Assembly: GCF_000002425.4 (NCBI RefSeq) | Contig: NC_037271.1 | Span: 186,001-250,000 of the forward strand | Source of the DNA: Physcomitrium patens | Lineage: Eukaryota > Streptophyta > Bryopsida > Funariales > Funariaceae | DNA: 64,000 bases | Direction: 5' to 3' | Shown here: in pieces, positions 1 to 64,000 of the stretch | Numbering within the stretch: the first letter of the stretch is position 1 | Layout: every line of letters begins with the position of its first letter | Program-made: the position numbers and the translations under genes | The notes under the pieces: generated by a model | What the model saw: only the letters and a program-made list of their open reading frames with translations | The model's database searches: none | Told to the model about the DNA's origin: nothing

Positions 1-1393
1 ATTGTTGAATGCATGCAACCCTAAATCCTACCCCCAAAAGCTGTAGCTCCTCTGGTACACCCCACACAACGCGTCATCTCGAGGCGCCTCTGCATCGTGC
101 ATCGCCGCGGGTAAGAACAAGGTCCACCGCCGAATTACATGCTACGCTTGCACATCCTGCGACATAGGCATGTAGTCACCCATCGATTCATACAACGATG
201 GCGATGACCAACTCCCCCGTCCAACGATGCCAGTCTCCCCGCTCCGTCGCTCATAAACGGTGACTTTTTTCCTCCTCCCACGAAACCCTAAACCTGCTGT
301 CTCTACAAAACTGCCATTGTCTCTCTCGCAAGCCCCTACTCTTCTTCACTCCACGTCTTTCTCCACCCCCTTCCCTCGGTAGTATCTCATTGGCCACACT
401 TCCGTCTCTCTCAACTTCGAACTGCCGTCTGACCGCTCATTCTTCTTGTGCTTTGTAAGTAAACCTGAACAATGTGATTGTTGAGACATGACGCCCTCTT
501 GCTCTTCTGTGAAGCCTGAGGTAGCCTTTGATCGCAAGACTAGATAACCAAATATTGTGATTAGGGCCCGTAGAAGGGGAAAGGATAATGAGAGTGGCAT
601 CCAGGGGACGATGGTAGTATGGGATGGACGACGCTCTTGATGTGCCTTTCTCTTGTGCGGGCGCATGTGCCTGGTTTTGAGTGTAAACCTGGTCGCAAGT
701 GGGACCTCGTAGGTGATATTCAGTTCTAAAAACTCACATCTATGAATTCATAATTTCCACAGCATGGTTACTTGCTCATGTGTTCGGCTCACAGTTTTGT
801 GCTTCGCCTCATGTTTGAGTTGAGATAATTGTCAACTATCTACTTATAATGGTTCGGTCCTTACGAAAATGGTAGTAGATGAGGGTGTTCATTTGGGTGA
901 AGCAAGACGAAGAGGTCGCCTCTTGATTATGACTCATGGCACCCAAGGTGGAAACTCTGTCTCAATCAATACACATGGATTCTTTGCACGGAAATCGTAC
1001 TTTTTTAAATGGAAGTGTAATGGTGGCATTGTTGAACTGATATTGTTCTTCTGTAGCTGGAACTAAAGTGCATTTCTAAGCATTTTCAGTCTTCATATTG
1101 GAAGTACAAATCGCATCTAGAAAGTGGGTTATTGCTACACAAGGGTGATATGGCGAGGGAGTTGTGTTTCACAACTGTATTCATCTAATTCCCCTCCTGT
1201 TCACAACTGTCAAAACGGCCGACTTTACTCAGTCTACGACTACTCCTGTGGCCAGTTTCGATGACCTAAGACAAACGCTTTACAGCAGCCATCCCTTGTC
1301 ATGACTTGAACCTGTAAATTTTTTTAGTATCGCTTTTGTACTAAATTTATATATCTCTGGCATTAAACATTGGCTCCTTCATCTGCATGTAAG

Positions 1394-1424
<31 letters not shown>

Positions 1425-1750
1425 CTATTTGCTGGGACTTACAGAAAATACATAACTACTAATCTGTTTTTTTTTCCTTTTAAGATTGTAACAAGCATGT
1501 ACTTACATTTTGTAGATACAAATTTTGTATTATTATATGATTTCAGAGTTTCTCACTACAAATGCAATTTATAAAAGATACAATAATAAAACACGCAATT
1601 TAGCGAGAAAGTATGAGGTACCTCACTGTTTATTATATCCAAAAACATACACAATCAAATAATTCAAACTACCGCAAAGAAATATTGAAATCATACATAT
1701 CATACTCAAATCAAACATATCTAACATATCATACTAACCTATCAATCACC
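1..1750. other. Intergenic DNA, no supported gene
   Basis: Only short random open frames are present. Near 283-296 there is a telobox-like AAACCCTAAAC followed by pyrimidine-rich sequence (296-365), a combination seen at the 5' ends of many plant genes, but no convincing coding exon follows on the plus strand. A perfect (AT)n run occupies about 1393-1421. The rest is AT-rich sequence in which I recognise nothing. Confidence 0.5.
1393..1421. repeat. (AT)n microsatellite
   Basis: About 14 uninterrupted AT dinucleotides, directly visible. Confidence 0.9.
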
Positions 1751-1758
1751 TAAACATT

Positions 1759-4700
1759 ATGCTTGCTCTGCAATACTATAGCATAAGGACTCTCATCATT
1801 CTATGGCGAAGCGACTCCCTCCACGTGTCCTATGGTGTTCTCTACCATAGCGGACAATTCATGAATATGCACCGGACAATCTACGGTACCTCCAAGACTA
1901 ATGGACGCAGACTCAACATATCTGTAACTGCCAGGTTTACCGTGTCGCATGTGTCTTACGCCATCATCATTATAGTAGAAGCCATCTTTGAACAACATCT
2001 CTTGGTTTGAGGCGAAGGCCCCCTAAAATGCAGCAATGTCTTCTAATAAGCCAGATCTTGGAACAGAAGGCAATATAGGTCCCATATCACTTCCAGTACC
2101 TTCGACCCTCTCATGTATCTCTGATCCTGGCTCTGATTGAGAGGGCCCTAAAGCTTGCCGAGGCTGCATTGATGGAATACTCTACCTCGTAGGAGATTTA
2201 TCTACTTCTTCATCTGTGCTTGATTCCTCGTTGGTTGAGCTATTGTCAGTCAAGGAATATTTTGATCCAGATAAACGTGGCAATCTCTCATTCAAAGTTT
2301 GTTCCTCTTCATCGTCGTCCTCTTGCCTCTCTTCACCAATCGCCTCTTTGGTATCTTGTATGATATCTGGAGCACTACTTGTTCTGCATGCCGTCTCAGT
2401 GGTCAAGATATGCTCTTGGAAACTGTTGCACAATTCATCGTATAGGAATCTAGTCCTCTCCGTGCAATCGTCAATGATAATAATCTCGGATCCCTGGAAA
2501 TCCCCGAGAAGTATTGTAGGAATAGCAGACATACTGCATGCCACTAAACCCCAACCTCGAGGTAGGTATGAATCCACAAGTCTTGACAGCTCTGAAGGAG
2601 ATCTCTCGAGTGGATCAACTTCAGAAGGCTGCAGTGCCTCACTCCACAGATCTTGAAATACAAGTGGAAGTGGACTGTCCCCAGAAACATAGTTGGGGCT
2701 AGGGGAAGTACCAACAGGATGTTGCATACAAATCACAACAGCGCCAATTGGTTGTACTATTTGCTGCAAGCGCCCACTCTCTGTAAAATCAAGTACATAA
2801 GGATCAACTGAGTTGGCATCAAATGCCCAGAATCCATGTCGCATAGAACAACTTTCAGGAAGCTTCACCTTCGCAAACAACTCCTCATTGGCATATATGG
2901 CTGATGATAATAAGAAGATGACGTTCCATTGTTCGATGTTTGTCACCCATAATGCCAATTATGCAAAGGCTTTGGATAACTGCTCATCACCCCATAGACC
3001 ATCTCCATGCCTCTCACGGCCACGCCAACAATTAATCACACATAAGCATGATTTTCCTAGTTGTACGTGATCTGAACGGAATAACCCTCTTCTACATCAA
3101 ACCATAAGAGAGTTCTGTGGGTCATTCTGACCTGGCCTTTGAACTTGCATCTGCCATTCCCAACTAGCAGTGCTCAAATCTCCGACATCAACAGATAACC
3201 CATTGTATCCCCGTCCCCCTACTGCAACATTATGATAATGATATTTGATGGAAGGGGGTATGAGGTGGACAATGTCTTCCAGCTTAGATACCTTCCCTCG
3301 CACAGGAGCAGCCCATGCCGCTTTTATTAGAGCATCCAAATGCTTTGCCAAGGTATAAACCTGTTCCTTGCCCCTTGGAAAATACTTCATTATGGATATA
3401 CGAAAGAACTCCTCCATAGAATTTGGTGAACACTCTTTGTTGTCCACCCTCAACCAACGGATGATATTTATCACCGCTTCTTCTCACTGAAATCGATCAA
3501 CCGCAAAGGCAATGGTGCAATGTTGTGGATTCTTATCGTCTACACCAATGAAGTAATACTCTTGGCAAGGTCTCCGCCCGTTTGTCCCCAATGGCTTAGC
3601 TGTACAAGACTATACCAACCGTAGATAATATGAATCCGGAACCATGCTAAGGGGCCTCAACCAATTCTAAGTCATCACCTTTCGCTTCAGCCGCACATCC
3701 ACATTGGGATCCAACTCTTTCTTCTGTGCATACTGCTTCTACTTTTTCTCTTCTTTCTTGCTGTAAAAGAAAAGCCCGTCTTCATAGTCCTTGCACACGC
3801 TAATGATAGCTTCAAAGCAATCATCGCTCGGATTCCAGACATCACGAGTCAAGTCCTACATGTTTTTAGCCAACTTCTTAATTGACACTTCATTATTGTC
3901 AACCATCTTATGCAACCTATGCACTGCACTTGCCGCACTCACCAAAGCAATGCCTCTGCATGTATCGTCTGTGTGGACTGAGCTATCAGGCCTCCGGTAT
4001 AGATTCCAGATCTGGCGGAGCTTTATTAAATCCTCTTCCACGGTAGAATAAGATTTTCTCTCCCACTCTGTTATGTTGATCCGCACTGACTTATCAATAT
4101 AAAAACAACGATCATCATACACCACGAAGGTTGCCTCCCGCTGCTCAAATATCTCTATGTATTCAGTTCCTGGAATCTTATCGTTCCTCCACTCCTCCTA
4201 TGCAAACTTGCAAGCTGCCACTATGTATTGACCATCCACTAGCTCCCAAATAATATGATCTTGAAGCCAAGCATATTGGGATCCTTAGACACCATTTGCA
4301 GAAGCACTCCCCTGTGTAATGAAGTCGCGTTCAAACTCTCGTGCTGCTCCTTCAATCGGAAACGATACCTCTTGCAGCACAACCGTACCATCGTCGGTAG
4401 TAGTATGCAAAATGTATCGAATTGGTCAAAGTACCAATTTTCTCATCCGGGTCCTGGATTCTGGATCTCTTAACAGGTGATATACATCTCTAGCCCTCTT
4501 CTGTGATAAAACTTGATGGTTCGTCTCTGGATTCTCCACTGAGACAATGCGGTCTATGTGTGCATTAAACACAATATTCGCCCACAAAGATCCTTTCACA
4601 ATCTCATCCGCTGTAGGCACTAGAACTTTGGACCTATGTGAACTTTGAACGTCCATTGGCATCTCTCTTTCCTCCTCTGAATCTTCATGGGGTCGATCCT

Positions 4701-5618
4701 TAGGTTGTGAAACTCCTCTTCCTCTTGCGACACGGTCGACAAGTTTACAGAACCACCAAGCAAAGATGCAGAGACCCTACGATGATATGCACATGCTCTG
4801 CGTCCCGACCTAGGGACCCGGCCACTCGATCTTGAGGCTCTCTCAATCAACCTCGTACCACCTGCATCCAAACCCGAGGGGCCTCTACCAAAACCATAAG
4901 GTACATCCCTCTGATCACGTCGTGGCCGCTTCAAAGGACGTTCACTTTGTATTGGAGGATTAGCTGATGCTGGCGTCTGAATTGATGCGGTAGGATGACG
5001 GTCCTCACGCCTACGGCTCACCCCTACAGGTTGCCAATCCAATTGTGTTGGACGTGCAAGAGCTCAAAAAACTTCTTCCGTCTCTTCTGGTTCCATTGGT
5101 GGAGCTTGAGCTGCTGCGCTTGTTGGATTTGTCGCCCGTAATGCCTCATATCTAATATGTTCATTCATAATCCTCTTAGCCCGCAGCACCATTTCTAGCG
5201 ATAACTCCAAACAAGCCAAGACATTATTATGCCTAGCAGTATGTACCGCAGGATGTATGTTCACCCAAAACGTCTGCTATGATTTGAGTAATTTCACTTG
5301 CCCTGGATTCTGGATGAGACTTGTAGGGACGGGTGCTACAAGCAACTTCTTAGAAAGAGAAAACTTCACCGACGTTGTATCAGAATTTGACGCCATTACA
5401 TATTCCATATCATCAGGTCGACTTGAAATTGCTTGGATTTCCCCAAAACGGCTCCTCAATCCTGATGTACGCTTCGCTAGCTCAAAGGGATAAATAGTCA
5501 CCCACAAGAACGGCTTAAATGGCTCTTCTTCCGCAATCCACCAGCCGTGGCTCTCCCAATCCTTGTTGATGTTTGGTGCCATAATGCCACACTCAAAAAA
5601 CCTGAATGTCATTATCAT
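1759..5618 (-). pseudogene. Long decayed intronless ORF of unknown function (~1,290 codons)
   Basis: Reading the minus strand from a Met codon at 5618, one frame stays protein-like to about 4640. After a single shift near 4620-4662, a second frame stays protein-like to about 1759. Along this 3.86-kb path I see about 15 in-frame stops, for example near 5275, 5055, 4423, 4199, 3853, 3739, 3674, 3488, 3096, 2960, 2181 and 1800, but only one frameshift and no clear introns. The text between stops is not low complexity. There is a basic patch (RPLKRPRRDQR) in the N-terminal third, a block with KGSLWANIVFNAHIDRIVS, and a C-terminal acidic stretch (QEDDDEEEQ) followed by a Ser/Thr/Glu-rich tail. I see no zinc knuckle, DDE, RT or helicase signature and do not recognise the family. 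It could be the protein of an undescribed mobile element or a dead single-exon host gene. That it was once one ORF is well supported; its function is unknown. Confidence 0.7.
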
Positions 5619-6126
5619 ACAATAGTAATCGTTAATATGGTATATGATTTAGTCTTGCTTGTTTAGTCTTTCAAGCCACTAATTTACCACAAACTAAACT
5701 TACACATCAGATACCACTTCTACAGAACTTACACCTCAAAGAAATCAATGTGTTGCCATCTGTCACCATGTAGAAAAGGACATTGAACATCAAAATATCG
5801 AACACGAAAAGGTTAGGGTATCTTACGGATATGGTATTTGTAGGATACCGCAGGGGTAGGCTACTTGTAGGAGATCGCAAGGTAGGCTATACACTAGATT
5901 CGGGTATCAGAGGGTTATATCAAGATCTTGGGCGTTCCTTGAGAAGTGCACAAGATCTTGTGATCCTCACAACGAAACCCCTCCAAGGAATGTCTTGCAT
6001 GGACCAACAATGGAGTGATGAATTGCAACAAAATTAGCAATAGAAATGCTAGCACCCCTTCAATACTGTGTAAGGCACACCCAAGAAGTAGAATCAGTCA
6101 AGTTTCACTTCCTATTATCTTCATAA
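5619..6126. other. Intergenic spacer
   Basis: Upstream flank of the long minus-strand pseudogene. No ORF or repeat is recognised. A small 84-codon plus-strand frame (5783-6037) lacks coding character. Confidence 0.4.
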
Positions 6127-7568
6127 TTAACCCCTAAAGGACCAAACCCCCCTAGAGGTGCGTTTTTTTTATCTTAGGCAAGTACCTAAAATTTGAAAAA
6201 AATCTTTTTTCTTGAAAATTTTATACTAGATAGTCCCTAATAAGAGCTTTGTGGAGAAATTATTTTAGTTTTCTCTAGATTCATGGTTGAAAAGATAGTA
6301 CCTCCCAAAGTCAAAGATAGAGGCGTTGGATAGCTCTAAAATTTTGCTAGAAAATTCTATTAACATTGACGTTTTTCATACATATAGAGAATATTACCTT
6401 CTTTGAAAATGTCAAAAAAAAACTCTTGCCTTTAGTGTAAAAAAACATTTTAACCTAAATCAAACATTGTTACACATTTCGAGCAAGGGGAGAAAAAACT
6501 TCATCCTTTCTACATAAAACCTAGAGATCTTCATATTTTTCACTTTTTATTTTTTCAACAAAAATATGTGGTGTAAACCTTCTTATTGGCCATTTGGATT
6601 ATCATTCTGAAACTTATTAACCTTAAGGTACCATGACAGTTACACACCAAAAACAGTTCAAAACTCTTGGATTCTAGTGAAATGAACAAAGAAAGAAACA
6701 AAAACTTTTATTTATATTTTTGACCATATGATCTCAATTAAGACTTGTTAATTAACATAATTGCAAAATTTTATAAACTTTGACTTCACGGATTGAAAGA
6801 TTATAGTGTTTGAAGTGAAGCGAGTGGTTCATTTTCTTCCTTGTGTTTAGTGGATCAGCGGACTTTGACTTAACTTGGTGTCAAATTTCTGCATTACACA
6901 AGGTATATATCCAATACCATTGTGTTAATCATGATGTTAGTTCCTTATACACCAATTTTTAGAGGTAGAGGAGGGGTGTAACATATTCAAAACAACTATG
7001 CAAGGAGTAGGGGTTAAAAAATTGCCAATTCATGTTTTTTTTTTTTTTTTGTGAACTTAATATGATTTAGATTGATAATCAAAATGGTCAACAAAGGTTT
7101 ACACTAATATTTATTGTGGAAAAAATAAAAAGTCAAAAATATGAAGATCTCAAAGTTTTATGTGCAAAGGAAGAAGTTTTATGGTACCTTGCCCGACAAT
7201 GTATTACAATGTGTGAAAATGTTTGACTTGGGCTAACATGCTATTTTTCACTGAAGACAAGAACTTTTTTTGACAATATGAAAGGAAACAATATTACTTG
7301 CTAGTATTGAAAATTTCACATTCATTAGACTGTCATAGCTAAAGTTTTTGGAGGTGGCCAACATGCCCGTTCTCCCCAAATAAAATTCAAATCCCTATAA
7401 CTTTTTCATTAAATATTGGATATGGGAAAAAATTCTTCCCTCATTGAGGTATTAGTAATACCCATCTACAATAAAAATTTCAAAGATGAATGCTATAAAT
7501 TGACACTGTAGAAACCTGACCGAACCTTCAAAAAGCCCATTTTGGGACACTTGGCTTTTAGGGGTTAA
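6127..7568. mobile_element. Palindromic (foldback) repeat, copy A
   Basis: The unit begins TTAACCCCTAAAGGACCAA at 6127 and ends with a close inverted version (GGCTTTTAGGGGTTAA) at 7568. Internally the first half (for example 6500-6620) is an imperfect reverse complement of the second half (7040-7150), so the whole forms a hairpin with arms of roughly 700 bases. No transposase-like ORF is present. Copies B (11269-12673) and C (20640-21290) are homologous. This is the structure of a non-autonomous foldback or MITE-like DNA element; the superfamily cannot be told from sequence alone. A 30-base poly-A run (7574-7605) and a further arm-like fragment (to about 7810) follow directly. Confidence 0.7.
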
Positions 7569-7574
7569 GTTCAG

Positions 7575-7607
<33 letters not shown>

Positions 7608-8240
7608 TGATATGGCAATTTTTGGACCTCTACTCCTTGCACATGTTTTTCTTGAATTCAAACACTATAATCTTTTGATCCGTGCGGTCAAAGATTTTTA
7701 AAATTTTGTGAGTATGTTACTTAGTAAGTCATAATTGAGATCCTACAGTCATAACTATAAATAAGAGTTTTGTTTTCCTTCCTTACTCATTGCACTAGAA
7801 TCAACAATTTTGAAGTGTTTATGGTTTTTAGTAAGAAAGGTAGATATAAAGCTCAGAAGACTTACCCAGACGTGTAGCTAGTATCATATGAACCTTGCAC
7901 AGACAATAAGATTGCAACATCAGTCAACACCTTATAATGGTATTGTGGAATATTTATATATCTGTTAAAAAACTAAGCAAATGTGTCAAAACTTCAATAA
8001 TTACGCTAAGAACCTGGCGTGTTCCCAACAATTGCCATTCAAGGGGGATCAAAGGATGATTATGCTAAATTATCGTTATGTAAAGCCCTACAAGGATCTC
8101 AATAAGCTGATAGAGGCAGCCAAGTCAAGATACGGGGAACACTCTAAGACCATTACATTGGTAGCAATTGCCAATGCACAAAACATAGGATACGAGTGTG
8201 AACCATAAATGAAACAATGACTCTTTATCGACACCCCATG
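7569..8240. repeat. Poly-A run, arm fragment of the foldback repeat, then a small open frame
   Basis: 7574-7605 is nearly pure A. 7606-7810 matches parts of the foldback family (for example 7640-7700 is an inverted match to about 6780-6830 of copy A). 7981-8208 holds a 75-codon open frame with balanced composition that I do not recognise; it may be an exon remnant. Confidence 0.4.
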
Positions 8241-8244
8241 CTTT

Positions 8245-8580
8245 GCATCCGCTCCCCGTCCGCTCCTCATCTGCACCCTGTCCGCACCCTATCCAGGTCC
8301 CGTTCGACAGGGCCCGGATAGGGTGCGGACGAGGAGCGGACAGGGAGTAGACAGGGAGGGGATCGGGAGCGGACGGGGAGCGGATGGGGAGCAGACATGG
8401 AGCGGACGGGGAGCGGACGAAGAGCGGACAAGGAGCGGACGGGAAGTGGACGGAGAGCGGACGGGAAGTGGACGGGAAGTGGACGGACAACGGATGGAGA
8501 GCGGATGGGGAGCGGACGGGGAGCAGACGAGGAGCGGATGGGGCTGACGGGATTGGACGGGTGCGGATGGCGAAAGGCGA
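8245..8580. repeat. 11-bp G-rich minisatellite with strand-switching hairpin
   Basis: From about 8320 to 8575 the plus strand is a tandem array of an 11-bp unit (GGGGAGCGGAC and variants). At 8245-8300 the complementary strand of the same unit is present. The switch point is a hairpin centred near 8305, with GTCCGCACCCTATCC on one side and GGATAGGGTGCGGAC on the other. The Arg/Ser/Gly/Asp-rich plus-strand frames and the Pro/Ser-rich minus-strand frame here are products of the repeat, not genes. Confidence 0.85.
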
Positions 8581-8689
8581 ACAGATTATCGGGTAAGAAG
8601 CTCTCGGGCGGTCATTGAACAACACATTCAGGGGTGTGCGCCCGCACACCCTTTGAGCAGTGAGCCTACCTTCCAAACCAATTCTAAGT

Positions 8690-9005
8690 ATGTGCACTTT
8701 GAGGTCAATGTGAGGTCTATGCAGGTCGAGGTCGACGTGAGGTCTGTCCAAGTCGAAGTGAAGGTTGACGCGAGGTCTGTCCAAGTCGAGGTCAACGTCG
8801 ACGTGAGATTTGTCCAAGTCGACGTTGAAGTCTGTCCAAGTCGACGTTGAAGTCTGTACAAGTCGACGTCGAGATCTGTCTAAGTCGACCTCAAGGTCGA
8901 CATGAGGTCTATCAAAGTCGATGTCGAAGTTGATGTTGACGTCGACGTGAGGTCTGTCCAAGTCAAGGTCAACGTCGACGTCTGGGCAAGTCAAGGTCGA
9001 AGAGA
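8690..9005. repeat. GTCGAC-rich minisatellite
   Basis: Degenerate tandem array built on GTCGACGT, GAGGTC and CTGTCCAAGTCGA blocks, with longer units near 30 bp such as GAGGTCTGTCCAAGTCGA. The minus strand reads as Asp/Val/Leu/Arg/Pro/His repeats, explaining a 289-codon minus-strand frame (8125-8994) as a by-product. Confidence 0.8.
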
Positions 9006-9019
9006 GATCACCTCAAGGT

Positions 9020-9890
9020 TGACATTGTAGATCACATAACACAAGTTGAACCCGAGGTCGAGATCTCTTCATAATTGTGCACGATCTGATCCAATCGTGT
9101 CGATGTATACAGATCTGATCTTGTGTGCAGGAGTAACATATATTTATGCAAACATTCAGCTTTGTGTGCTCGATCATGTATGTACAAACGCGTGTTTTGA
9201 GACTATATCCGGGTATTAAATAAGGTTCTTGGGCGTTCTTCTCCCAAAGAATCTTAAGAGTGTACGGCCACACACCCTTGCCAAATACTTGAGGTAGGGT
9301 TGCCTATTGCGGCAACGGCGCTAGGGCAAGGTTATCGGAGCCAATGGCGGCGTTAGGATAGGGTTACAGGACCTAATCAAAGGTGGCTCTCTCTTGTTTA
9401 TCGCTCTCATTCCATCACGTCTATGGACATCGCAAACTTGGACATGCAACAAATTACATTCTAGTACAATAAAACGTTTGATGTGAAGAAATACATACCA
9501 GCTTGCTGCCTCGAATCGTAACAAAATATAGCTGCCGCCTCAAATCATACTTGCCGATTGAAATTGCATCCGCTGCCTCGTCAATTCTACAAAACGCTCA
9601 AAAAACCACTATAATAAATAAAATACTAAACCCACTAATAAGCACTAATTTTGACGTCACAATTCCAAGAGAACTCACCTTTGAAGATGGAAAGAAAAGA
9701 GAGCCTCTAGGGTTTGAAAGGCTAACTTATGATGTGTCAACTTGGTTTTCCCTTAGTTTAGGTAAATTTTTCTTTATTGTCTAGACATCTACCCAGGGGG
9801 GATGTAGGGGTGGAGAAATTTTTACTAAATATAGTAAATTTTTGGTGAAATTTGTGAAGAAAAATTGTTGTTTTTTTCTATTAATCGGGG
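9020..9890. other. Spacer between minisatellites
   Basis: Mixed-composition DNA with no supported gene. Several short frames of 60-95 codons occur on both strands without coding character. Confidence 0.4.
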
Positions 9891-10245
9891 TGGGACGCAG
9901 GCAGATGGGGGCAGACGAGGGCAGACGGGGGCATATGGGGGCGTACAGGGGCAGACATGGGCAGACGGGGCAAATGAAGGGTCGGACAAGGGGATCAAAC
10001 GAGGGGGTCGGACGAGGGGGTCGGACGAGGGGGTCGGACGAGGGGGTCGGACGAGGGGGTCGGACGAGGGGGTCGGACGAGGGGGTCGGACGAGGGGGTC
10101 GGACGAGGGGGTCGGACGAGAGGGTCAGACGAGGGGGTCGGATGAGGGGGGGGGACGGGGGCAGACGAGGCGGACGAGGAGTCGGAGGGGAGGCGCGGAC
10201 GAGGGGACGGACGAGGGGGGTCGGACGGGGGGGAACGCGTGTAAT
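9890..10245. repeat. 13-bp G-rich minisatellite (quadruplex-prone)
   Basis: 9890-9970 carries an 11-bp GGGGGCAGACG-type unit related to the 8.3-kb array. 9985-10150 is an almost perfect 13-bp tandem array of GGGGGTCGGACGA, and degenerate units run to about 10245. Runs of five G every 13 bases on the plus strand predict G-quadruplexes. The Gly/Arg and Pro/Arg frames here are repeat artefacts. Confidence 0.9.
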
Positions 10246-10249
10246 TTTT

Positions 10250-10900
10250 TTACTTGATTTCACCACTCTTTGATGATATGTTTACACACGTGGCACTAGT
10301 TTGCGGACGTGATATCCCACGTGTCATCACCAAAGTGAATGTAAAACGTGAATTTCACGATAATTTTCCAGACCGTCACATTAACGTCATGGTCCGTCAC
10401 AACGTCATGTCGTTATTGTGTCGTGACATTGTGACATTATGACAGGAAAGGCCCCCGTCACAACACAATAGACAACCCTACTTATAATGTCTTTTAAATC
10501 CCATGCATGTAGTAAGAGAAGTAAACAAGGAGTCCAACTCCAAGTTTAGAACATTATTTTTTCCTTCCCCTTCTATGATTTCTTTGGACTTTTACTTTTT
10601 ATTCACTTGGTTTGAACATTTAACACTTAAATAAGAAGTGCTACATATATAATATAATGACTTTCTATATCTGACAACTCTAATATCGTATATATGGATC
10701 ACTTTCAGGACACATGTGTTGAAATAGTTAGAGTTGGAGAATTTTGGCTTTAGACACTTTGGACCTTTCATACCACGTATTCCTAGAGCTCCATTCTTAT
10801 TTTCCATAGTCTTACCATGATTTTTGCAGGAGCTAGAGAGGATGACCACCAACAACGAGCGCACATGGATCTGAAGTTGAACGCCATCTAACGGACCAGG
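10250..10900. other. Spacer with a possible short exon
   Basis: No gene is supported. At 10828-10902 a stretch flanked by TTTTTGCAG and CAGGTACCT looks like a small exon, open in one frame up to a TAA. A related sequence (GAACGCCATCTAA...GGACCAG) recurs at 11479-11512, on the other side of foldback material, so the block may be a duplicated or interrupted exon. Confidence 0.25.
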
Positions 10901-10904
10901 TACC

Positions 10905-11268
10905 TAAAAATACTCATTGTTTTTATACAAACTTAGACATCTTCATATTTGTACTTTTTTCTCCCACAATAATATGTGGTGTAAACCTTCTTATAATCTA
11001 TTCGGACTATCATTCAAAAATATATTTATTTCACAAAAGAAGAAAACGTGAATTGGTAGTTTGTGAACCTTCAATCCTTACACAATTGTTTTGAATAGGC
11101 TACACCTCTTTTCTACCTCTAAAAATTGGTGTACAAGGGACAAATATCATTCTTAATATGATGGGAATGAATTTTAGACTTGGGTTAGTGCATAACTTTC
11201 ACATGAAGTGAAGTCAAAATCTACTGATCCAGTCACCACAAGGAGAAAAATAAACTGTTTTCTCTATT
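10905..11268. repeat. Truncated foldback arm (copy D)
   Basis: Matches one arm of copy A in the same orientation, including the AATATGTGGTGTAAACCTTC motif (compare about 6568 in copy A) and the later ACCTCTAAAAATTGGTG motif in the opposite sense. It abuts copy B directly. Confidence 0.6.
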
Positions 11269-12673
11269 TTAACCCCTAAAGGACCAAGTGTCATAAAATG
11301 GCATTTTGAAAGTTCGGTCAGGTTTCTATGGTGTCAATTTCTAACATTCATATTTGACATTTTTATTGTAGATGGGCATTACTAAAACCTCAATGGGAGA
11401 ACATTTGTTTCCTAAATCCGACATTTAATGAAAATGTTATAGGGTTACAGTGCTCGAGCAGTGAATTTTTTATGATGAACGCCATCTAATTCCAGTTCGT
11501 GGACCAGTAATTCCTGCAACATACCTTGAGGTGAGCAATACCTTTTTTATACTGTTTATTTCTTTTATTTGTGGTTGTCACAACTTCTGAAATTACCAAA
11601 GTAACTATTCCATGGTTATTATTTCTCAATAACTTGCAATTGTATTTGATGGTAGTAATATATTGTAGTATTTAAAAATTTTGTGCATAGAAGTAAGATT
11701 CTAATAGTTTTTAATTGTAATATTATAATGCATTATTATTAATCCCTCAAGGATCAAGGCATTTTCCCTCAAAAAACACACCAAAATTGTTATTGTCAAA
11801 ATGTGGCAAGGAAACCTTGTTTGAAGTAAAACTCTAGACTCCTAACCATAAGATCTTAAAGCAGACTTCAATATAAACTCACCTTAGTTTTTGGGCTGCA
11901 ATCCACTGCACGGATTAAAAGATTTTAGTGTTTGAAGTCAAGAAAATGGTTCATTTTTCTCCTTGTGTTGAGTGGATCAGCACACTTTGACTTCACTTGG
12001 AATCAAATTTTTACACCACACAAGGTCTAAATCTTTTACCATTGTGTTAAGCATGACGTTAATTCTCTATAGACCAATTTTTAGAGGTAGAGAAGGGGTG
12101 TAGCATACTCTAAACAATGTGCAAGGAGTGGAGGTTCAAAAATTACCATTTCACATTTCATTTTTTTGTGACCTCAATATGTTTTAGAATGATAATCCAA
12201 ACGGTCCAAAAGAAGGTCTTCATCACATATTGTTGTCCAAAAAATAACGAGTGAAAAATATGAAGATGTTTAGGTTTTATGAAAAAAAAAAATAAAGTTT
12301 TTTTCTCCTTGCCCGAAAAGTGTAAAAATGTTTGACTTGGGTTAGAATGTTTTTTTACACTAAAGACAAGACATGATTTTTAACATCTTCAAAGATGGTA
12401 ATATTCTCTATGTGTATGAAAAATCTCTATGCCAAAAGAAACTTCTAGCAAAATTTTTTGAGTTGCCCGGAGTCTCTATTATTTACTTTGAATAGTACTA
12501 ATTTCAAACCATGAATCTAAAAAAAACAATAAAATACCTACATGACGCTCTTATCAGAGACAATCTAATATGAGAATTTCAAAATATATATATATATTTT
12601 TTTTCCAAATTTTAGGAACCTGCCTAAAATCACAATTGTCCCTCAAAAGGACACTTGGTCCTTCAGAAGTTAA
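11269..12673. mobile_element. Palindromic (foldback) repeat, copy B
   Basis: Begins TTAACCCCTAAAGGACCAAG at 11269 and ends with a weakened inverted copy (GGTCCTTCAGAAGTTAA) at 12673. It is oriented opposite to copy A: 11290-11450 is the reverse complement of 7380-7560, and 12600-12660 of 6150-6215. Length (about 1.40 kb) and terminal sequences agree with copy A (1.44 kb), which sets the boundaries. The only long frame is a short AT-rich one. Confidence 0.7.
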
Positions 12674-12821
12674 AAGGTTAAAATCCATCATCATATTCAA
12701 TAACAGAAGTATACGTCTATCGATGTATTGTTTATCACATGAATGATGCATTTGTGGTTAAAAACTACATATGTCTTGATGATTTTTCCACCGTCAAGTT
12801 TATATTTTTCTGAAAGCTACA

Positions 12822-15800
12822 ATGGAGAGGGGCACATCTCAGACTCTTTTAGTACCTACAAACACCAGAAGAGAAAATATCCTTTTCAATAGCTCTGTAG
12901 GGACTCGATTAGTAAGAGCAGCACGTGCAAGGTAACTTCATGCAAGATCTGTTGGAGTCATTACATCTAAAAAGAGAGAGATTGTAGAATTGCTCTCAAC
13001 AATAGGAGATGTCGTAGGTATGGCAACTACGGAGCTTGAACTTGGGAGTGGCATAGAATTGCATGGATTAAAATTTTTTCCATATGAGGTGGCGGTGCAT
13101 ATCACTCAGATAGACGATGCATTACATTGGACTGGAGAAGTTGTAGGAGAACGCATTGGCTTGTGTATCGGCTTAATCATCTGTTGGAACCGGTCTTTGG
13201 TGCGTGTGGTGGCCATAAAATCTAATATTCCAAATGCCTCAGATGAAGATGTATCTTAGACATTACCTATACATATGATGGCTCCAGAATTTTATTTTCA
13301 TGAGCGGTTTAACACACCAACATCTACTGAAAGATCTCAACGGAGTAATCAAGCTTCAAATCCCGTAGATGGAAATTCATCATTTTTTTAATGTACTCCC
13401 TCAAATATCCGAGATCTACCCCATGTGGAGGGACTTGCTCATGTTAGACCAACACGCCGTCTATATTTTATACAAAATAGGAGAAGAAGAGATTCTAGCA
13501 AGGCAACTTTGAAAGAAGCTGCACCAACTAAGGTATCTTTGGCAAGTGTGCAAAGGGCAATAGTACAAGGAGGATGCAAACAAAATTGTTTGAGGGAAGT
13601 TCTGACAAGGTATCTTTTGGACATGCAATATAATGCATGGGCTCTTGAATTTCCAATACAAAGTATGTAGATAAGATAGATGTTAGTTTTTTTTTTTATA
13701 TACGGATGGAAAGAACTCGCCGAGATAAATTTTGTGACAAAGTTAAATGGCAAATTAGTTTGCAATGCTTGTTACATTCTTGGGGTTGGATATTTGCAGA
13801 GGCACTTTAAGAAATTAAAAAAAGATTGTTAAATATATGAAATATATAGCAATTCATGGTAACTCTCTTTTAGATCCAGTTAGAGAGAGCACTAAAATGT
13901 CTGCAGCAGAGGCTTGCTTTTAATCATTTGTGGATTAAGTAAGTTGTCCTCAACCTCATTGTTCTATTCGTCATAAGAATGACAGCAAAGTGTCACCTCT
14001 TACTTTCCTTCCTATAAATACGGTAAAGTTTGATGTATTCAATTATGTAAATAAAGAGGTGAAGAGAATTTGCAATGAAGAAACCATTTCAATGAGCTCG
14101 TTCCGGAGGATGTGGCGCATAAAGTATTCCCACATCCAAGTACCTCCATTCTCGAGGTTCTCAAAGTGTTATCATTGTTGGGAGTATAAATGTGCCATGG
14201 AGGGAATAATCAATGTCGATGCAAGGATAAAGATTAAAGAGCTCTTTCTATTGCATCTGTGCAATCAAATAGAAGAATGTATGCATTATTAGATATTCAA
14301 GAGGTCATGTTATATCAAACCTAAATTGTACATGTGCATCATTGTGGATGGCATGGACCAAAACACAACCATGGTATCCAAAATGCGTCAGATTGTGAAG
14401 AACATTGAGCACCAGTTTGTGAAGATCCATCTATGCGGGGCCCTAGTACATGAAATTGGTTTGTATTGTGATGTGTGGTTTGGAGCTTATGACAAACATG
14501 ACAGCAACCAGGTCGTGAGTACATTGTTGTATGTGATAGGAGATGTATTACGGAGGAAGGGATTTTGCCACCGACATTGCGCATCCAAGTAGACAACTGC
14601 ACACGTGAGAACAAAAATATTTATATGTTTGCTCTATGTGCTTCATTGGTGGGATTGGGTTTCTTTCAGGAGGTGGAACTTTCTTTCCTTATAGTAGGCC
14701 ATACGCACAAAGATATTGATCAAAGATTCAGTTGTATATCAAGTATGTTAAAAAGGTCGGATGTGGACTCGTTGAAAGAAATGCTTAGTCTTATAGAACA
14801 TAGAACATCCCCCACAGAGGCATTTGTTAGTGCATGGTTGTTAGAGAATGTGTGGGATTGGAAATAATTTATAATCCCTCACCTATTGATAGGTTCGGAT
14901 TCATCGGTTGGCATAATATTTTTGCATCACATGCGATTCTATATGGACAATCAAGAGGGGACCCGTGAGGTTCGAGTACAATACAAATATTATTGCAAGG
15001 ATTCTTGGGGATTGGAGGTAGGAACAAAGACATTGAGATTGTTGCCAAGTCGAAAGGAGCGACCATTGTTTGTAAATGTATTTGCAGTAGATGAATGGGA
15101 GCTTAAGACGTTGGATGACTTTATTGCATATAAAGAAAGATGCATTAAAAGATTGCAACATAAAGATAGGAACCGCGATGCAAAAGTGAAGGCCAAAAGG
15201 TTGAAACTCTATCTAGCCAAATTTCCATACAAAGATCGTAGCAATGAGCATCGTTCTTCAATATTTTGACCTTTGGACGTGTCCAACAACACACCTATAG
15301 AACATATCTGCTTGGAAGTAGTGGACGGCCTAGGTGAAGAAAATCACGAGGTAACTGCCATAGACTAGATAGTGGCTATGCTTCCACATGCTGAAGCTTG
15401 AAGATACTTTGGTCCTCGTAAAAGAAGACCATCTTATCAAGCACTAAGAAGGGTACAACGAATAGAACGTAACCATGTTGAGGAACGAGTTGAACAAGTA
15501 GCAGGGAATGAAGGCAATCACAACCTGTTTCCACCATTTAATTCACAATCTGATATCATTTGTGGACAATTTATAGTCTTAAGTATTGATCAAACAGAAC
15601 TAGAAGCCGGTGTACCATTTTATGTAGGAAAGGTGATTGAAGATGGAAAAAATTGATGGAGACTGAAGATGAAGGTGTGTTGGTATTGGCCCATCATGCG
15701 AGGGGGGTTATTGATGGACCGGGGTCTACCAAATGATAGTATACAAATTGCCTGGGTTCATTATGGGAGCCCTCTGGTGAAAGCCTCAGTTGGATAGAAA

Positions 15801-15950
15801 AAGAGACATGCATTTTTTCATGGATAAAAGAACCGGAAAGAACCATGATTGGCGCTTGCTAGTGGAGAAAGTGCAATGTCTTTAGAATGCAAGTTGAAAG
15901 CAAGATTTGGATTCTTCAATCAGCTAAGACTGACATACTAGAATATATTG
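12822..15950 (+). pseudogene. DUF7869-type transposon-associated protein, pseudogene
   Basis: The coding trace starts at an ATG at 12822 and runs to about 15950 through two frameshifts (between about 13670 and 13990, and near 14570) and many stops. The N-terminal part (12822-13670) is a divergent leader. A block with GKLVCNACYILGVGYLQRHF (about 13745-13810) precedes RFSKCYHCWEYK (14153-14188). The core reads IIVDGMDQNTTMVSKMRQ (14338-14391), then VDNCTRENKNIYMFALC (14586-14636), then FLIVGHTHKDIDQRFSCIS (14683-14739), which is the DUF7869 signature. VPFYVGKVIE and CWYWPIMRGG (15610-15710) mark the C-terminal domain. From family knowledge, DUF7869 proteins are multicopy in bryophytes, other non-seed plants, algae and some animals and behave like mobile-element genes; the conserved Asp, Asn and His residues suggest a nuclease-like core, which is inference. 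The gene starts about 150 bp after foldback copy B. It is too damaged to work. Confidence 0.85.
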
Positions 15951-18900
15951 CAATGCAAACTAAAGCTATCGATAACGATGGGTTGCAAGCAGCATTGAAT
16001 ACTATATATTAGACTAGAATAGTATTGTGTCAGTTTTGTGTATGGTAATTGGTATGTGGTGTACCATGTGCAATGGTAGTATATTGTAAAGGTCATGTAA
16101 GATGTATAGTAACAATTGACCAATAGATTGAAGAGGTTTCTACTATCGATTAATTACATCACCAAGTACATGTACAAATATATTTATATTATTTTTCTTC
16201 CTTTTCTATATCATGTACCATGTGGAATATCTTCATATCAATTGGCGATCATTGCATAATGTTTTAGTTTAGATGATTGCATCTTTTGTATATTACGATC
16301 TTTATAAGCTTTCTTCAAAATTTTGTATTGTAACAATGATATTAAATAGATATTAATCAAAGTTTTAAGAAGTTCTACTAGAAAATTGATGAAAACATAA
16401 TTAAACAACTTATTAAATTAATATTTTTGATTGTACACAATATTATTCAAAGAACTCAATTTTTTTACTAAAAAAATAAAAATAATTCAAATGTGGGACT
16501 TTTTATACACAATGGCTGCCGTAGTTTCTAAGTGCACTTTTAAATGGTGAGTGCATAATTGCTTAATTATACATTATGAACGTACAAATTCACTTGAATT
16601 TTTTTTGTACTTAGTTGGACCCTTGCCAGTAGCTTGGTATAGAGTTACATTTTTAATTCTCATTTTTAATACTCGAAAGATGATGGCGTGTTCCTACTAG
16701 GCAAAAACAAACAATCGAATGTACATTTCGAACCAAAATTTTTGGACAGTAGCAAAAGCGCTTCAAACTATTGAAAAAAACATGCGGTGGTAAAAAGGGC
16801 TTCCACCGCAATTGTCTTTCTATTTTTTAAATACGGTACCACAAGTTTTTAACATCTACTACAAGTCTACACTAATTGAAACTCACCATTATTAATTATT
16901 TCTTTTTGGAAATTATTTGGGTCTTTGAATCACTAAAGCACATGGCAAGATACTGCGTTTTGAAACTTGCAGTAGGTATGAATATACTTGCGGTGGATGT
17001 GCAATGGTGATGCAATGTAGTGGTGAACGTGTCTTCATTCTCCTTAGTAGGAACGAGCCTTGAGCCGATGTCACTTGGTCACTGACATTGGTACATTGGA
17101 TGTTAAATTTATAGTTCAATAAATTGGACAAATGGAGTTTAGAAGTTGTACGGAAGCCACTAAGGCAAATGTATGCTCATTGGAGCATAGCTGGATTATC
17201 TAGGAAGTCTGAAACTGGTTCTCAGTGGAATAATGGTGTAGGATGAATATTAGACATGTTAGTTGTAATTGAGAGGTTTTTGGGTCTCTTATCACAATCG
17301 CTTCTTCTCACAAGAAGATGAGCTAGACCAAATTCATCATTAGTACTTCTAGTATTCAAATATTTCTTCTGTCTTCTCTTATTGCTACACTCAATTTTAG
17401 TGGACATAAGTGCTAGAGATATCTTCTACAACAAGTGATACCAATACCAAGTTAGTAGTTGTTTTTATAGTTTGTAATTTTTATTTGATAGTCCTAAGAA
17501 GAGATATAGAAAATGATTAGAATAGAAATTTTATAATTTCAAAGAAATCTATACTATTGACATCTCATATAAGCAAACATAATATTTTTGCAATCTTCTA
17601 TATGCATCAAATTTGAACTTCACTCAATATACTACATTAATGTCAGGATTTTAAAATAGGGCAAGTGGTTTTGATGGCTTGATTTTAAAAATCAAGCGAT
17701 TAAACTTCAAACTACTCATTTACTTTGTTTCTGTAATATCCTCAATGACCTCTTTATTTCCATCATTGTCTATCTCTGCCAAGTCAATGATTCATTTGCG
17801 AATACCAGTTGCAGCAAAGGCAAAGTCTTATATGATTTTATAAATAATTAGGCCCAATGAAATTTTGAAATGGGATACATGAATTATCAATTGGGCAATG
17901 TTAATTAACATCCAAATAGTTTTGAACTTAACTTTGAAAGCATCAACTATAAGTTGAAACACAATTGGAAAAGATTCAGAAAATATACTAGGTGCATGCT
18001 ATGTATTAAGTTAATCAAATACCAAATAGTATTATTTGAATTCAATATTGAGATATTAGTATACATTGTGGGTAGTTGTACTGCATGTGGCTCAATATTT
18101 GGCATCTCATCTAGATCCTCAATAGTTGATCTTCAATTTCCTTTACTGGATTTCTATCATAAAGGTTGAGCAAAATAAATCTGAGTTAGTTTTTCTGAGC
18201 ATTAGAATGCAATTCTAAAGGAATAGGAAATCTCTAAGATTGATAAGAGTTTATAAATATTGTCATGATGTAGGTCGCTTAACAATTAAAACTAAGACAT
18301 ATATGTAATTATTTATATTTTTAAAAATGATAATGGATTGATGATAATGTGGTATTGTTCTTCGACATGTATCAATTGTAGTTGATTGAGGACCATTTTA
18401 GGTTATTGACCAAGTGGTTAGTATCTTAGGTTAAGGTGAATTTGAACAACTACAATTGCGGAGGTGTTCAAAGCCTAGCCACTTAGGATTTCCTTGAGCT
18501 CTAATTCCTATAGAGTTCTTATTTACCAAGGGGGATTCAAGAGGTGTGTACTTAAGAGAGGAGAGAATATAAAATTTGCTAATTTGGTATATAGAGTGTG
18601 AGAGGATTAAGTTCTTTCTAAGTGCTTAGATTGCTTTAGGATATTATGGTAGTTTGGAGGAGTGAAGAGAGACACTAAAGCATTATTTTTATCTTTTACA
18701 CTTGATTTATAAAAAGGGCAGAATTTTGGTCTTGGTTTTTGATGTGTTTTGCATGATTGGAGAGGAATCCTGAAATGAGATTTTGGAGAGGTGTTCACAG
18801 TAAGGTGCATCAATTTTGTGTAGTGGTTTCAAACAAAGAGCTCATTAGAGTAAGGAACAAGGGAACAAGAGAGCGTGAAGGAGAAAAGGTCCATGAAGCA

Positions 18901-19800
18901 TACAAATTGGAGCAGTAACTTTAAAGGCTTGGTTCTCATTTGATATTCTAGCCATGGCAATAAGATTTTGAAGGAAATTCTTTTGATATATTGTAATGCA
19001 AGGAATTTGCAAAGAATGCACCATACATTGGGCGAAGATGCAATTGGCCAATACCATCATTTTACGTTTCATGTAATATGTATGCAGGGTAATTTCTTAA
19101 AATGCAACCTACAGACGGTGTCAAGTAGTAAGAATTGTCCTTAAGGAAACATGAGATTCCTAGTTGCAACTAGCTTGATCATTTGCCTTCTTGTAAAAAT
19201 CCAAGTTCAAGCTAGTTGATTCTTAGCTTGATCAAAACATAGAATTTTTAGCTGCAACTAGCTAGGAATCAACTAGCTTGATCAAAGCTATCGAAGGTTT
19301 AGTGATCTTAGATTTTTTCAAGGAAAAAAATACATAAATAATCTTCTAAAATGAGCCAACATTTGATATTCCATCATTCAAGGTTTATAAAATCAAACCT
19401 CCCTTCGTAATATAAAGTGAACCAAATTCATTTAAATACTATTTCATATAAAGCCCTTATGCATTTATCATTAAGTTTAGGCTTTAAGAAAACAAGACCA
19501 ATGCATCCAAACTTTAAACTTCCCTTAAAACCTTTACGTCTAGCCTTAAAATTTTCTACATTGTCCTAAACATACACTATTTACCAACTTAATATCTGCT
19601 CATACTTCTCATTATCCATGTCGTCTCGCCCATATATTACTTCAAATGCTTCCCTCATTGATCAAGTTGTGAACATCTATAATGTTTACCTTTGTACATT
19701 TGAATTCGCCTTCTTGCGGAAATCCGAGATCACTAAACCTTGAACTCAATTTTTAACTCGTGAGATTTACTTATCACAAGTTTAGCTTCAACCATTTGAG
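15951..19800. other. AT-rich gene-free stretch
   Basis: Nearly 4 kb with no coding trace on either strand and no sharply bounded repeat. Short frames (15938-16123, 16913-17131, 17222-17407, 17954-18169, 18607-19072) lack coding character. Imperfect internal copies of AACTAGCTTGATC occur at about 19165-19285, within a small region of direct and inverted repeats of that motif. Confidence 0.5.
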
Positions 19801-19807
19801 GATTCTT

Positions 19808-20130
19808 CAGCACTTCTGCTCCAATTGTGCTCTTACAACCACCAATGAGACCACGTCACATGCTCACTCCCAAATGTACATATGGCAATGAATCCTCTAT
19901 GCTCTATAGTTGCAAATGCAAGCTTCAACATGCTCTACGTGCCCAATGACTGCCTCTACATTTCCTTAATTCCTGGAACTAGTCCATATTACTTGTCATG
20001 TAAATATGTTCATAGGTCAATTGGGGACTTGGTAACACCATCGTCTGTCGAATTCGTGTAATTACATGCTATATATTGCTTCATTTGTTCATATTATTTG
20101 TCTTATAGACCAATTTATTTGCTCATATTA
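19808..20130. repeat. Dispersed duplication, AT-shifted copy
   Basis: Direct repeat of 23708-24028. Landmarks shared are TTGTGCTCTTACAACCACC, GAATGCAAGCTTCAACA-type sequence, GCCCAATGACTGCCTC and TACATGCTATATATTGCTTC. Where the copies differ, this one mostly has T or A where the other has C or G. Confidence 0.85.
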
Positions 20131-20640
20131 TTTGACTTTAAGTCTAGAAGACCATGTTTATTTCTTCCTTTTTAGTCCTTCATTTGTATTATAATGCTAG
20201 AGCAATATTTATTGGTAGTTTTAGTATTATGACTTTTGTACAAAACCTTCTAGATGCAAATTCTGAAAGTAAGTAGAAACTTTGAAGTTTTAATCTCATT
20301 TGTATATCCTAAATATGCCTTGGCAAGAAATTGCCTGGGGGAGCATAACCTTTTCATTATATGTCCGGTTCATGAAAAAATTATACTCCTACAAAGCTCT
20401 TATAGTAGGCCTTCTTCATAAAATCTCAAAAAAATTCTTGAAAATTGACATCATAAAAACTTGCACAAACTCTCAGAAAATCCATTCATGGACGATGGTC
20501 CTTTGTAGGTTAAGGTCCATATCAAAACAACCTCAAAACATATTTTATTTTCCTCTACATATATTGAGGTTGCTTTCAGGACCTTATCAAGACAACCTCA
20601 AAAAAAAAAAAAAAAAAAAAAAATCACATTGGACCTCTAA
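20131..20640. other. AT-rich spacer with poly-A
   Basis: Contains a poly-A run at about 20601-20622. The 120-codon plus frame (20300-20662) runs through low-complexity sequence and is not supported as a gene. Confidence 0.4.
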
Positions 20641-21290
20641 AATAAAAGTTATACTACTTTAAAGGAAAATTCTCGGACTCCAAGATTTTGCTAAAAGCTT
20701 CCATTAACATTGAGATTTTTCTATACTAATAGATAATATATTTTACTAGGAATTGCCAAAAAAATTCTTGTTTTTTATGAAATATCCAATTTTAACACAA
20801 GTCAAACATTTTTACACCATGTCGGGCAGGTAGAAAAAAAAACTTATTCTTTTCCACATAAAATCCAGAGATTTTAATATTTGTTAATTTTATTTTTTTC
20901 TATTGCAAGATGTGATATATATACCTTCTTTTTTATTGTTGGGATTCTCATTCTATAACAATACAAGCTCACAAAAATTAATTTGTATTGGCAATTTTCG
21001 AACCTCCATCCCTTCTACAATTCTTTTGAAAATGCTACACCCCTCATCTGCTTCTAAATATTGATATGCAACAAACTAATTTCATATACACCATCATAGT
21101 AAAAAAATTTGGCCTTCTATAATTCAAGTAATTGATACCAAGTGGAGTCAAAGTCAGCAAGTCTATGAATTACAGAGAAGAAAAAGCCTATGAAACACTT
21201 CAAACATTATAATCTTCCAATCTGTACAGTCAACTTTCATGAAAATTAGAGAACATGTTGTTTTAGTTGTATTGATAAAGATCATACTGT
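20640..21290. repeat. Diverged foldback repeat, copy C
   Basis: Aligns by eye to 6340-6990 of copy A in the same orientation: GATTTTGCTAAAAGCTTCCATTAACATTGAG against 6352-6374, the GTCGGGCAGG-like and GATGTGATATATATACCTTC blocks, and TACACCCCTCATCTGCTTC. It is more diverged than A and B and its far end is not clear. Confidence 0.55.
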
Positions 21291-21802
21291 TAAAGATAGA
21301 ATTTGAAGTTTCTTTTTCCTTCCCCTCTCTTTGCATTGGAGTATGTAGTTATGAAGTGTTTTTGGATAGAAATTTGCAAAGAACTTTAGACAACAGTTAG
21401 ACCAACGGCTCTCATCATACCGCGCCCGATACCCTTCAACACCCTGCCGCGAATCACGCAATACCCCCGAACAACCCCCAACACTCACTAACTCCCTAAT
21501 ACCCTCACGCCCAATCTGCCTCATAAAGATTCTTCTCGCCTAGCATTCCCATCACTCCATCACTCCATCAGTCGATGAATCACGAATCCAATATCTCCAC
21601 CTCCAAGCACAGATACAAGCGGTGAAGCGCACAATTCGGCAAAACTCTCAAGTTGTGAGCTGTGGATCTAGATGGAGAATTTTGGGATGGAGGTTTTTGT
21701 TTGTGGGTTTGCTTGATTTGGTCCACTGGATGGTTGTTCTACAGGTGATGGGCTGCGAGACAATCAGCAGTGTATTTGGGAGTGGTTTGCGAGATGGTGA
21801 TT

Positions 21803-21805
<3 letters not shown>
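21291..21805. other. Transition into a less AT-rich island
   Basis: 21400-21620 is C-rich and could be 5' leader sequence. 21622-21807 holds a 61-codon plus frame ending just before the (GA)n run. I do not recognise a product. Confidence 0.3.

Positions 21806-21838
<33 letters not shown>
21806..21838. repeat. (GA)n microsatellite
   Basis: About 16 GA units. The preceding GGTGATTACTGAGAG recurs at 22507-22521, so this motif brackets the minisatellite that follows. Confidence 0.9.
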
Positions 21839-21841
<3 letters not shown>

Positions 21842-21844
21842 ATG

Positions 21845-22375
21845 TCTGAGTGAATAGTTTGTGACTAGGTTTAGGGTTTGAGTGAATCCATGTGGGTCAC
21901 TGATTTTTATGAGGTTTTAGAGATATGAGTGTGGTTTGAGTGAATGTGGATCGCTGGTAAATTCGTGAGATTTTCGTGACACAGTGAGAGTGTGGATGTT
22001 TAAGTGAATTGCGTCACTGGTTTTTGAAGCTTTCGTGATGTGAGGATGCGGTTTGATTGAACGTGGGTTCGGTTTTCGTGACATGAGAGTGTGGTTTGTG
22101 TGAATTCATGTGGGTCACTGATTTGTGAGGTTGTCGTGATCATGTGAGAATTATGTGGATTGAGTGAATGGATGTTCATTGCTTTTTGAGGTTTTCGTGA
22201 TGCGAGAATGTGGTTTGGAGCATTCACATGGGTCGCTGATTGGTTCGGTTTTCGTAACGTGAGAGTGTGGTTTGCGTAAATTCATAAGGGTCGCTGATTT
22301 GTGAGATTTTCGCGATTATGTGAGAATGTTATTGCGTGAATGTGAGTTCACTGATTTTGTGAGTTTTTGATCAGG
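21845..22375. repeat. ~60-bp degenerate minisatellite
   Basis: Eight to nine diverged copies of a unit containing GAGTGTGGTTTGAGTGAAT, then TGGGTCGCTGATTT, then GTGAGGTTTTCGTGA. Unit spacing is about 55-65 bases. No coding frame runs through it. Confidence 0.75.
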
Positions 22376-22449
22376 TATGAGAAAGATGGCGAGGGATCGC
22401 AGCTGGAGCAGGTGGACGTGTGCACATGTCCCGCTCTCAGTCCCGCCCT

Positions 22450-22500
22450 AAACCCTAAACCCAGTACCCTCAAATCCTACACAAAAACCCTAAACCGTAA
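22450..22500. repeat. Telobox cluster
   Basis: CCCTAAACCCTAAACCCAGT and AAAACCCTAAACCGTAACCC within 50 bases. In plants such short telomere-like motifs occur in promoters and 5' leaders as well as in interstitial telomere tracts. Confidence 0.6.
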
Positions 22501-22580
22501 CCCGGGTGGTGATTACTGAGAGAGTGGGTGTATTTGAACCATGGAATGGGTTTTGTGGGAGAGATGATGTACTCTGCCGA

Positions 22581-22820
22581 TCAGGACTCATCACTCTGAT
22601 TTGGAGCGTATCTGCATTTGGAAATCAATCTCAGGTAGGTTACATTTGTTGTTTGGGTGCAGATATTTGCTGAGGGTTTTTTGTGCTGGCATGGTTGTGG
22701 AGAATGTGTTGAAATGGGAATTGAGCAAGGAGAAGGTGCAGCCCTTGCGGAAGGGACGCAGCGATGGCACCAGTATGTGAATTTTGACTCGATCTTTGTT
22801 TCCCGACTGTACACTTCCAA
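22581..22820 (-). other. Cys-containing open frame, possible downstream exon
   Basis: A 79-codon minus-strand frame with six cysteines lies downstream (in transcription sense) of the coiled-coil exon pair at 22945-23327. If that pair is a class-C-like G gamma gene, a Cys-rich tail would be expected, but I see no conserved motif and cannot connect the exons. Confidence 0.15.
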
Positions 22821-22944
22821 AGGGTTTCTTCTCTATTTCTGTTACAATATGTAGTCCAAACTTTAGTATGACTTGCTCTAGCTCTCAAACTTGAACAAAA
22901 CCAAAACAATATCTGAATGTATTTGCAGAGAATGGTGGGCTCAC

Positions 22945-23327
22945 TCTTTGCAGGCGGTATGTTATCCAGTGGCTTCAGCTCCTCCTGCAACGACACATAA
23001 TAGCTAACGATGAGCATCCCCAAAGACGCAGTACAAGCAGAAAAAGCACGAACCTTTCAAGGCGAATGCGAATGCCGAGCAGGACGAGACCCGGCGGCTC
23101 ACCTCGAGGAGTTGGATTTCATTGTTGAGCTGCTGCAGCTTACGGTTACGCGCACACATCACAATAGACGTGGGAGCGGACGGCGGCGGGGTTGCTGGCT
23201 GGCGGCCGGAGTCATGGGCGGCGAGGGATTCGCCCGCAATACACTGCTCGCAGTCGTCGCCGACGATAAAGCACTTGCACTGCTGCTGCGGTCAGATTGT
23301 TGCAACCCTGCCGAAGACATCGTCTTC
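22945..23327 (-). CDS. Possible two-exon fragment resembling a plant G-protein gamma subunit
   Basis: On the minus strand an exon ends at 23103 with reading NRKLQQLNNEIQLLE, followed by a GTGAGC donor (23102-23097). The intron ends TTGCAG at 22985. A 40-base exon (22984-22945) reads EELKPLDNIPPAK and ends at another GTGAGC. The joined heptad-type pattern, with the intron falling right after LLE, resembles the N-terminal coiled coil of plant G gamma subunits, which pair with G beta at the membrane. Two frames are open upstream: one reads through CARNRK from a Cys-rich stretch, the other is a Ser/Ala-rich leader with an ATG at about 23327, so the true start is uncertain. The terminal isoprenylation motif or Cys-rich tail was not found. 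The intron-exon pattern is seen directly; the G gamma identity is inference. Any short coiled coil is the alternative. Confidence 0.35.
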
Positions 23328-23374
23328 ACAACAACCGTATAGAGACCGCCTCTACATCATGCCCCTCGCACACA

Positions 23375-23396
23375 ACCCCCCCCCCCCCCCCCCCCC
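23375..23396. repeat. Poly-C tract
   Basis: 22 consecutive C followed by GGGG, in the less AT-rich island just upstream of the minus-strand exon pair. Confidence 0.9.
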
Positions 23397-23707
23397 GGGG
23401 TTCTCGCACCTCATCGATTCTCGCAGCTCGCGAACTAACCCTAAACCCCCCCAAATCCTCACAACCGACATCCCTCCCTCTCGTCCTCCCCCTTGAAGCG
23501 ATCACACCAACCAATCCGCCCACCCGATCCGTATACTCTAGAGCCCTAGAGCTCCTCCTTTCACCCCAACCATACGCTCACTCCACCGATCATCCCCCAC
23601 CTCTCACCAGACCATATAATCGAGCTAACTCACACCGCGACCAGCTTCACCGGGAAGAACAATCACAACAACGACAACAACACTGGCAAAGATTCATCGA
23701 CGACCTC

Positions 23708-24028
23708 CAGCACTTCCACTCCAGTTGTGCTCTTACAACCACCACCGAGACCACGTCACCTGCTCGCTCCCAAACGTGCATGCGACGGCAAATCCTCTGC
23801 GCTCTGCAGTCGCGAATGCAAGCTTCAACACGCTCCACCTGCCCAATGACTGCCTCCGCACTTTCCTAATTCCTGGGACTCGTCCATATGATTCGTCATG
23901 TTCATAGGTCAATCGAGGACTAGGTGACGCCATTGTCTGTTGAATTCGTGTATTTACATGCTATATATTGCTTCATCTACTCATATTATTTGTCTTGTAG
24001 ACCGGTTCATTTGCTCATATTATTTGTC
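23708..24028. repeat. Dispersed duplication, less decayed copy
   Basis: Direct repeat partner of 19808-20130, 3.9 kb away. It retains CpG and CNG sites that are TG, CA or TA in the other copy. Short frames run through it (for example 23725-23907), but none is shared intact by both copies, so coding is not supported. Confidence 0.85.
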
Positions 24029-24431
24029 TTCCAGTCTGCATAGAACTATTTCAACTACCGAAAAAATTGGGTTTGTGGATGTCCTAGTACGCCGTTGTTG
24101 TCGACAAGCCACATGATGATTGCTATTGTCTGTTGACATTCCCTGCAAATGGAAAATTGACCGACTTGTTTTACGTTGCAAGGAATCAACAGGTGGTAGA
24201 CAGCCTACGTACGCGCGTAGGTGGCCTACGGATGGGCGCAGGTCTGTTTCTGCTTCATCTTTGTCTGACTTTCACCTTTCTTTACCCGTTTTCCCTTTCT
24301 CTTAGCCCGCTTTCACTCATCTTTCGACGTTTTCACACATCTTTCCGATTTCTTTCGCGCCTTGCTCATTTCTTTCACGCGCCAGCTCCCGTCTGTTTCT
24401 CCAAGTTTTGCTTGTGCGGCGCAGGGTTTGA

Positions 24432-24701
24432 TCGGAGAAAATCGTTGCAAGGAACCAGCAGCTGTTGCTGCGGAACAAGTCTGGCTCCGAGAAGAGGAGG
24501 GTTTTGGTTGAGGAGGATGGAGATGGATTTCGTTTGATGAGATGGGGTGGTAGGGTGATGGCAGGTTTAGGGAGCGCTGCTGAAGGTTTATGGAGAGGAT
24601 CTAGACATGGTTTAGGGTTTTCTCCCCTACGGAGTGAGCTTCAGTTACATTCGAAGCAGAAGTTGAGGAGGACCAGGAACTACTCTTTTAGGCCAGGTGA
24701 T
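24432..24701 (+). CDS. Candidate exon of an unidentified gene
   Basis: Open for 90 codons from 24432, reading ARNQQLLLRNKSGSEKRRVL then VEEDGDGF, then a Gly/Arg/Ser-rich part, and ending GGTGAT at a consensus donor GTAAGT (24702). The region is less AT-rich than its surroundings. A preceding pyrimidine-rich stretch (24245-24400) and GCGGCGCAG could supply an acceptor. No family is recognised; it may be the first coding exon of a host gene or a fragment. A competing 134-codon frame covers 24133-24537. Confidence 0.3.
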
Positions 24702-24897
24702 GTAAGTTGCGGTTCTGTCACTTCTGTTTGGTTGTTTACATCACTTTCCAGAATGAGTTCAAGCAAGAGCACTCATGATCGTTGATATGTGCGTGTTTTC
24801 CTGTTGTTTCGTGTACTTGTGCTGGATCCATGGACTGATGAGTTGCACGTGTACTGGTCAGTAGTGAATTGGAATGTTTATTGAAACAACAATGTAA

Positions 24898-25155
24898 GTG
24901 TCATGCAAAGAGAACACAATCTTGACGAAAGGATCAAGAGCGAACTCGTTTTTTGAAAGCTATCATCATTTCTCCCGCTGGATGGTGTTTGTGAATGAGG
25001 AGGCTTCCTCTCATAGCGTCGTGGCGAAGCTGGAGCAGGTGTTGGAGCTGGCATTGAGAGCTTGGCGCCGGAGGAATGCTGGAACGTCGTCCTTAAACTT
25101 GGTGAGGATGAGGTGTTTCTTTAGGCTTGTTGCAAATGCTAACCACTCAAGGTGA
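24898..25155 (+). CDS. Candidate exon of an unidentified gene
   Basis: An 85-codon open frame with a Leu/Glu/Arg-rich helical part (KLEQVLELALRAWRRRNAG) followed by a possible donor (TTGGTGAGG, near 25100). It lies 200 bases after the candidate exon at 24432-24701 on the same strand and could belong to the same gene. No family is recognised. Confidence 0.25.
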   Translation: MSCKENTILTKGSRANSFFESYHHFSRWMVFVNEEASSHSVVAKLEQVLELALRAWRRRNAGTSSLNLVRMRCFFRLVANANHSR

Positions 25156-25159
25156 TATT

Positions 25160-26270
25160 TTCCAGTGATCTATCCATAGGTGTGAGATGATTTTATGGGT
25201 AATGTAGGGCAACCTGTCTCTCAGGTGTGGATTTCTTGACTGGGTCCAGGTTTTTGGGTGTAGTACCTGTTGACAGATGTTTATGGGAGCTTGTCAGTTA
25301 TGTAGGGAAGCGTTGGCCTGATTGGAACCGAACAATGGCCCTACAATCACCTGTAAGTTGTCCCTAGTCAGCTAGGAAAATGATTTTATAGCATTATTTG
25401 CTTCAAGGTGATTTTTGAGACGCTGTTTGGTGATTTGAAACAGCAAGGCATGAGAAGTGCACTCCACCCTTGAAGGAGGTTTGGATCCTGAGCATCATTT
25501 GCCGCGTGTAGGTGGCAGTTCTGAGGTTTTACTTGGGGAGGACGCGCTGAAGTTGCTCACTAGCAGGGCATTGTCTTCTGTGTGTGCACCTCAAATGAAA
25601 CTAGCTCCTCAGCTAGCAAGAAGAATTACTAAACACGCATTGCTCGCACAAATTTAAAGTCAGTTGTAAACTACTTTCCGCGCCGCGTCTCCCACATACT
25701 GCGACAGTCCATCAATTCCATGAATTTTTCGCTGTATTCTGGATCCGGTGTGGTCAGTTGCCTATTTCTCTTTGTGAATGTACATTCCTCCTTCCACGAC
25801 GTGGCTTACATTTATTCAGAAAATATTGTAACTTATATCTAAAACTGAATTCTGTTCGTCCTTGCAACATCATGGGGACTCGGACAAAATCATGATATAG
25901 AGGAAAACAAAACACATCAACAGGATGCATTAAACACGGATTTGAACCAGAAGATGTGTTCAGATTTTCGTCAATGGTTTATTCATTTCGTTCAAAGCTA
26001 TTCCTCGTTTTGCAACATACTCCGATGAAGTATCATACTCCGTTGTACGACATTTGAAGTATTTCTGTAACGGAACTGAAATTTCTTCCGATTCTTCTGT
26101 TTCAATACTGGCAGTACACACATATACTGCCCACTCCCGTTCTCCAAAGTACTACAAAGCTACACTTCACCGATCATTTAGTGCTAAAAAAGGATAGAGG
26201 GATTAAATGCACCTGAACATAGTCCCGTGCCCTAACTGGTGCTGTAAAACCATGTAGTCTTATCATATGG
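25160..26270. other. Exon-like fragments, then anonymous DNA
   Basis: 25455-25657 contains a 67-codon open frame (LEGGLDPEHHLPRVGGSSEV near its start) that may be a terminal exon of the same possible gene. 25660-26270 shows nothing I recognise. Confidence 0.25.
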
Positions 26271-26271
26271 T

Positions 26272-26634
26272 TTAGGGTCCTTCAGACAAAATATGTAGTA
26301 AATGATGTGCTTCGATACTCTCTTGAGAATGTGGATTGACTGGAATGTCAATCACCTGAGTACCTTGTGCTTGTGCTAAGTGACAGAAATAGGATATGAA
26401 ATAGTGCAGTTGAAAACAAGCCACATCATGCCTTCCCCCTGTCCCCATTTCATAAGCCAAATCTCGCACAGCAGCAGTGTGCGGGTGAAGGTCAGGAATA
26501 TTATATATGGTAGCATGAGGCCTGTGATTAGCATAAAATCCTCGCTGGCCAGGGGGGCCCAGATCGCCAATCCCAACATTCCTAAGATCATCGCCTTCTT
26601 GAAGTCCATCCTTACTGAGATTGTCTCTTCTACA
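26272..26634 (-). CDS. Candidate terminal exon of an unidentified protein
   Basis: On the minus strand, after a possible acceptor (CTTGTAG ending at 26635), one frame stays open for about 120 codons to a TAA at 26272. It reads NVGIGDLGPPGQRGF, then ATIYNIPDLHPHTAAVRDLA, then GGRHDVACFQLHYFISYFC, then IDIPVNPHSQESIEAHHLL. The composition is balanced and Cys/His-containing, unlike the surrounding AT-rich DNA, so coding origin is likely. I do not recognise the family. Upstream exons would lie above 26.7 kb, where I see only AT-rich sequence, so this may be a stranded fragment. Confidence 0.35.
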   Translation of the reverse strand, partial: CRRDNLSKDGLQEGDDLRNVGIGDLGPPGQRGFYANHRPHATIYNIPDLHPHTAAVRDLAYEMGTGGRHDVACFQLHYFISYFCHLAQAQGTQVIDIPVNPHSQESIEAHHLLHILSEGP

Positions 26635-26639
26635 AGTTC

Positions 26640-28950
26640 CACCAACATATTAGAGTTATTTATAAACTCACCCACAGTTTCATTAAGATACCCCCTCTTT
26701 TCATTTTGATATTACTATTTGTTTATTCTTAATATCTAGTGGATATGGAGGATCTTGATGGTCTGTCCTTTTTAAGTATGGAATAGCTTAGTGGTCCATA
26801 AACTCAAGTGAAATTCATTTAGCACCCTATGAGAAGGAATTTGCATGTTGTACCATGAATCTTAGTTGCCTTTCTTCTCTCTGATGTAATTATAGAAATT
26901 TAGAACTAACTCGGGTTACTTTTAATAACTAGAAATGAATAAAAAGGACAAAACTCTAGGTATCTTTGTTTGAATTTATGGATAATTCTATTAGAGATGT
27001 CTTTAAAGCTTAGAGCTTAGGTGGTGAGAAATTAGAATGTAGCTATGGATTATAAATACAAGGCAAATTTTACTATTCAAGGACCATCAGAAATCTTAAA
27101 GATGTTGATGATGCCTTCAGTATCATATGGAGACCAACAAATCTCCATCAATATCTAATTAAATTCAAAGCCAAATTCCTAAGCACTTTGTTGATATGTG
27201 TATTATAGAGGTTCTATGGTTAAAAGTTTGAATTTGATTGTGAATTACAAATACAAAGTGAATTTTACCATCATTTACCACCTAAACATATTGTAAGTGT
27301 CCTAATTTCTTAAAGCTTCTGTAAATTAACCTATGTGGGACCATCAAGATCATGGAGAACCTAACCAATCCCATGGGTACAATTAGCATAATACTATTAC
27401 TAATCATCATACTCCACTCTTAGTTTCTAGACTAAGTGACTTCTAATGTGAATCTCTGAGGTTGAAAGAATAAAAGTGTGTCTGTAAACTCACCCATCAA
27501 ATTCCTGGAACACAAGTACAGGTACATGAGATAGCCTGTAATAACCATTCTCATTTATCCTTCTTTTACTGTGGCCATTCCAAATGTCAATATAGTTTGC
27601 AATTGCTGCTTGTAAAATAGGAGTATATACTGCAACAAGTAAGTGCCGTTGACAGGGTTTGGACTTCCATTCCTGACCATAGCTTCAAATTTGAACTCGT
27701 GCCACCACAACACTATTTCCCATCAATGACGTTACAAGTATTCAACTCTCTACACGTAGACTCAAAGTTATTTAAGAGTTGGAATTAAGTACAAAAAAGG
27801 AGGAAAATTTAAATAAATAAAATAAAATAAAAAATTATAGGAGATACTGAGCCAAAAATTAACTTTTTAAACTATTAATTTGTTTATTGTTTAGATACTT
27901 CTACTTTTATCTCATGCCTCATCTATCAAATCATAATAATATGCATGTGAACAATCTCACGACATTTAAAACAATGTAAGTTTGGGCATTTATAATAGAA
28001 TTAAGCTAGAAATATTAAAAATATGAGGTCTTTGATTTGGACATAGCAAAAACTTATAATATTACTTTTTTAATGTGACTCATCCATGGAATTTCTTTAA
28101 AATTATGATAAAAATTTCTTAAAAATTGAAGACAAATAGAAGATATGTAAATCCAATTGTTGGAACTAAGATTAATTTTATAAAATTAAGATGGTAAGTT
28201 TAGCAAAAGATTGATGTTTGAATATATTGGTATGGGCTTGAACATTTAAGGTTTTAGCTTGATCATATACATGCTCTGTAACTACCATGCTTAACAATCA
28301 AGCGCTAGAGTTAGAAATTTCTTTTTAAAAATAAAAAATAAAAGACTCACATTTTGAGATATATGTACATTGTGTTTAAAGGTCCAAGCACTTAGCAATT
28401 TCAGAAAATATAATACTATCTGATTGTGGACAAATGAGCCCACTAAAAAGAGATTCTATGGCATATTTAGGTGGGCATTTTTCATATGTTGTCTGATTAA
28501 AGTATGCTCACTAGCAAAATCTGACCTCACATGTAGTGACAACTTAAATTTCTCAAATGCCATGGCAAATGGGCAATAAATAGTCTGGGCCAACATATCA
28601 GGAACAATTTCTGCCTACTGAAGATAATGAGCGGCTCCATCTATGCCAACATGTACTCTAAATCCGTACATAGAGAGTTTATCATATGCTGCAGAAACCA
28701 CTCAATATTGTTATGCATCAAGTCATACTAAAAGATTAAAGAGAGGTTAGGATTTTGCCAAAAAAAAATTTGAAATTTATAAACCATTAAAACTAGTACT
28801 ATAGTCTCTTTAAATATATGCTACAATAAGTATGAGCTACGCCAAAGAACATCAACCTCTTAGTAAATTAATGCAACATAAATTCTTCCATAGATATTTT
28901 TTTCTATATATGATTGCTCTTCATGTACTTCTATTTCTAAGGTCATGTTC
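26640..28950. other. AT-rich gene-free stretch
   Basis: 2.3 kb without a coding trace on either strand. There are scattered poly-A/T runs and no recognisable repeat boundary. Confidence 0.5.
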
Positions 28951-28952
28951 TC

Positions 28953-29456
28953 TTCAAGAATTAACTACATTAGAAAAAAAATGATGTCTCTAGTAGGCTG
29001 CTATGGTTTGACAAGGCAAGCTATTTCAAGAACCATAGTGGTTCCACTAAAAGTACCTACAACTAGTCCTTACCATGAGTGATTTTTAATAGGTTGTTGT
29101 CATATCCTATGATACCCCAAATGATATCCCTATGATATCCTTATTTATACCTTGATGATATCCTCTAGTATTTAATTAATATCAAACAAATATCATTTGT
29201 AATATCCAAATTGATACCCTAGTGATATTCTATTGATACCTTCTAATATCATATTGATATCACTTAATATCCAATTGATATCCTTGTAATACCCATTGAC
29301 CATATAGCTCATGCTTTCATTCCTACAATAGTAAGTGATAATAGGGGATATTTGGACAATCATGGCAAAATAAATGTAATCTTGGGATCCCCTTGAGCAC
29401 ATCCTAGCAGCCTATTAGAGACCTCATTTTTTTTCTAATGACTACATTGTTCTTGA
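28953..29456. mobile_element. MITE-like element with ~50-bp terminal inverted repeats
   Basis: The left end (28953-29006) includes CATTAGAAAAAAAATGATGT followed by CTCTAGTAGGCTGCTA. The right end (29402-29456) is its reverse complement with a few differences (TAGCAGCCTATTAGAGACC, then TTTTTTTCTAATGACTACAT). The interior (29095-29330) is a degenerate array of TGATATC and ATATCC motifs. About 500 bp with no coding capacity, this is the form of a miniature inverted-repeat transposable element; the superfamily is undetermined because the target duplication is not evident. Confidence 0.75.
29095..29330. repeat. GATATC-rich internal array
   Basis: At least fifteen spaced occurrences of GATATC, GATACC or AATATC with spacing of about 10-20 bases, confined to the interior of the MITE-like element. 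Confidence 0.7.
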
Positions 29457-30277
29457 TTTACAACATTACAATATTAGGCCAAAAAAAAGATGTCAGTGAA
29501 TATAAATTATAGGTTGAATTTACGAATCATTGAAATATGTATATATTGATAGTTTGTTGTTGGTTGTAATACTAAATACCAATAATTTATAATTATAAAA
29601 TAAAATAATTATCTTCTAAATGGGGTAATTATTATACCAAATAAACTGCATACACATATATAATATTTTTAACCACTTAGCAATAATATCATCTTTATTA
29701 TAACAAAATATTTCATCCATGTTTACAAGAATAAAGAATATTCTAATATCACAATTTTAATGCACATAGCATTACCTATATATAAGTTATCATAGATTAT
29801 TAAACTTATAATAACAATGTATCCTATACCACAATTATACTATGATTCAACTTGCTTGAGCATATTTACTCACTCATAGTCAATATATTGATTTGGACTC
29901 CAATATTACAATCACAATATGATTCATATTGCCATAACAAATTAGGCCACTCACAATCGATATACCATAGAGCCATAGGGAGAGTGACATCATTTTGCCT
30001 ATAAATGATTAGCTTGTCGTCTTGCATACTCCACACCTTATCAAAAATATCAACACAGATGAATATTTCTTAACATGAAAGAACTTTCATTTGAATAAAA
30101 TTAAATTTAAAATACAACAAATATATGGATGAATAATTCATAGAAAATTAAAAGATATCGAAATAAGACCTTTTTGAAACATAAGTAAAATTTCATCATA
30201 TCCAACTTACAAATTATTATCTAAATCATTAACATAGTAAGGTAAAAGAAGCTATGACAATATAACATTTATGAAGA
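29457..30277. other. AT-rich spacer
   Basis: No ORF, repeat boundary or regulatory element is recognised. Confidence 0.5.
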
Positions 30278-30348
30278 TTATTTTTTTGGATAAAAAGAAG
30301 AAAGTGAAAAAAATATATAAAAATGGCATAAAAATGAGAATGACATAC

Positions 30349-30676
30349 TAGAGATTAACCGTAGTGCTTCAACCACTTTGGGCCTGGGAACTTTAATGTC
30401 CAACCTGGCTAGTGCCACCTTCATATGACAAATATCCCAATTTCGACCATGCTCAAATATAGATAGATTTGTAATTATTGCCTCATGAACTTCCTCCATT
30501 GTTAAAGGAGTAAATGTACAAAAATTGTACCCCAATTCCCGAGTGAGTATATTCTTCAAACGATGAGGATCTTCAATACCAATATTCAACGCAATAGTCT
30601 TGAATGCAACCCCATATCTAAGTAGCCTAAGAACATGATGAACAAGATTTTTTCCTACAAAATTTATTCCCTCCAT
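30349..30676 (-). CDS. Candidate 5' exon of an unidentified gene
   Basis: From a Met codon at 30676, about 109 codons read as a balanced, mostly helical protein: LRYGVAFKTIALNIGIEDP, CTFTPLTMEEVHEAI, then ICHMKVALARLDIKVPRPKV. The frame meets a consensus donor GTATGT at 30348-30343, after which it becomes Phe/Ser-rich and intron-like. The pattern is that of an intact exon, but I see no matching downstream exon on the minus strand and no known domain. It lies head-to-head with the plus-strand exon group at 31736-32685, about 1.1 kb away. Confidence 0.35.
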
Positions 30677-30679
30677 TCT

Positions 30680-31735
30680 GCAAAAATGATGATGCTATGA
30701 ATTATTAGAAAAGGATTGGTATCCCTAAGTGCATACATGAAGAACAACATCTTGAATAGGCTTGTAGTATCACCTCACTACTTAAAGTATAACCATATCT
30801 TTAGCATAACACTAGTGGTTGATGCTTGCTTTGCTACACATTAACCACACCATTTTATAATTTTAATTAAATCTTCAAGCATTTGAATGTGGAGTAGTAA
30901 TTTCAATAAGTCTTCAAATAAAAATTATTTAAATCTTTATATAAAAATTCTTACAAAATATGCAATGTTTTTTATCCTTACTTGCATTCATTGATTTTCC
31001 TTTGTGGCATGCAAGACGCTTGACTACTTTAGTAATTTGCTACTTATTCACTTAACAAAGATCTACACTTATTTCTCTTATTTTTTCACCATTTTTGCAT
31101 TTGAAAATTTTGTAGAAAATTGGAAGAATAGAAAAGGAGTGAGTTACAAAGATTAAGTGTTAGTTATTAGTGTTGGTGATGATTCTTAGCACTTAGGCAT
31201 AGTCATCTATGACTATGCGAGTACTAGGGCGGCCCTCCCATTTCAGAATCAAACATGAGAATGATTCCAAATTTTATTAGAACCATTAGAACCAATGAAC
31301 AATGACTAATGAAAATGAAGCAATGTGCTAGCAAAGAGAAAAACTAGATGTATCATGTGTGTCACTAAAAGTGTGCACATGGCTTATTAGAAAAAAATAT
31401 TAATCATTGTTGAGTTGAATAGTGATTCCAAAAATCCAAGTCGCTCTAACATGGATTCTAGAATATTATTAGGATGTTCATGTGTCATGTATAATGATAT
31501 TTAGTATAATAATATCTTTTGAATCTTTTGTCATGTGTAGAAGACTTGTAACCTATAAAGTATATGTTGTCTTTTCATGGATGTTTGCCTTCAACACACA
31601 ACATGTGAATAGAAGGTACTTTTTGTGTGACAACATTAATACAACCCTGGCCTTGGGAACCAATTCATGATATAATTAGTTATTTAGTGTACTGTGATTT
31701 TGATTTCATTCAATGGTTCTGTGCATATCTATAGG
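30680..31735. other. Spacer between divergent exon groups
   Basis: AT-rich, no supported gene. The end (31690-31735) is a T-rich tract terminating in CTATAG, a plausible acceptor for the next exon. Confidence 0.35.
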
Positions 31736-32685
31736 GTATCACCCCACTTACAAAGCAAAAATTTATGGTTGATAATTCTGAAGAGCTACTTGGAGAAGAA
31801 AATGGCACCTCTACATGTACACAAGTATGTTGCAATACTTGTAGATGGAGCTGATGGATACTTTTCTCTTCCTATTGAAGAAGCATTAAAATTACATAGA
31901 ATGCTTTGTAATGATGCACTGAAGACCGAATATGAGTTGTTCTTACCCACTTGAATCTTTCTGTACTCAAAAAGAAGCCTACATTACTATCAAATGACAA
32001 CTTTGAAAGGCCTTCTCAGTATCCAAAATTTAGTCACAAAACTGGGAATTCCACCAAAAAGAACCATGAATAATATATGTATGACAACCTCTAAACTAAG
32101 TCGTACTCAATTGAAGTCCTCCAAAAACAATAAAAACAAAAAAAAGGGAAAAAATAGAAAAAAGAGAACTTCTAATAGAATTCTAAGGTTCATTCCAAAA
32201 TGCATCACAAATTTTTATCAATATAAAACATGATACGTTGTCATTTAGCAACATTGGCTAATGAGATTTATGAAAGAAATTCATATGCACCTTCTATTCG
32301 AGTCAAAAGTGCCTTAACATTTGCTAGACAAGCAATAGGATGGAGTGGCAAGCATATAAAGCGACAACTTCAACAAGCAAGAGAGTGGAGAAGTGCCGAA
32401 GTAAGTCAACAAGCATTGATACAAGTGGGGCAATTCCTCTATGATGGTTGGGAGCAAAATGATCCAAGTATTCGTCCTCTCATCTTTGAATTTCTTCACA
32501 ATGCACATTGGTTTGTTTATAGTAGGGTCGTAGATAGACGTGTAGATGGCTTAATGTTAAAGAAGACCAATAGTCGTACATATTGGAAAAAGGATGGAGT
32601 GTATGAAGATTGTGTTGGAGGAGCTCGCCACTTCATTCAAGAATATGGTACAAATTGGCGGAATCATGTTCAATCCATTGCATAG
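31736..32685 (+). CDS. Multi-exon fragment of an unidentified gene
   Basis: Three exon-like pieces are visible. 31736-31826 (after CTATAG, before donor GTATGT) reads KQKFMVDNSEELLGEENG. About 31971-32071 reads LLSNDNFERPSQYPKFSH and ends in TAA. About 32260-32685, after CATTTAG, is open to a TAG and reads YERNSYAPSIRVKSALTFA, IKRQLQQAREWRSAEVSQQA, FLYDGWEQNDPSIRPLIF, then YGTNWRNHVQSIA. The last piece is clearly non-random and rich in Arg, Gln and Trp. No domain is recognised. The stop ending the middle piece suggests a dead copy. This could be a host gene fragment or a DNA-transposon protein. Confidence 0.35.
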
Positions 32686-32701
32686 GCTTAGAACACATAT
32701 A

Positions 32702-33490
32702 ATAAAAAGTTAAATCATATGTACATATAGTATAAATAAAAAGTAATATAAATATGATATTTTCCAAAAAAAGAAAAGGACATCTACCCATATAAATTAT
32801 TCGATATATTATTATAATATATAAAGTCTCTATGTATTTATTTCATATTTTTATAATATTTATTTCATATATTAATAAAAGGCAAAATTTACTATTTTGA
32901 AAATCTCATATCTCCTAAACTATAAACTTTCTGAAAATTTTAAACATACCATTGGAATCAGAAGCATGACAAATAGGGGGGTAGGTCAAATCAAAAATTC
33001 AAAAAAATAAAGTACACAAAAAGTCAACAAAAAATTGTATCAAGTCAAATGCCTTATATCTCAAAATTAAAAAAACATGTATAGGATTTCAAGACTATCA
33101 CTAGATTCCTAGACCCTTAAAATAGAGGGGTATCTCAAATCAAAACTTCAAAATTCCTATTCATATGCAAAGTCAACTCAAAAGTCAAAATAGTCAAACA
33201 CTTAATAACTACACATATATGCACTTTTTGAAAACTTAAAGCACATATTTACAATTGAAAACCCTCAAACAAATCCAATGGACTTTTCAAAAATTTCAAA
33301 AAGCCTTGTATGATAAAAGTCAAAACCCTAAATTCTAAGTCAAAGTAGCTAAATCTTCCAAACTATAAACTTGTATAGGAAAAGAATTATACCATTGACA
33401 TCCTAGATACCATAAATGGGAGGATAGGTCAAGTCAAAATCCAAAAATAATGATGCCCAAAAATCGGGGACACCCTTGTAACCTTAAACC
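32702..33490. repeat. Direct duplication, left copy (~0.8 kb)
   Basis: Aligns with 34775-35535 along its length: AAATCATATGTACATATAGTA, CTCATATCTCCTAA, CATACCATTGGAATCA, TAAAAGTCAAAA and GATAGGTCAAGTCAAAATCC blocks occur in the same order. It ends in GGGGACACCCTTGTAA followed by telomere-like repeats. Confidence 0.85.
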
Positions 33491-33845
33491 CTAAATCCTA
33501 AACCGTTAATCCTACATCCCTAAGACTCCAAGACCTTAAGATCCTAAGATCCTAAGACTCTAAGACCCTAGAATCCTAGAATCCTAAGACCCTAGAATCC
33601 TAGAATCCTAAGACCCACGAATCATAAGACCCTAGAACCCTAAGACCCATGAATCATAAGACCCTAGAACCCTAAGACCCATGAATCATAAGACCCTAGA
33701 ACCCTAAGACCCACGAATCCTAAGACCCTAGAACTCTAGAATCCTAAGATCCACGAATCCTAAAACCCTAGAATTCTAGAACCCTAAGACCCATGAATCC
33801 TAAGACCCTAGAACTCTAGAATCCTAAGACCCTAAACTCCACAAG
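33475..33845. repeat. Degenerate telomere-like array with 32-bp higher-order unit
   Basis: Starts as CCTTAAACCCTAAATCCTAAACC and passes into CCTAAGACCCTAGAATCC-type variants. In 33600-33720 a 32-bp unit (CCTAAGACCCATGAATCATA plus AGACCCTAGAAC) repeats at least three times almost exactly. It derives from the plant telomere heptamer CCCTAAA. Confidence 0.85.
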
Positions 33846-34600
33846 GTAAATCCGGTGCCACCATTGCATTGAAGAGACTCCCATTAAGTAGAAGAACCAC
33901 CATGCCGCTTAAATTACCCTAATCTGGAAGAAAAATCCAAAATTACCATTCCTACCTTTCCTAAATCTTTTAGAGAATTATTATTCCAACTCCTAAATCA
34001 TGTGAATGATTATAGACGTACTCATTGGCATTTAATCAACCCTTATAGTAATGACTAACAACCTCTAAATTATTAAACTAACTAAGTTGCTATTTTGATT
34101 TTATAACTCTTCTCACTTTAGTCCTAATTAATCTAATTTAAGGAATTAGGCTATGATTTATACCATCAGGGGTTGTAATCCTAAAAATTCTATAAAACTC
34201 AATTCTACTTGTGTAAATCCTAATCTAACATGTTTAATTATCGTAAAATAGGAAAATAATAAAAAATTTAATTTTAGAGTATAATTGAGAGCTGACATCA
34301 GCTTAGACAACAAATTTTGTGATGCCACACATCCGGGATTTGTTTTGGCGTAGCCAAATTTGCTATACATTCCAACTCTATACACAGTTCTCACATCATA
34401 ACAAATATGAAACTCAAATTCTGAATCAGGGCCTTCAAACCCTAATTAGGAATCCTAAATCCTACATTATGAAAAATAAAAAAATATATATTTTTGAGGA
34501 ACAAAAACGTTTATAGAGGTCTTTGGGACAATGTAAGATTTGGTAAACTTTCAGAATGGAAAAAACTGTGATACATTGAGAGATATATAAAATCAAAAAT
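33846..34600. other. Spacer between telomere-like arrays
   Basis: AT-rich DNA with no supported gene. Confidence 0.45.
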
Positions 34601-34609
34601 TTCTAGGAT

Positions 34610-34775
34610 ATTCTTGTAATCCTAAATCCTAAACCCTAAACCCTAAAACCAGAGACACCCTTGTAATCCTAAAACCGGAGACACCCTTATAACCCTAAAT
34701 CCTAAATTCTAAACCCTAAAATCGGAGACACCCTTGTAACCCTAAACCCTAAAACCCTAAATTTTAAACCTAATT
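34610..34775. repeat. Interstitial telomere-like repeats
   Basis: Several short CCCTAAA/CCTAAAC runs separated by a recurring GGAGACACCCTTGTAA spacer. Confidence 0.85.
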
Positions 34776-35535
34776 AAATCATATTTACATATAGTAGAAA
34801 TAAAAAATAGTATAAATATGATATTTTCTAAAAAAAAAGAGAGACATTGACCTATATAAATTATCCAATATACTATTATAATATCCAAAAGTCTATGTAT
34901 TTATTTCATATTTTTATAATATTTTTTTCATATATTAATGAAAGGAAAAATTTGCTATTTTGAAAATCTCATATCTCCTAACATATAAACTTGTTCAAAA
35001 TTTTAAACATACCATTGGAATCAAAAACATGACGAATTGAGGGATAGATCAAATCAAAAATTCAAAACAACAAAGTACACAAAAAATCAATAAAAGTTTG
35101 TATCCAATCAAACGCCTTGTATCTCAAAATTGAAAAAATATGTATAGGATTTTAAGACCATCACTAGATTCCTAGACCCTTAAAATAGGGGGATAGGTGA
35201 AATCAAAACTTAAAAATTCCTATTCATATACAAAGTCAACTCAAAAGTCAAAATGGTCAAATACTTAATAACTACAAATATATGCACTTTTTGAAAACTT
35301 CAAGCACATATTTACAATTGGCAATCCTCAAACAAATCCAATGGACTTTTCAAAAATTTCAAAAAGCCATGTATGATAAAAGTCAAAATCCTAAACTCCA
35401 AATCAAAGTAGCTAAATCTTCCAAACTATAAACTTGTATAGGAAAAAAATTACACCATTGAATTTCTAGACACCGTAAATGGGGGGGGGATAGGTCAAGT
35501 CAAAATCCAAACATAATGATGCCCAAAAACCGGGG
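34775..35535. repeat. Direct duplication, right copy (~0.8 kb)
   Basis: Partner of 32702-33490, with small indels (for example the seven-G run at 35480). It ends at the same GGGGACACCCTTGTAA plus CCCTAAATCCTAAA junction, here followed at 35577 by the truncated start of the gypsy pol remnant. Confidence 0.85.
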
Positions 35536-35576
35536 ACACCCTTGTAAACCCTAAATCCTAAATCCTTTAAACCAGC

Positions 35577-38402
35577 GAGGGGGTTGAAACAGAACATCGC
35601 TGTTGCACCTTTATATCAAACTATCAACTTGGCAACCACAGCAGAATCTCAGACAATTAAGGTCTACGAAGGTACTAAAGAACAAGAGTTGATTTGCTGG
35701 ACCGAATTTTTCTTGCATCATAAATCCGTTTTTGCTTGAACTTATGATGATTTAAAAGGTATTTCCAGTGAAGTCTGTGAGCATCGTATTATTTTAGAGG
35801 AGAACGCTAAATCTTGGTCTGGTAGAGGTAACATCACCTTAATCCTAAATATTCCCTCATGGTGAACGAGAAATTGGACAAGCTTCTTGCGGTTGGTTTT
35901 ATTTACCTGGTACCAAATAGTGAGTGGATTTTTCCAATCGTGATGGTGCCAAAAAAGAATGGAAAAATTTGAATTTGTCAAGATTTCTGGAAACTTAATG
36001 CGGCCACCAAGAAAGATTATTTTTCATTGTCCTTCACGGATAGTATGTTGGATGCTGTAGCAAGTCATGAATATTATTTGTTCCTAGATGGATTTTTTGG
36101 CTATAATCAGGTTCAAATTGCAATGGAAGACCAGCTCAAGATGACCTTCACTACGGATTGGGGCACATTTGCTTATCGCGTGATGCCTTTTGGGTTATGT
36201 AACGCTCCAGCCATGTTTTAGAGAGTGATGACTCAGGCCTTCTAAGACTATCTCTGGTTGTTTATGGAGATCTTTTTAGATGACTTCTATGCATTCAGTA
36301 CAAAACAAGATCATTTTAATTGTCTCGGCAAATGCTTGGCTCACTGTGCTAAGTTTGGGATATCGTTGAACTCAGATAAGTGTCAATTTGGTGTTCCGTC
36401 AGGAAAATTATTGGAACATATTATCTCTAGCTGTGGTATTGCTACAGATCCAGACAAAGTGACACATATAATGAACTTGCCCAGACCAGAGACGGTCTCC
36501 GGTGTTCGAGGGTTCGTTGGCCATGTCAGTTATTATCGACAATTTATTCGTTCATTTGCAGTTATTTGTCAACCTTTAACAAACTTACTGAGGAAACCTC
36601 TCTTAGATGGAACTAGTCCCATTTGGACCATGGAGTGTACCATGGCCTTTGAAGCATTGAAGTCAAAATTAGTCTCTGCACCAATATTGGTGGCCTCTCG
36701 TTGGACCCATCCCTTTCATATGTATGTTGATGCATCCAATGTGGCTATTGGATCAGTGCTAAGTCAGAAGGATGACCATGGTCTGGATTATCCTATCTAT
36801 TACGCTAGTTGATAATTAGTGGCTACTGAATATAATTATACTACTTCTGAACGAGAAGCGTTGGGTATGATATACTTGGTTCAAAAATTTTGGCACTATT
36901 TGCTTGGATATCCATTTGTCTTTTATGTGGATCATGATGCCTTCAAATACATAATTAATAAGCCTCAATTGAGTTGACATATTGCTCGATGGGTGTTATT
37001 ACTTCAAGAATTTAATTTTACTATCAATGTACGACCATGAAAGAAACATGTCAATGCGAATCACTTGTCCCGATTGTCCAATATCATGGATAATGAGCCT
37101 ATTAATGATACACTTCCTGATGCACAATTATTTGGCATGAAAGTGATTACAACCGACTATAGTGAATTGATTCAATATTTGACATTTCAGACATTCCCAC
37201 CTACATATAGTGAGAAACTCAAGAAACGATTGATTTTAAAAAGTCCACCGTATACAATGATGGAAGATGCCTTATATAAGCAAGGTCGAGATGGAATTCT
37301 ACACTGATACATCTTTTCCAATGAAGTACAATCGATACTAGAGGGATGTCATTTGGATAGTTGTGGTGGACATTTCGCGGGAGACAGTATTGGCTCGCAA
37401 GGCTTTAATGGCCGGATATTGGTGGCCCACAATGTTTTCTAATACGCACCAATTTGTTCGTCATTGTGATCCCTGTCAATGAATTGATCGACCCATGGAT
37501 ATTTTAGCAATGCCGTTAGTACCGATCTTGGCACAAGCACCATTTGAAAAATGGAGAATTGATTTTGTTGGATCCATTGCATCAGCATCAAGACATAGAT
37601 AAAAGCAGTATATTTTAGTCACTATGGACTATGTAACCAAATAGGCGGAGGCTATTGCTACCCGCAATGATAATGTCAGTACGGTGGCCACTTTTTCTAT
37701 ACGAGAATATTATTACTCGATTTGGGTGTCCGAAGGAATTGGTTAGCGATTGTGGCACCCATTTCATAAAATGCTACCATAGCAGCCATGACAAACACAT
37801 ACGAAATCAAGCATAGGAAAAAACCATCATATCATCCTCGGGCCAATGGGCAGACGAAAAAGACCAATGTTATTCTATGTAAGATTTTAACCAAAATAAT
37901 TTTGAGCGCGAGAACAGATTGGGATACTAAATTGTTTGCGAAATTGTGGGCATATCGTACTGCATATGAAGTGACTACCAATTCCACACCATTTCAATTG
38001 GTGTATGGACAAGAAACAATATTACCAATTGAATTGGAAGTTCAAAGTTTACGCATTACGTTGGATGAACGTCTTAGAGATAAGGAATCACTCCAATATC
38101 GATTGGCAGAGTTAGACAAATTGGATGAAATATGGGCTACAGCTGTCTTCAACATGGAAGCAACTCAAAAACGGAGGAAGAGTTACTATGATAGTAAACT
38201 GCGTCCGAAGAGTTTTATGCCCAATGATTTGGTATTGTTGTATGATAGTAGGTTTAATCATTTTTCAGAAAAATTTCAAGTTTGCTGGCATGGACCATAT
38301 CGTATGATTGAAGGATTTTTCAATGAGTCTGTTCAATTGGAGGATTTCATGGATCATCGATTCAGTACCCATATTAACAGGAACCGATTATATGATACAT
38401 AA
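35577..38402 (+). pseudogene. Ty3/gypsy pol remnant (reverse transcriptase, RNase H, integrase)
   Basis: The 5' end is cut off abruptly at telomere-like repeats, so gag, protease and 5' LTR are missing. From 36027 one frame runs through RT: LDGFFGYNQVQIAMEDQLKM, VMPFGLCNAPAMF, and the catalytic box FLDDF (36270-36284). The RT thumb has GFVGHVSYYRQFIRSFA, and RNase H includes MYVDASNVAIGSVLSQ and TSEREALGMIYLVQKF. Stops at 36220, 36243, 36810, 36976 and 37305 lie in this same frame. The integrase begins after a frame change: CDPC remains of the zinc finger, with Asp in KWRIDFVGS and in LVSDCGTHF. The third catalytic residue is gone: the motif reads NGQTKKTN where Glu is usual. The C-terminal integrase tail is open to 38402. 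The element cannot be active. Confidence 0.9.
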
Positions 38403-38710
38403 AACCCGGGACGGGTTTTTAATTTTTGGAGGAAGTCACGTTGTACGTACTTAGGATAGACCTAATTAAGTGCATTAGGATGTAGGGACGGCTGAAAGGA
38501 TAGTTAGTAATTACTAATGTGTCAGATAGGACGGCGGTGAGAAACGGATAGTAGGGGTAACATGTCGTCGTTATCACCACTAGGGAAAAGAATAGGAGTG
38601 GGGCACCCATGTACGATCATTCTCAAGTGTCGCATTCTCTTATTGTTTCTTTTTGGTGTTACAATTTCAGGTGTTTCGGAGTACTGGAGCATAGTGTTGA
38701 TGGTTAAAGC
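38403..38710. other. Spacer between pol and the extra ORF
   Basis: Starts ACCCGGGACGGGTTTTTAAT just after the pol stop, with a matching sequence at about 41354 in the deleted second copy. It probably belongs to the retroelement. Confidence 0.5.
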
Positions 38711-39911
38711 TTGAAACAGTGTGCGTCATGGTTGCGCTTCGTGATGAGGCGTCTAGAGTTGTATCGACACAATACGTATATATCAAGACGATTGATATTT
38801 GCAACAGTAGGGACGTTTGAAGGGATGGTGTTCAATTGGGCAGCTTATGTAGCAACTCATATTCATGCGAAAATGGGAGCCAAGCACAAAATAGGGAAGT
38901 TTTACAGCATTGCTATGTTCCAATTATGTGTATGCTATGATCACGTACACATTGCAGCAAACATCGCTAGTAGAGGGAAGTCCTGAACCAGTGCTAGTGC
39001 CTCCGCAACGAGAACGGAATTCGTTGGCACAAAATGTCAATACAACGGAGGTAATATATGAAATTGGAGAATCAAGTCGTCTAGTGGCACCGAAAATGGA
39101 TTTGATTCATTTGGTGGTAGAGGAGGAGAATGAAGTTCCGATATTGTTAGATATCAATTAGTTAGCATTTCTACAAGGTCGGCTACCGGAAGACGTATAT
39201 CTTAAAAATACTCTATTGAAGTACATTTTGCAAATACATTGTATGGTATGAGCATTGGATGTAGAGGGCAGTGGTAAACAGGAATTAGAGGCAAGCAAAA
39301 AGGTGACATCAGAGTAGACTCGAAGAATTGAAGAACAAGAACGGATCATCTAAGTGAATGCAAAATCCAAGTTGCTATTGGAGCAAAAAGTTGAAGAACA
39401 ACAAGAAGCTTGGGACAAAAAAAGAAAATGCATGGTGGAGACCCACAGGCAAGAACTATTTCGGGCTCGTAGTCATTCAATTTTGAAATTGGAAAAAGCA
39501 AAGGGTCAGTTAGTAATAGAATGAGAAAAGGCCGAGTTATTGGCGCAAGAGAAATTGGTATTGAGTGACCAATACAGATGTGAAACGGAGCGGTTAAGGG
39601 CTGAAATTGAGGCCTTGAACGCCAAGGTGACAAGATTGGTAGAGGATTTAGTCAATATTGCTCAAGCACAAGTATCGACGTTATCAGTTTCTGAAGTTCT
39701 AAAAGAGAGGAGTCACTTTCAGTGCCAATTGGAATTGAGAGATGTCCAGATCCTGAAATTGGAAGCTCAAGTCTGTGAATTGGGCGAGTACAATGAAGAC
39801 CTTTCAGCTCAGTTGAGGCAGGAGCCGATGGAAGGATTAGAGGAAGACGAAGATTTGCAGTTGGAACCGGAATCGATGGAACCAATAATAGATACTATGG
39901 CAATTGATTAA
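38711..39911 (+). pseudogene. Extra coiled-coil ORF downstream of gypsy pol
   Basis: Downstream of pol on the same strand, a trace of about 400 codons runs in pieces: 38711-38986, 38910-39161, then the frame ending 39911. The N-terminal part reads FNWAAYVATHIHAKMGAKHK. The middle has a Pro/Glu-rich linker (EPVLVPPQRER). The C-terminal half is a long charged coiled coil (EKLVLSDQYRCETERLRAEI, then LELRDVQILKLEAQVCELGE) and ends in an acidic tail (LEEDEDLQLEPESMEP). A homologous coiled coil occurs at 58.5-58.95 kb and the last codons recur at 41.4 kb, each beside gypsy material, so this is an element gene rather than host sequence. Some plant Ty3/gypsy lineages carry extra ORFs; this one matches nothing I can name. 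It is interrupted by stops and at least one frameshift. Confidence 0.7.
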
Positions 39912-40870
39912 TTAGATAGGCCAGAGGGATTGTAATTTTTATGGAGATTTGTTAGATAATTTTTAGATAGGTATCAATTGAATATTTGCGAGGACGTTGT
40001 ACAGATAGGAGTGGGGCTATGTAGAATAGATATTAATTAATTTTTGAAAGATATTGGTAAAATATATTAACAGTCTATGTAATAGGAAATTCAAGAGGAT
40101 GGATGAGTGATTTAATTCTTAAAAATGGTTAATTATAAAATTACGATTAGAATCTGGAGAATCATGAGAAAGTATATAGCAATTGTAGAAATTAATTAAG
40201 GGCCAAACTATGATAGTCATGAGCTGAGGGCCATCGCTGTGATAGTTGTGAGCTGGGATAAGCTTGGTGCTACCTCTTTTATTTTGTTTGTTATTTTCTT
40301 TGAATAAGAGGATTGAAAGTTTCTGAATATTGTGAAGTGAATTATGGAATGGAAATGTGATTAGTATTATTTGAGGAGAAGAAAGATTGAATGATGAAAT
40401 CTGATTGTAGTTCAGCAAAGAGAATGAGTCTATGTTTGTATGAAACACCGTAATGTGAATGGCAGTTCCGTGTGAAGAATTCCAGTGATTGGAATGAGGG
40501 TAATTATGTGCTGAAAGCTGTGAAGGCATAGCATTACAGTTGGAGATTATGAGGGTGAATATATTGGTAGAAATAGCAATCATTGGTATGACAGAATTAC
40601 TATAAAGAAGAGACCGATAAGGTGAAGGAAGAGATTATAGTTTCTTTGTGTGTTCAGATATTAGAAATAGAGATGATACATTCAAGAAGTAATTGATTGT
40701 GTGATCCTAACGTGAACGCTTAAGCAACTAGTCATTCTTCATGTTCGAATCCCCCTATATGGGTTTATTCCCATTAGATTAATTTGGAATAAGTAAAACA
40801 AAATAAAACAAATAAATTGACTTATGCATGGACGTAACGATAATAAACTCATCTATTTTAGTGTGGAGCG
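39912..40870. other. 3' region of the gypsy element, possible LTR remnant
   Basis: No ORF. 40300-40620 resembles 41575-41940 by eye (shared GTTTTCTGAAT-like, TCCAGTGATTGGAAT and GAGATTATG-like blocks), so both are probably 3' UTR or LTR sequence of the same family. At 40735-40760 GTTCGAATCCCCC resembles a tRNA B box, but no full tRNA folds from it. Confidence 0.4.
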
Positions 40871-41214
40871 AGATTATTTGAAGCAATAGTCTGAAATTCT
40901 CAATGTTTGGATGATATTTGCTAAAATTACGTCTGATCAACGTCTTGGCGATGAGGACTCCTTCTAATATTAGTTACTAAAATTGAGAAAATTAGATGAA
41001 ATTAGGGCTATGGCTCTCCTGACCATAGGAGCTACACAACATCAATGTAAGAGTTATTATGGTAGTAAATCACGTCTCAAATCATTTCTGACTAGCAATG
41101 TAGTGCTTTTTTTATGATAGCTAATTTCACAATCATTTTTTTTGGGCGCTGAGAGGGGGGGGGGGAGGAGGAGATGTTAAGTCCAACAGCATGGACCATA
41201 TCGTGTAGTAGGAG

Positions 41215-41246
<32 letters not shown>

Positions 41247-41940
41247 CTTTCTTTTCTTTTCTTTTTTAATGAATCCATTCAATTGGAATATTTTATGGAT
41301 ACCCAATTTTCTACATGTATCAATGAAAATCGATTACGACTTTATTATACGTGAACCCGGGATGGGTTTCAAAAATTGGGAGGAAGAAGGCTTACCATGT
41401 AATCTTAAATCCTAAACTCTTATTAGTAGAACCAGAATCCATAGAACCATCCGCGGACAATGTTGGAATTGATTAGTCCAGTGAGCCCAGATAGTGGAAA
41501 ATTTTTGCGAGGGTTCATTGAAGAAGTTTTATTTTACCGATTTCGTGTTTCTTTGTTTTCTTCGAAGAAGAAGAAGAACCATGGATAGTTTTCTGAATGA
41601 TGTGAAGTGGAATTCTGGAATGAAAAAAGAGATTTGATGTTGTCAAAAGAAGTATTTGAATTTATTTGTAGGATGAATACTTATGTGGAAGTGGACGATG
41701 GGAAGTAATTATGAAGAATGATAATGAATGAGAGAATTATGATGCATTGAATATTGGGATTCGAAGAAGAGACTATGGAGTTTGAATTTGTGTGAAGAAG
41801 TATAGGAAGAATGATAGTTGGATGTGAAGGGTTCCAGTGATTGGATTATGGAGTGATTGTATGCTGTCTTTTGAGATGGTGTGGTATTACTTGAGATTGT
41901 TGTCATACGTTTGGAAAAGAGGAGAGACAGTGAAACCATG
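40871..41940 (+). mobile_element. Second, internally deleted gypsy copy
   Basis: 40925-41350 is a diverged copy of the end of integrase (DERLGDEDS, KLRKLDEIRAM, ATQHQCKSYYGS) corresponding to 38070-38400, and is followed by the same GTGAACCCGGGATGGGTTT junction. At about 41410-41480 the text jumps to the last codons of the extra ORF (compare 39850-39911), so nearly all of that ORF has been lost. Poly-T (41218-41246) and LTR-like sequence follow. Confidence 0.7.
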
Positions 41941-42372
41941 AAATAGGATCATCGATTGTGATATTTTATTGGTTGAAAGAGTACACTGTTACGGAGCATA
42001 ACAAGGTGAGATTAGGTAAGATATGACTAAAACCTCATGACAAAATATCAAAATGAGAGAATATGATTTTATATTCCTAATGATAGCTAAAATAAAAAGA
42101 ATGGTTTTGGATGAGTATTTCTAGAACTCAAGATGTCCTTGGCCTCAATTTGTATACTAAAACTGAAGTGGAAGTAATCTAAAGACCAAAGTAAAAGTGA
42201 TTCATTTTTAGAAGTTTATGAGAATTCTAATTGTAGTGATAACTCTTCATTAGGCCCATCTGCTGATGGTTGGTATGGAGAAGTAGATTGGATAACTTCT
42301 TTATAGGGAAACACAATTTTTTGAATGTACTTCACTTTTTTTTGTGTTTTTTTTTCTCACTTCTTTGCAAAG
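41941..42372. other. Spacer ending in a polypyrimidine tract
   Basis: No ORF with coding character. 42333-42372 is strongly T/C-rich and ends CTTTGCAAAG, a plausible acceptor for the ORF that follows. Confidence 0.35.
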
Positions 42373-42399
42373 TGAACCTACTGAAGCACGACTTCGTAG

Positions 42400-43593
42400 C
42401 CAAATCCCTTGGTCACTGTTATGGCTATCAAAATGGATGTCATTTATGGTACTTGTGATCTTGTCAGGTCTCGACCTAGTTTAGCCGTCAAATCTATTAC
42501 CGCTTGTCTATCTGATGTAGGTGTGGATGCTATGTGCTTCATGTTAAATGTACATGATTTATCAAGTTTATTTGGAGAAATTATCCATCTAGTCAAACGT
42601 AGAATCCACGTGAGGGATTTAGAGTATTTTCAAACTTGGTTGCACGTGATTTTTGACCCCGTACTTGTGAAGGTGAATATCAGCGACATAGCTAAAGAAA
42701 GAAAGTTTCACAAGTATGCCATTTTTCGAGAGCTACGGAGGAACCATCGATTGGTACTAACTCTCAGCAATAGCAGCATGGTTCTTTTCAAAAGCCAAGT
42801 GAATGTCCCCATTCGAGCTATAGTAGATGCGCTCCATGCTTGTGGTCATGTAGAGTGCCGAGTCGGATTCTCTGGAATGAAGTGGGCCTTCCTAAAGGCC
42901 CAGCCTAAAATTGACTTATTTGTGGAGTATCACATGATCCTTCATGGCACAACAACTGTGGTTACAAGGAACTAGTTCAACATTGGGATCGTGGTGCCAA
43001 CAAGAACGGTACATATCTTTGGCTTTGATAAAAGTCAATTCCGCCCCCATCGAAGGTTTAGGAAGGCAGACATGTACAAAATGTTCAACACCAAAAAGCT
43101 TGGTTCTCTAGAATTTGGCATCCATAGATGTGAAAGGATCTGAAAAATCAAGATCTACTAAGAGTTGTGCTACGAGGTAGTTACTGCAATATCAAAGGAC
43201 AACTTGGATGATGTACCGCAGACAATGCGAACAATGCATACTTGGATGGAACAAGTTGTAAACTTATCACGAGCTTGAGAACAATATAATGGCAATGACC
43301 TCAAGGAGCACCTTTTGGGTACTAGGATTGAAATCACAGTCCTTGGTGTGCACACGATTGGTGACGCCTATCGCATTTACCTCACCTTAGATGTTTTACA
43401 TTTGGGGGGCATCGAAAAGATGTTAGGGGGAACCTTTTTGGTCCGACACATTTCTATCGATGAGGTTTTTGGAAGCTTAAGGTCGAAGATCCAACAGCTA
43501 TAAGGATTGGTGCGTTGGTGGCAGCCGTTTCTTCATCAATAAGTACGGATAGAATTGGAGGCGGTATGTAAAAGCTAGGCCTTAGGACTCATG
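42400..43593 (+). pseudogene. Decayed ORF of unknown function (~395 codons)
   Basis: One frame runs without any frameshift from about 42400 (after CTTCGTAG) to about 43593, interrupted by in-frame stops near 42973, 43141, 43159, 43276 and 43501. Text includes KMDVIYGTCDLVRSRPSLAV, SDVGVDAMCFMLNVHDLSSL, RELRRNHRLVLTLSNSSMVL, GHVECRVGFSGMKWAFLKAQ and LGTRIEITVLGVHTIGDAY. It is ordinary, soluble-protein-like sequence. I recognise no family. It lies upstream of the telobox Myb pseudogene on the same strand, separated by about 2 kb that includes a solo LTR, so both could come from one gene later split by insertions; that is speculative. Confidence 0.6.
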
Positions 43594-43777
43594 TGCAAGG
43601 GAATACATCTAAGGATTCATTCAAATCAATGACTATAAGAATGAATTGGAGTTTTAATGTTCAAGATCAGGGATTCCTAAACACTAAATACTAGTGAACT
43701 TGGAATTCCACTAGTCTTGTAGATTTTTAAAATAAAACTTTACAGACTACAATATTATACAAAAATATACTTTTACT

Positions 43778-43816
<39 letters not shown>

Positions 43817-44454
43817 ATAACATACAATGTGATTGCTTGAACAACTACAGGAGATTGTTGTATTTGCAGGTCCAGCACTTGATATTTGGTTATCTGGGCC
43901 TCTCATGAGTTCAATTGATACTTGTGTTGTTGGGACAGCATCGCCTTGGAACTTATTGCCCTCCAAAGTATTAAAGATTGAGTGAGAGAATATAGTTAGA
44001 AGCTTCGTTCACCAATCATTCTCTTGTTTCTTTTTTCCTCTGACGGCAACAATAACTACTATTGCTTTTTCATTTTCTTGTTTTTTGTCACACAAGACTG
44101 GAAACTTTTTTGTGCAATCAAGCCTGCTACATCTTCATGTTTGTTTCTATGGCCACTTCCAATCTTGATTGACGGGCTATTGACCGTGGGATCTCTCTCC
44201 GACTTTCTCCATCTTTCTGTGTGTGTGCATGTATGTGTGTGTGTGTGTATGTGTGCATGCATGTGCATGTGTGCGATGCTCACTCCACCAACAGATGCAT
44301 GCAAGGCTATTCAACCTGGAATCTCTCTCCCACTTTTTCCGTCTTTCTGTGTGTGTGAATGCGTGTGTGTGAGACTAAAGTAACCTTTTTGGACTACTCT
44401 ACCTTGAACTTAAACTTTAGTTATAATACTTATTCATGTCCAAGACATCTATTA

Positions 44455-44490
<36 letters not shown>

Positions 44491-44643
44491 TTTACAGTCC
44501 AACTTTATCCTGGACTTTAATTATAACTTTTGGTCATGTCCACGAGACCTACTATAAAAGCTTATTCTTAATAATAATATAGTTTTGCCTCGTGCTGAAC
44601 TTTAGTTATAACTCTTAGTTATGTTCATGACTTTTGGTTATGT
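43594..44643. other. Spacer with poly-T and TG-rich tracts
   Basis: Poly-T at 43781-43815 and 44459-44488. TG-rich stretches lie at 44219-44270 and 44347-44373. Three imperfect copies of an ACTTTAGTTATAA...CATGTCCA block lie at 44410-44440, 44515-44545 and 44600-44648. No gene is supported. Confidence 0.5.
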
Positions 44644-44677
44644 CCATGTGTTAGGGACATAGTCCTTAGACCTTTCT

Positions 44678-44830
44678 AGAGACAAGTTTCTAGAACCTTC
44701 TAGAAAGAAGTCTCTAGAAACTCCCAAAAGATTCCTTGAATATTCTTCAAAGATTCCCTAAAGATTCTTTGAAGATTCTCTAAAGATTCTCTGAGAAGGC
44801 TCTAGAAGATTCTTAGAATATTCTAGTAGA
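44678..44830 (+). promoter_or_regulatory. Heat-shock element cluster in the LTR
   Basis: 44688-44705 reads TTCTAGAACCTTCTAGAA: four alternating TTC/GAA modules at 5-bp spacing, a perfect heat-shock element. Further TTC/GAA modules follow (44708-44830: TCTAGAAACTCC, AATATTCTTCAAAG, CTAGAAGATTC). From established knowledge, trimeric heat-shock factors bind such arrays, and heat-activated plant copia elements of the ONSEN type carry them in their LTRs. Function here is inferred. Confidence 0.65.
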
Positions 44831-44936
44831 TTCTAAGAAGTTACTTGAGAAGCTTCCTAGCTCTTGGGTAGTTGCTCGAGAAGCTTCATAGTTCTTGGGA
44901 AGCTTCTTGATGCGCTTCCTTAGAACCATAGGCCAG

Positions 44937-44948
44937 TAGTATATATAG
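44937..44948 (+). promoter_or_regulatory. LTR TATA box
   Basis: AGTATATATAGG lies about 240 bp after the first heat-shock element and about 160 bp before the LTR end, the layout of an LTR promoter with U3, TATA and R/U5. Confidence 0.6.
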
Positions 44949-45349
44949 GAGTCGAGGCTAAAGAGTTCTTCAGTTTCGACAACGCATCTCTTGAAGCTCT
45001 AGCTCAATTCTCTTGGCGTTGCTCTTGTACTCATCTGATAATCTAGTTCTTGTCATTTCTTCTGGAACTTTTTGTTTAGATTTCTTGTTTGTATTTTTGG
45101 TCCGTGACACCATGACACTCATTACAAAACTGGAACATCTTTTTATTTTCTTTTTTTCTTTATCTTTTTTTGGCTTTTTTCTTCATCAAAAATAGATGAT
45201 GATTTAAATTTCAATCTAAATTTGGATGGTTTGAGTGAAATTGATATATACTTTTGGATCCTAAACCTTGAAATATAATTTTTATTCTATTTTTCATCTT
45301 TGTTCTTTTCAAATATATTTTGTTTCTAAGTTTGATTTCTTTGATCTTT

Positions 45350-45440
45350 TGTATTTATTTATTTATTTATTTATTTATTTTGTTTATTTATTTGTTTGTT
45401 TGTTTGTTTGTTTGTTTGTTTGTTTGTTTGTTTTTTTTTT
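45350..45440. repeat. (ATTT)n/(GTTT)n microsatellite
   Basis: ATTT tetramers followed by about 13 GTTT tetramers and a T run. Confidence 0.9.
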
Positions 45441-45628
45441 GAGCAAAGGTTGTTGAAAAATCCAATATAATGATGAAGAGGACATCGAGGAGAGGGAAAG
45501 AACTGGGTTTTAAACTCATACATGCTTGGATATGAGAATACGTTCTGAAGCATACAGTGGGAGTGAATATTATACAAGAACTAACAAAGTTATTGCCCTT
45601 TCTTATATGTGTTCTTAGATTGAGATAA

Positions 45629-47384
45629 ATGTTGTTGATTAGGGACCTTACTCAGTAATTGGGCGATCCAATTCCAAACGAAATTGACGTCGACCTAGCT
45701 TTATAATATCTTCAAGGACTCGAGAATTCGCTTCCCACTAAACCTACACAAGAGTTGGAAGAGTCTGTACGAGGAGGGCTCCTGCACCCTGTATTAGAGA
45801 GGAAAGATCTCGAGCGACCTCTCTTAGAGCTGAAAAGCGAGCTTTGAATATCGCTTGGTGAAAAGAGAGTGGATGCCCAACAAGCGAAGGTCATCCAAGA
45901 TGAATTGAGAGTACTAGCGACCAAGGCTTGGATTTTATTGGATCCACTCATTTTGGAAGAATTTACAGCATCCACTATTATTGGAAAGGGGAGCTTGCGA
46001 GCCCAATCTTCGGTACGGTCCCCTCATCCAATGGCCATTCCTGATTTTGAGGATCGCAGCTTCCATGACACACAAGAAACCTTGGCCGACAAGAGGTTCG
46101 AGTAGTTGGAGGGAGCACTTCGAGCATCACTAAGTGAGCTACAAAACATTCTTGATATCAAGAGGTCGGTTGTAGTATTGGAAGATGCCCATCTTTTGTT
46201 GAAGAAGCTTGTGAAGGATCAAGCAGAAGTATCTAAACAGCATGTACTTTTGAAAAATCCAGGGACTATCTCTCAGTGTTTAGGACTCAGTGTTTTGAAC
46301 CTGCGTCCTTTAGCTCACGCACCAAGTTTGGAAGATGATAACATGTTTGAAGATAAAGACAGGCCCTCTTCAAACGCACACTACTCTCAGCTTTCTTTTG
46401 AGTACCCACATCCTAGTAATTCACAAGATCCTTTTTCGTCTCCATCACATCCCCTTCTGCTCGACCCGAGCCTCCACAATATCAAAGAAACTGCTCGTGC
46501 CTTGGAATCATCTTGGTCTCCTTCCAAAATCACATGTACGATAGGCTTTGTGCATGGAGCACAGAGAGAGAAGCTTCCTTTTCAGGAGATTGACCTTTGC
46601 GATGAAGTGCTGATTTGTAATTTTGAGCAAATTGTACGTGAATGTAAACACGATAAGTCTCCTCTTGGGATTGGATCAGGCTCGACACAAAGATGAACAC
46701 AAAAGAAATGGTCGGATGAAGAAGTTGAGCTTTTGAAGCAGAGAGTCCAAGAGCATGGGAAAGGACATTGGAAGAAGATTTTGAATGACAATACAGATGC
46801 ATTTTGTGGGTACACTGAAGTCGACTTGAAGGACAAATGGAAGAACTTGGAGAAGTACGAGAGGCTGTGAGTTCTTCGAATTTGCCACACTACTCATGTA
46901 GGTGTGGACTTATACTTGATCAACCAAAAATCCTTCATAGCTGGTTTTCATTACTGTATTTTATATCACTTTCATTCACATGTCAAAGTATTCACATCAC
47001 TCTCATTCTTGTCTCAATGTGATATACGAAAATTGAGACTCATAAAAAGCTCGGGTCTCCAAAAACTGTTGTGGACATTACTTTGTGTTTGATTTTTGAC
47101 CTATGTTAGGTTTTTTCTATTTCCCGGTCACATAATCTTTCACTTTTAAATTTTGATTTGTTATATTTTCATTCATGATTCTTGCAAAACATGGATGAAG
47201 CCTTCAATTGATTGCAGAATCAACCGAAAGTTGGATACTTGGTGAAGAGCAGCTTGAATATCACAATAGAGAAAAATTCAAATGGGTGGTTTTTAGGGTT
47301 CAGGGTGACAATGTGTGTGCCGGTAGTAGTGCTGCCTCAACGAGTACTCAATCATTGTTTTCCTCACTCAATTTATCTTTGTGA
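45629..47384 (+). pseudogene. Telobox Myb (TRF-like) telomere-binding protein, pseudogene
   Basis: One frame runs from an ATG at 45629 to 46866 with five in-frame stops (about 45650, 45703, 45856, 46103, 46694) and no frameshift. The N-terminal 350 codons are a Glu/Leu-rich, unassigned region (DAQQAKVIQDELRVLATKAW; SELQNILDIKRSVVVLEDAH). The C-terminal end is a Myb/SANT repeat: KKWSDEEVELLKQRVQEHGK, then GHWKKILND, then VDLKDKWKNL, the telobox helix that reads the TTTAGGG repeat in plant TRF-like and single-Myb-histone proteins. Right after it AGGCT meets a consensus GTGAGT donor (46867). After an intron ending TTGCAG (47217), 47220-47384 reads EEQLEYHNREKFKWVVFRVQ, then a Ser-rich tail and TGA. 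The simple donor-acceptor join is out of phase; an alternative AG at about 47229 restores it. The intron argues against a processed retrocopy. Myb identity is firm; subfamily is inferred. Confidence 0.8.
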
Positions 47385-47554
47385 AGCTCATCTTAGTCTC
47401 TGGCTCTTTGTTTTTCATGCAATGGCTTACAGGAGCACCTTGACATCTAATGAAAGGAGAGTATTGGGAGATATCATCGTCTTCATAACACAATGAATTA
47501 GATGGAGGGTATAATAAAAACCTGGTTACCAGCATGCTAAGTGGAGATCTACGA
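47385..47554. other. Short spacer
   Basis: No feature is recognised between the Myb relic and the older inverted LTR. Confidence 0.5.
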
Positions 47555-48038
47555 TGTCGTGTTGTAACATGAGTATACCGTGAAAATATAAAGAAAGGGG
47601 ACTTTAATTAATATTTAGTTACCTCGAATATTGGGGCCAACGACCAATTCCAGTACAAATATTGGGAGGCCACGGTCAGTCACTCCATTACAGTCAGTTG
47701 GGGCATATTGAAATGCTCCGTTCGATTCCAATAACGAGAGTCAGCAGAAAGAAAAAGGACCAATTCAATGACGGGTGAGCCTGGTTTGAAGAACCAATTG
47801 GATCCAATTTCAAGACGTCCAATTCGGGTCCTCTTATGCAATATGAGACCTGAATTGGTTGGGCAACCCAATGCGGTTCAATTCCAAGACATCCAATCCG
47901 GGTCCTCTTACCCAATATGAGACATGAATTGGTCAGGCAACCCAATGTAGTCTAATTACGGAAAAATCCAAGTCTTACTACGGGCCTCAGCCAATCTGAC
48001 GCGAAGGACCAATTTGATCCAATTACGGGAACATCCGA
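47555..48038 (-). repeat. Older inverted LTR, left part
   Basis: Begins TGTCGTGTTGTAACATGAGT at 47555, the reverse complement of the 3' end of the LTRs at 48039 and 55371, and continues as inverted LTR sequence to the insertion point. It includes a short internal duplication: the 'ATATGAGACCTGAATTGG' and 'CAATCCGGGTCCTCTTA'-like block occurs twice at 47815-47945. The younger element starts at 48039. Confidence 0.85.
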
Positions 48039-49390
48039 TGTCGTATTACGTGCTTTCCTGCTCGAGAACGTGCCGGGTGTCTGGCTGTAGAAGGTAGTAT
48101 GGAGATTCGCCGATAGTTAAGCAGTCTATCAGTTTTTGACTGCTGGAATATAAACGACTACAAGAATATACTGTAAATCTATACGGATGCCCTTCGACTA
48201 CTTATCAAAGTCCTTTTTGCCCGAGTCGGTAGGCCTCTAGACGTTACAGAGAACCCCAAAACACCCAAACTGTTAATCTTCAATGCCGCTTTGTACTTAC
48301 GATCCTGTATCCACTGACTATCTTGTTAGATTAATCCAATAAATTTCATTCACTCCGCATACTCAATCCTATAGACATCCTTTTAATTCTTCAATCACAG
48401 ACGTAACTCAATTTTGCAAAAACAGTCAAGCGTATTCAAACCCACTTCATTAAAAATTCCGATTCACCATTACAACACTGACTTCAGCAACGATTGCCTC
48501 AGTCTTCCCAAAAACCTTTGAAGAAGAAAAACCTAATTCTCCGTCTTTTCTTCTCCTATCCGTAGCATGAAGCTCCACTCCAATCCTTGATCTTCAAAAA
48601 AACTCTAATGAAAAACCGAACTAGTCACCTTGAAGAGAGCTTGAAGCTAGCTCTTAAATCCAAAAAAATCCTGATTTCCAAAAAAAAAACCCCCTTAAAA
48701 CTTATTCTCCCCCTAACCTTATCCTCTGAATTTCTTCAATCTCCCGTCTTGGATCTAGAATTGGCTCCCACCGTCAGAGCTTAGATCCGAAATTGGCTCC
48801 CGCCGTCAGAGCTTCCTCCTCCGTTTTTACCTTTAAGAGATCCATTTACCAAAAATAACGTTCCCTGAAACGGCACAGAGAATAGGACAGCCTGAAACAG
48901 AATCGAAACCCCGTACTCGGGTGCACATTGAGTCGCCCAACCAATTCAGGTCTCATATTGGGTAAGATGCTCGTAGTAACCTGGATGTTCCCGTAATTGG
49001 ATCAAATTGGTCCTTCGCATCAGACTGACTGAGGCCCATAGTAAGACCTGAATTTTTCCGTAATTACACTGCATTGGGTTGCCTGACCAATTTAGGTCTC
49101 ATATTAGATTTCGAGAATCCGGATTGGATTCTCGAAATTGGATCCAATTGGCTCTTCAAACCAAGCTTACCCGTCATTGAATTGGTCCTTTTCCTTCCTG
49201 CTGACTCCCGTTATTAGAATCGAATGGAGCATTTCAGTATCCCCCGGTTGATTGTAACGGCGTGTCTGAACCTGACCACTCAGTATTTGCACTGGAGTTG
49301 GTCGTTGCTCCCAATATTCGAGGTAACTGAACATTAATAAAAGTCTCCTTTCTTTATACTTTCATAGTATACTCGTGTTACAACACGACA
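48039..49390 (-). repeat. 3' LTR of the nested gypsy element
   Basis: 1,352 bp, starting TGTCGTATTACG and ending ACAACACGACA on the plus strand. The ends form the 6-bp inverted repeat TGTCGT/ACGACA. It contains a run of nine A then CCCCC at 48681-48693, conserved in the other LTR. Confidence 0.93.
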
Positions 49391-49403
49391 TCCACCCCCT
49401 CTG
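49391..49403 (-). other. Polypurine tract
   Basis: The minus strand reads CAGAGGGGGTGGA immediately 5' of the 3' LTR, the expected place and composition for the plus-strand DNA primer of an LTR retroelement. Confidence 0.75.
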
Positions 49404-49452
49404 AACCTGTGCATCCTCCGGTATGTACCAATTTATCCAATTGCTGTTTGAT

Positions 49453-52400
49453 TCAATATATATCCTCTACGTCTTTGCCCAATTCGTCTTCGTCATCTTC
49501 ATTATCCGAATCACTTTCATCTTCTTGCTGCGGAATCTCTATACCTTCATTAAGGCCTTCCATATTCATCTCTGCGTGTCTTCGTTTAAATATTTTTACT
49601 CGCTTCCTTGCAATTGGTATTTTCAATTTTGTACCATCTAACTCCCGTAACGAGTAAGTCGCATTATCATGAACAATTGTTACTACATATGGTTCAAACC
49701 AATGTTTTGAAAATTTCCGCAAAGTACTATGTTGATTATCCAGACTATTGTCATAAACAAGTACCCAGTCACCTTCGTCGATCGCTTTTGGTCTCAATCA
49801 ATGTTGCTTATTGAATCGCGCCTTGTTTTGTAGCCTTGCTCTTTTTAACCTTCCCAATGCTATCTGGACATCTTCCGTTCTTTGCTCCAATTGTCGAATT
49901 CTAATAGCCAAAAGTTCTTCTCTTGTCAATCCATCTTCCCATGATAGCATACTCGAAGTAAGTACCTTTTCTTCAATCGGCATAATTGGTTTTCGACCTG
50001 TCATAAGTTATACTAGCATATATCCTGTCACCAAACTATGTGTTGTTCGATCAGCCCATAATGCAAATGACAAAAGCCGTGGCCACTCTTTAACTTTCCC
50101 ATTACAAGCTTTAACTAATGCTTTCACAATCGGTGGGTGACCGCGTTCACTTTTTGCATTCCCTTCCAGATTATAAGCAGTAGTCAGTGATAGTTTAATT
50201 CCACATCTTTCAAAGAACTTACGAACTTCTTGTGCATTTGATTCTCCATGATCTGCAGTGATTTTTCCTACGCATCCGTAGCGGCAAATGACATCTTCGA
50301 CGAAAAACCTACAAATCCCCTATGTAGATTTTGTCCTCAATGCTCTTCCTTCTACTTGATTTGATAATTCTTCACGAGCTAAAACCAAATATCTCATCTG
50401 CCATAATCCAACAGGCATAATAACCAAATCAACAACCCATTTAAAATGAATAGCCAGAGGATACGTAAGATGAAGACCATCTCGATGTTGGATATTAGAA
50501 TACGATTGACAGATTTCACATGACTCTACAAATGAGAGCACATTTCGGTACATATTTTTCCACCAATATCGTTCCTTGAGTTTAGCAAAAGTAGCCCAGA
50601 TTCCTCTATGCCCTGCCCATAAACTATCATGAAACTCCTTTAATAATTTTAGTTTTTCTTCTTTTTTGCCTATCACTCGTTGTGGCATCCCAATTCCTTT
50701 CTTCGGTCTTTTCCATAAGAATCCATCTCGAAGTAAAAATCCATATGCTTTTTTCCTTGTTTGTTTGAATTTTTGTATAGATCAATTCCCCTACTTAGTC
50801 AAGGTATTCAAGTAATGACCAATATCCAATAATTCTCCTTCATAAGATTCTTCAAGAAATAGCTTGTCTTCTCTGTTGAGATTTGATATTGAATAGAATT
50901 TCAATCCGACGTCATCAATGTCTTCAACCATTTCGTCTTCCCTCTCGTATCTTGCTCGAGATAGCATGTCTGCTACTAAATTGTCCTTCCCAGTGATATG
51001 CTTAAATTCTGGATTTAGTGACTTAATATAAGCAATCCATCTCAACATTGCAATATCTGGCGTTGAACAGTTAATAATCATTCCAAGCAATGGCAAGCAA
51101 TCTGTTTCAATTACTACTACTGCCCCAATCAAATAGTCCTTTTCAGCTTTCATAGCCGAAACGACTCCCCAAAGTTCTCTTTTGACTTGCAAATATGCAC
51201 GCAGATGATTACTTAAAACTTTAGCCCCAAATCGAACTGCAAATCGATTCCCACTGGAATCATCTTGACCCACAGCCCATCCAACGGCAATTGGACTAGC
51301 GTACACAGTAAGAACCACTGGTCTATTGCACTTATAATCAATCTTCCTCAATATTGGAAGTGACATCAATAATTTCTTCAATCTTTGCATTGCCTGAATA
51401 TGCCTTTCATCTCATTAAAATCGGTAACCTTTGCGTAACTGTTCATATAATGGATCCGCTATGTGAGCAAAATGAGGGATCCAGATTCGATAAAATACAT
51501 ATGCACCCAAAAACCTACGAACCTCTATTAAAGAATCACAATCCTCTTTCATCGTTCCAATTGCATCAATTTTAGTCGGATCTGGTTTTCTTCCGTAAGA
51601 TCCACATAAATGTCCAACAATCACAACCTCTCGTACTCCAAATACGGACTTCATACCCGATAATGTAAGATGAACTTCTCCAAGCCGAGTTAAAATCTTT
51701 TCACAATCTTGTATATGATCAACAACATATTTCTGACACCCCCTCTTATCTATAGTTTCATCCTTGTCTCCTTCTCTGCACCCTTTTATAGGAACATCAT
51801 CCAGAAAAGGCGTAGTCTTTTCCGGAATAAAATCTCTCAATACCTTATTCATCCCATTCATCATATGCGCATCTGAGTTGGTCGCGCCTTGAGGAAGAGT
51901 GCACATTCTAACCAATCCAAGTGGTGTCCTCATTGTTGTCATAACTCTACTTCCTTCGGCAAGTTGAAATTGATCATAACCTGAATACAAGTCACCCATT
52001 GAATAGATCACCCTTCCAGCAAACGCCTCAGCAAATTCATCCACAATAGGTCCAATTCTTGCATTCCTGACAGTTACTGCATTCACTGGTTGCATATCTT
52101 GAATAAACCGTAGTGACCCATTCTTCTTAGGTATCGTAAACCATCGACTAGAATACAGCGCAAATGAAGGTTCTAATATTTTCATCTTTATCTTTTCTTT
52201 TAATAGTTCAACCAATTTAGATAAATGTGCCCTCAGTTCTAGAATCGGTCTTGGATTCCAAGGTACATGTGGTACAGTGAAGATAACCATAGGTGTTACA
52301 ATATTTGGATCCACACACCCAATTTCATGGGATTCGAAGGCAAACGATCTACCTTGTTTAGCCAACATCTTTTTGAAGCAAGTAATTTCCTCCGACAATA

Positions 52401-52850
52401 AAGAACCATCAGAACCATCTTCAATTCTTCAAAAGTCTCCTTACTAAACTGATGTCCAATACTCATTGGATCTCTTAAACTTGCTTCTTTTGATGCTTCT
52501 CTCATTTGTTCTTTAGAATCTTCTGGTAATGGTCCGGCAACAGGCTTTACCTTCTTATCTGCCGTTTTATATCTCGTCTCTACAGTGACTTCTGGTGCTT
52601 GAAAAGATTCATGTATGGTATAAACCTCTCTTGAATGAATCTCAACAATCTTATCATTATCTCCTAACCCAATAGATGTAATCAATTCCAATGAATCCTC
52701 CAGTCCATTTTCTTCATAAATAACTAAAATCTTCTCATCATCTTGCAATGTTCCTAATTTGCATAATTTTCCTTCAATATCATATAATCTTTTTCTTTCC
52801 TTTCTTTTAAAATCATCAACTTTCTTATACATAATATTTCCATTCTCCAA
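49453..52850 (-). pseudogene. gypsy pol: reverse transcriptase, RNase H, integrase
   Basis: RT (52398-51415) reads DMQPVNAVTVRNARIGPIVD, GDLYSGYDQFQLAEGSRVM, LPQGATNSDAHM, and the catalytic FLDDVPIKG. RNase H (51390-50791) has TVYASPIAVGWAVGQ, where family members have Asp for Tyr, then KRELWGVVSAMKAEKDYL and ETDCLPLLGM, so its first catalytic acid is lost. Integrase (50688-49453) keeps the zinc-binding H-H-C-C (EFHDSLWAGHRG; CEIC) and all three DDE positions: KWVVDLV, TADHGE, SERGHPP. The C-terminal part reads EGDWVLVYDNSLDNQHSTLR and ends in an acidic tail. From 51415 down, RT end to integrase share one frame with a few stops (TAA/TGA between RT and RNase H; TAG near 50318). A frameshift near 52300-52400 separates the linker (52850-52296) from RT. 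It is a relative of the gypsy clade with a long acidic or coiled gag, distinct from the 35.6-kb element. Confidence 0.9.
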
Positions 52851-52927
52851 TATACCAATAAAACTCGCATCAAAGGTACCTTTATCTCGCGAGAGTACCT
52901 CCTCTTTTGTACCTCCATAATCTCGCT

Positions 52928-55323
52928 TTATAGTGGTACATCCCCAAAATCCATAAATCCTTCAACAATCTTTGGCAATGGTTTCTCCCTCAACCTATAT
53001 CGATTCCGTTCATGGTTAGGAGATATTGTTAGAAATTGTACAGCTTTCCTCACATCTTCGCTCCGTACCCTTGCATAAGCAGAACCAACGTCAAGTACTT
53101 TTGTTTCCATGTGTGTTGCCATGATATAAGGTTGTCCTAAAATCAACAGATAAGACGTTGTATCTTGAACAAAGAAATGTTGCTCCATCGCAACATCCCC
53201 AATCCGAATTTTGACATCTGGATAAGCTCCATATAATTCGCCTCGTGTGTTATTAGCTGCTCGTATTGCCCATCCATGTTCCATATCAATTGGCCATTTT
53301 TGCTTCTTATAAAGATCTTTAGACATGAGATTTATTTCAGAACCATGGTCGACTAAAGCAACAATAGGTTCTTCTATATCTCCTACTTTCACCAATACCT
53401 CAGTAAATGCCCTTGCCCAATGCTTTTGAGTATAATGGCTCGAAGTTTCCATTTCCTTGTCACTAGAATCTTCGAAACGTATTCGTTGATTATACCCATT
53501 CTTTTCATTTGTTGGTTGCTTGTAACCAATATCAACCTCTTCTTCATCTTTATATATTCTTGCATCAATAGCATGACTCATTCCAGTTTCACCCATTAAT
53601 TGCCTCTTTCGCTTAATGCTATCAATGATAACATCATGAAACTCCTTCTTTGCTATTCTTAAGACTTCTTTCAATGTGAATTCCACCTTAGCATTTAATA
53701 TACGTTCTTCCAACACCCCTTTCAAATTTGTTGCCGCTTCAATGTCAGAAAGTAGCTTATAAGCAATTGATTTGCCCTTATCTTTTGTCTCCTTTGTTTT
53801 TTCTCCCAATGATGCTGAGGTATCCTCTACAGGCAATTCTTGTGAAGCTGCCTCTCGAGCCTTGTCTCCTCGAGTTTGCCTCTTAGAAGAATTTCCTTCT
53901 CTAGTATCATCAAAATTTCCTCGTCTCTTTTCTTCCATCAAAGCTTCATGTTGGCTCTTAGCAATATATGCATGAACTGAAAGAGACTCAACAGGATCCT
54001 CCCAACCTGTTGCACCTCGTATTGTAGCTGCAGTCCTCAATAACGCTTCTCGAGGTAATTTCCCTTCTTGCATTGTAGAAATGGCAGAAGCCCAAAACTC
54101 ATTAGTTTTCGTTCTTCCACCAATTTCATCATCTACTCTAGCACCATAACTTGCACTTTCTCATGCTATTGTTTCATGCTCTTTTAGGTAATCTTGAACT
54201 AATGCTTTCATTCCTCCCTTGCCAAAATTGGTTTGAAGAAGATCCTCCCTATCTTTCAATGCTATCTTCCCATCTTTCCAGCAAATAATTCCCTGCCGCA
54301 TCATATTATTAAATTCATTGCAATCTTTTCTAGTGTGTGAAGCATCATCACACCAAATGTATCTTTGTACATATCCTTGTTTTGAAACATTCTTCGAATT
54401 GTTTATTGAAGTATTCTCTTCAAGTCTTACCAATTTGATTTGAAGATCTCGCATTCCTCATATAATTTCTTCCATCCTTATATCTGCTTTCTTTGATAAG
54501 GATGTCGAAGGTTGAATTGTAGGCATTGTTGGTGGTGTTGTACGTACTGGAGCTTTGGGTGCTTGTATTATTTACGGAATATTATTCCTATCCTTCCTCT
54601 TTTCTTTTTTTGTAAGCAACTCCACCGCATCTTCAACGTTCTTCTACTTCGTTGTCAATCCTTCTTCTTCATCTTTGTCTTCAAGAAGGAGTTCTAATTT
54701 CTCTTGGAATTCTCTATCAGCAGCTTGAAGAAATAGATCAATTTTGTTCGGCTCCAATGTCAATTTTTCTACCATTGACAATTGAGAGTACTGCCTCTCA
54801 AATTCCCTTAATAGCTCTGTTGCTTGCAAATTCTTATTGGGCCGTTCAATCCATCCCAAAAACAGCTTCTTAGTAACGCAATCAACATCTTTCAAGAAAT
54901 ATTCGTCTTTCAATGCATGTGTAAAAACCTCCCATGAATTCCTTTAAGGATCAGTAATCGATGTAATATGGTCTCTTATCTCGAGTATCGTGGCAAGTCC
55001 AAATAGTTCAACTATTTTCTTCTCAAAAATCTGATTTAACTCCATTTCACGAACGTAACATCTTAAATACCTTGAAATATTCCTCCCATCAAATTGATCA
55101 ATTTTATTGACCACTGGTTGAAATGCTTTGGTTGCCGAAGCTTTCTTTCGATCATTGCTTTGCAGTTGCTACATTGATAATGAGAAGGCTTAAAACATAC
55201 TAGCAATAGACGGATCCATGTGCATACCTTGTCCTTTTGAAGAATCCCCACCAGAAACTCCTCCCAAAAATCCTTCAAAATTTTTATTTTTGTTTTCGAT
55301 AAAATAAAGATAAAATCAACCAA
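52928..55323 (-). pseudogene. gypsy gag and protease
   Basis: Pieces 55323-55063, 54913-54644, 54454-54161 and 54073-52928 form the gag-protease region; the last three share one frame. Gag contains FLGWIERPNKNLQATELLRE and FERQYSQLSMVEKLTL. A zinc-knuckle relic reads YIWCDDASHTRKDC; the first Cys of the usual CCHC is Tyr. Charged linker sequence (KTKETKDKGKSIAYK) precedes the protease, whose active site reads VALVDHGSEINLMS: the Asp is present, with His where many aspartic proteases have Thr or Ser. The flap region reads ILGQPYI. A frameshift near 54.9-55.06 kb and several stops (after 54644, 54161) break the ORF. Gag would form the particle shell and protease would cut the polyprotein. Confidence 0.85.
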
Positions 55324-55349
55324 AATCCAATACCTTCCACCTCAAGCTT

Positions 55350-55366
55350 TCATGTCGAGTTCACCA
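55350..55366 (-). other. Candidate primer-binding site
   Basis: The minus strand four bases inside the 5' LTR reads TGGTGAACTCGACATG. The TGG start suits pairing with a tRNA CCA end. It does not match the common initiator-Met site, and I cannot name the tRNA. Confidence 0.5.
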
Positions 55367-55370
55367 CTTT

Positions 55371-56721
55371 TGTCATATTACGTGCTTTCCTGCTCGAGAA
55401 CATGCCGGGTGACTGGTTGTAGAAGGTAGTATGGAGATTCGCCAATAGTTAAGCAGTCTATCAGTTTTTGACTGCTGGAATATAAATGACTACAAGAATA
55501 TACCGTAAATCTATACGGATGCCCTTCGACTGCTTATCGAAGTCCTTTTTGCCCGAGCCGGTAGGCCTCTAGACGTTACAGAGAACCCTAAACAACCCAA
55601 ACTATTAATCTTCAATGCCGCTTTGTACTTACGATCTTGTATCCACTGACTGTCTTGTTAGATTAATCCAATAAATTTCATTCACTCCGCATACTCAATC
55701 CTATAGACATCCTTTTAATTCTTCAATCACAGACGTAACTCAATTTTACAAAAACAGTCAAGAGTATTCAAACCCACTTCATTAAAAATCCCGATTCACC
55801 ATTACAACACTGACTTCAGCAACGATTGCCTCAGTCTTCTCAAAAACCTTTGAAGAAGAAAAACCTAATTCTCCGTCTTTTCTTCTCCGATCCGTAGCAT
55901 GAAGCTCCACTCCAATCCTTGATCTTCAAAAAAACTCTAATGAAAAACCGAACTAGTCACCTTGAAGAGAGCTTGAAGCTAGCTCTTAAATCCAAAAAAA
56001 TCCTGATTTCCAAAAAAAAAACCCCCTTAAAACTTATTCTCCCCCTAACCTTATCCTCTGAATTTCTTCAATCTCACGTCTTGGATCTAGAGTTGGCTCC
56101 CACCGTCAGAGCTTAGATCCGAAATTGGCTCCCGCCGTCAGAGTTTCCTCCTCCGTTTTTACCTTTAAGAGATCCATTTACTGAAAATAACGTTCCCTGA
56201 AACGGCACAGAGAATAGGACAGCCTGAAACAGAATCGAAACCCCGTACTCGGGTGCACATTGAGTCGCCCAACCAATTCAGGTCTCATATTGGGTAAGAT
56301 GCCCGTAGTAACCTGGATGTTCCCGTAATTGGATCAAATTGGTCCTTCGCGTCAGACTGGCTGAGGCCCATAGTAAGACCTGGGTTTTTCCGTAATTAGA
56401 CTGCATTAGGTTGCCTGACCAATTTAGGTCTCATATTGGATAAGAGGACCCGGATTGGGTTCTCAAAATTGGATCCAATTGGCTCTTCGAACCAAGCTCA
56501 CCCATCATTGAATTGGTCCTTTTCCTTCCTGCTGACTCCCGTTATTGGAATCGAACGGAGCATTTCAGTATCCCTCGGCTGACTGTAACGGGGTGACTGA
56601 ACCTGACCACTCAGTATTTGCACTGGAGTTGGTCGTTGCTCCCAATATTCGAGGTAACTGAACATTAATAAAAGTCCCCTTTCTTTATACTTTCATAGTA
56701 TATTCGTGTTATAACACGACA
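55371..56721 (-). repeat. 5' LTR of the nested gypsy element
   Basis: 1,351 bp, starting TGTCATATTACG and ending ATAACACGACA. Near-identical to 48039-49390, with differences mostly C/T or G/A. Confidence 0.93.
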
Positions 56722-57630
56722 CCGGGTCTTACTACTAGACTCTTACCCAATATGAGACCTGAATTAGTCGGGCGACTCAATGTGGTCCCGATTACGGGGC
56801 TCTGTTTCCGTTTCAGGCTGTTCCATCTTTTGTGCCATTCCGGAAACGTCCTTTCGGTAAAAGGATCTCTTAAAGGTAAAAACGGAGGAGAAAGCTCTGA
56901 CGACGGAGCTAATTCTGGATCCAAGATGGAAGGAGCCAATTTCGGATCCAAGCATGATGGTGGGAGCCAATTTTAGATCTAAGACGGAAGATTGAAGAAA
57001 TTCATAATTAAGGTTAAGGAGAGGGGAGAGAAGAGTTTTTTGGGGAGGAATTTTTGGGAAGGATTAGAGAGGAGCTTCATGCTTCGGAGGGAAAAAAAAA
57101 AAAAAAAAAGACAGAGAATTGGGTTTTTTTTTTTTTTTTTTTTCTTCATAGGTTTTTGAGAAGACTGAGGCAATCAATGCTCAATAGTCGAAGTGTTGTA
57201 ATGGTGAATCGAGTTTTTTAATGAAGTGGGTTTGATTACTCTTGACTGTTTTGTGAAATCGAGTTACGTCTGTGATAAAGAATTAAAAGGGTGTCTATAG
57301 GATTGAGTGTGTAGAGTGAATGAAAATTTTTGGGTTAATGTAACAAGACAGTCAGTGGATATAATATCGTGAGAGTAAAGCGGCATTGAAGATTAGCAGT
57401 TTGGGTTGTTCGGGATTCTCTGTAACGTCTAGAGACCTATCGACTGGGGCAAAAAGGACTTCGGCGAGCAGTCGAAAGGCAACCGTATAGATTTACGGTG
57501 CATTCTTGCAGTCGTTTATATTCCAACAGTCAAAAACCGATAGATTACTTGAATATTGGCGAATCTCCATACTACCTTTTACAGCCAGACGCCCGGCACG
57601 TTCTTGAGCAGAAAAGCACGTAATACGACA
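56722..57630 (-). repeat. Older inverted LTR, right part
   Basis: Continues, in inverted orientation, the LTR interrupted at 48038 and ends AAGCACGTAATACGACA at 57630, the reverse complement of the LTR start. The homopolymers A (57092-57109) and T (57123-57143) are expanded relative to the younger LTRs, as expected for an older copy. Confidence 0.85.
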
Positions 57631-58480
57631 ACGGGCTCTATTGATTGTTGCAATGATCTCAACTCACTTGGAGGAGGAGCATGAATTGGTTTTATTGTGC
57701 AAAGGTTATGCTTATAGAGTGGGTAGAAAACCTAGTTTCTGTTGAACATTAATTAAAGAACCTAGTGAAATAGATGAATCATCCATCGGGCACTGAATTG
57801 AGGAGGTAGGATGGATGATTTAGTTGAGAAAAGTGGTTACGTAAGAAATGTTGCTCCAAATCTAAAATAACATCAATTTCTATAACCATCCATACATTCC
57901 TCCTGACAGTCGAATATAAATCGTTTGTAATCTCATCTCCCATAAATCTCTTATTCCACTCACTTGTCTTTCTTCCATCTCATGATACCATCATGTAATA
58001 CTGCATTGCCTTGACGGACTGCACATATCCATTCACTATGTTCCCATCACTAGATATAAATCTTTACACTGATAATACATTCCAAAACTAATCATTTCTT
58101 CTACATTCTTTTCCACGCATCTAATTCTATCCATCTCTTATATGGATGTCCTTCATTATTCAACCATTACAGCCAATATGACACAACATCATCCCTGATA
58201 ATTGAACCACATCTATATCTTCGGTCATCGGTTTTCAATCTGTCAAACGAAACTCAATATTCATGAATTTGATTTCTCATTCAACAACATAGAGATCCAA
58301 TTTCTATTTCCTTTCACAATATTCTTGCTCTACGTTTGTTCAACAATCAGAATGGATCCCAATCTCTCGACTCTGGAGTTACTATAAAAGAAAAAAAAAT
58401 GAAGGAAAGAAAAGAAAAGAAAAATATATGTTCTTTTCTTTTCTTTCCTTCATTCCTCCTCCGATACTTCCATTGACTCT
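57631..58480 (-). repeat. Probable 3' region of a second coiled-coil-ORF gypsy copy
   Basis: No ORF. The sequence lies just downstream, on the minus strand, of the coiled-coil relic at 58.5-58.95 kb, and by eye resembles the inverted 40.3-40.6 kb region in places. The assignment is tentative. Confidence 0.35.
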
Positions 58481-58489
58481 CTCCGTGAT

Positions 58490-58960
58490 TAGGCTGAGAA
58501 GTCTTCATCGTATTCTAAATCCAATTCATGAACTTGGGCCTCCAATTGCAGAATCCTGACAACCTGGTTGCTCCCAATTGGTGCTGCTGTTGCCTCACCT
58601 TCTCCTTCAATTCACCGATTGTTGAAACTCGTGGGGCAGACATCCATGACCGACCAATATTGGCTGAGTCACTTTCCAATTTTGTGACTACAGTAGCTTT
58701 CCAAGTTCCTATTTCTGCCTGTAACTCTTCCATTTCAATCCAATATATTGGTCAACCAATATCCTCTTTTTTTCCTGTTCCAATTTGGCTACCTTCTCTC
58801 ATGCTACTTCCAACAGATGCTTTGCCTCTTCCCGTCCTAGAAGCCATGCCTTGCGATTTTGGAATAGTTCTTGCTTTTTACTTTCTAGTACAGTTCGAGT
58901 ATTTTTTTTTTTGTATTGTCCCAGATGTAATGAGAATCTGCTTGGTAGCATCATTTTCAT
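58490..58960 (-). pseudogene. Coiled-coil ORF relic homologous to 39.4-39.9 kb
   Basis: Minus-strand pieces read LLGREEAKHLL, EKVAKLEQEKKRILVDQY, ELQAEIGTWKATVVTKLESD, SAPRVSTIGELKEKVRQQQ, then after a frameshift VVRILQLEAQVHELDLEYDE. Segment by segment this matches the plus-strand coiled coil (EKAELLAQEKLVLSDQY; LKLEAQVCELGEYNEDL) downstream of the gypsy pol at 38 kb. It is a second family member in opposite orientation, with pol missing. At least one stop and one frameshift are present. Confidence 0.65.
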
Positions 58961-59620
58961 GGAGCTCAAGTCTTGTCTTTTTTGTGTTGTCCCAGGTTTA
59001 GTGGAAATCTGCTTAGTAGCATCTTTTTTACAGAGCTTGAGACTCGTTCGACCAAGTTTATAGATTTTCTTGTCTCACTTTGATAAGCACTCATGGAACC
59101 ATAGCCGCGGCTAAACTTGGTTACTCCTTAGTTACCACTATCAAATGTGGCCAAAAGAGAAACTCCATCTTTGTACTACAACCAACAACTTCATTAAAAG
59201 TTTCTATTCCCATGAAGGACGCATTGAACAAAGGGCACATCGGAGTTCCATGGTAGCAATAATGCCCTTACAGCATCAGATTCATTCTTTTCTACACCCT
59301 AAACCCTAAACCCTCCTCCTCCCCCCCTCCCTCCTCTTCCTTCACGTCCAAGTGACGACAAAGAAGCAACTAACACTCAATGCATGTGCTCAGTTTGATC
59401 CTCTTACTCCCCTCCACACAACGACAGACAAGCAACAAACATTCAGTGCCCGGTGCCCAATTTCACCCTATACACCAGAAAAAAAAGAAAGAAAATTCGA
59501 ATGATGCATGGTGGGAGAGGAAGGGAGTGAGACACCGGAGCAAGGAACTGGGACAGGGACTCGCAGTGGAACTGTGACTCGCACCCTCACAATGGGAGTG
59601 TGGATTAGATACAACACTAG
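58961..59620. other. Spacer with teloboxes
   Basis: 59297-59316 holds ACCCTAAACCCTAAACCCTC. No gene is supported. Confidence 0.45.
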
Positions 59621-59629
59621 TTAGCAGAC

Positions 59630-59875
59630 CTCAGTGTGGATCTCAGTTTTGATACAAGTCCCAATTCTACGAGTCCCAGACTTGGCATGAATTCCACTCC
59701 CAACGCGAGTCTCAGTCCTACGAGTCCTAGTCCCAATAAGAATCGCAGTTCTGTGAATTTCAGTCTCGACGCAAGTTTCGATCCTACGAGCCTTGATCCT
59801 AGCGCGAGTCTTCCTAGTCCCATGACTCTCAGTCCCGACGTGAGTCCCAGTTCAGCACAAGTTTCTAAATTCTGA
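59630..59875. repeat. Degenerate GAGTCCCAG-type minisatellite
   Basis: Short units such as CTACGAGTCC, CCCAACGCGAGTCTCAGTCC and TCCCGACGTGAGTCCCAG recur about every 12-18 bases. The resulting Ser/Pro/Asn-rich 79-codon plus frame is a by-product. Confidence 0.6.
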
Positions 59876-59879
59876 ATTA

Positions 59880-60105
59880 AAATTTCTTGAATTCCTTTGA
59901 ACTTCTTGAATTCTTTGTCTCTATAGACCAAGTTTGTATTTATTCTTTATTTTATTTTTTTTTTGATGTTAGATAAATCCTATTTTAAATAATTATAACA
60001 CTGACGTGAAAAAGTATTGGAGTGAAATGTACTTAGTTGCATGTGTAGTGATGATCTCCAAATATGAAAGTATTGTATTCAGACTCACAATCGTAACCAA
60101 GTAAC
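59880..60105. other. Short spacer
   Basis: AT-rich, nothing recognised. Confidence 0.4.
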
Positions 60106-60106
60106 G

Positions 60107-60560
60107 TATTGAGGACAAGGTGAAGTTGTGATGTGAGAAGAGGTGAGGCGAGGTGAGCCAGACTCCAAGCTCGTAAACCTGTTCGCATTAGAAGTGAATC
60201 TGTGCTGGATCAAAATTCTTCTACCCTGTGTTGATCTATTTTTCTTTCGAAGTGAAGTTGAGGCATTCTTGGGGTGATTTGAATCGATTTTTTATTTTAT
60301 TTTTTTGTTTTATTTTGTTTTGTTTGGTTTATTTTGTTTATTTTTTAAAGTTAGTAACTGTGCTCCTTCGTTATGTTTAAGGTTGAAGTAGGAGCTTGAA
60401 AGAGAGGGACGTTACATTACTTCACATGTTTCTTATTAGGTCAACTCTTGTCTACTCCACCACTTGCATAATATGTAAAATATTATCGAAAACTCTATAT
60501 GCTTCCATGTTTGTGTTGTGCATGGTTCCCAATTTAATTATTTTATGGATTGTTCAAACC
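60107..60560. repeat. Tandem duplication, upstream-flank copy 1
   Basis: Matches 63447-63900 in direct orientation at an offset of about 3.34 kb: AGCCAGACTCCAAGCTCG, TTTCTTTCGAAGTGAAGTTG, TTCTTATTAGGTCAACTCTT and GCTTCCATGT occur in both in the same order. Confidence 0.85.
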
Positions 60561-60680
60561 TGGTTTAGGATTGAATTTATTTTGGGATGGAATTAGAAGA
60601 TTTGATAACTTTTTGGCTCAATGAACATGGGATTTGTTTTAAACCTCCTCATGGTTTTTGTTTTTCATTCACTACTGTAG

Positions 60681-61924
60681 TTCCTAAACTTGGTAGATTG
60701 CATAAAAAAATCGGCCAACGTAATGATAGGGACAAAACGGTGGGACAAAGCGTGCTGGTCCACAGGCCGTTGAGGTATTCAATTTTTTATAATTTATTTT
60801 GCTTTCAACCTTGGTCACAGCAGCATGTTTGAAAGATGCTCTATACATTACATTGAGGTCTTGTAGGTATTAATGTAATAAGTTTTTGTACTCACGTTAA
60901 ACTTATTTGTGCAAGTTGCGGATTGAAGTTCGAGCAAATTTGAGCATCGGAGTGATAAGCACTACAATCATGGTCCTCCTTGCGAGTGGCAGGTTTACAA
61001 GTGCATCTCAAGCTCATACCATTGTGATTTCACTCTTGAGATGTGATTACTAGTATCGCAATTACCTTTCTGTATTTCTTATTTTCATCATTCAAATGTG
61101 ATTATGGCTTGTCTCCTAAACCTCCATGGTTGGCACGGATTCTTTTTCCAACACTCTTGGTGGCAGCCATGGTGTTGGTCACGTATATTACAAAGGTCGA
61201 TAAGGTGACTACTACGTCATGGTGAATCATCTATTGAATTGTTGTAGTCCAAGCAGACCTTCAGTTTTCATGTAGTCGTCTTCTTTTCAAACTTCTCTCA
61301 TGATTTATTTATTTATGTATTTATTTATTTATTTTAATCTGATTTCGACTTCGTATTCATGCTGTAGGTTATAGATATGGTCGGACCAAGTCTCTGGGAT
61401 GTCTGGAACTCTTCGAGATCAAGCGCAAGTATTTAAGACAACTCGTTCTGATTGAGCAGGTATGCACATGGAGACGTGAAGCTCGAGAACTTTCTCCTAG
61501 GACAACCCAATATACCTGAAGAGAAGAAGTTTTTTCTTGTACATCTCGGGCTCGGTGAGTTTTCAGTATCATTGTGCTACAATTTGATTAGTATGTAGAA
61601 TATGACCAAAAGCCTGATGTATTCTGGTGAGGCTCTCCCTCTCCCTATCATGATCTGTAGTTGCCATTCCTATTTTGTCGGTTGGTGGCGACTGTTTTGC
61701 TTTTGAGCTATATTTTGATTTTGTGTAATTTTCGTACATGCAGTGGAACTATTCGTTATACGAATATGCATGCACATATGGGAAGGACTAGGAGTAGGAA
61801 GGACGACTTGGGATCACTAGCTTACACTTTGGTATTCTTTATGGGGGGATAGTCTTCTTTGGCAAGGTTATCAAGTACTGATCAACTTTGTGGCTAGTAG
61901 CTAATGAGGAAGTGATCAATGTAA

Positions 61925-61957
<33 letters not shown>

Positions 61958-62950
61958 TTTATTTTTTTTATTTTTTTTCTTTCTTCCTTCCTTCTTTCTC
62001 ACTATTTTTTATTTGGAAGTATTCTATATATTTGGTTTTGTAGGGCAACAACAAAGGTTTAGTAGGTGTGAAAGAAGAAAATGACAACTTTTCTTGAAAT
62101 ATTGTGCTATTTCTGCCTGATTCTATTTTTAAATAGACATTTTGGAGATGGTCGCAAACATGAAGTTCAATGAAGAGCCAAATCATGGCAAGCTCGTTCT
62201 ACTCTTCGATTCCATCTTGGATCCTAATCCTACTGTGAGACCCTTAAACACAGACGATGTTGAAAATGTGCATTCTATGACCTTCTTTTGCTTCGTTTTT
62301 CTTGTCCCTACACTAAGGATTCTTTTTTTGAACCTACTCTTCATTTGATCATCATATTAATAAAGCCTTTTGTTTCTAGTATTTCATACAAGTTGGTCAG
62401 AAGAGAGGGCGAATCAGATGTTGAAGAAGATGAGGATGATCAACCAAAGAAAAAGATCCAGTTAGGAATGCCTGGAACTCAATAGATTACAACGTTTACA
62501 ATGCTCGGTGGCCAAATGAAGCAGAGATAAGGCGGCGCAAGCTTTTGTCATTGATGTGGTGTGATGTTGCTCAGTTAGGCATGAGTCCGATCATGTGTGT
62601 ATCGTCAATTTTGACTTTGTTCTCTTGGATGTCGATCAGCGATTCTGATTTTTATGACATGCGTTTACTTTCAGCAAGCAGCCTAAATTCGGACAGACCC
62701 ATTTATTGAACTTTTATTCCTATTTTTGTTTCGACATGCAGATATCACTACGATGTAGTTGATTCTTTGCTTATGGAGCATGTGGAAAAGGGTAATGAAG
62801 ATGGTCTGTATATAAGCAATGTGGCTTCTTGTACAAATCTATGGACTCTGGTTATGGATGCGAGGACAGAATTTACTGCTCAAGTTCATGAACTATCGCA
62901 TGTATTCGCCATCCTCGAATGCATGTGGATTTATTTAGAAATATATTTTG
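60681..62950 (+). pseudogene. MUT9-like (casein kinase 1 group) kinase pseudogene, introns retained
   Basis: Exon-like blocks appear in kinase order, most with splice signals. 60681-60774: ends AGPQAVE at a GT donor. About 60921-61042: HNHGPPCEWQVYK-type text (NHGPPCEWQVY seen). 61371-61430: VIDMVGPSLWDVWNSS. 61460-61554: [20 protein letters not shown], then FFLVHLGL, with GTGAGT. 61744-61874: [20 protein letters not shown], then [11 protein letters not shown]. 62044-62266: KKKMTT, MVANMKFNEEPNHGKLVLLF, PTVRPLNTD. 62380-62485: YFIQVGQKRGR then EEDEDDQPKKKIQLGMPGTQ. 62742-62920: HVEKGNEDGLYISNVASCTN, LVMDARTEFTAQVHELS. These are signatures of plant MUT9-like/photoregulatory kinases, nuclear Ser/Thr kinases that act on histone H3 and light-signalling proteins. 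The glycine-rich loop is unrecognisable, DLG is HLG, and frameshifts and stops occur. The catalytic-loop Asp remains (HGDVK). Kept introns mean a duplicated gene, not a retrocopy. Confidence 0.9.
61929..61957. repeat. (TA)n microsatellite in a pseudogene intron
   Basis: About 14 TA units followed by T-rich and TTCC-rich sequence, between kinase blocks 61744-61874 and 62044-62266. Confidence 0.9.
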
Positions 62951-63026
62951 TGTAAGATTTTACCTGCGGTCTCTCGGAAGGTATTACAGGTTTTCTTTTT
63001 TTTTCTTTTTTTTTCTTTTTTTTTGG

Positions 63027-63057
<31 letters not shown>

Positions 63058-63446
63058 GGATTTTTGTGTTGATGGAGAATGTGGACTTTTTGTTCATGTC
63101 TAAGTTTTCAAGTTTTGTATGATACATTTGTTTTATATATTTTGTTGCTTTGTTCGGGCTGTTGGTCCATTTTGTGTATTTGGCTTTGTTTGTATTTTTT
63201 GGTTTTGTCTCCTATAGAATGTGTCGGTTATTTGTGAAGGGGTGCTGCTTCCCTTGGCTCATATGAAATGATGAAAGCTATTGCAGTCTGAGGTATGCAG
63301 CAGCTAGTAATCTTAAATTGTGGCGTTGAAAATGAGTGGAGGCATGAAAGCAATTGAGAACTGAGCTTCACAATTTGCGAGTGTTGCAAAACCCCTAAAC
63401 CCTGAAACCATAAAACCTTAAACCAGGTTTACCTAGTCCAGTCAAA
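62951..63446. other. 3' flank of the kinase pseudogene
   Basis: The remaining C-terminal kinase-family domain is not found. The stretch holds T-rich sequence, a (TTG)10 run (63028-63057) and a telobox-like CCCCTAAACCCTGAAACC (63391-63408). Confidence 0.5.
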
Positions 63447-63900
63447 GGTGAAGTTGTGATATAAGGCAAGGTGAGCCAGACTCCAAGCTCGAATTCCAAG
63501 CATTGGAGGTGATCTTGCGCTGGATTAAATTTGGTTGTTCTGTGTTGATGTGTTTTTTCTTTCGAAGTGAAGTTGAGGCATTTTTAGGACAATTTGCATT
63601 ATTTTTGTTTTTTTTTTTTTTTGTTTTGTTTTATTTTATTTTATTTTATTTTGATTTTTTGTGTGTGTGTGTGTGTGTGTTTTCTACGGTGAGTGATTGT
63701 ATTCCTTTGTTGTGTTTTAGGTTGAAATAGGAGCTTGAGACAGAGGGACATTACATCACTTTGCATGTTTCTTATTAGGTCAACTCTTGTCTACTCCACC
63801 ACCTGCATAACATGTCAACCTGTGTCTAAAATTCTACATGCTTCCATGTGTGTGTGTATGTGTGTGTGTATGTATGGTTCCCAATTGGCAGAGGTCGATG
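63447..63900. repeat. Tandem duplication, upstream-flank copy 2
   Basis: Direct repeat of 60107-60560. It contains poly-T/(TTTTA)n (63601-63660) and a (GT)10 run (63661-63680) where copy 1 has only T-rich sequence. A second kinase copy probably starts here and runs out of the window. Confidence 0.8.
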
Positions 63901-64000
63901 GATTATATACTAGGCTCAATGAGATGACCAAGGTTGAACAGATGTCATACCATATGATTCTATGATTACACCCAATGTAATCTATTCTAACATAGTCCGG

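Follow-up and report, generated by a model that had tools for sequence, protein, structure and literature searches.

A large broken reading frame, probably a decayed low-copy gene, in subtelomeric DNA of Physcomitrium patens

A broken reading frame of ~1,277 codons in the moss Physcomitrium patens is best explained, at a rough probability of 0.6, as the pseudogene of a large, low-copy protein gene that selection once maintained and that later decayed where it lies, in subtelomeric DNA. The frame lies in a stretch of 64,000 nucleotides (contig NC_037271.1, here C19, positions 186,001 to 250,000; the window), to which all coordinates refer unless a contig or locus is named. It runs from start to stop, contains a module of 159 residues with a record of past purifying selection, and exists as a single full-length copy around which the ends of an element were not found. 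We infer that the frame belonged to the host, either from the outset or by an ancient capture, rather than driving the multiplication of an element.

Architecture of the frame

The frame is on the minus strand, starts with an ATG at 5582, ends with a TAG at 1750-1752, and contains 15 internal stops and one frameshift. Its N part (4710..5582, minus) comprises 291 codons with two internal stops, i.e. TAG at 5277-5279 and TGA at 5064-5066, while its C part (1750..4722, minus) comprises 990 codons plus the terminal TAG, with 13 internal stops. Frame analysis placed the single frameshift in the zone in which the two parts overlap (4710..4722, minus). Including the terminal one, the C-part stops are nine TAG, three TGA and two TAA. 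The longest stop-free stretch of the ORF (2182..2958, minus) spans 258 aa, and the acidic tail starts inside it. Upstream of the ATG, the frame stays open to 5648. The GC content is 45.4% in the ORF and 39.5% in 5583-6170; directly past the ORF stop, it falls from ~45% to 25.5% (1314-1749, i.e. from the ORF stop to the edge of the neighbouring repeat).

The 13 stops in the 990 codons of the C frame compare with a mean of 55.9 (sd 14) in 1,224 sliding 990-codon frames of the window, two of which had stops as few. Moreover, the best low-stop segment of the ORF scored 439, while 200 resamples of the region under an order-2 Markov model reached at most 302. Another low-stop segment, elsewhere in the window, scores 669 and is probably one of the Ty3/gypsy elements described below. 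Finally, position-1 GC was higher than position-2 GC in all five parts of the C frame. The ORF is thus confirmed as an open frame far beyond chance.

An earlier note on this DNA had described an intronless ORF between 5618 and 1759 with about 15 stops and one frameshift, dead by point changes. The counts given above bear out the number of lesions and support death by point changes; the frame itself also stands, although its ATG and stop lie 36 and 9 bases, respectively, from those ends. The acidic C-terminal region that was claimed is seen as net charges of -7 and -10 in C-part residues 751-800 and 801-850, and the claimed basic N-terminal patch is present but mild (+4 and +3 in N-part residues 201-250 and 251-291). 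An open frame agrees with the word intronless, although a pseudogene cannot prove it. For a plant host gene, 3.8 kb with no visible introns is unusual, which counts against that reading; a lack of visible introns also fits the ORF of an element, a retrocopy or an acquired gene.

A conserved module and its relative on contig C27

In a search of the 470-Mb P. patens genome (101 contigs) with the C part (991 residues), in which three candidates were scored, we detected the C part itself and one further place, C27:5243500-5243976 (E<=0.001). This relative (E 1.2e-17) aligns with query residues 162-322 at 31% identity and has three TAG inside; by local tblastn, identity between the window module and the C27 relative (L004:5003-5473) was 29.8%. 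The shared region, which is the sole stretch of the ORF with a relative, is a module of 159 residues (DGQYIV..FYS; C-part residues 163-321; 3760..4236, minus) that opens with the motif DGQYIVxACK, common to both copies. The local alignment score of the two copies was 219 and the best of 200 shuffles scored 53. The homology ends sharply at both borders of the module, and in nine of nine frame tests there was no similarity beyond C-part residues 163-321 to the same strand of the C27 locus.

Over 186 aligned codons, the identities of the two copies at codon positions 1, 2 and 3 were 0.41, 0.59 and 0.28, respectively, and shuffled pairing gave 0.27, 0.32 and 0.25. Conservation is therefore seen at positions 1 and 2, with position 3 near chance, a pattern showing that, as read from the aligned codons, the amino-acid sequence of the module was once under long purifying selection and that silent sites are saturated. 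On this reading of the codons, the ORF is a real former gene.

The C27 relative is located ~50 kb from the end of its contig and, as judged by eye, adjoins gypsy-like coding remains. It sits in very AT-rich DNA (26-30% GC), the C27 copy having 26% GC versus 45% in the window ORF. Approximately 3 kb away, an uninterrupted ORF of 200 aa (L004:8433-9032, plus) matched only itself in the P. patens genome (E<=0.01) and had no match in Pfam (E<=5). Thus, both members of the family, in the window and on C27, are broken and lie in repeat-rich subtelomeric DNA, which weighs against the reading as a decayed host gene.

The earlier note had assigned the ORF to no recognisable family, and searches of Pfam, NCBIfam, PHROGs and the PDB, which gave nothing above chance level, agree with this. 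Pieces of the window ORF had no match in Pfam (E<=10), and the C27 piece had a chance-level match to KIF1B (E 0.096). C-part pieces gave two matches in NCBIfam far under the cut-offs (E 0.17 and 0.071), and in PHROGs two chance-level matches, to phrog_7866 (E=0.87) and, over C-part residues 198-240, to phrog_27123 (E=0.017), the function of which is not known. Against PDB sequences, we obtained four chance-level matches (E 0.22-1.8) in one search and none in a second. With tblastn, the pieces first used matched neither plasmids nor phages, while further pieces gave three plasmid matches at E 2 and five phage matches at E 1-9. Short-peptide scans of IMG/VR, which distant relatives could escape, confirmed no relative, and none was confirmed in GTDB genomes. 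In the accessible parts of the literature, including that on subtelomeres, we did not find the ORF family described. Separately, AlphaFold2 prediction for C-part residues 330-790 from one sequence had a mean pLDDT of 40, too low for a fold search.

A single locus in a unique island

The ORF is located in a unique island of ~4.9 kb (1314..6170), defined by a subtelomeric repeat on one side and a foldback repeat on the other. The subtelomeric repeat has its edge in the window (1..1313) and runs on leftwards beyond it (L005). With 40 of 80 candidates scored, window 1-1313 had at least 39 other matches of ~700-1,320 bp at 85-91% identity. Of these 39, 25 are no more than 260 kb away from the start of a contig, and the remaining 14 include at least three near a contig end, once on C8 (~1 kb) and twice on C19 (~157 and 176 kb). 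On C8, the repeat recurs in tandem every ~3,251 bp, and the spacer between its units (~395 bp) has no match longer than 60 bp in the first 20,000 bases of the window; nothing indicated that the ORF interrupts the subtelomeric repeat.

The foldback-type repeat (6171..7932) belongs to a family that contains nested inverted repeats and has diverged copies on C19, C17, C7 and other contigs. It has 66 matches elsewhere in the genome at 65-100% identity, the value of 100% referring to a 30-bp piece; 22 are on C17, 22 on C19, nine on C7 and 13 on others, and six more are internal to the query stretch.

Other features of the window were recorded as well. Dense direct repeats of 11 bp and 33 bp (8239-8981) overlap a low-complexity open frame of 295 aa (8125-9012, minus). 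Ty3/gypsy-type remains, with matches to reverse transcriptase, RNase H and integrase zinc-binding domains, are present at 50320-52428 (minus) and 36246-36812 (plus). Three open frames of 152-196 aa (32227-32685, 42400-42975 and 46106-46696, all plus) have no match in Pfam at E<=0.001; at E<=5, the only one with matches is 42400-42975 (DUF2007, E 0.039; AcMNPV_P18, E 0.065; both under the cut-off).

The earlier note had proposed that the ORF might be an undescribed mobile element, for which many full-length copies with terminal repeats would speak, and one locus for a host gene. In its own genome, the ORF behaves as one locus: neither the N part nor C-part residues 329-776 had a second place at E<=10, and a DNA probe (window 3000-3600) was unique. 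In the ORF flanks, no terminal repeats were found, the longest exact flank-flank matches being 13 bp (inverted) and 12 bp (direct), although decayed or short ends could escape such a comparison. The note had also seen no motif of the DDE, reverse transcriptase, helicase or integrase type; consistently, transposase, reverse transcriptase, integrase and helicase profiles had no match in Pfam to the N and C parts (E<=10), and NCBIfam gave chance-level matches to C-part pieces (E<=10). These profile searches thus returned at most chance-level matches, with no strong match to a known transposase or retroelement. In total, the ORF holds up as long, dead and outside any recognised family, and the protein family behind it as real, but the proposal of an undescribed mobile element is left unsupported by one full-length locus, one domain-level relative and flanks in which terminal repeats were not found.

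Under a narrower version of that proposal, the ORF would be what is left of an extinct, low-copy and undescribed kind of element with a single large ORF. This would account for a long frame without visible introns, for its death by point changes within a repeat-rich subtelomere, and for the fact that both family members are broken. Large-ORF plant DNA transposons include KDZ, Sola and Academ. Compared as a group, these and similar elements have a single ORF of 1,000+ codons, as here; the window ORF differs from them in having no Pfam match (E<=10), no terminal repeats that we could find and no full-length copies. With a single full-length copy, no terminal repeat detected and no matching profile, we consider an extinct element unlikely.

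Foreign-origin readings, decay and meaning

Two resemblances seen by eye, in the motif order near DGQYIVAACK and in a stretch like a methyltransferase tail (approximately C-part residues 700-770), suggested a fusion between a DNA-binding protein of the ParB/Srx type and a degenerate adenine or cytosine DNA methyltransferase, of a phage-like kind, and the weak PHROG matches described above (phrog_27123 and phrog_7866) could be counted in its favour. ParB_N and DGQHR proteins, which have the ParB/Srx fold, carry a DGQ motif followed by a characteristic order of short motifs. Set by eye against these motifs, the window module has a DGQ motif and a similar order; it differs in its length of ~159 aa (DGQ...FYS), in having a conserved C-terminal half of its own and in lacking profile support. 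Similarly, phage fusions of ParB to an N6/N4 methyltransferase are large proteins, and by eye the window ORF also has a possible ParB-like part before a possible methyltransferase-like part, but in its translation neither DPPY nor DPFxGSG was seen and the profile tests were negative.

Membership of ParB_N (PF02195) was not supported, as no window piece matched in Pfam at E<=10 and PF02195 had no matches in the genome at E<=1. In hhalign against a profile of 81 viral ParBs (those of phages P1 and N15 were left out) plus Spo0J, the probability was <1% in four of four runs, and profile-profile similarity of the module to ParB was likewise not supported; hmmsearch --max with the ParB profile scored -2.0, and at least 12 of 500 shuffles scored higher. 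A profile of 78 viral ParB-methyltransferases (78 of 80 fetched loci passed the length cut) gave <1% in three of three runs, with at least six of 500 shuffles higher. An identity as an N6/N4 DNA methyltransferase (PF01555) was not supported either: there was no profile match, and DPPY and FxGxG motifs were not seen in the translation. The genome contains three weak PF01555 places, under the cut-off and none at the ORF locus, which from their translations we take to be putative housekeeping methyltransferases. Because the query side consisted of one or two sequences, the ParB and methyltransferase profile tests are weak negatives. Altogether, we regard a ParB-methyltransferase fusion as doubtful.

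Insertions from giant viruses are known in the genomes of moss and spikemoss. Endogenisation of a gene from a large DNA virus, or the uptake of other foreign DNA, would fit an ORF with no family match, a relative in DNA of 26-30% GC beside an uninterrupted ORF of 200 aa that matched only itself (E<=0.01) and nothing in Pfam (E<=5), and a window neighbour (42400-42975) with a chance-level match to the baculovirus family AcMNPV_P18 (13.4 bits, E 0.065, versus a cut-off of 25). By contrast, no relative was found in phage records or by short-peptide scans of IMG/VR, which distant relatives could escape, the window neighbours tested pass no viral-family cut-off other than for retroelement domains, and the GC content of 45% in the window ORF is high beside the 26% of the C27 copy. 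We therefore hold a viral or other foreign origin to be more doubtful still. A long shot that combines several of these ideas is a eukaryotic family built around a DGQ-type (ParB/Srx-like) DNA-binding module and encoded by large low-copy subtelomeric genes that are now dying, in which a captured prokaryote-style DNA-partition or modification protein would once have acted on chromosome ends. Least credible of all is a chance or composite assembly of unrelated pieces: a relative that covers just 159 of ~1,277 codons, with sharp ends to the homology, would suit it, but the stop density, the Markov control, the excess of position-1 over position-2 GC in five of five C-frame parts and the continuity on one strand with a single frameshift speak otherwise.

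Returning to the decayed gene, its protein would have consisted of a discrete module opening at the DGQ motif, between a mildly basic and probably disordered N-terminal linker and a long acidic tail. If we were to guess at a function, this protein may have handled nucleic acids, with a DGQ module like a ParB/Srx-fold binding pocket; this guess follows the resemblance of motifs, and the profile tests failed to back it. A large gene would first have been under selection and would then have decayed in place in the subtelomere, its loss proceeding mainly through point changes to stops, plus one frameshift. Each stop type can be reached by a single C-to-T or G-to-A change, which fits decay of methylated DNA but is no proof of it. 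On the plus strand, the observed/expected ratios in the ORF and the whole window were 0.64 and 0.62 for CG, 0.75 and 0.67 for CAG, 0.79 and 0.68 for CTG, and 1.18 and 1.09 for TAG; depletion of methylatable sites (CpG, CAG and CTG) in the ORF is thus no stronger than in the whole window. Moreover, coding-strand TAG (CTA on the plus strand) falls below expectation in the ORF (0.78 versus 1.06 in the window), which counts against a special methylation-driven decay. Decay of the ORF through cytosine methylation is possible.

Decayed genes that retain one ancient relative at the level of a domain are familiar and, as it stands, this one is of an ordinary kind, without known relatives outside its own genome in the collections searched. 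What sets it apart is a module with clear past selection that the profile libraries searched do not recognise, and of which both members in the genome lie broken close to the ends of chromosomes. Should other plants have intact relatives, the module would be a new domain to characterise.
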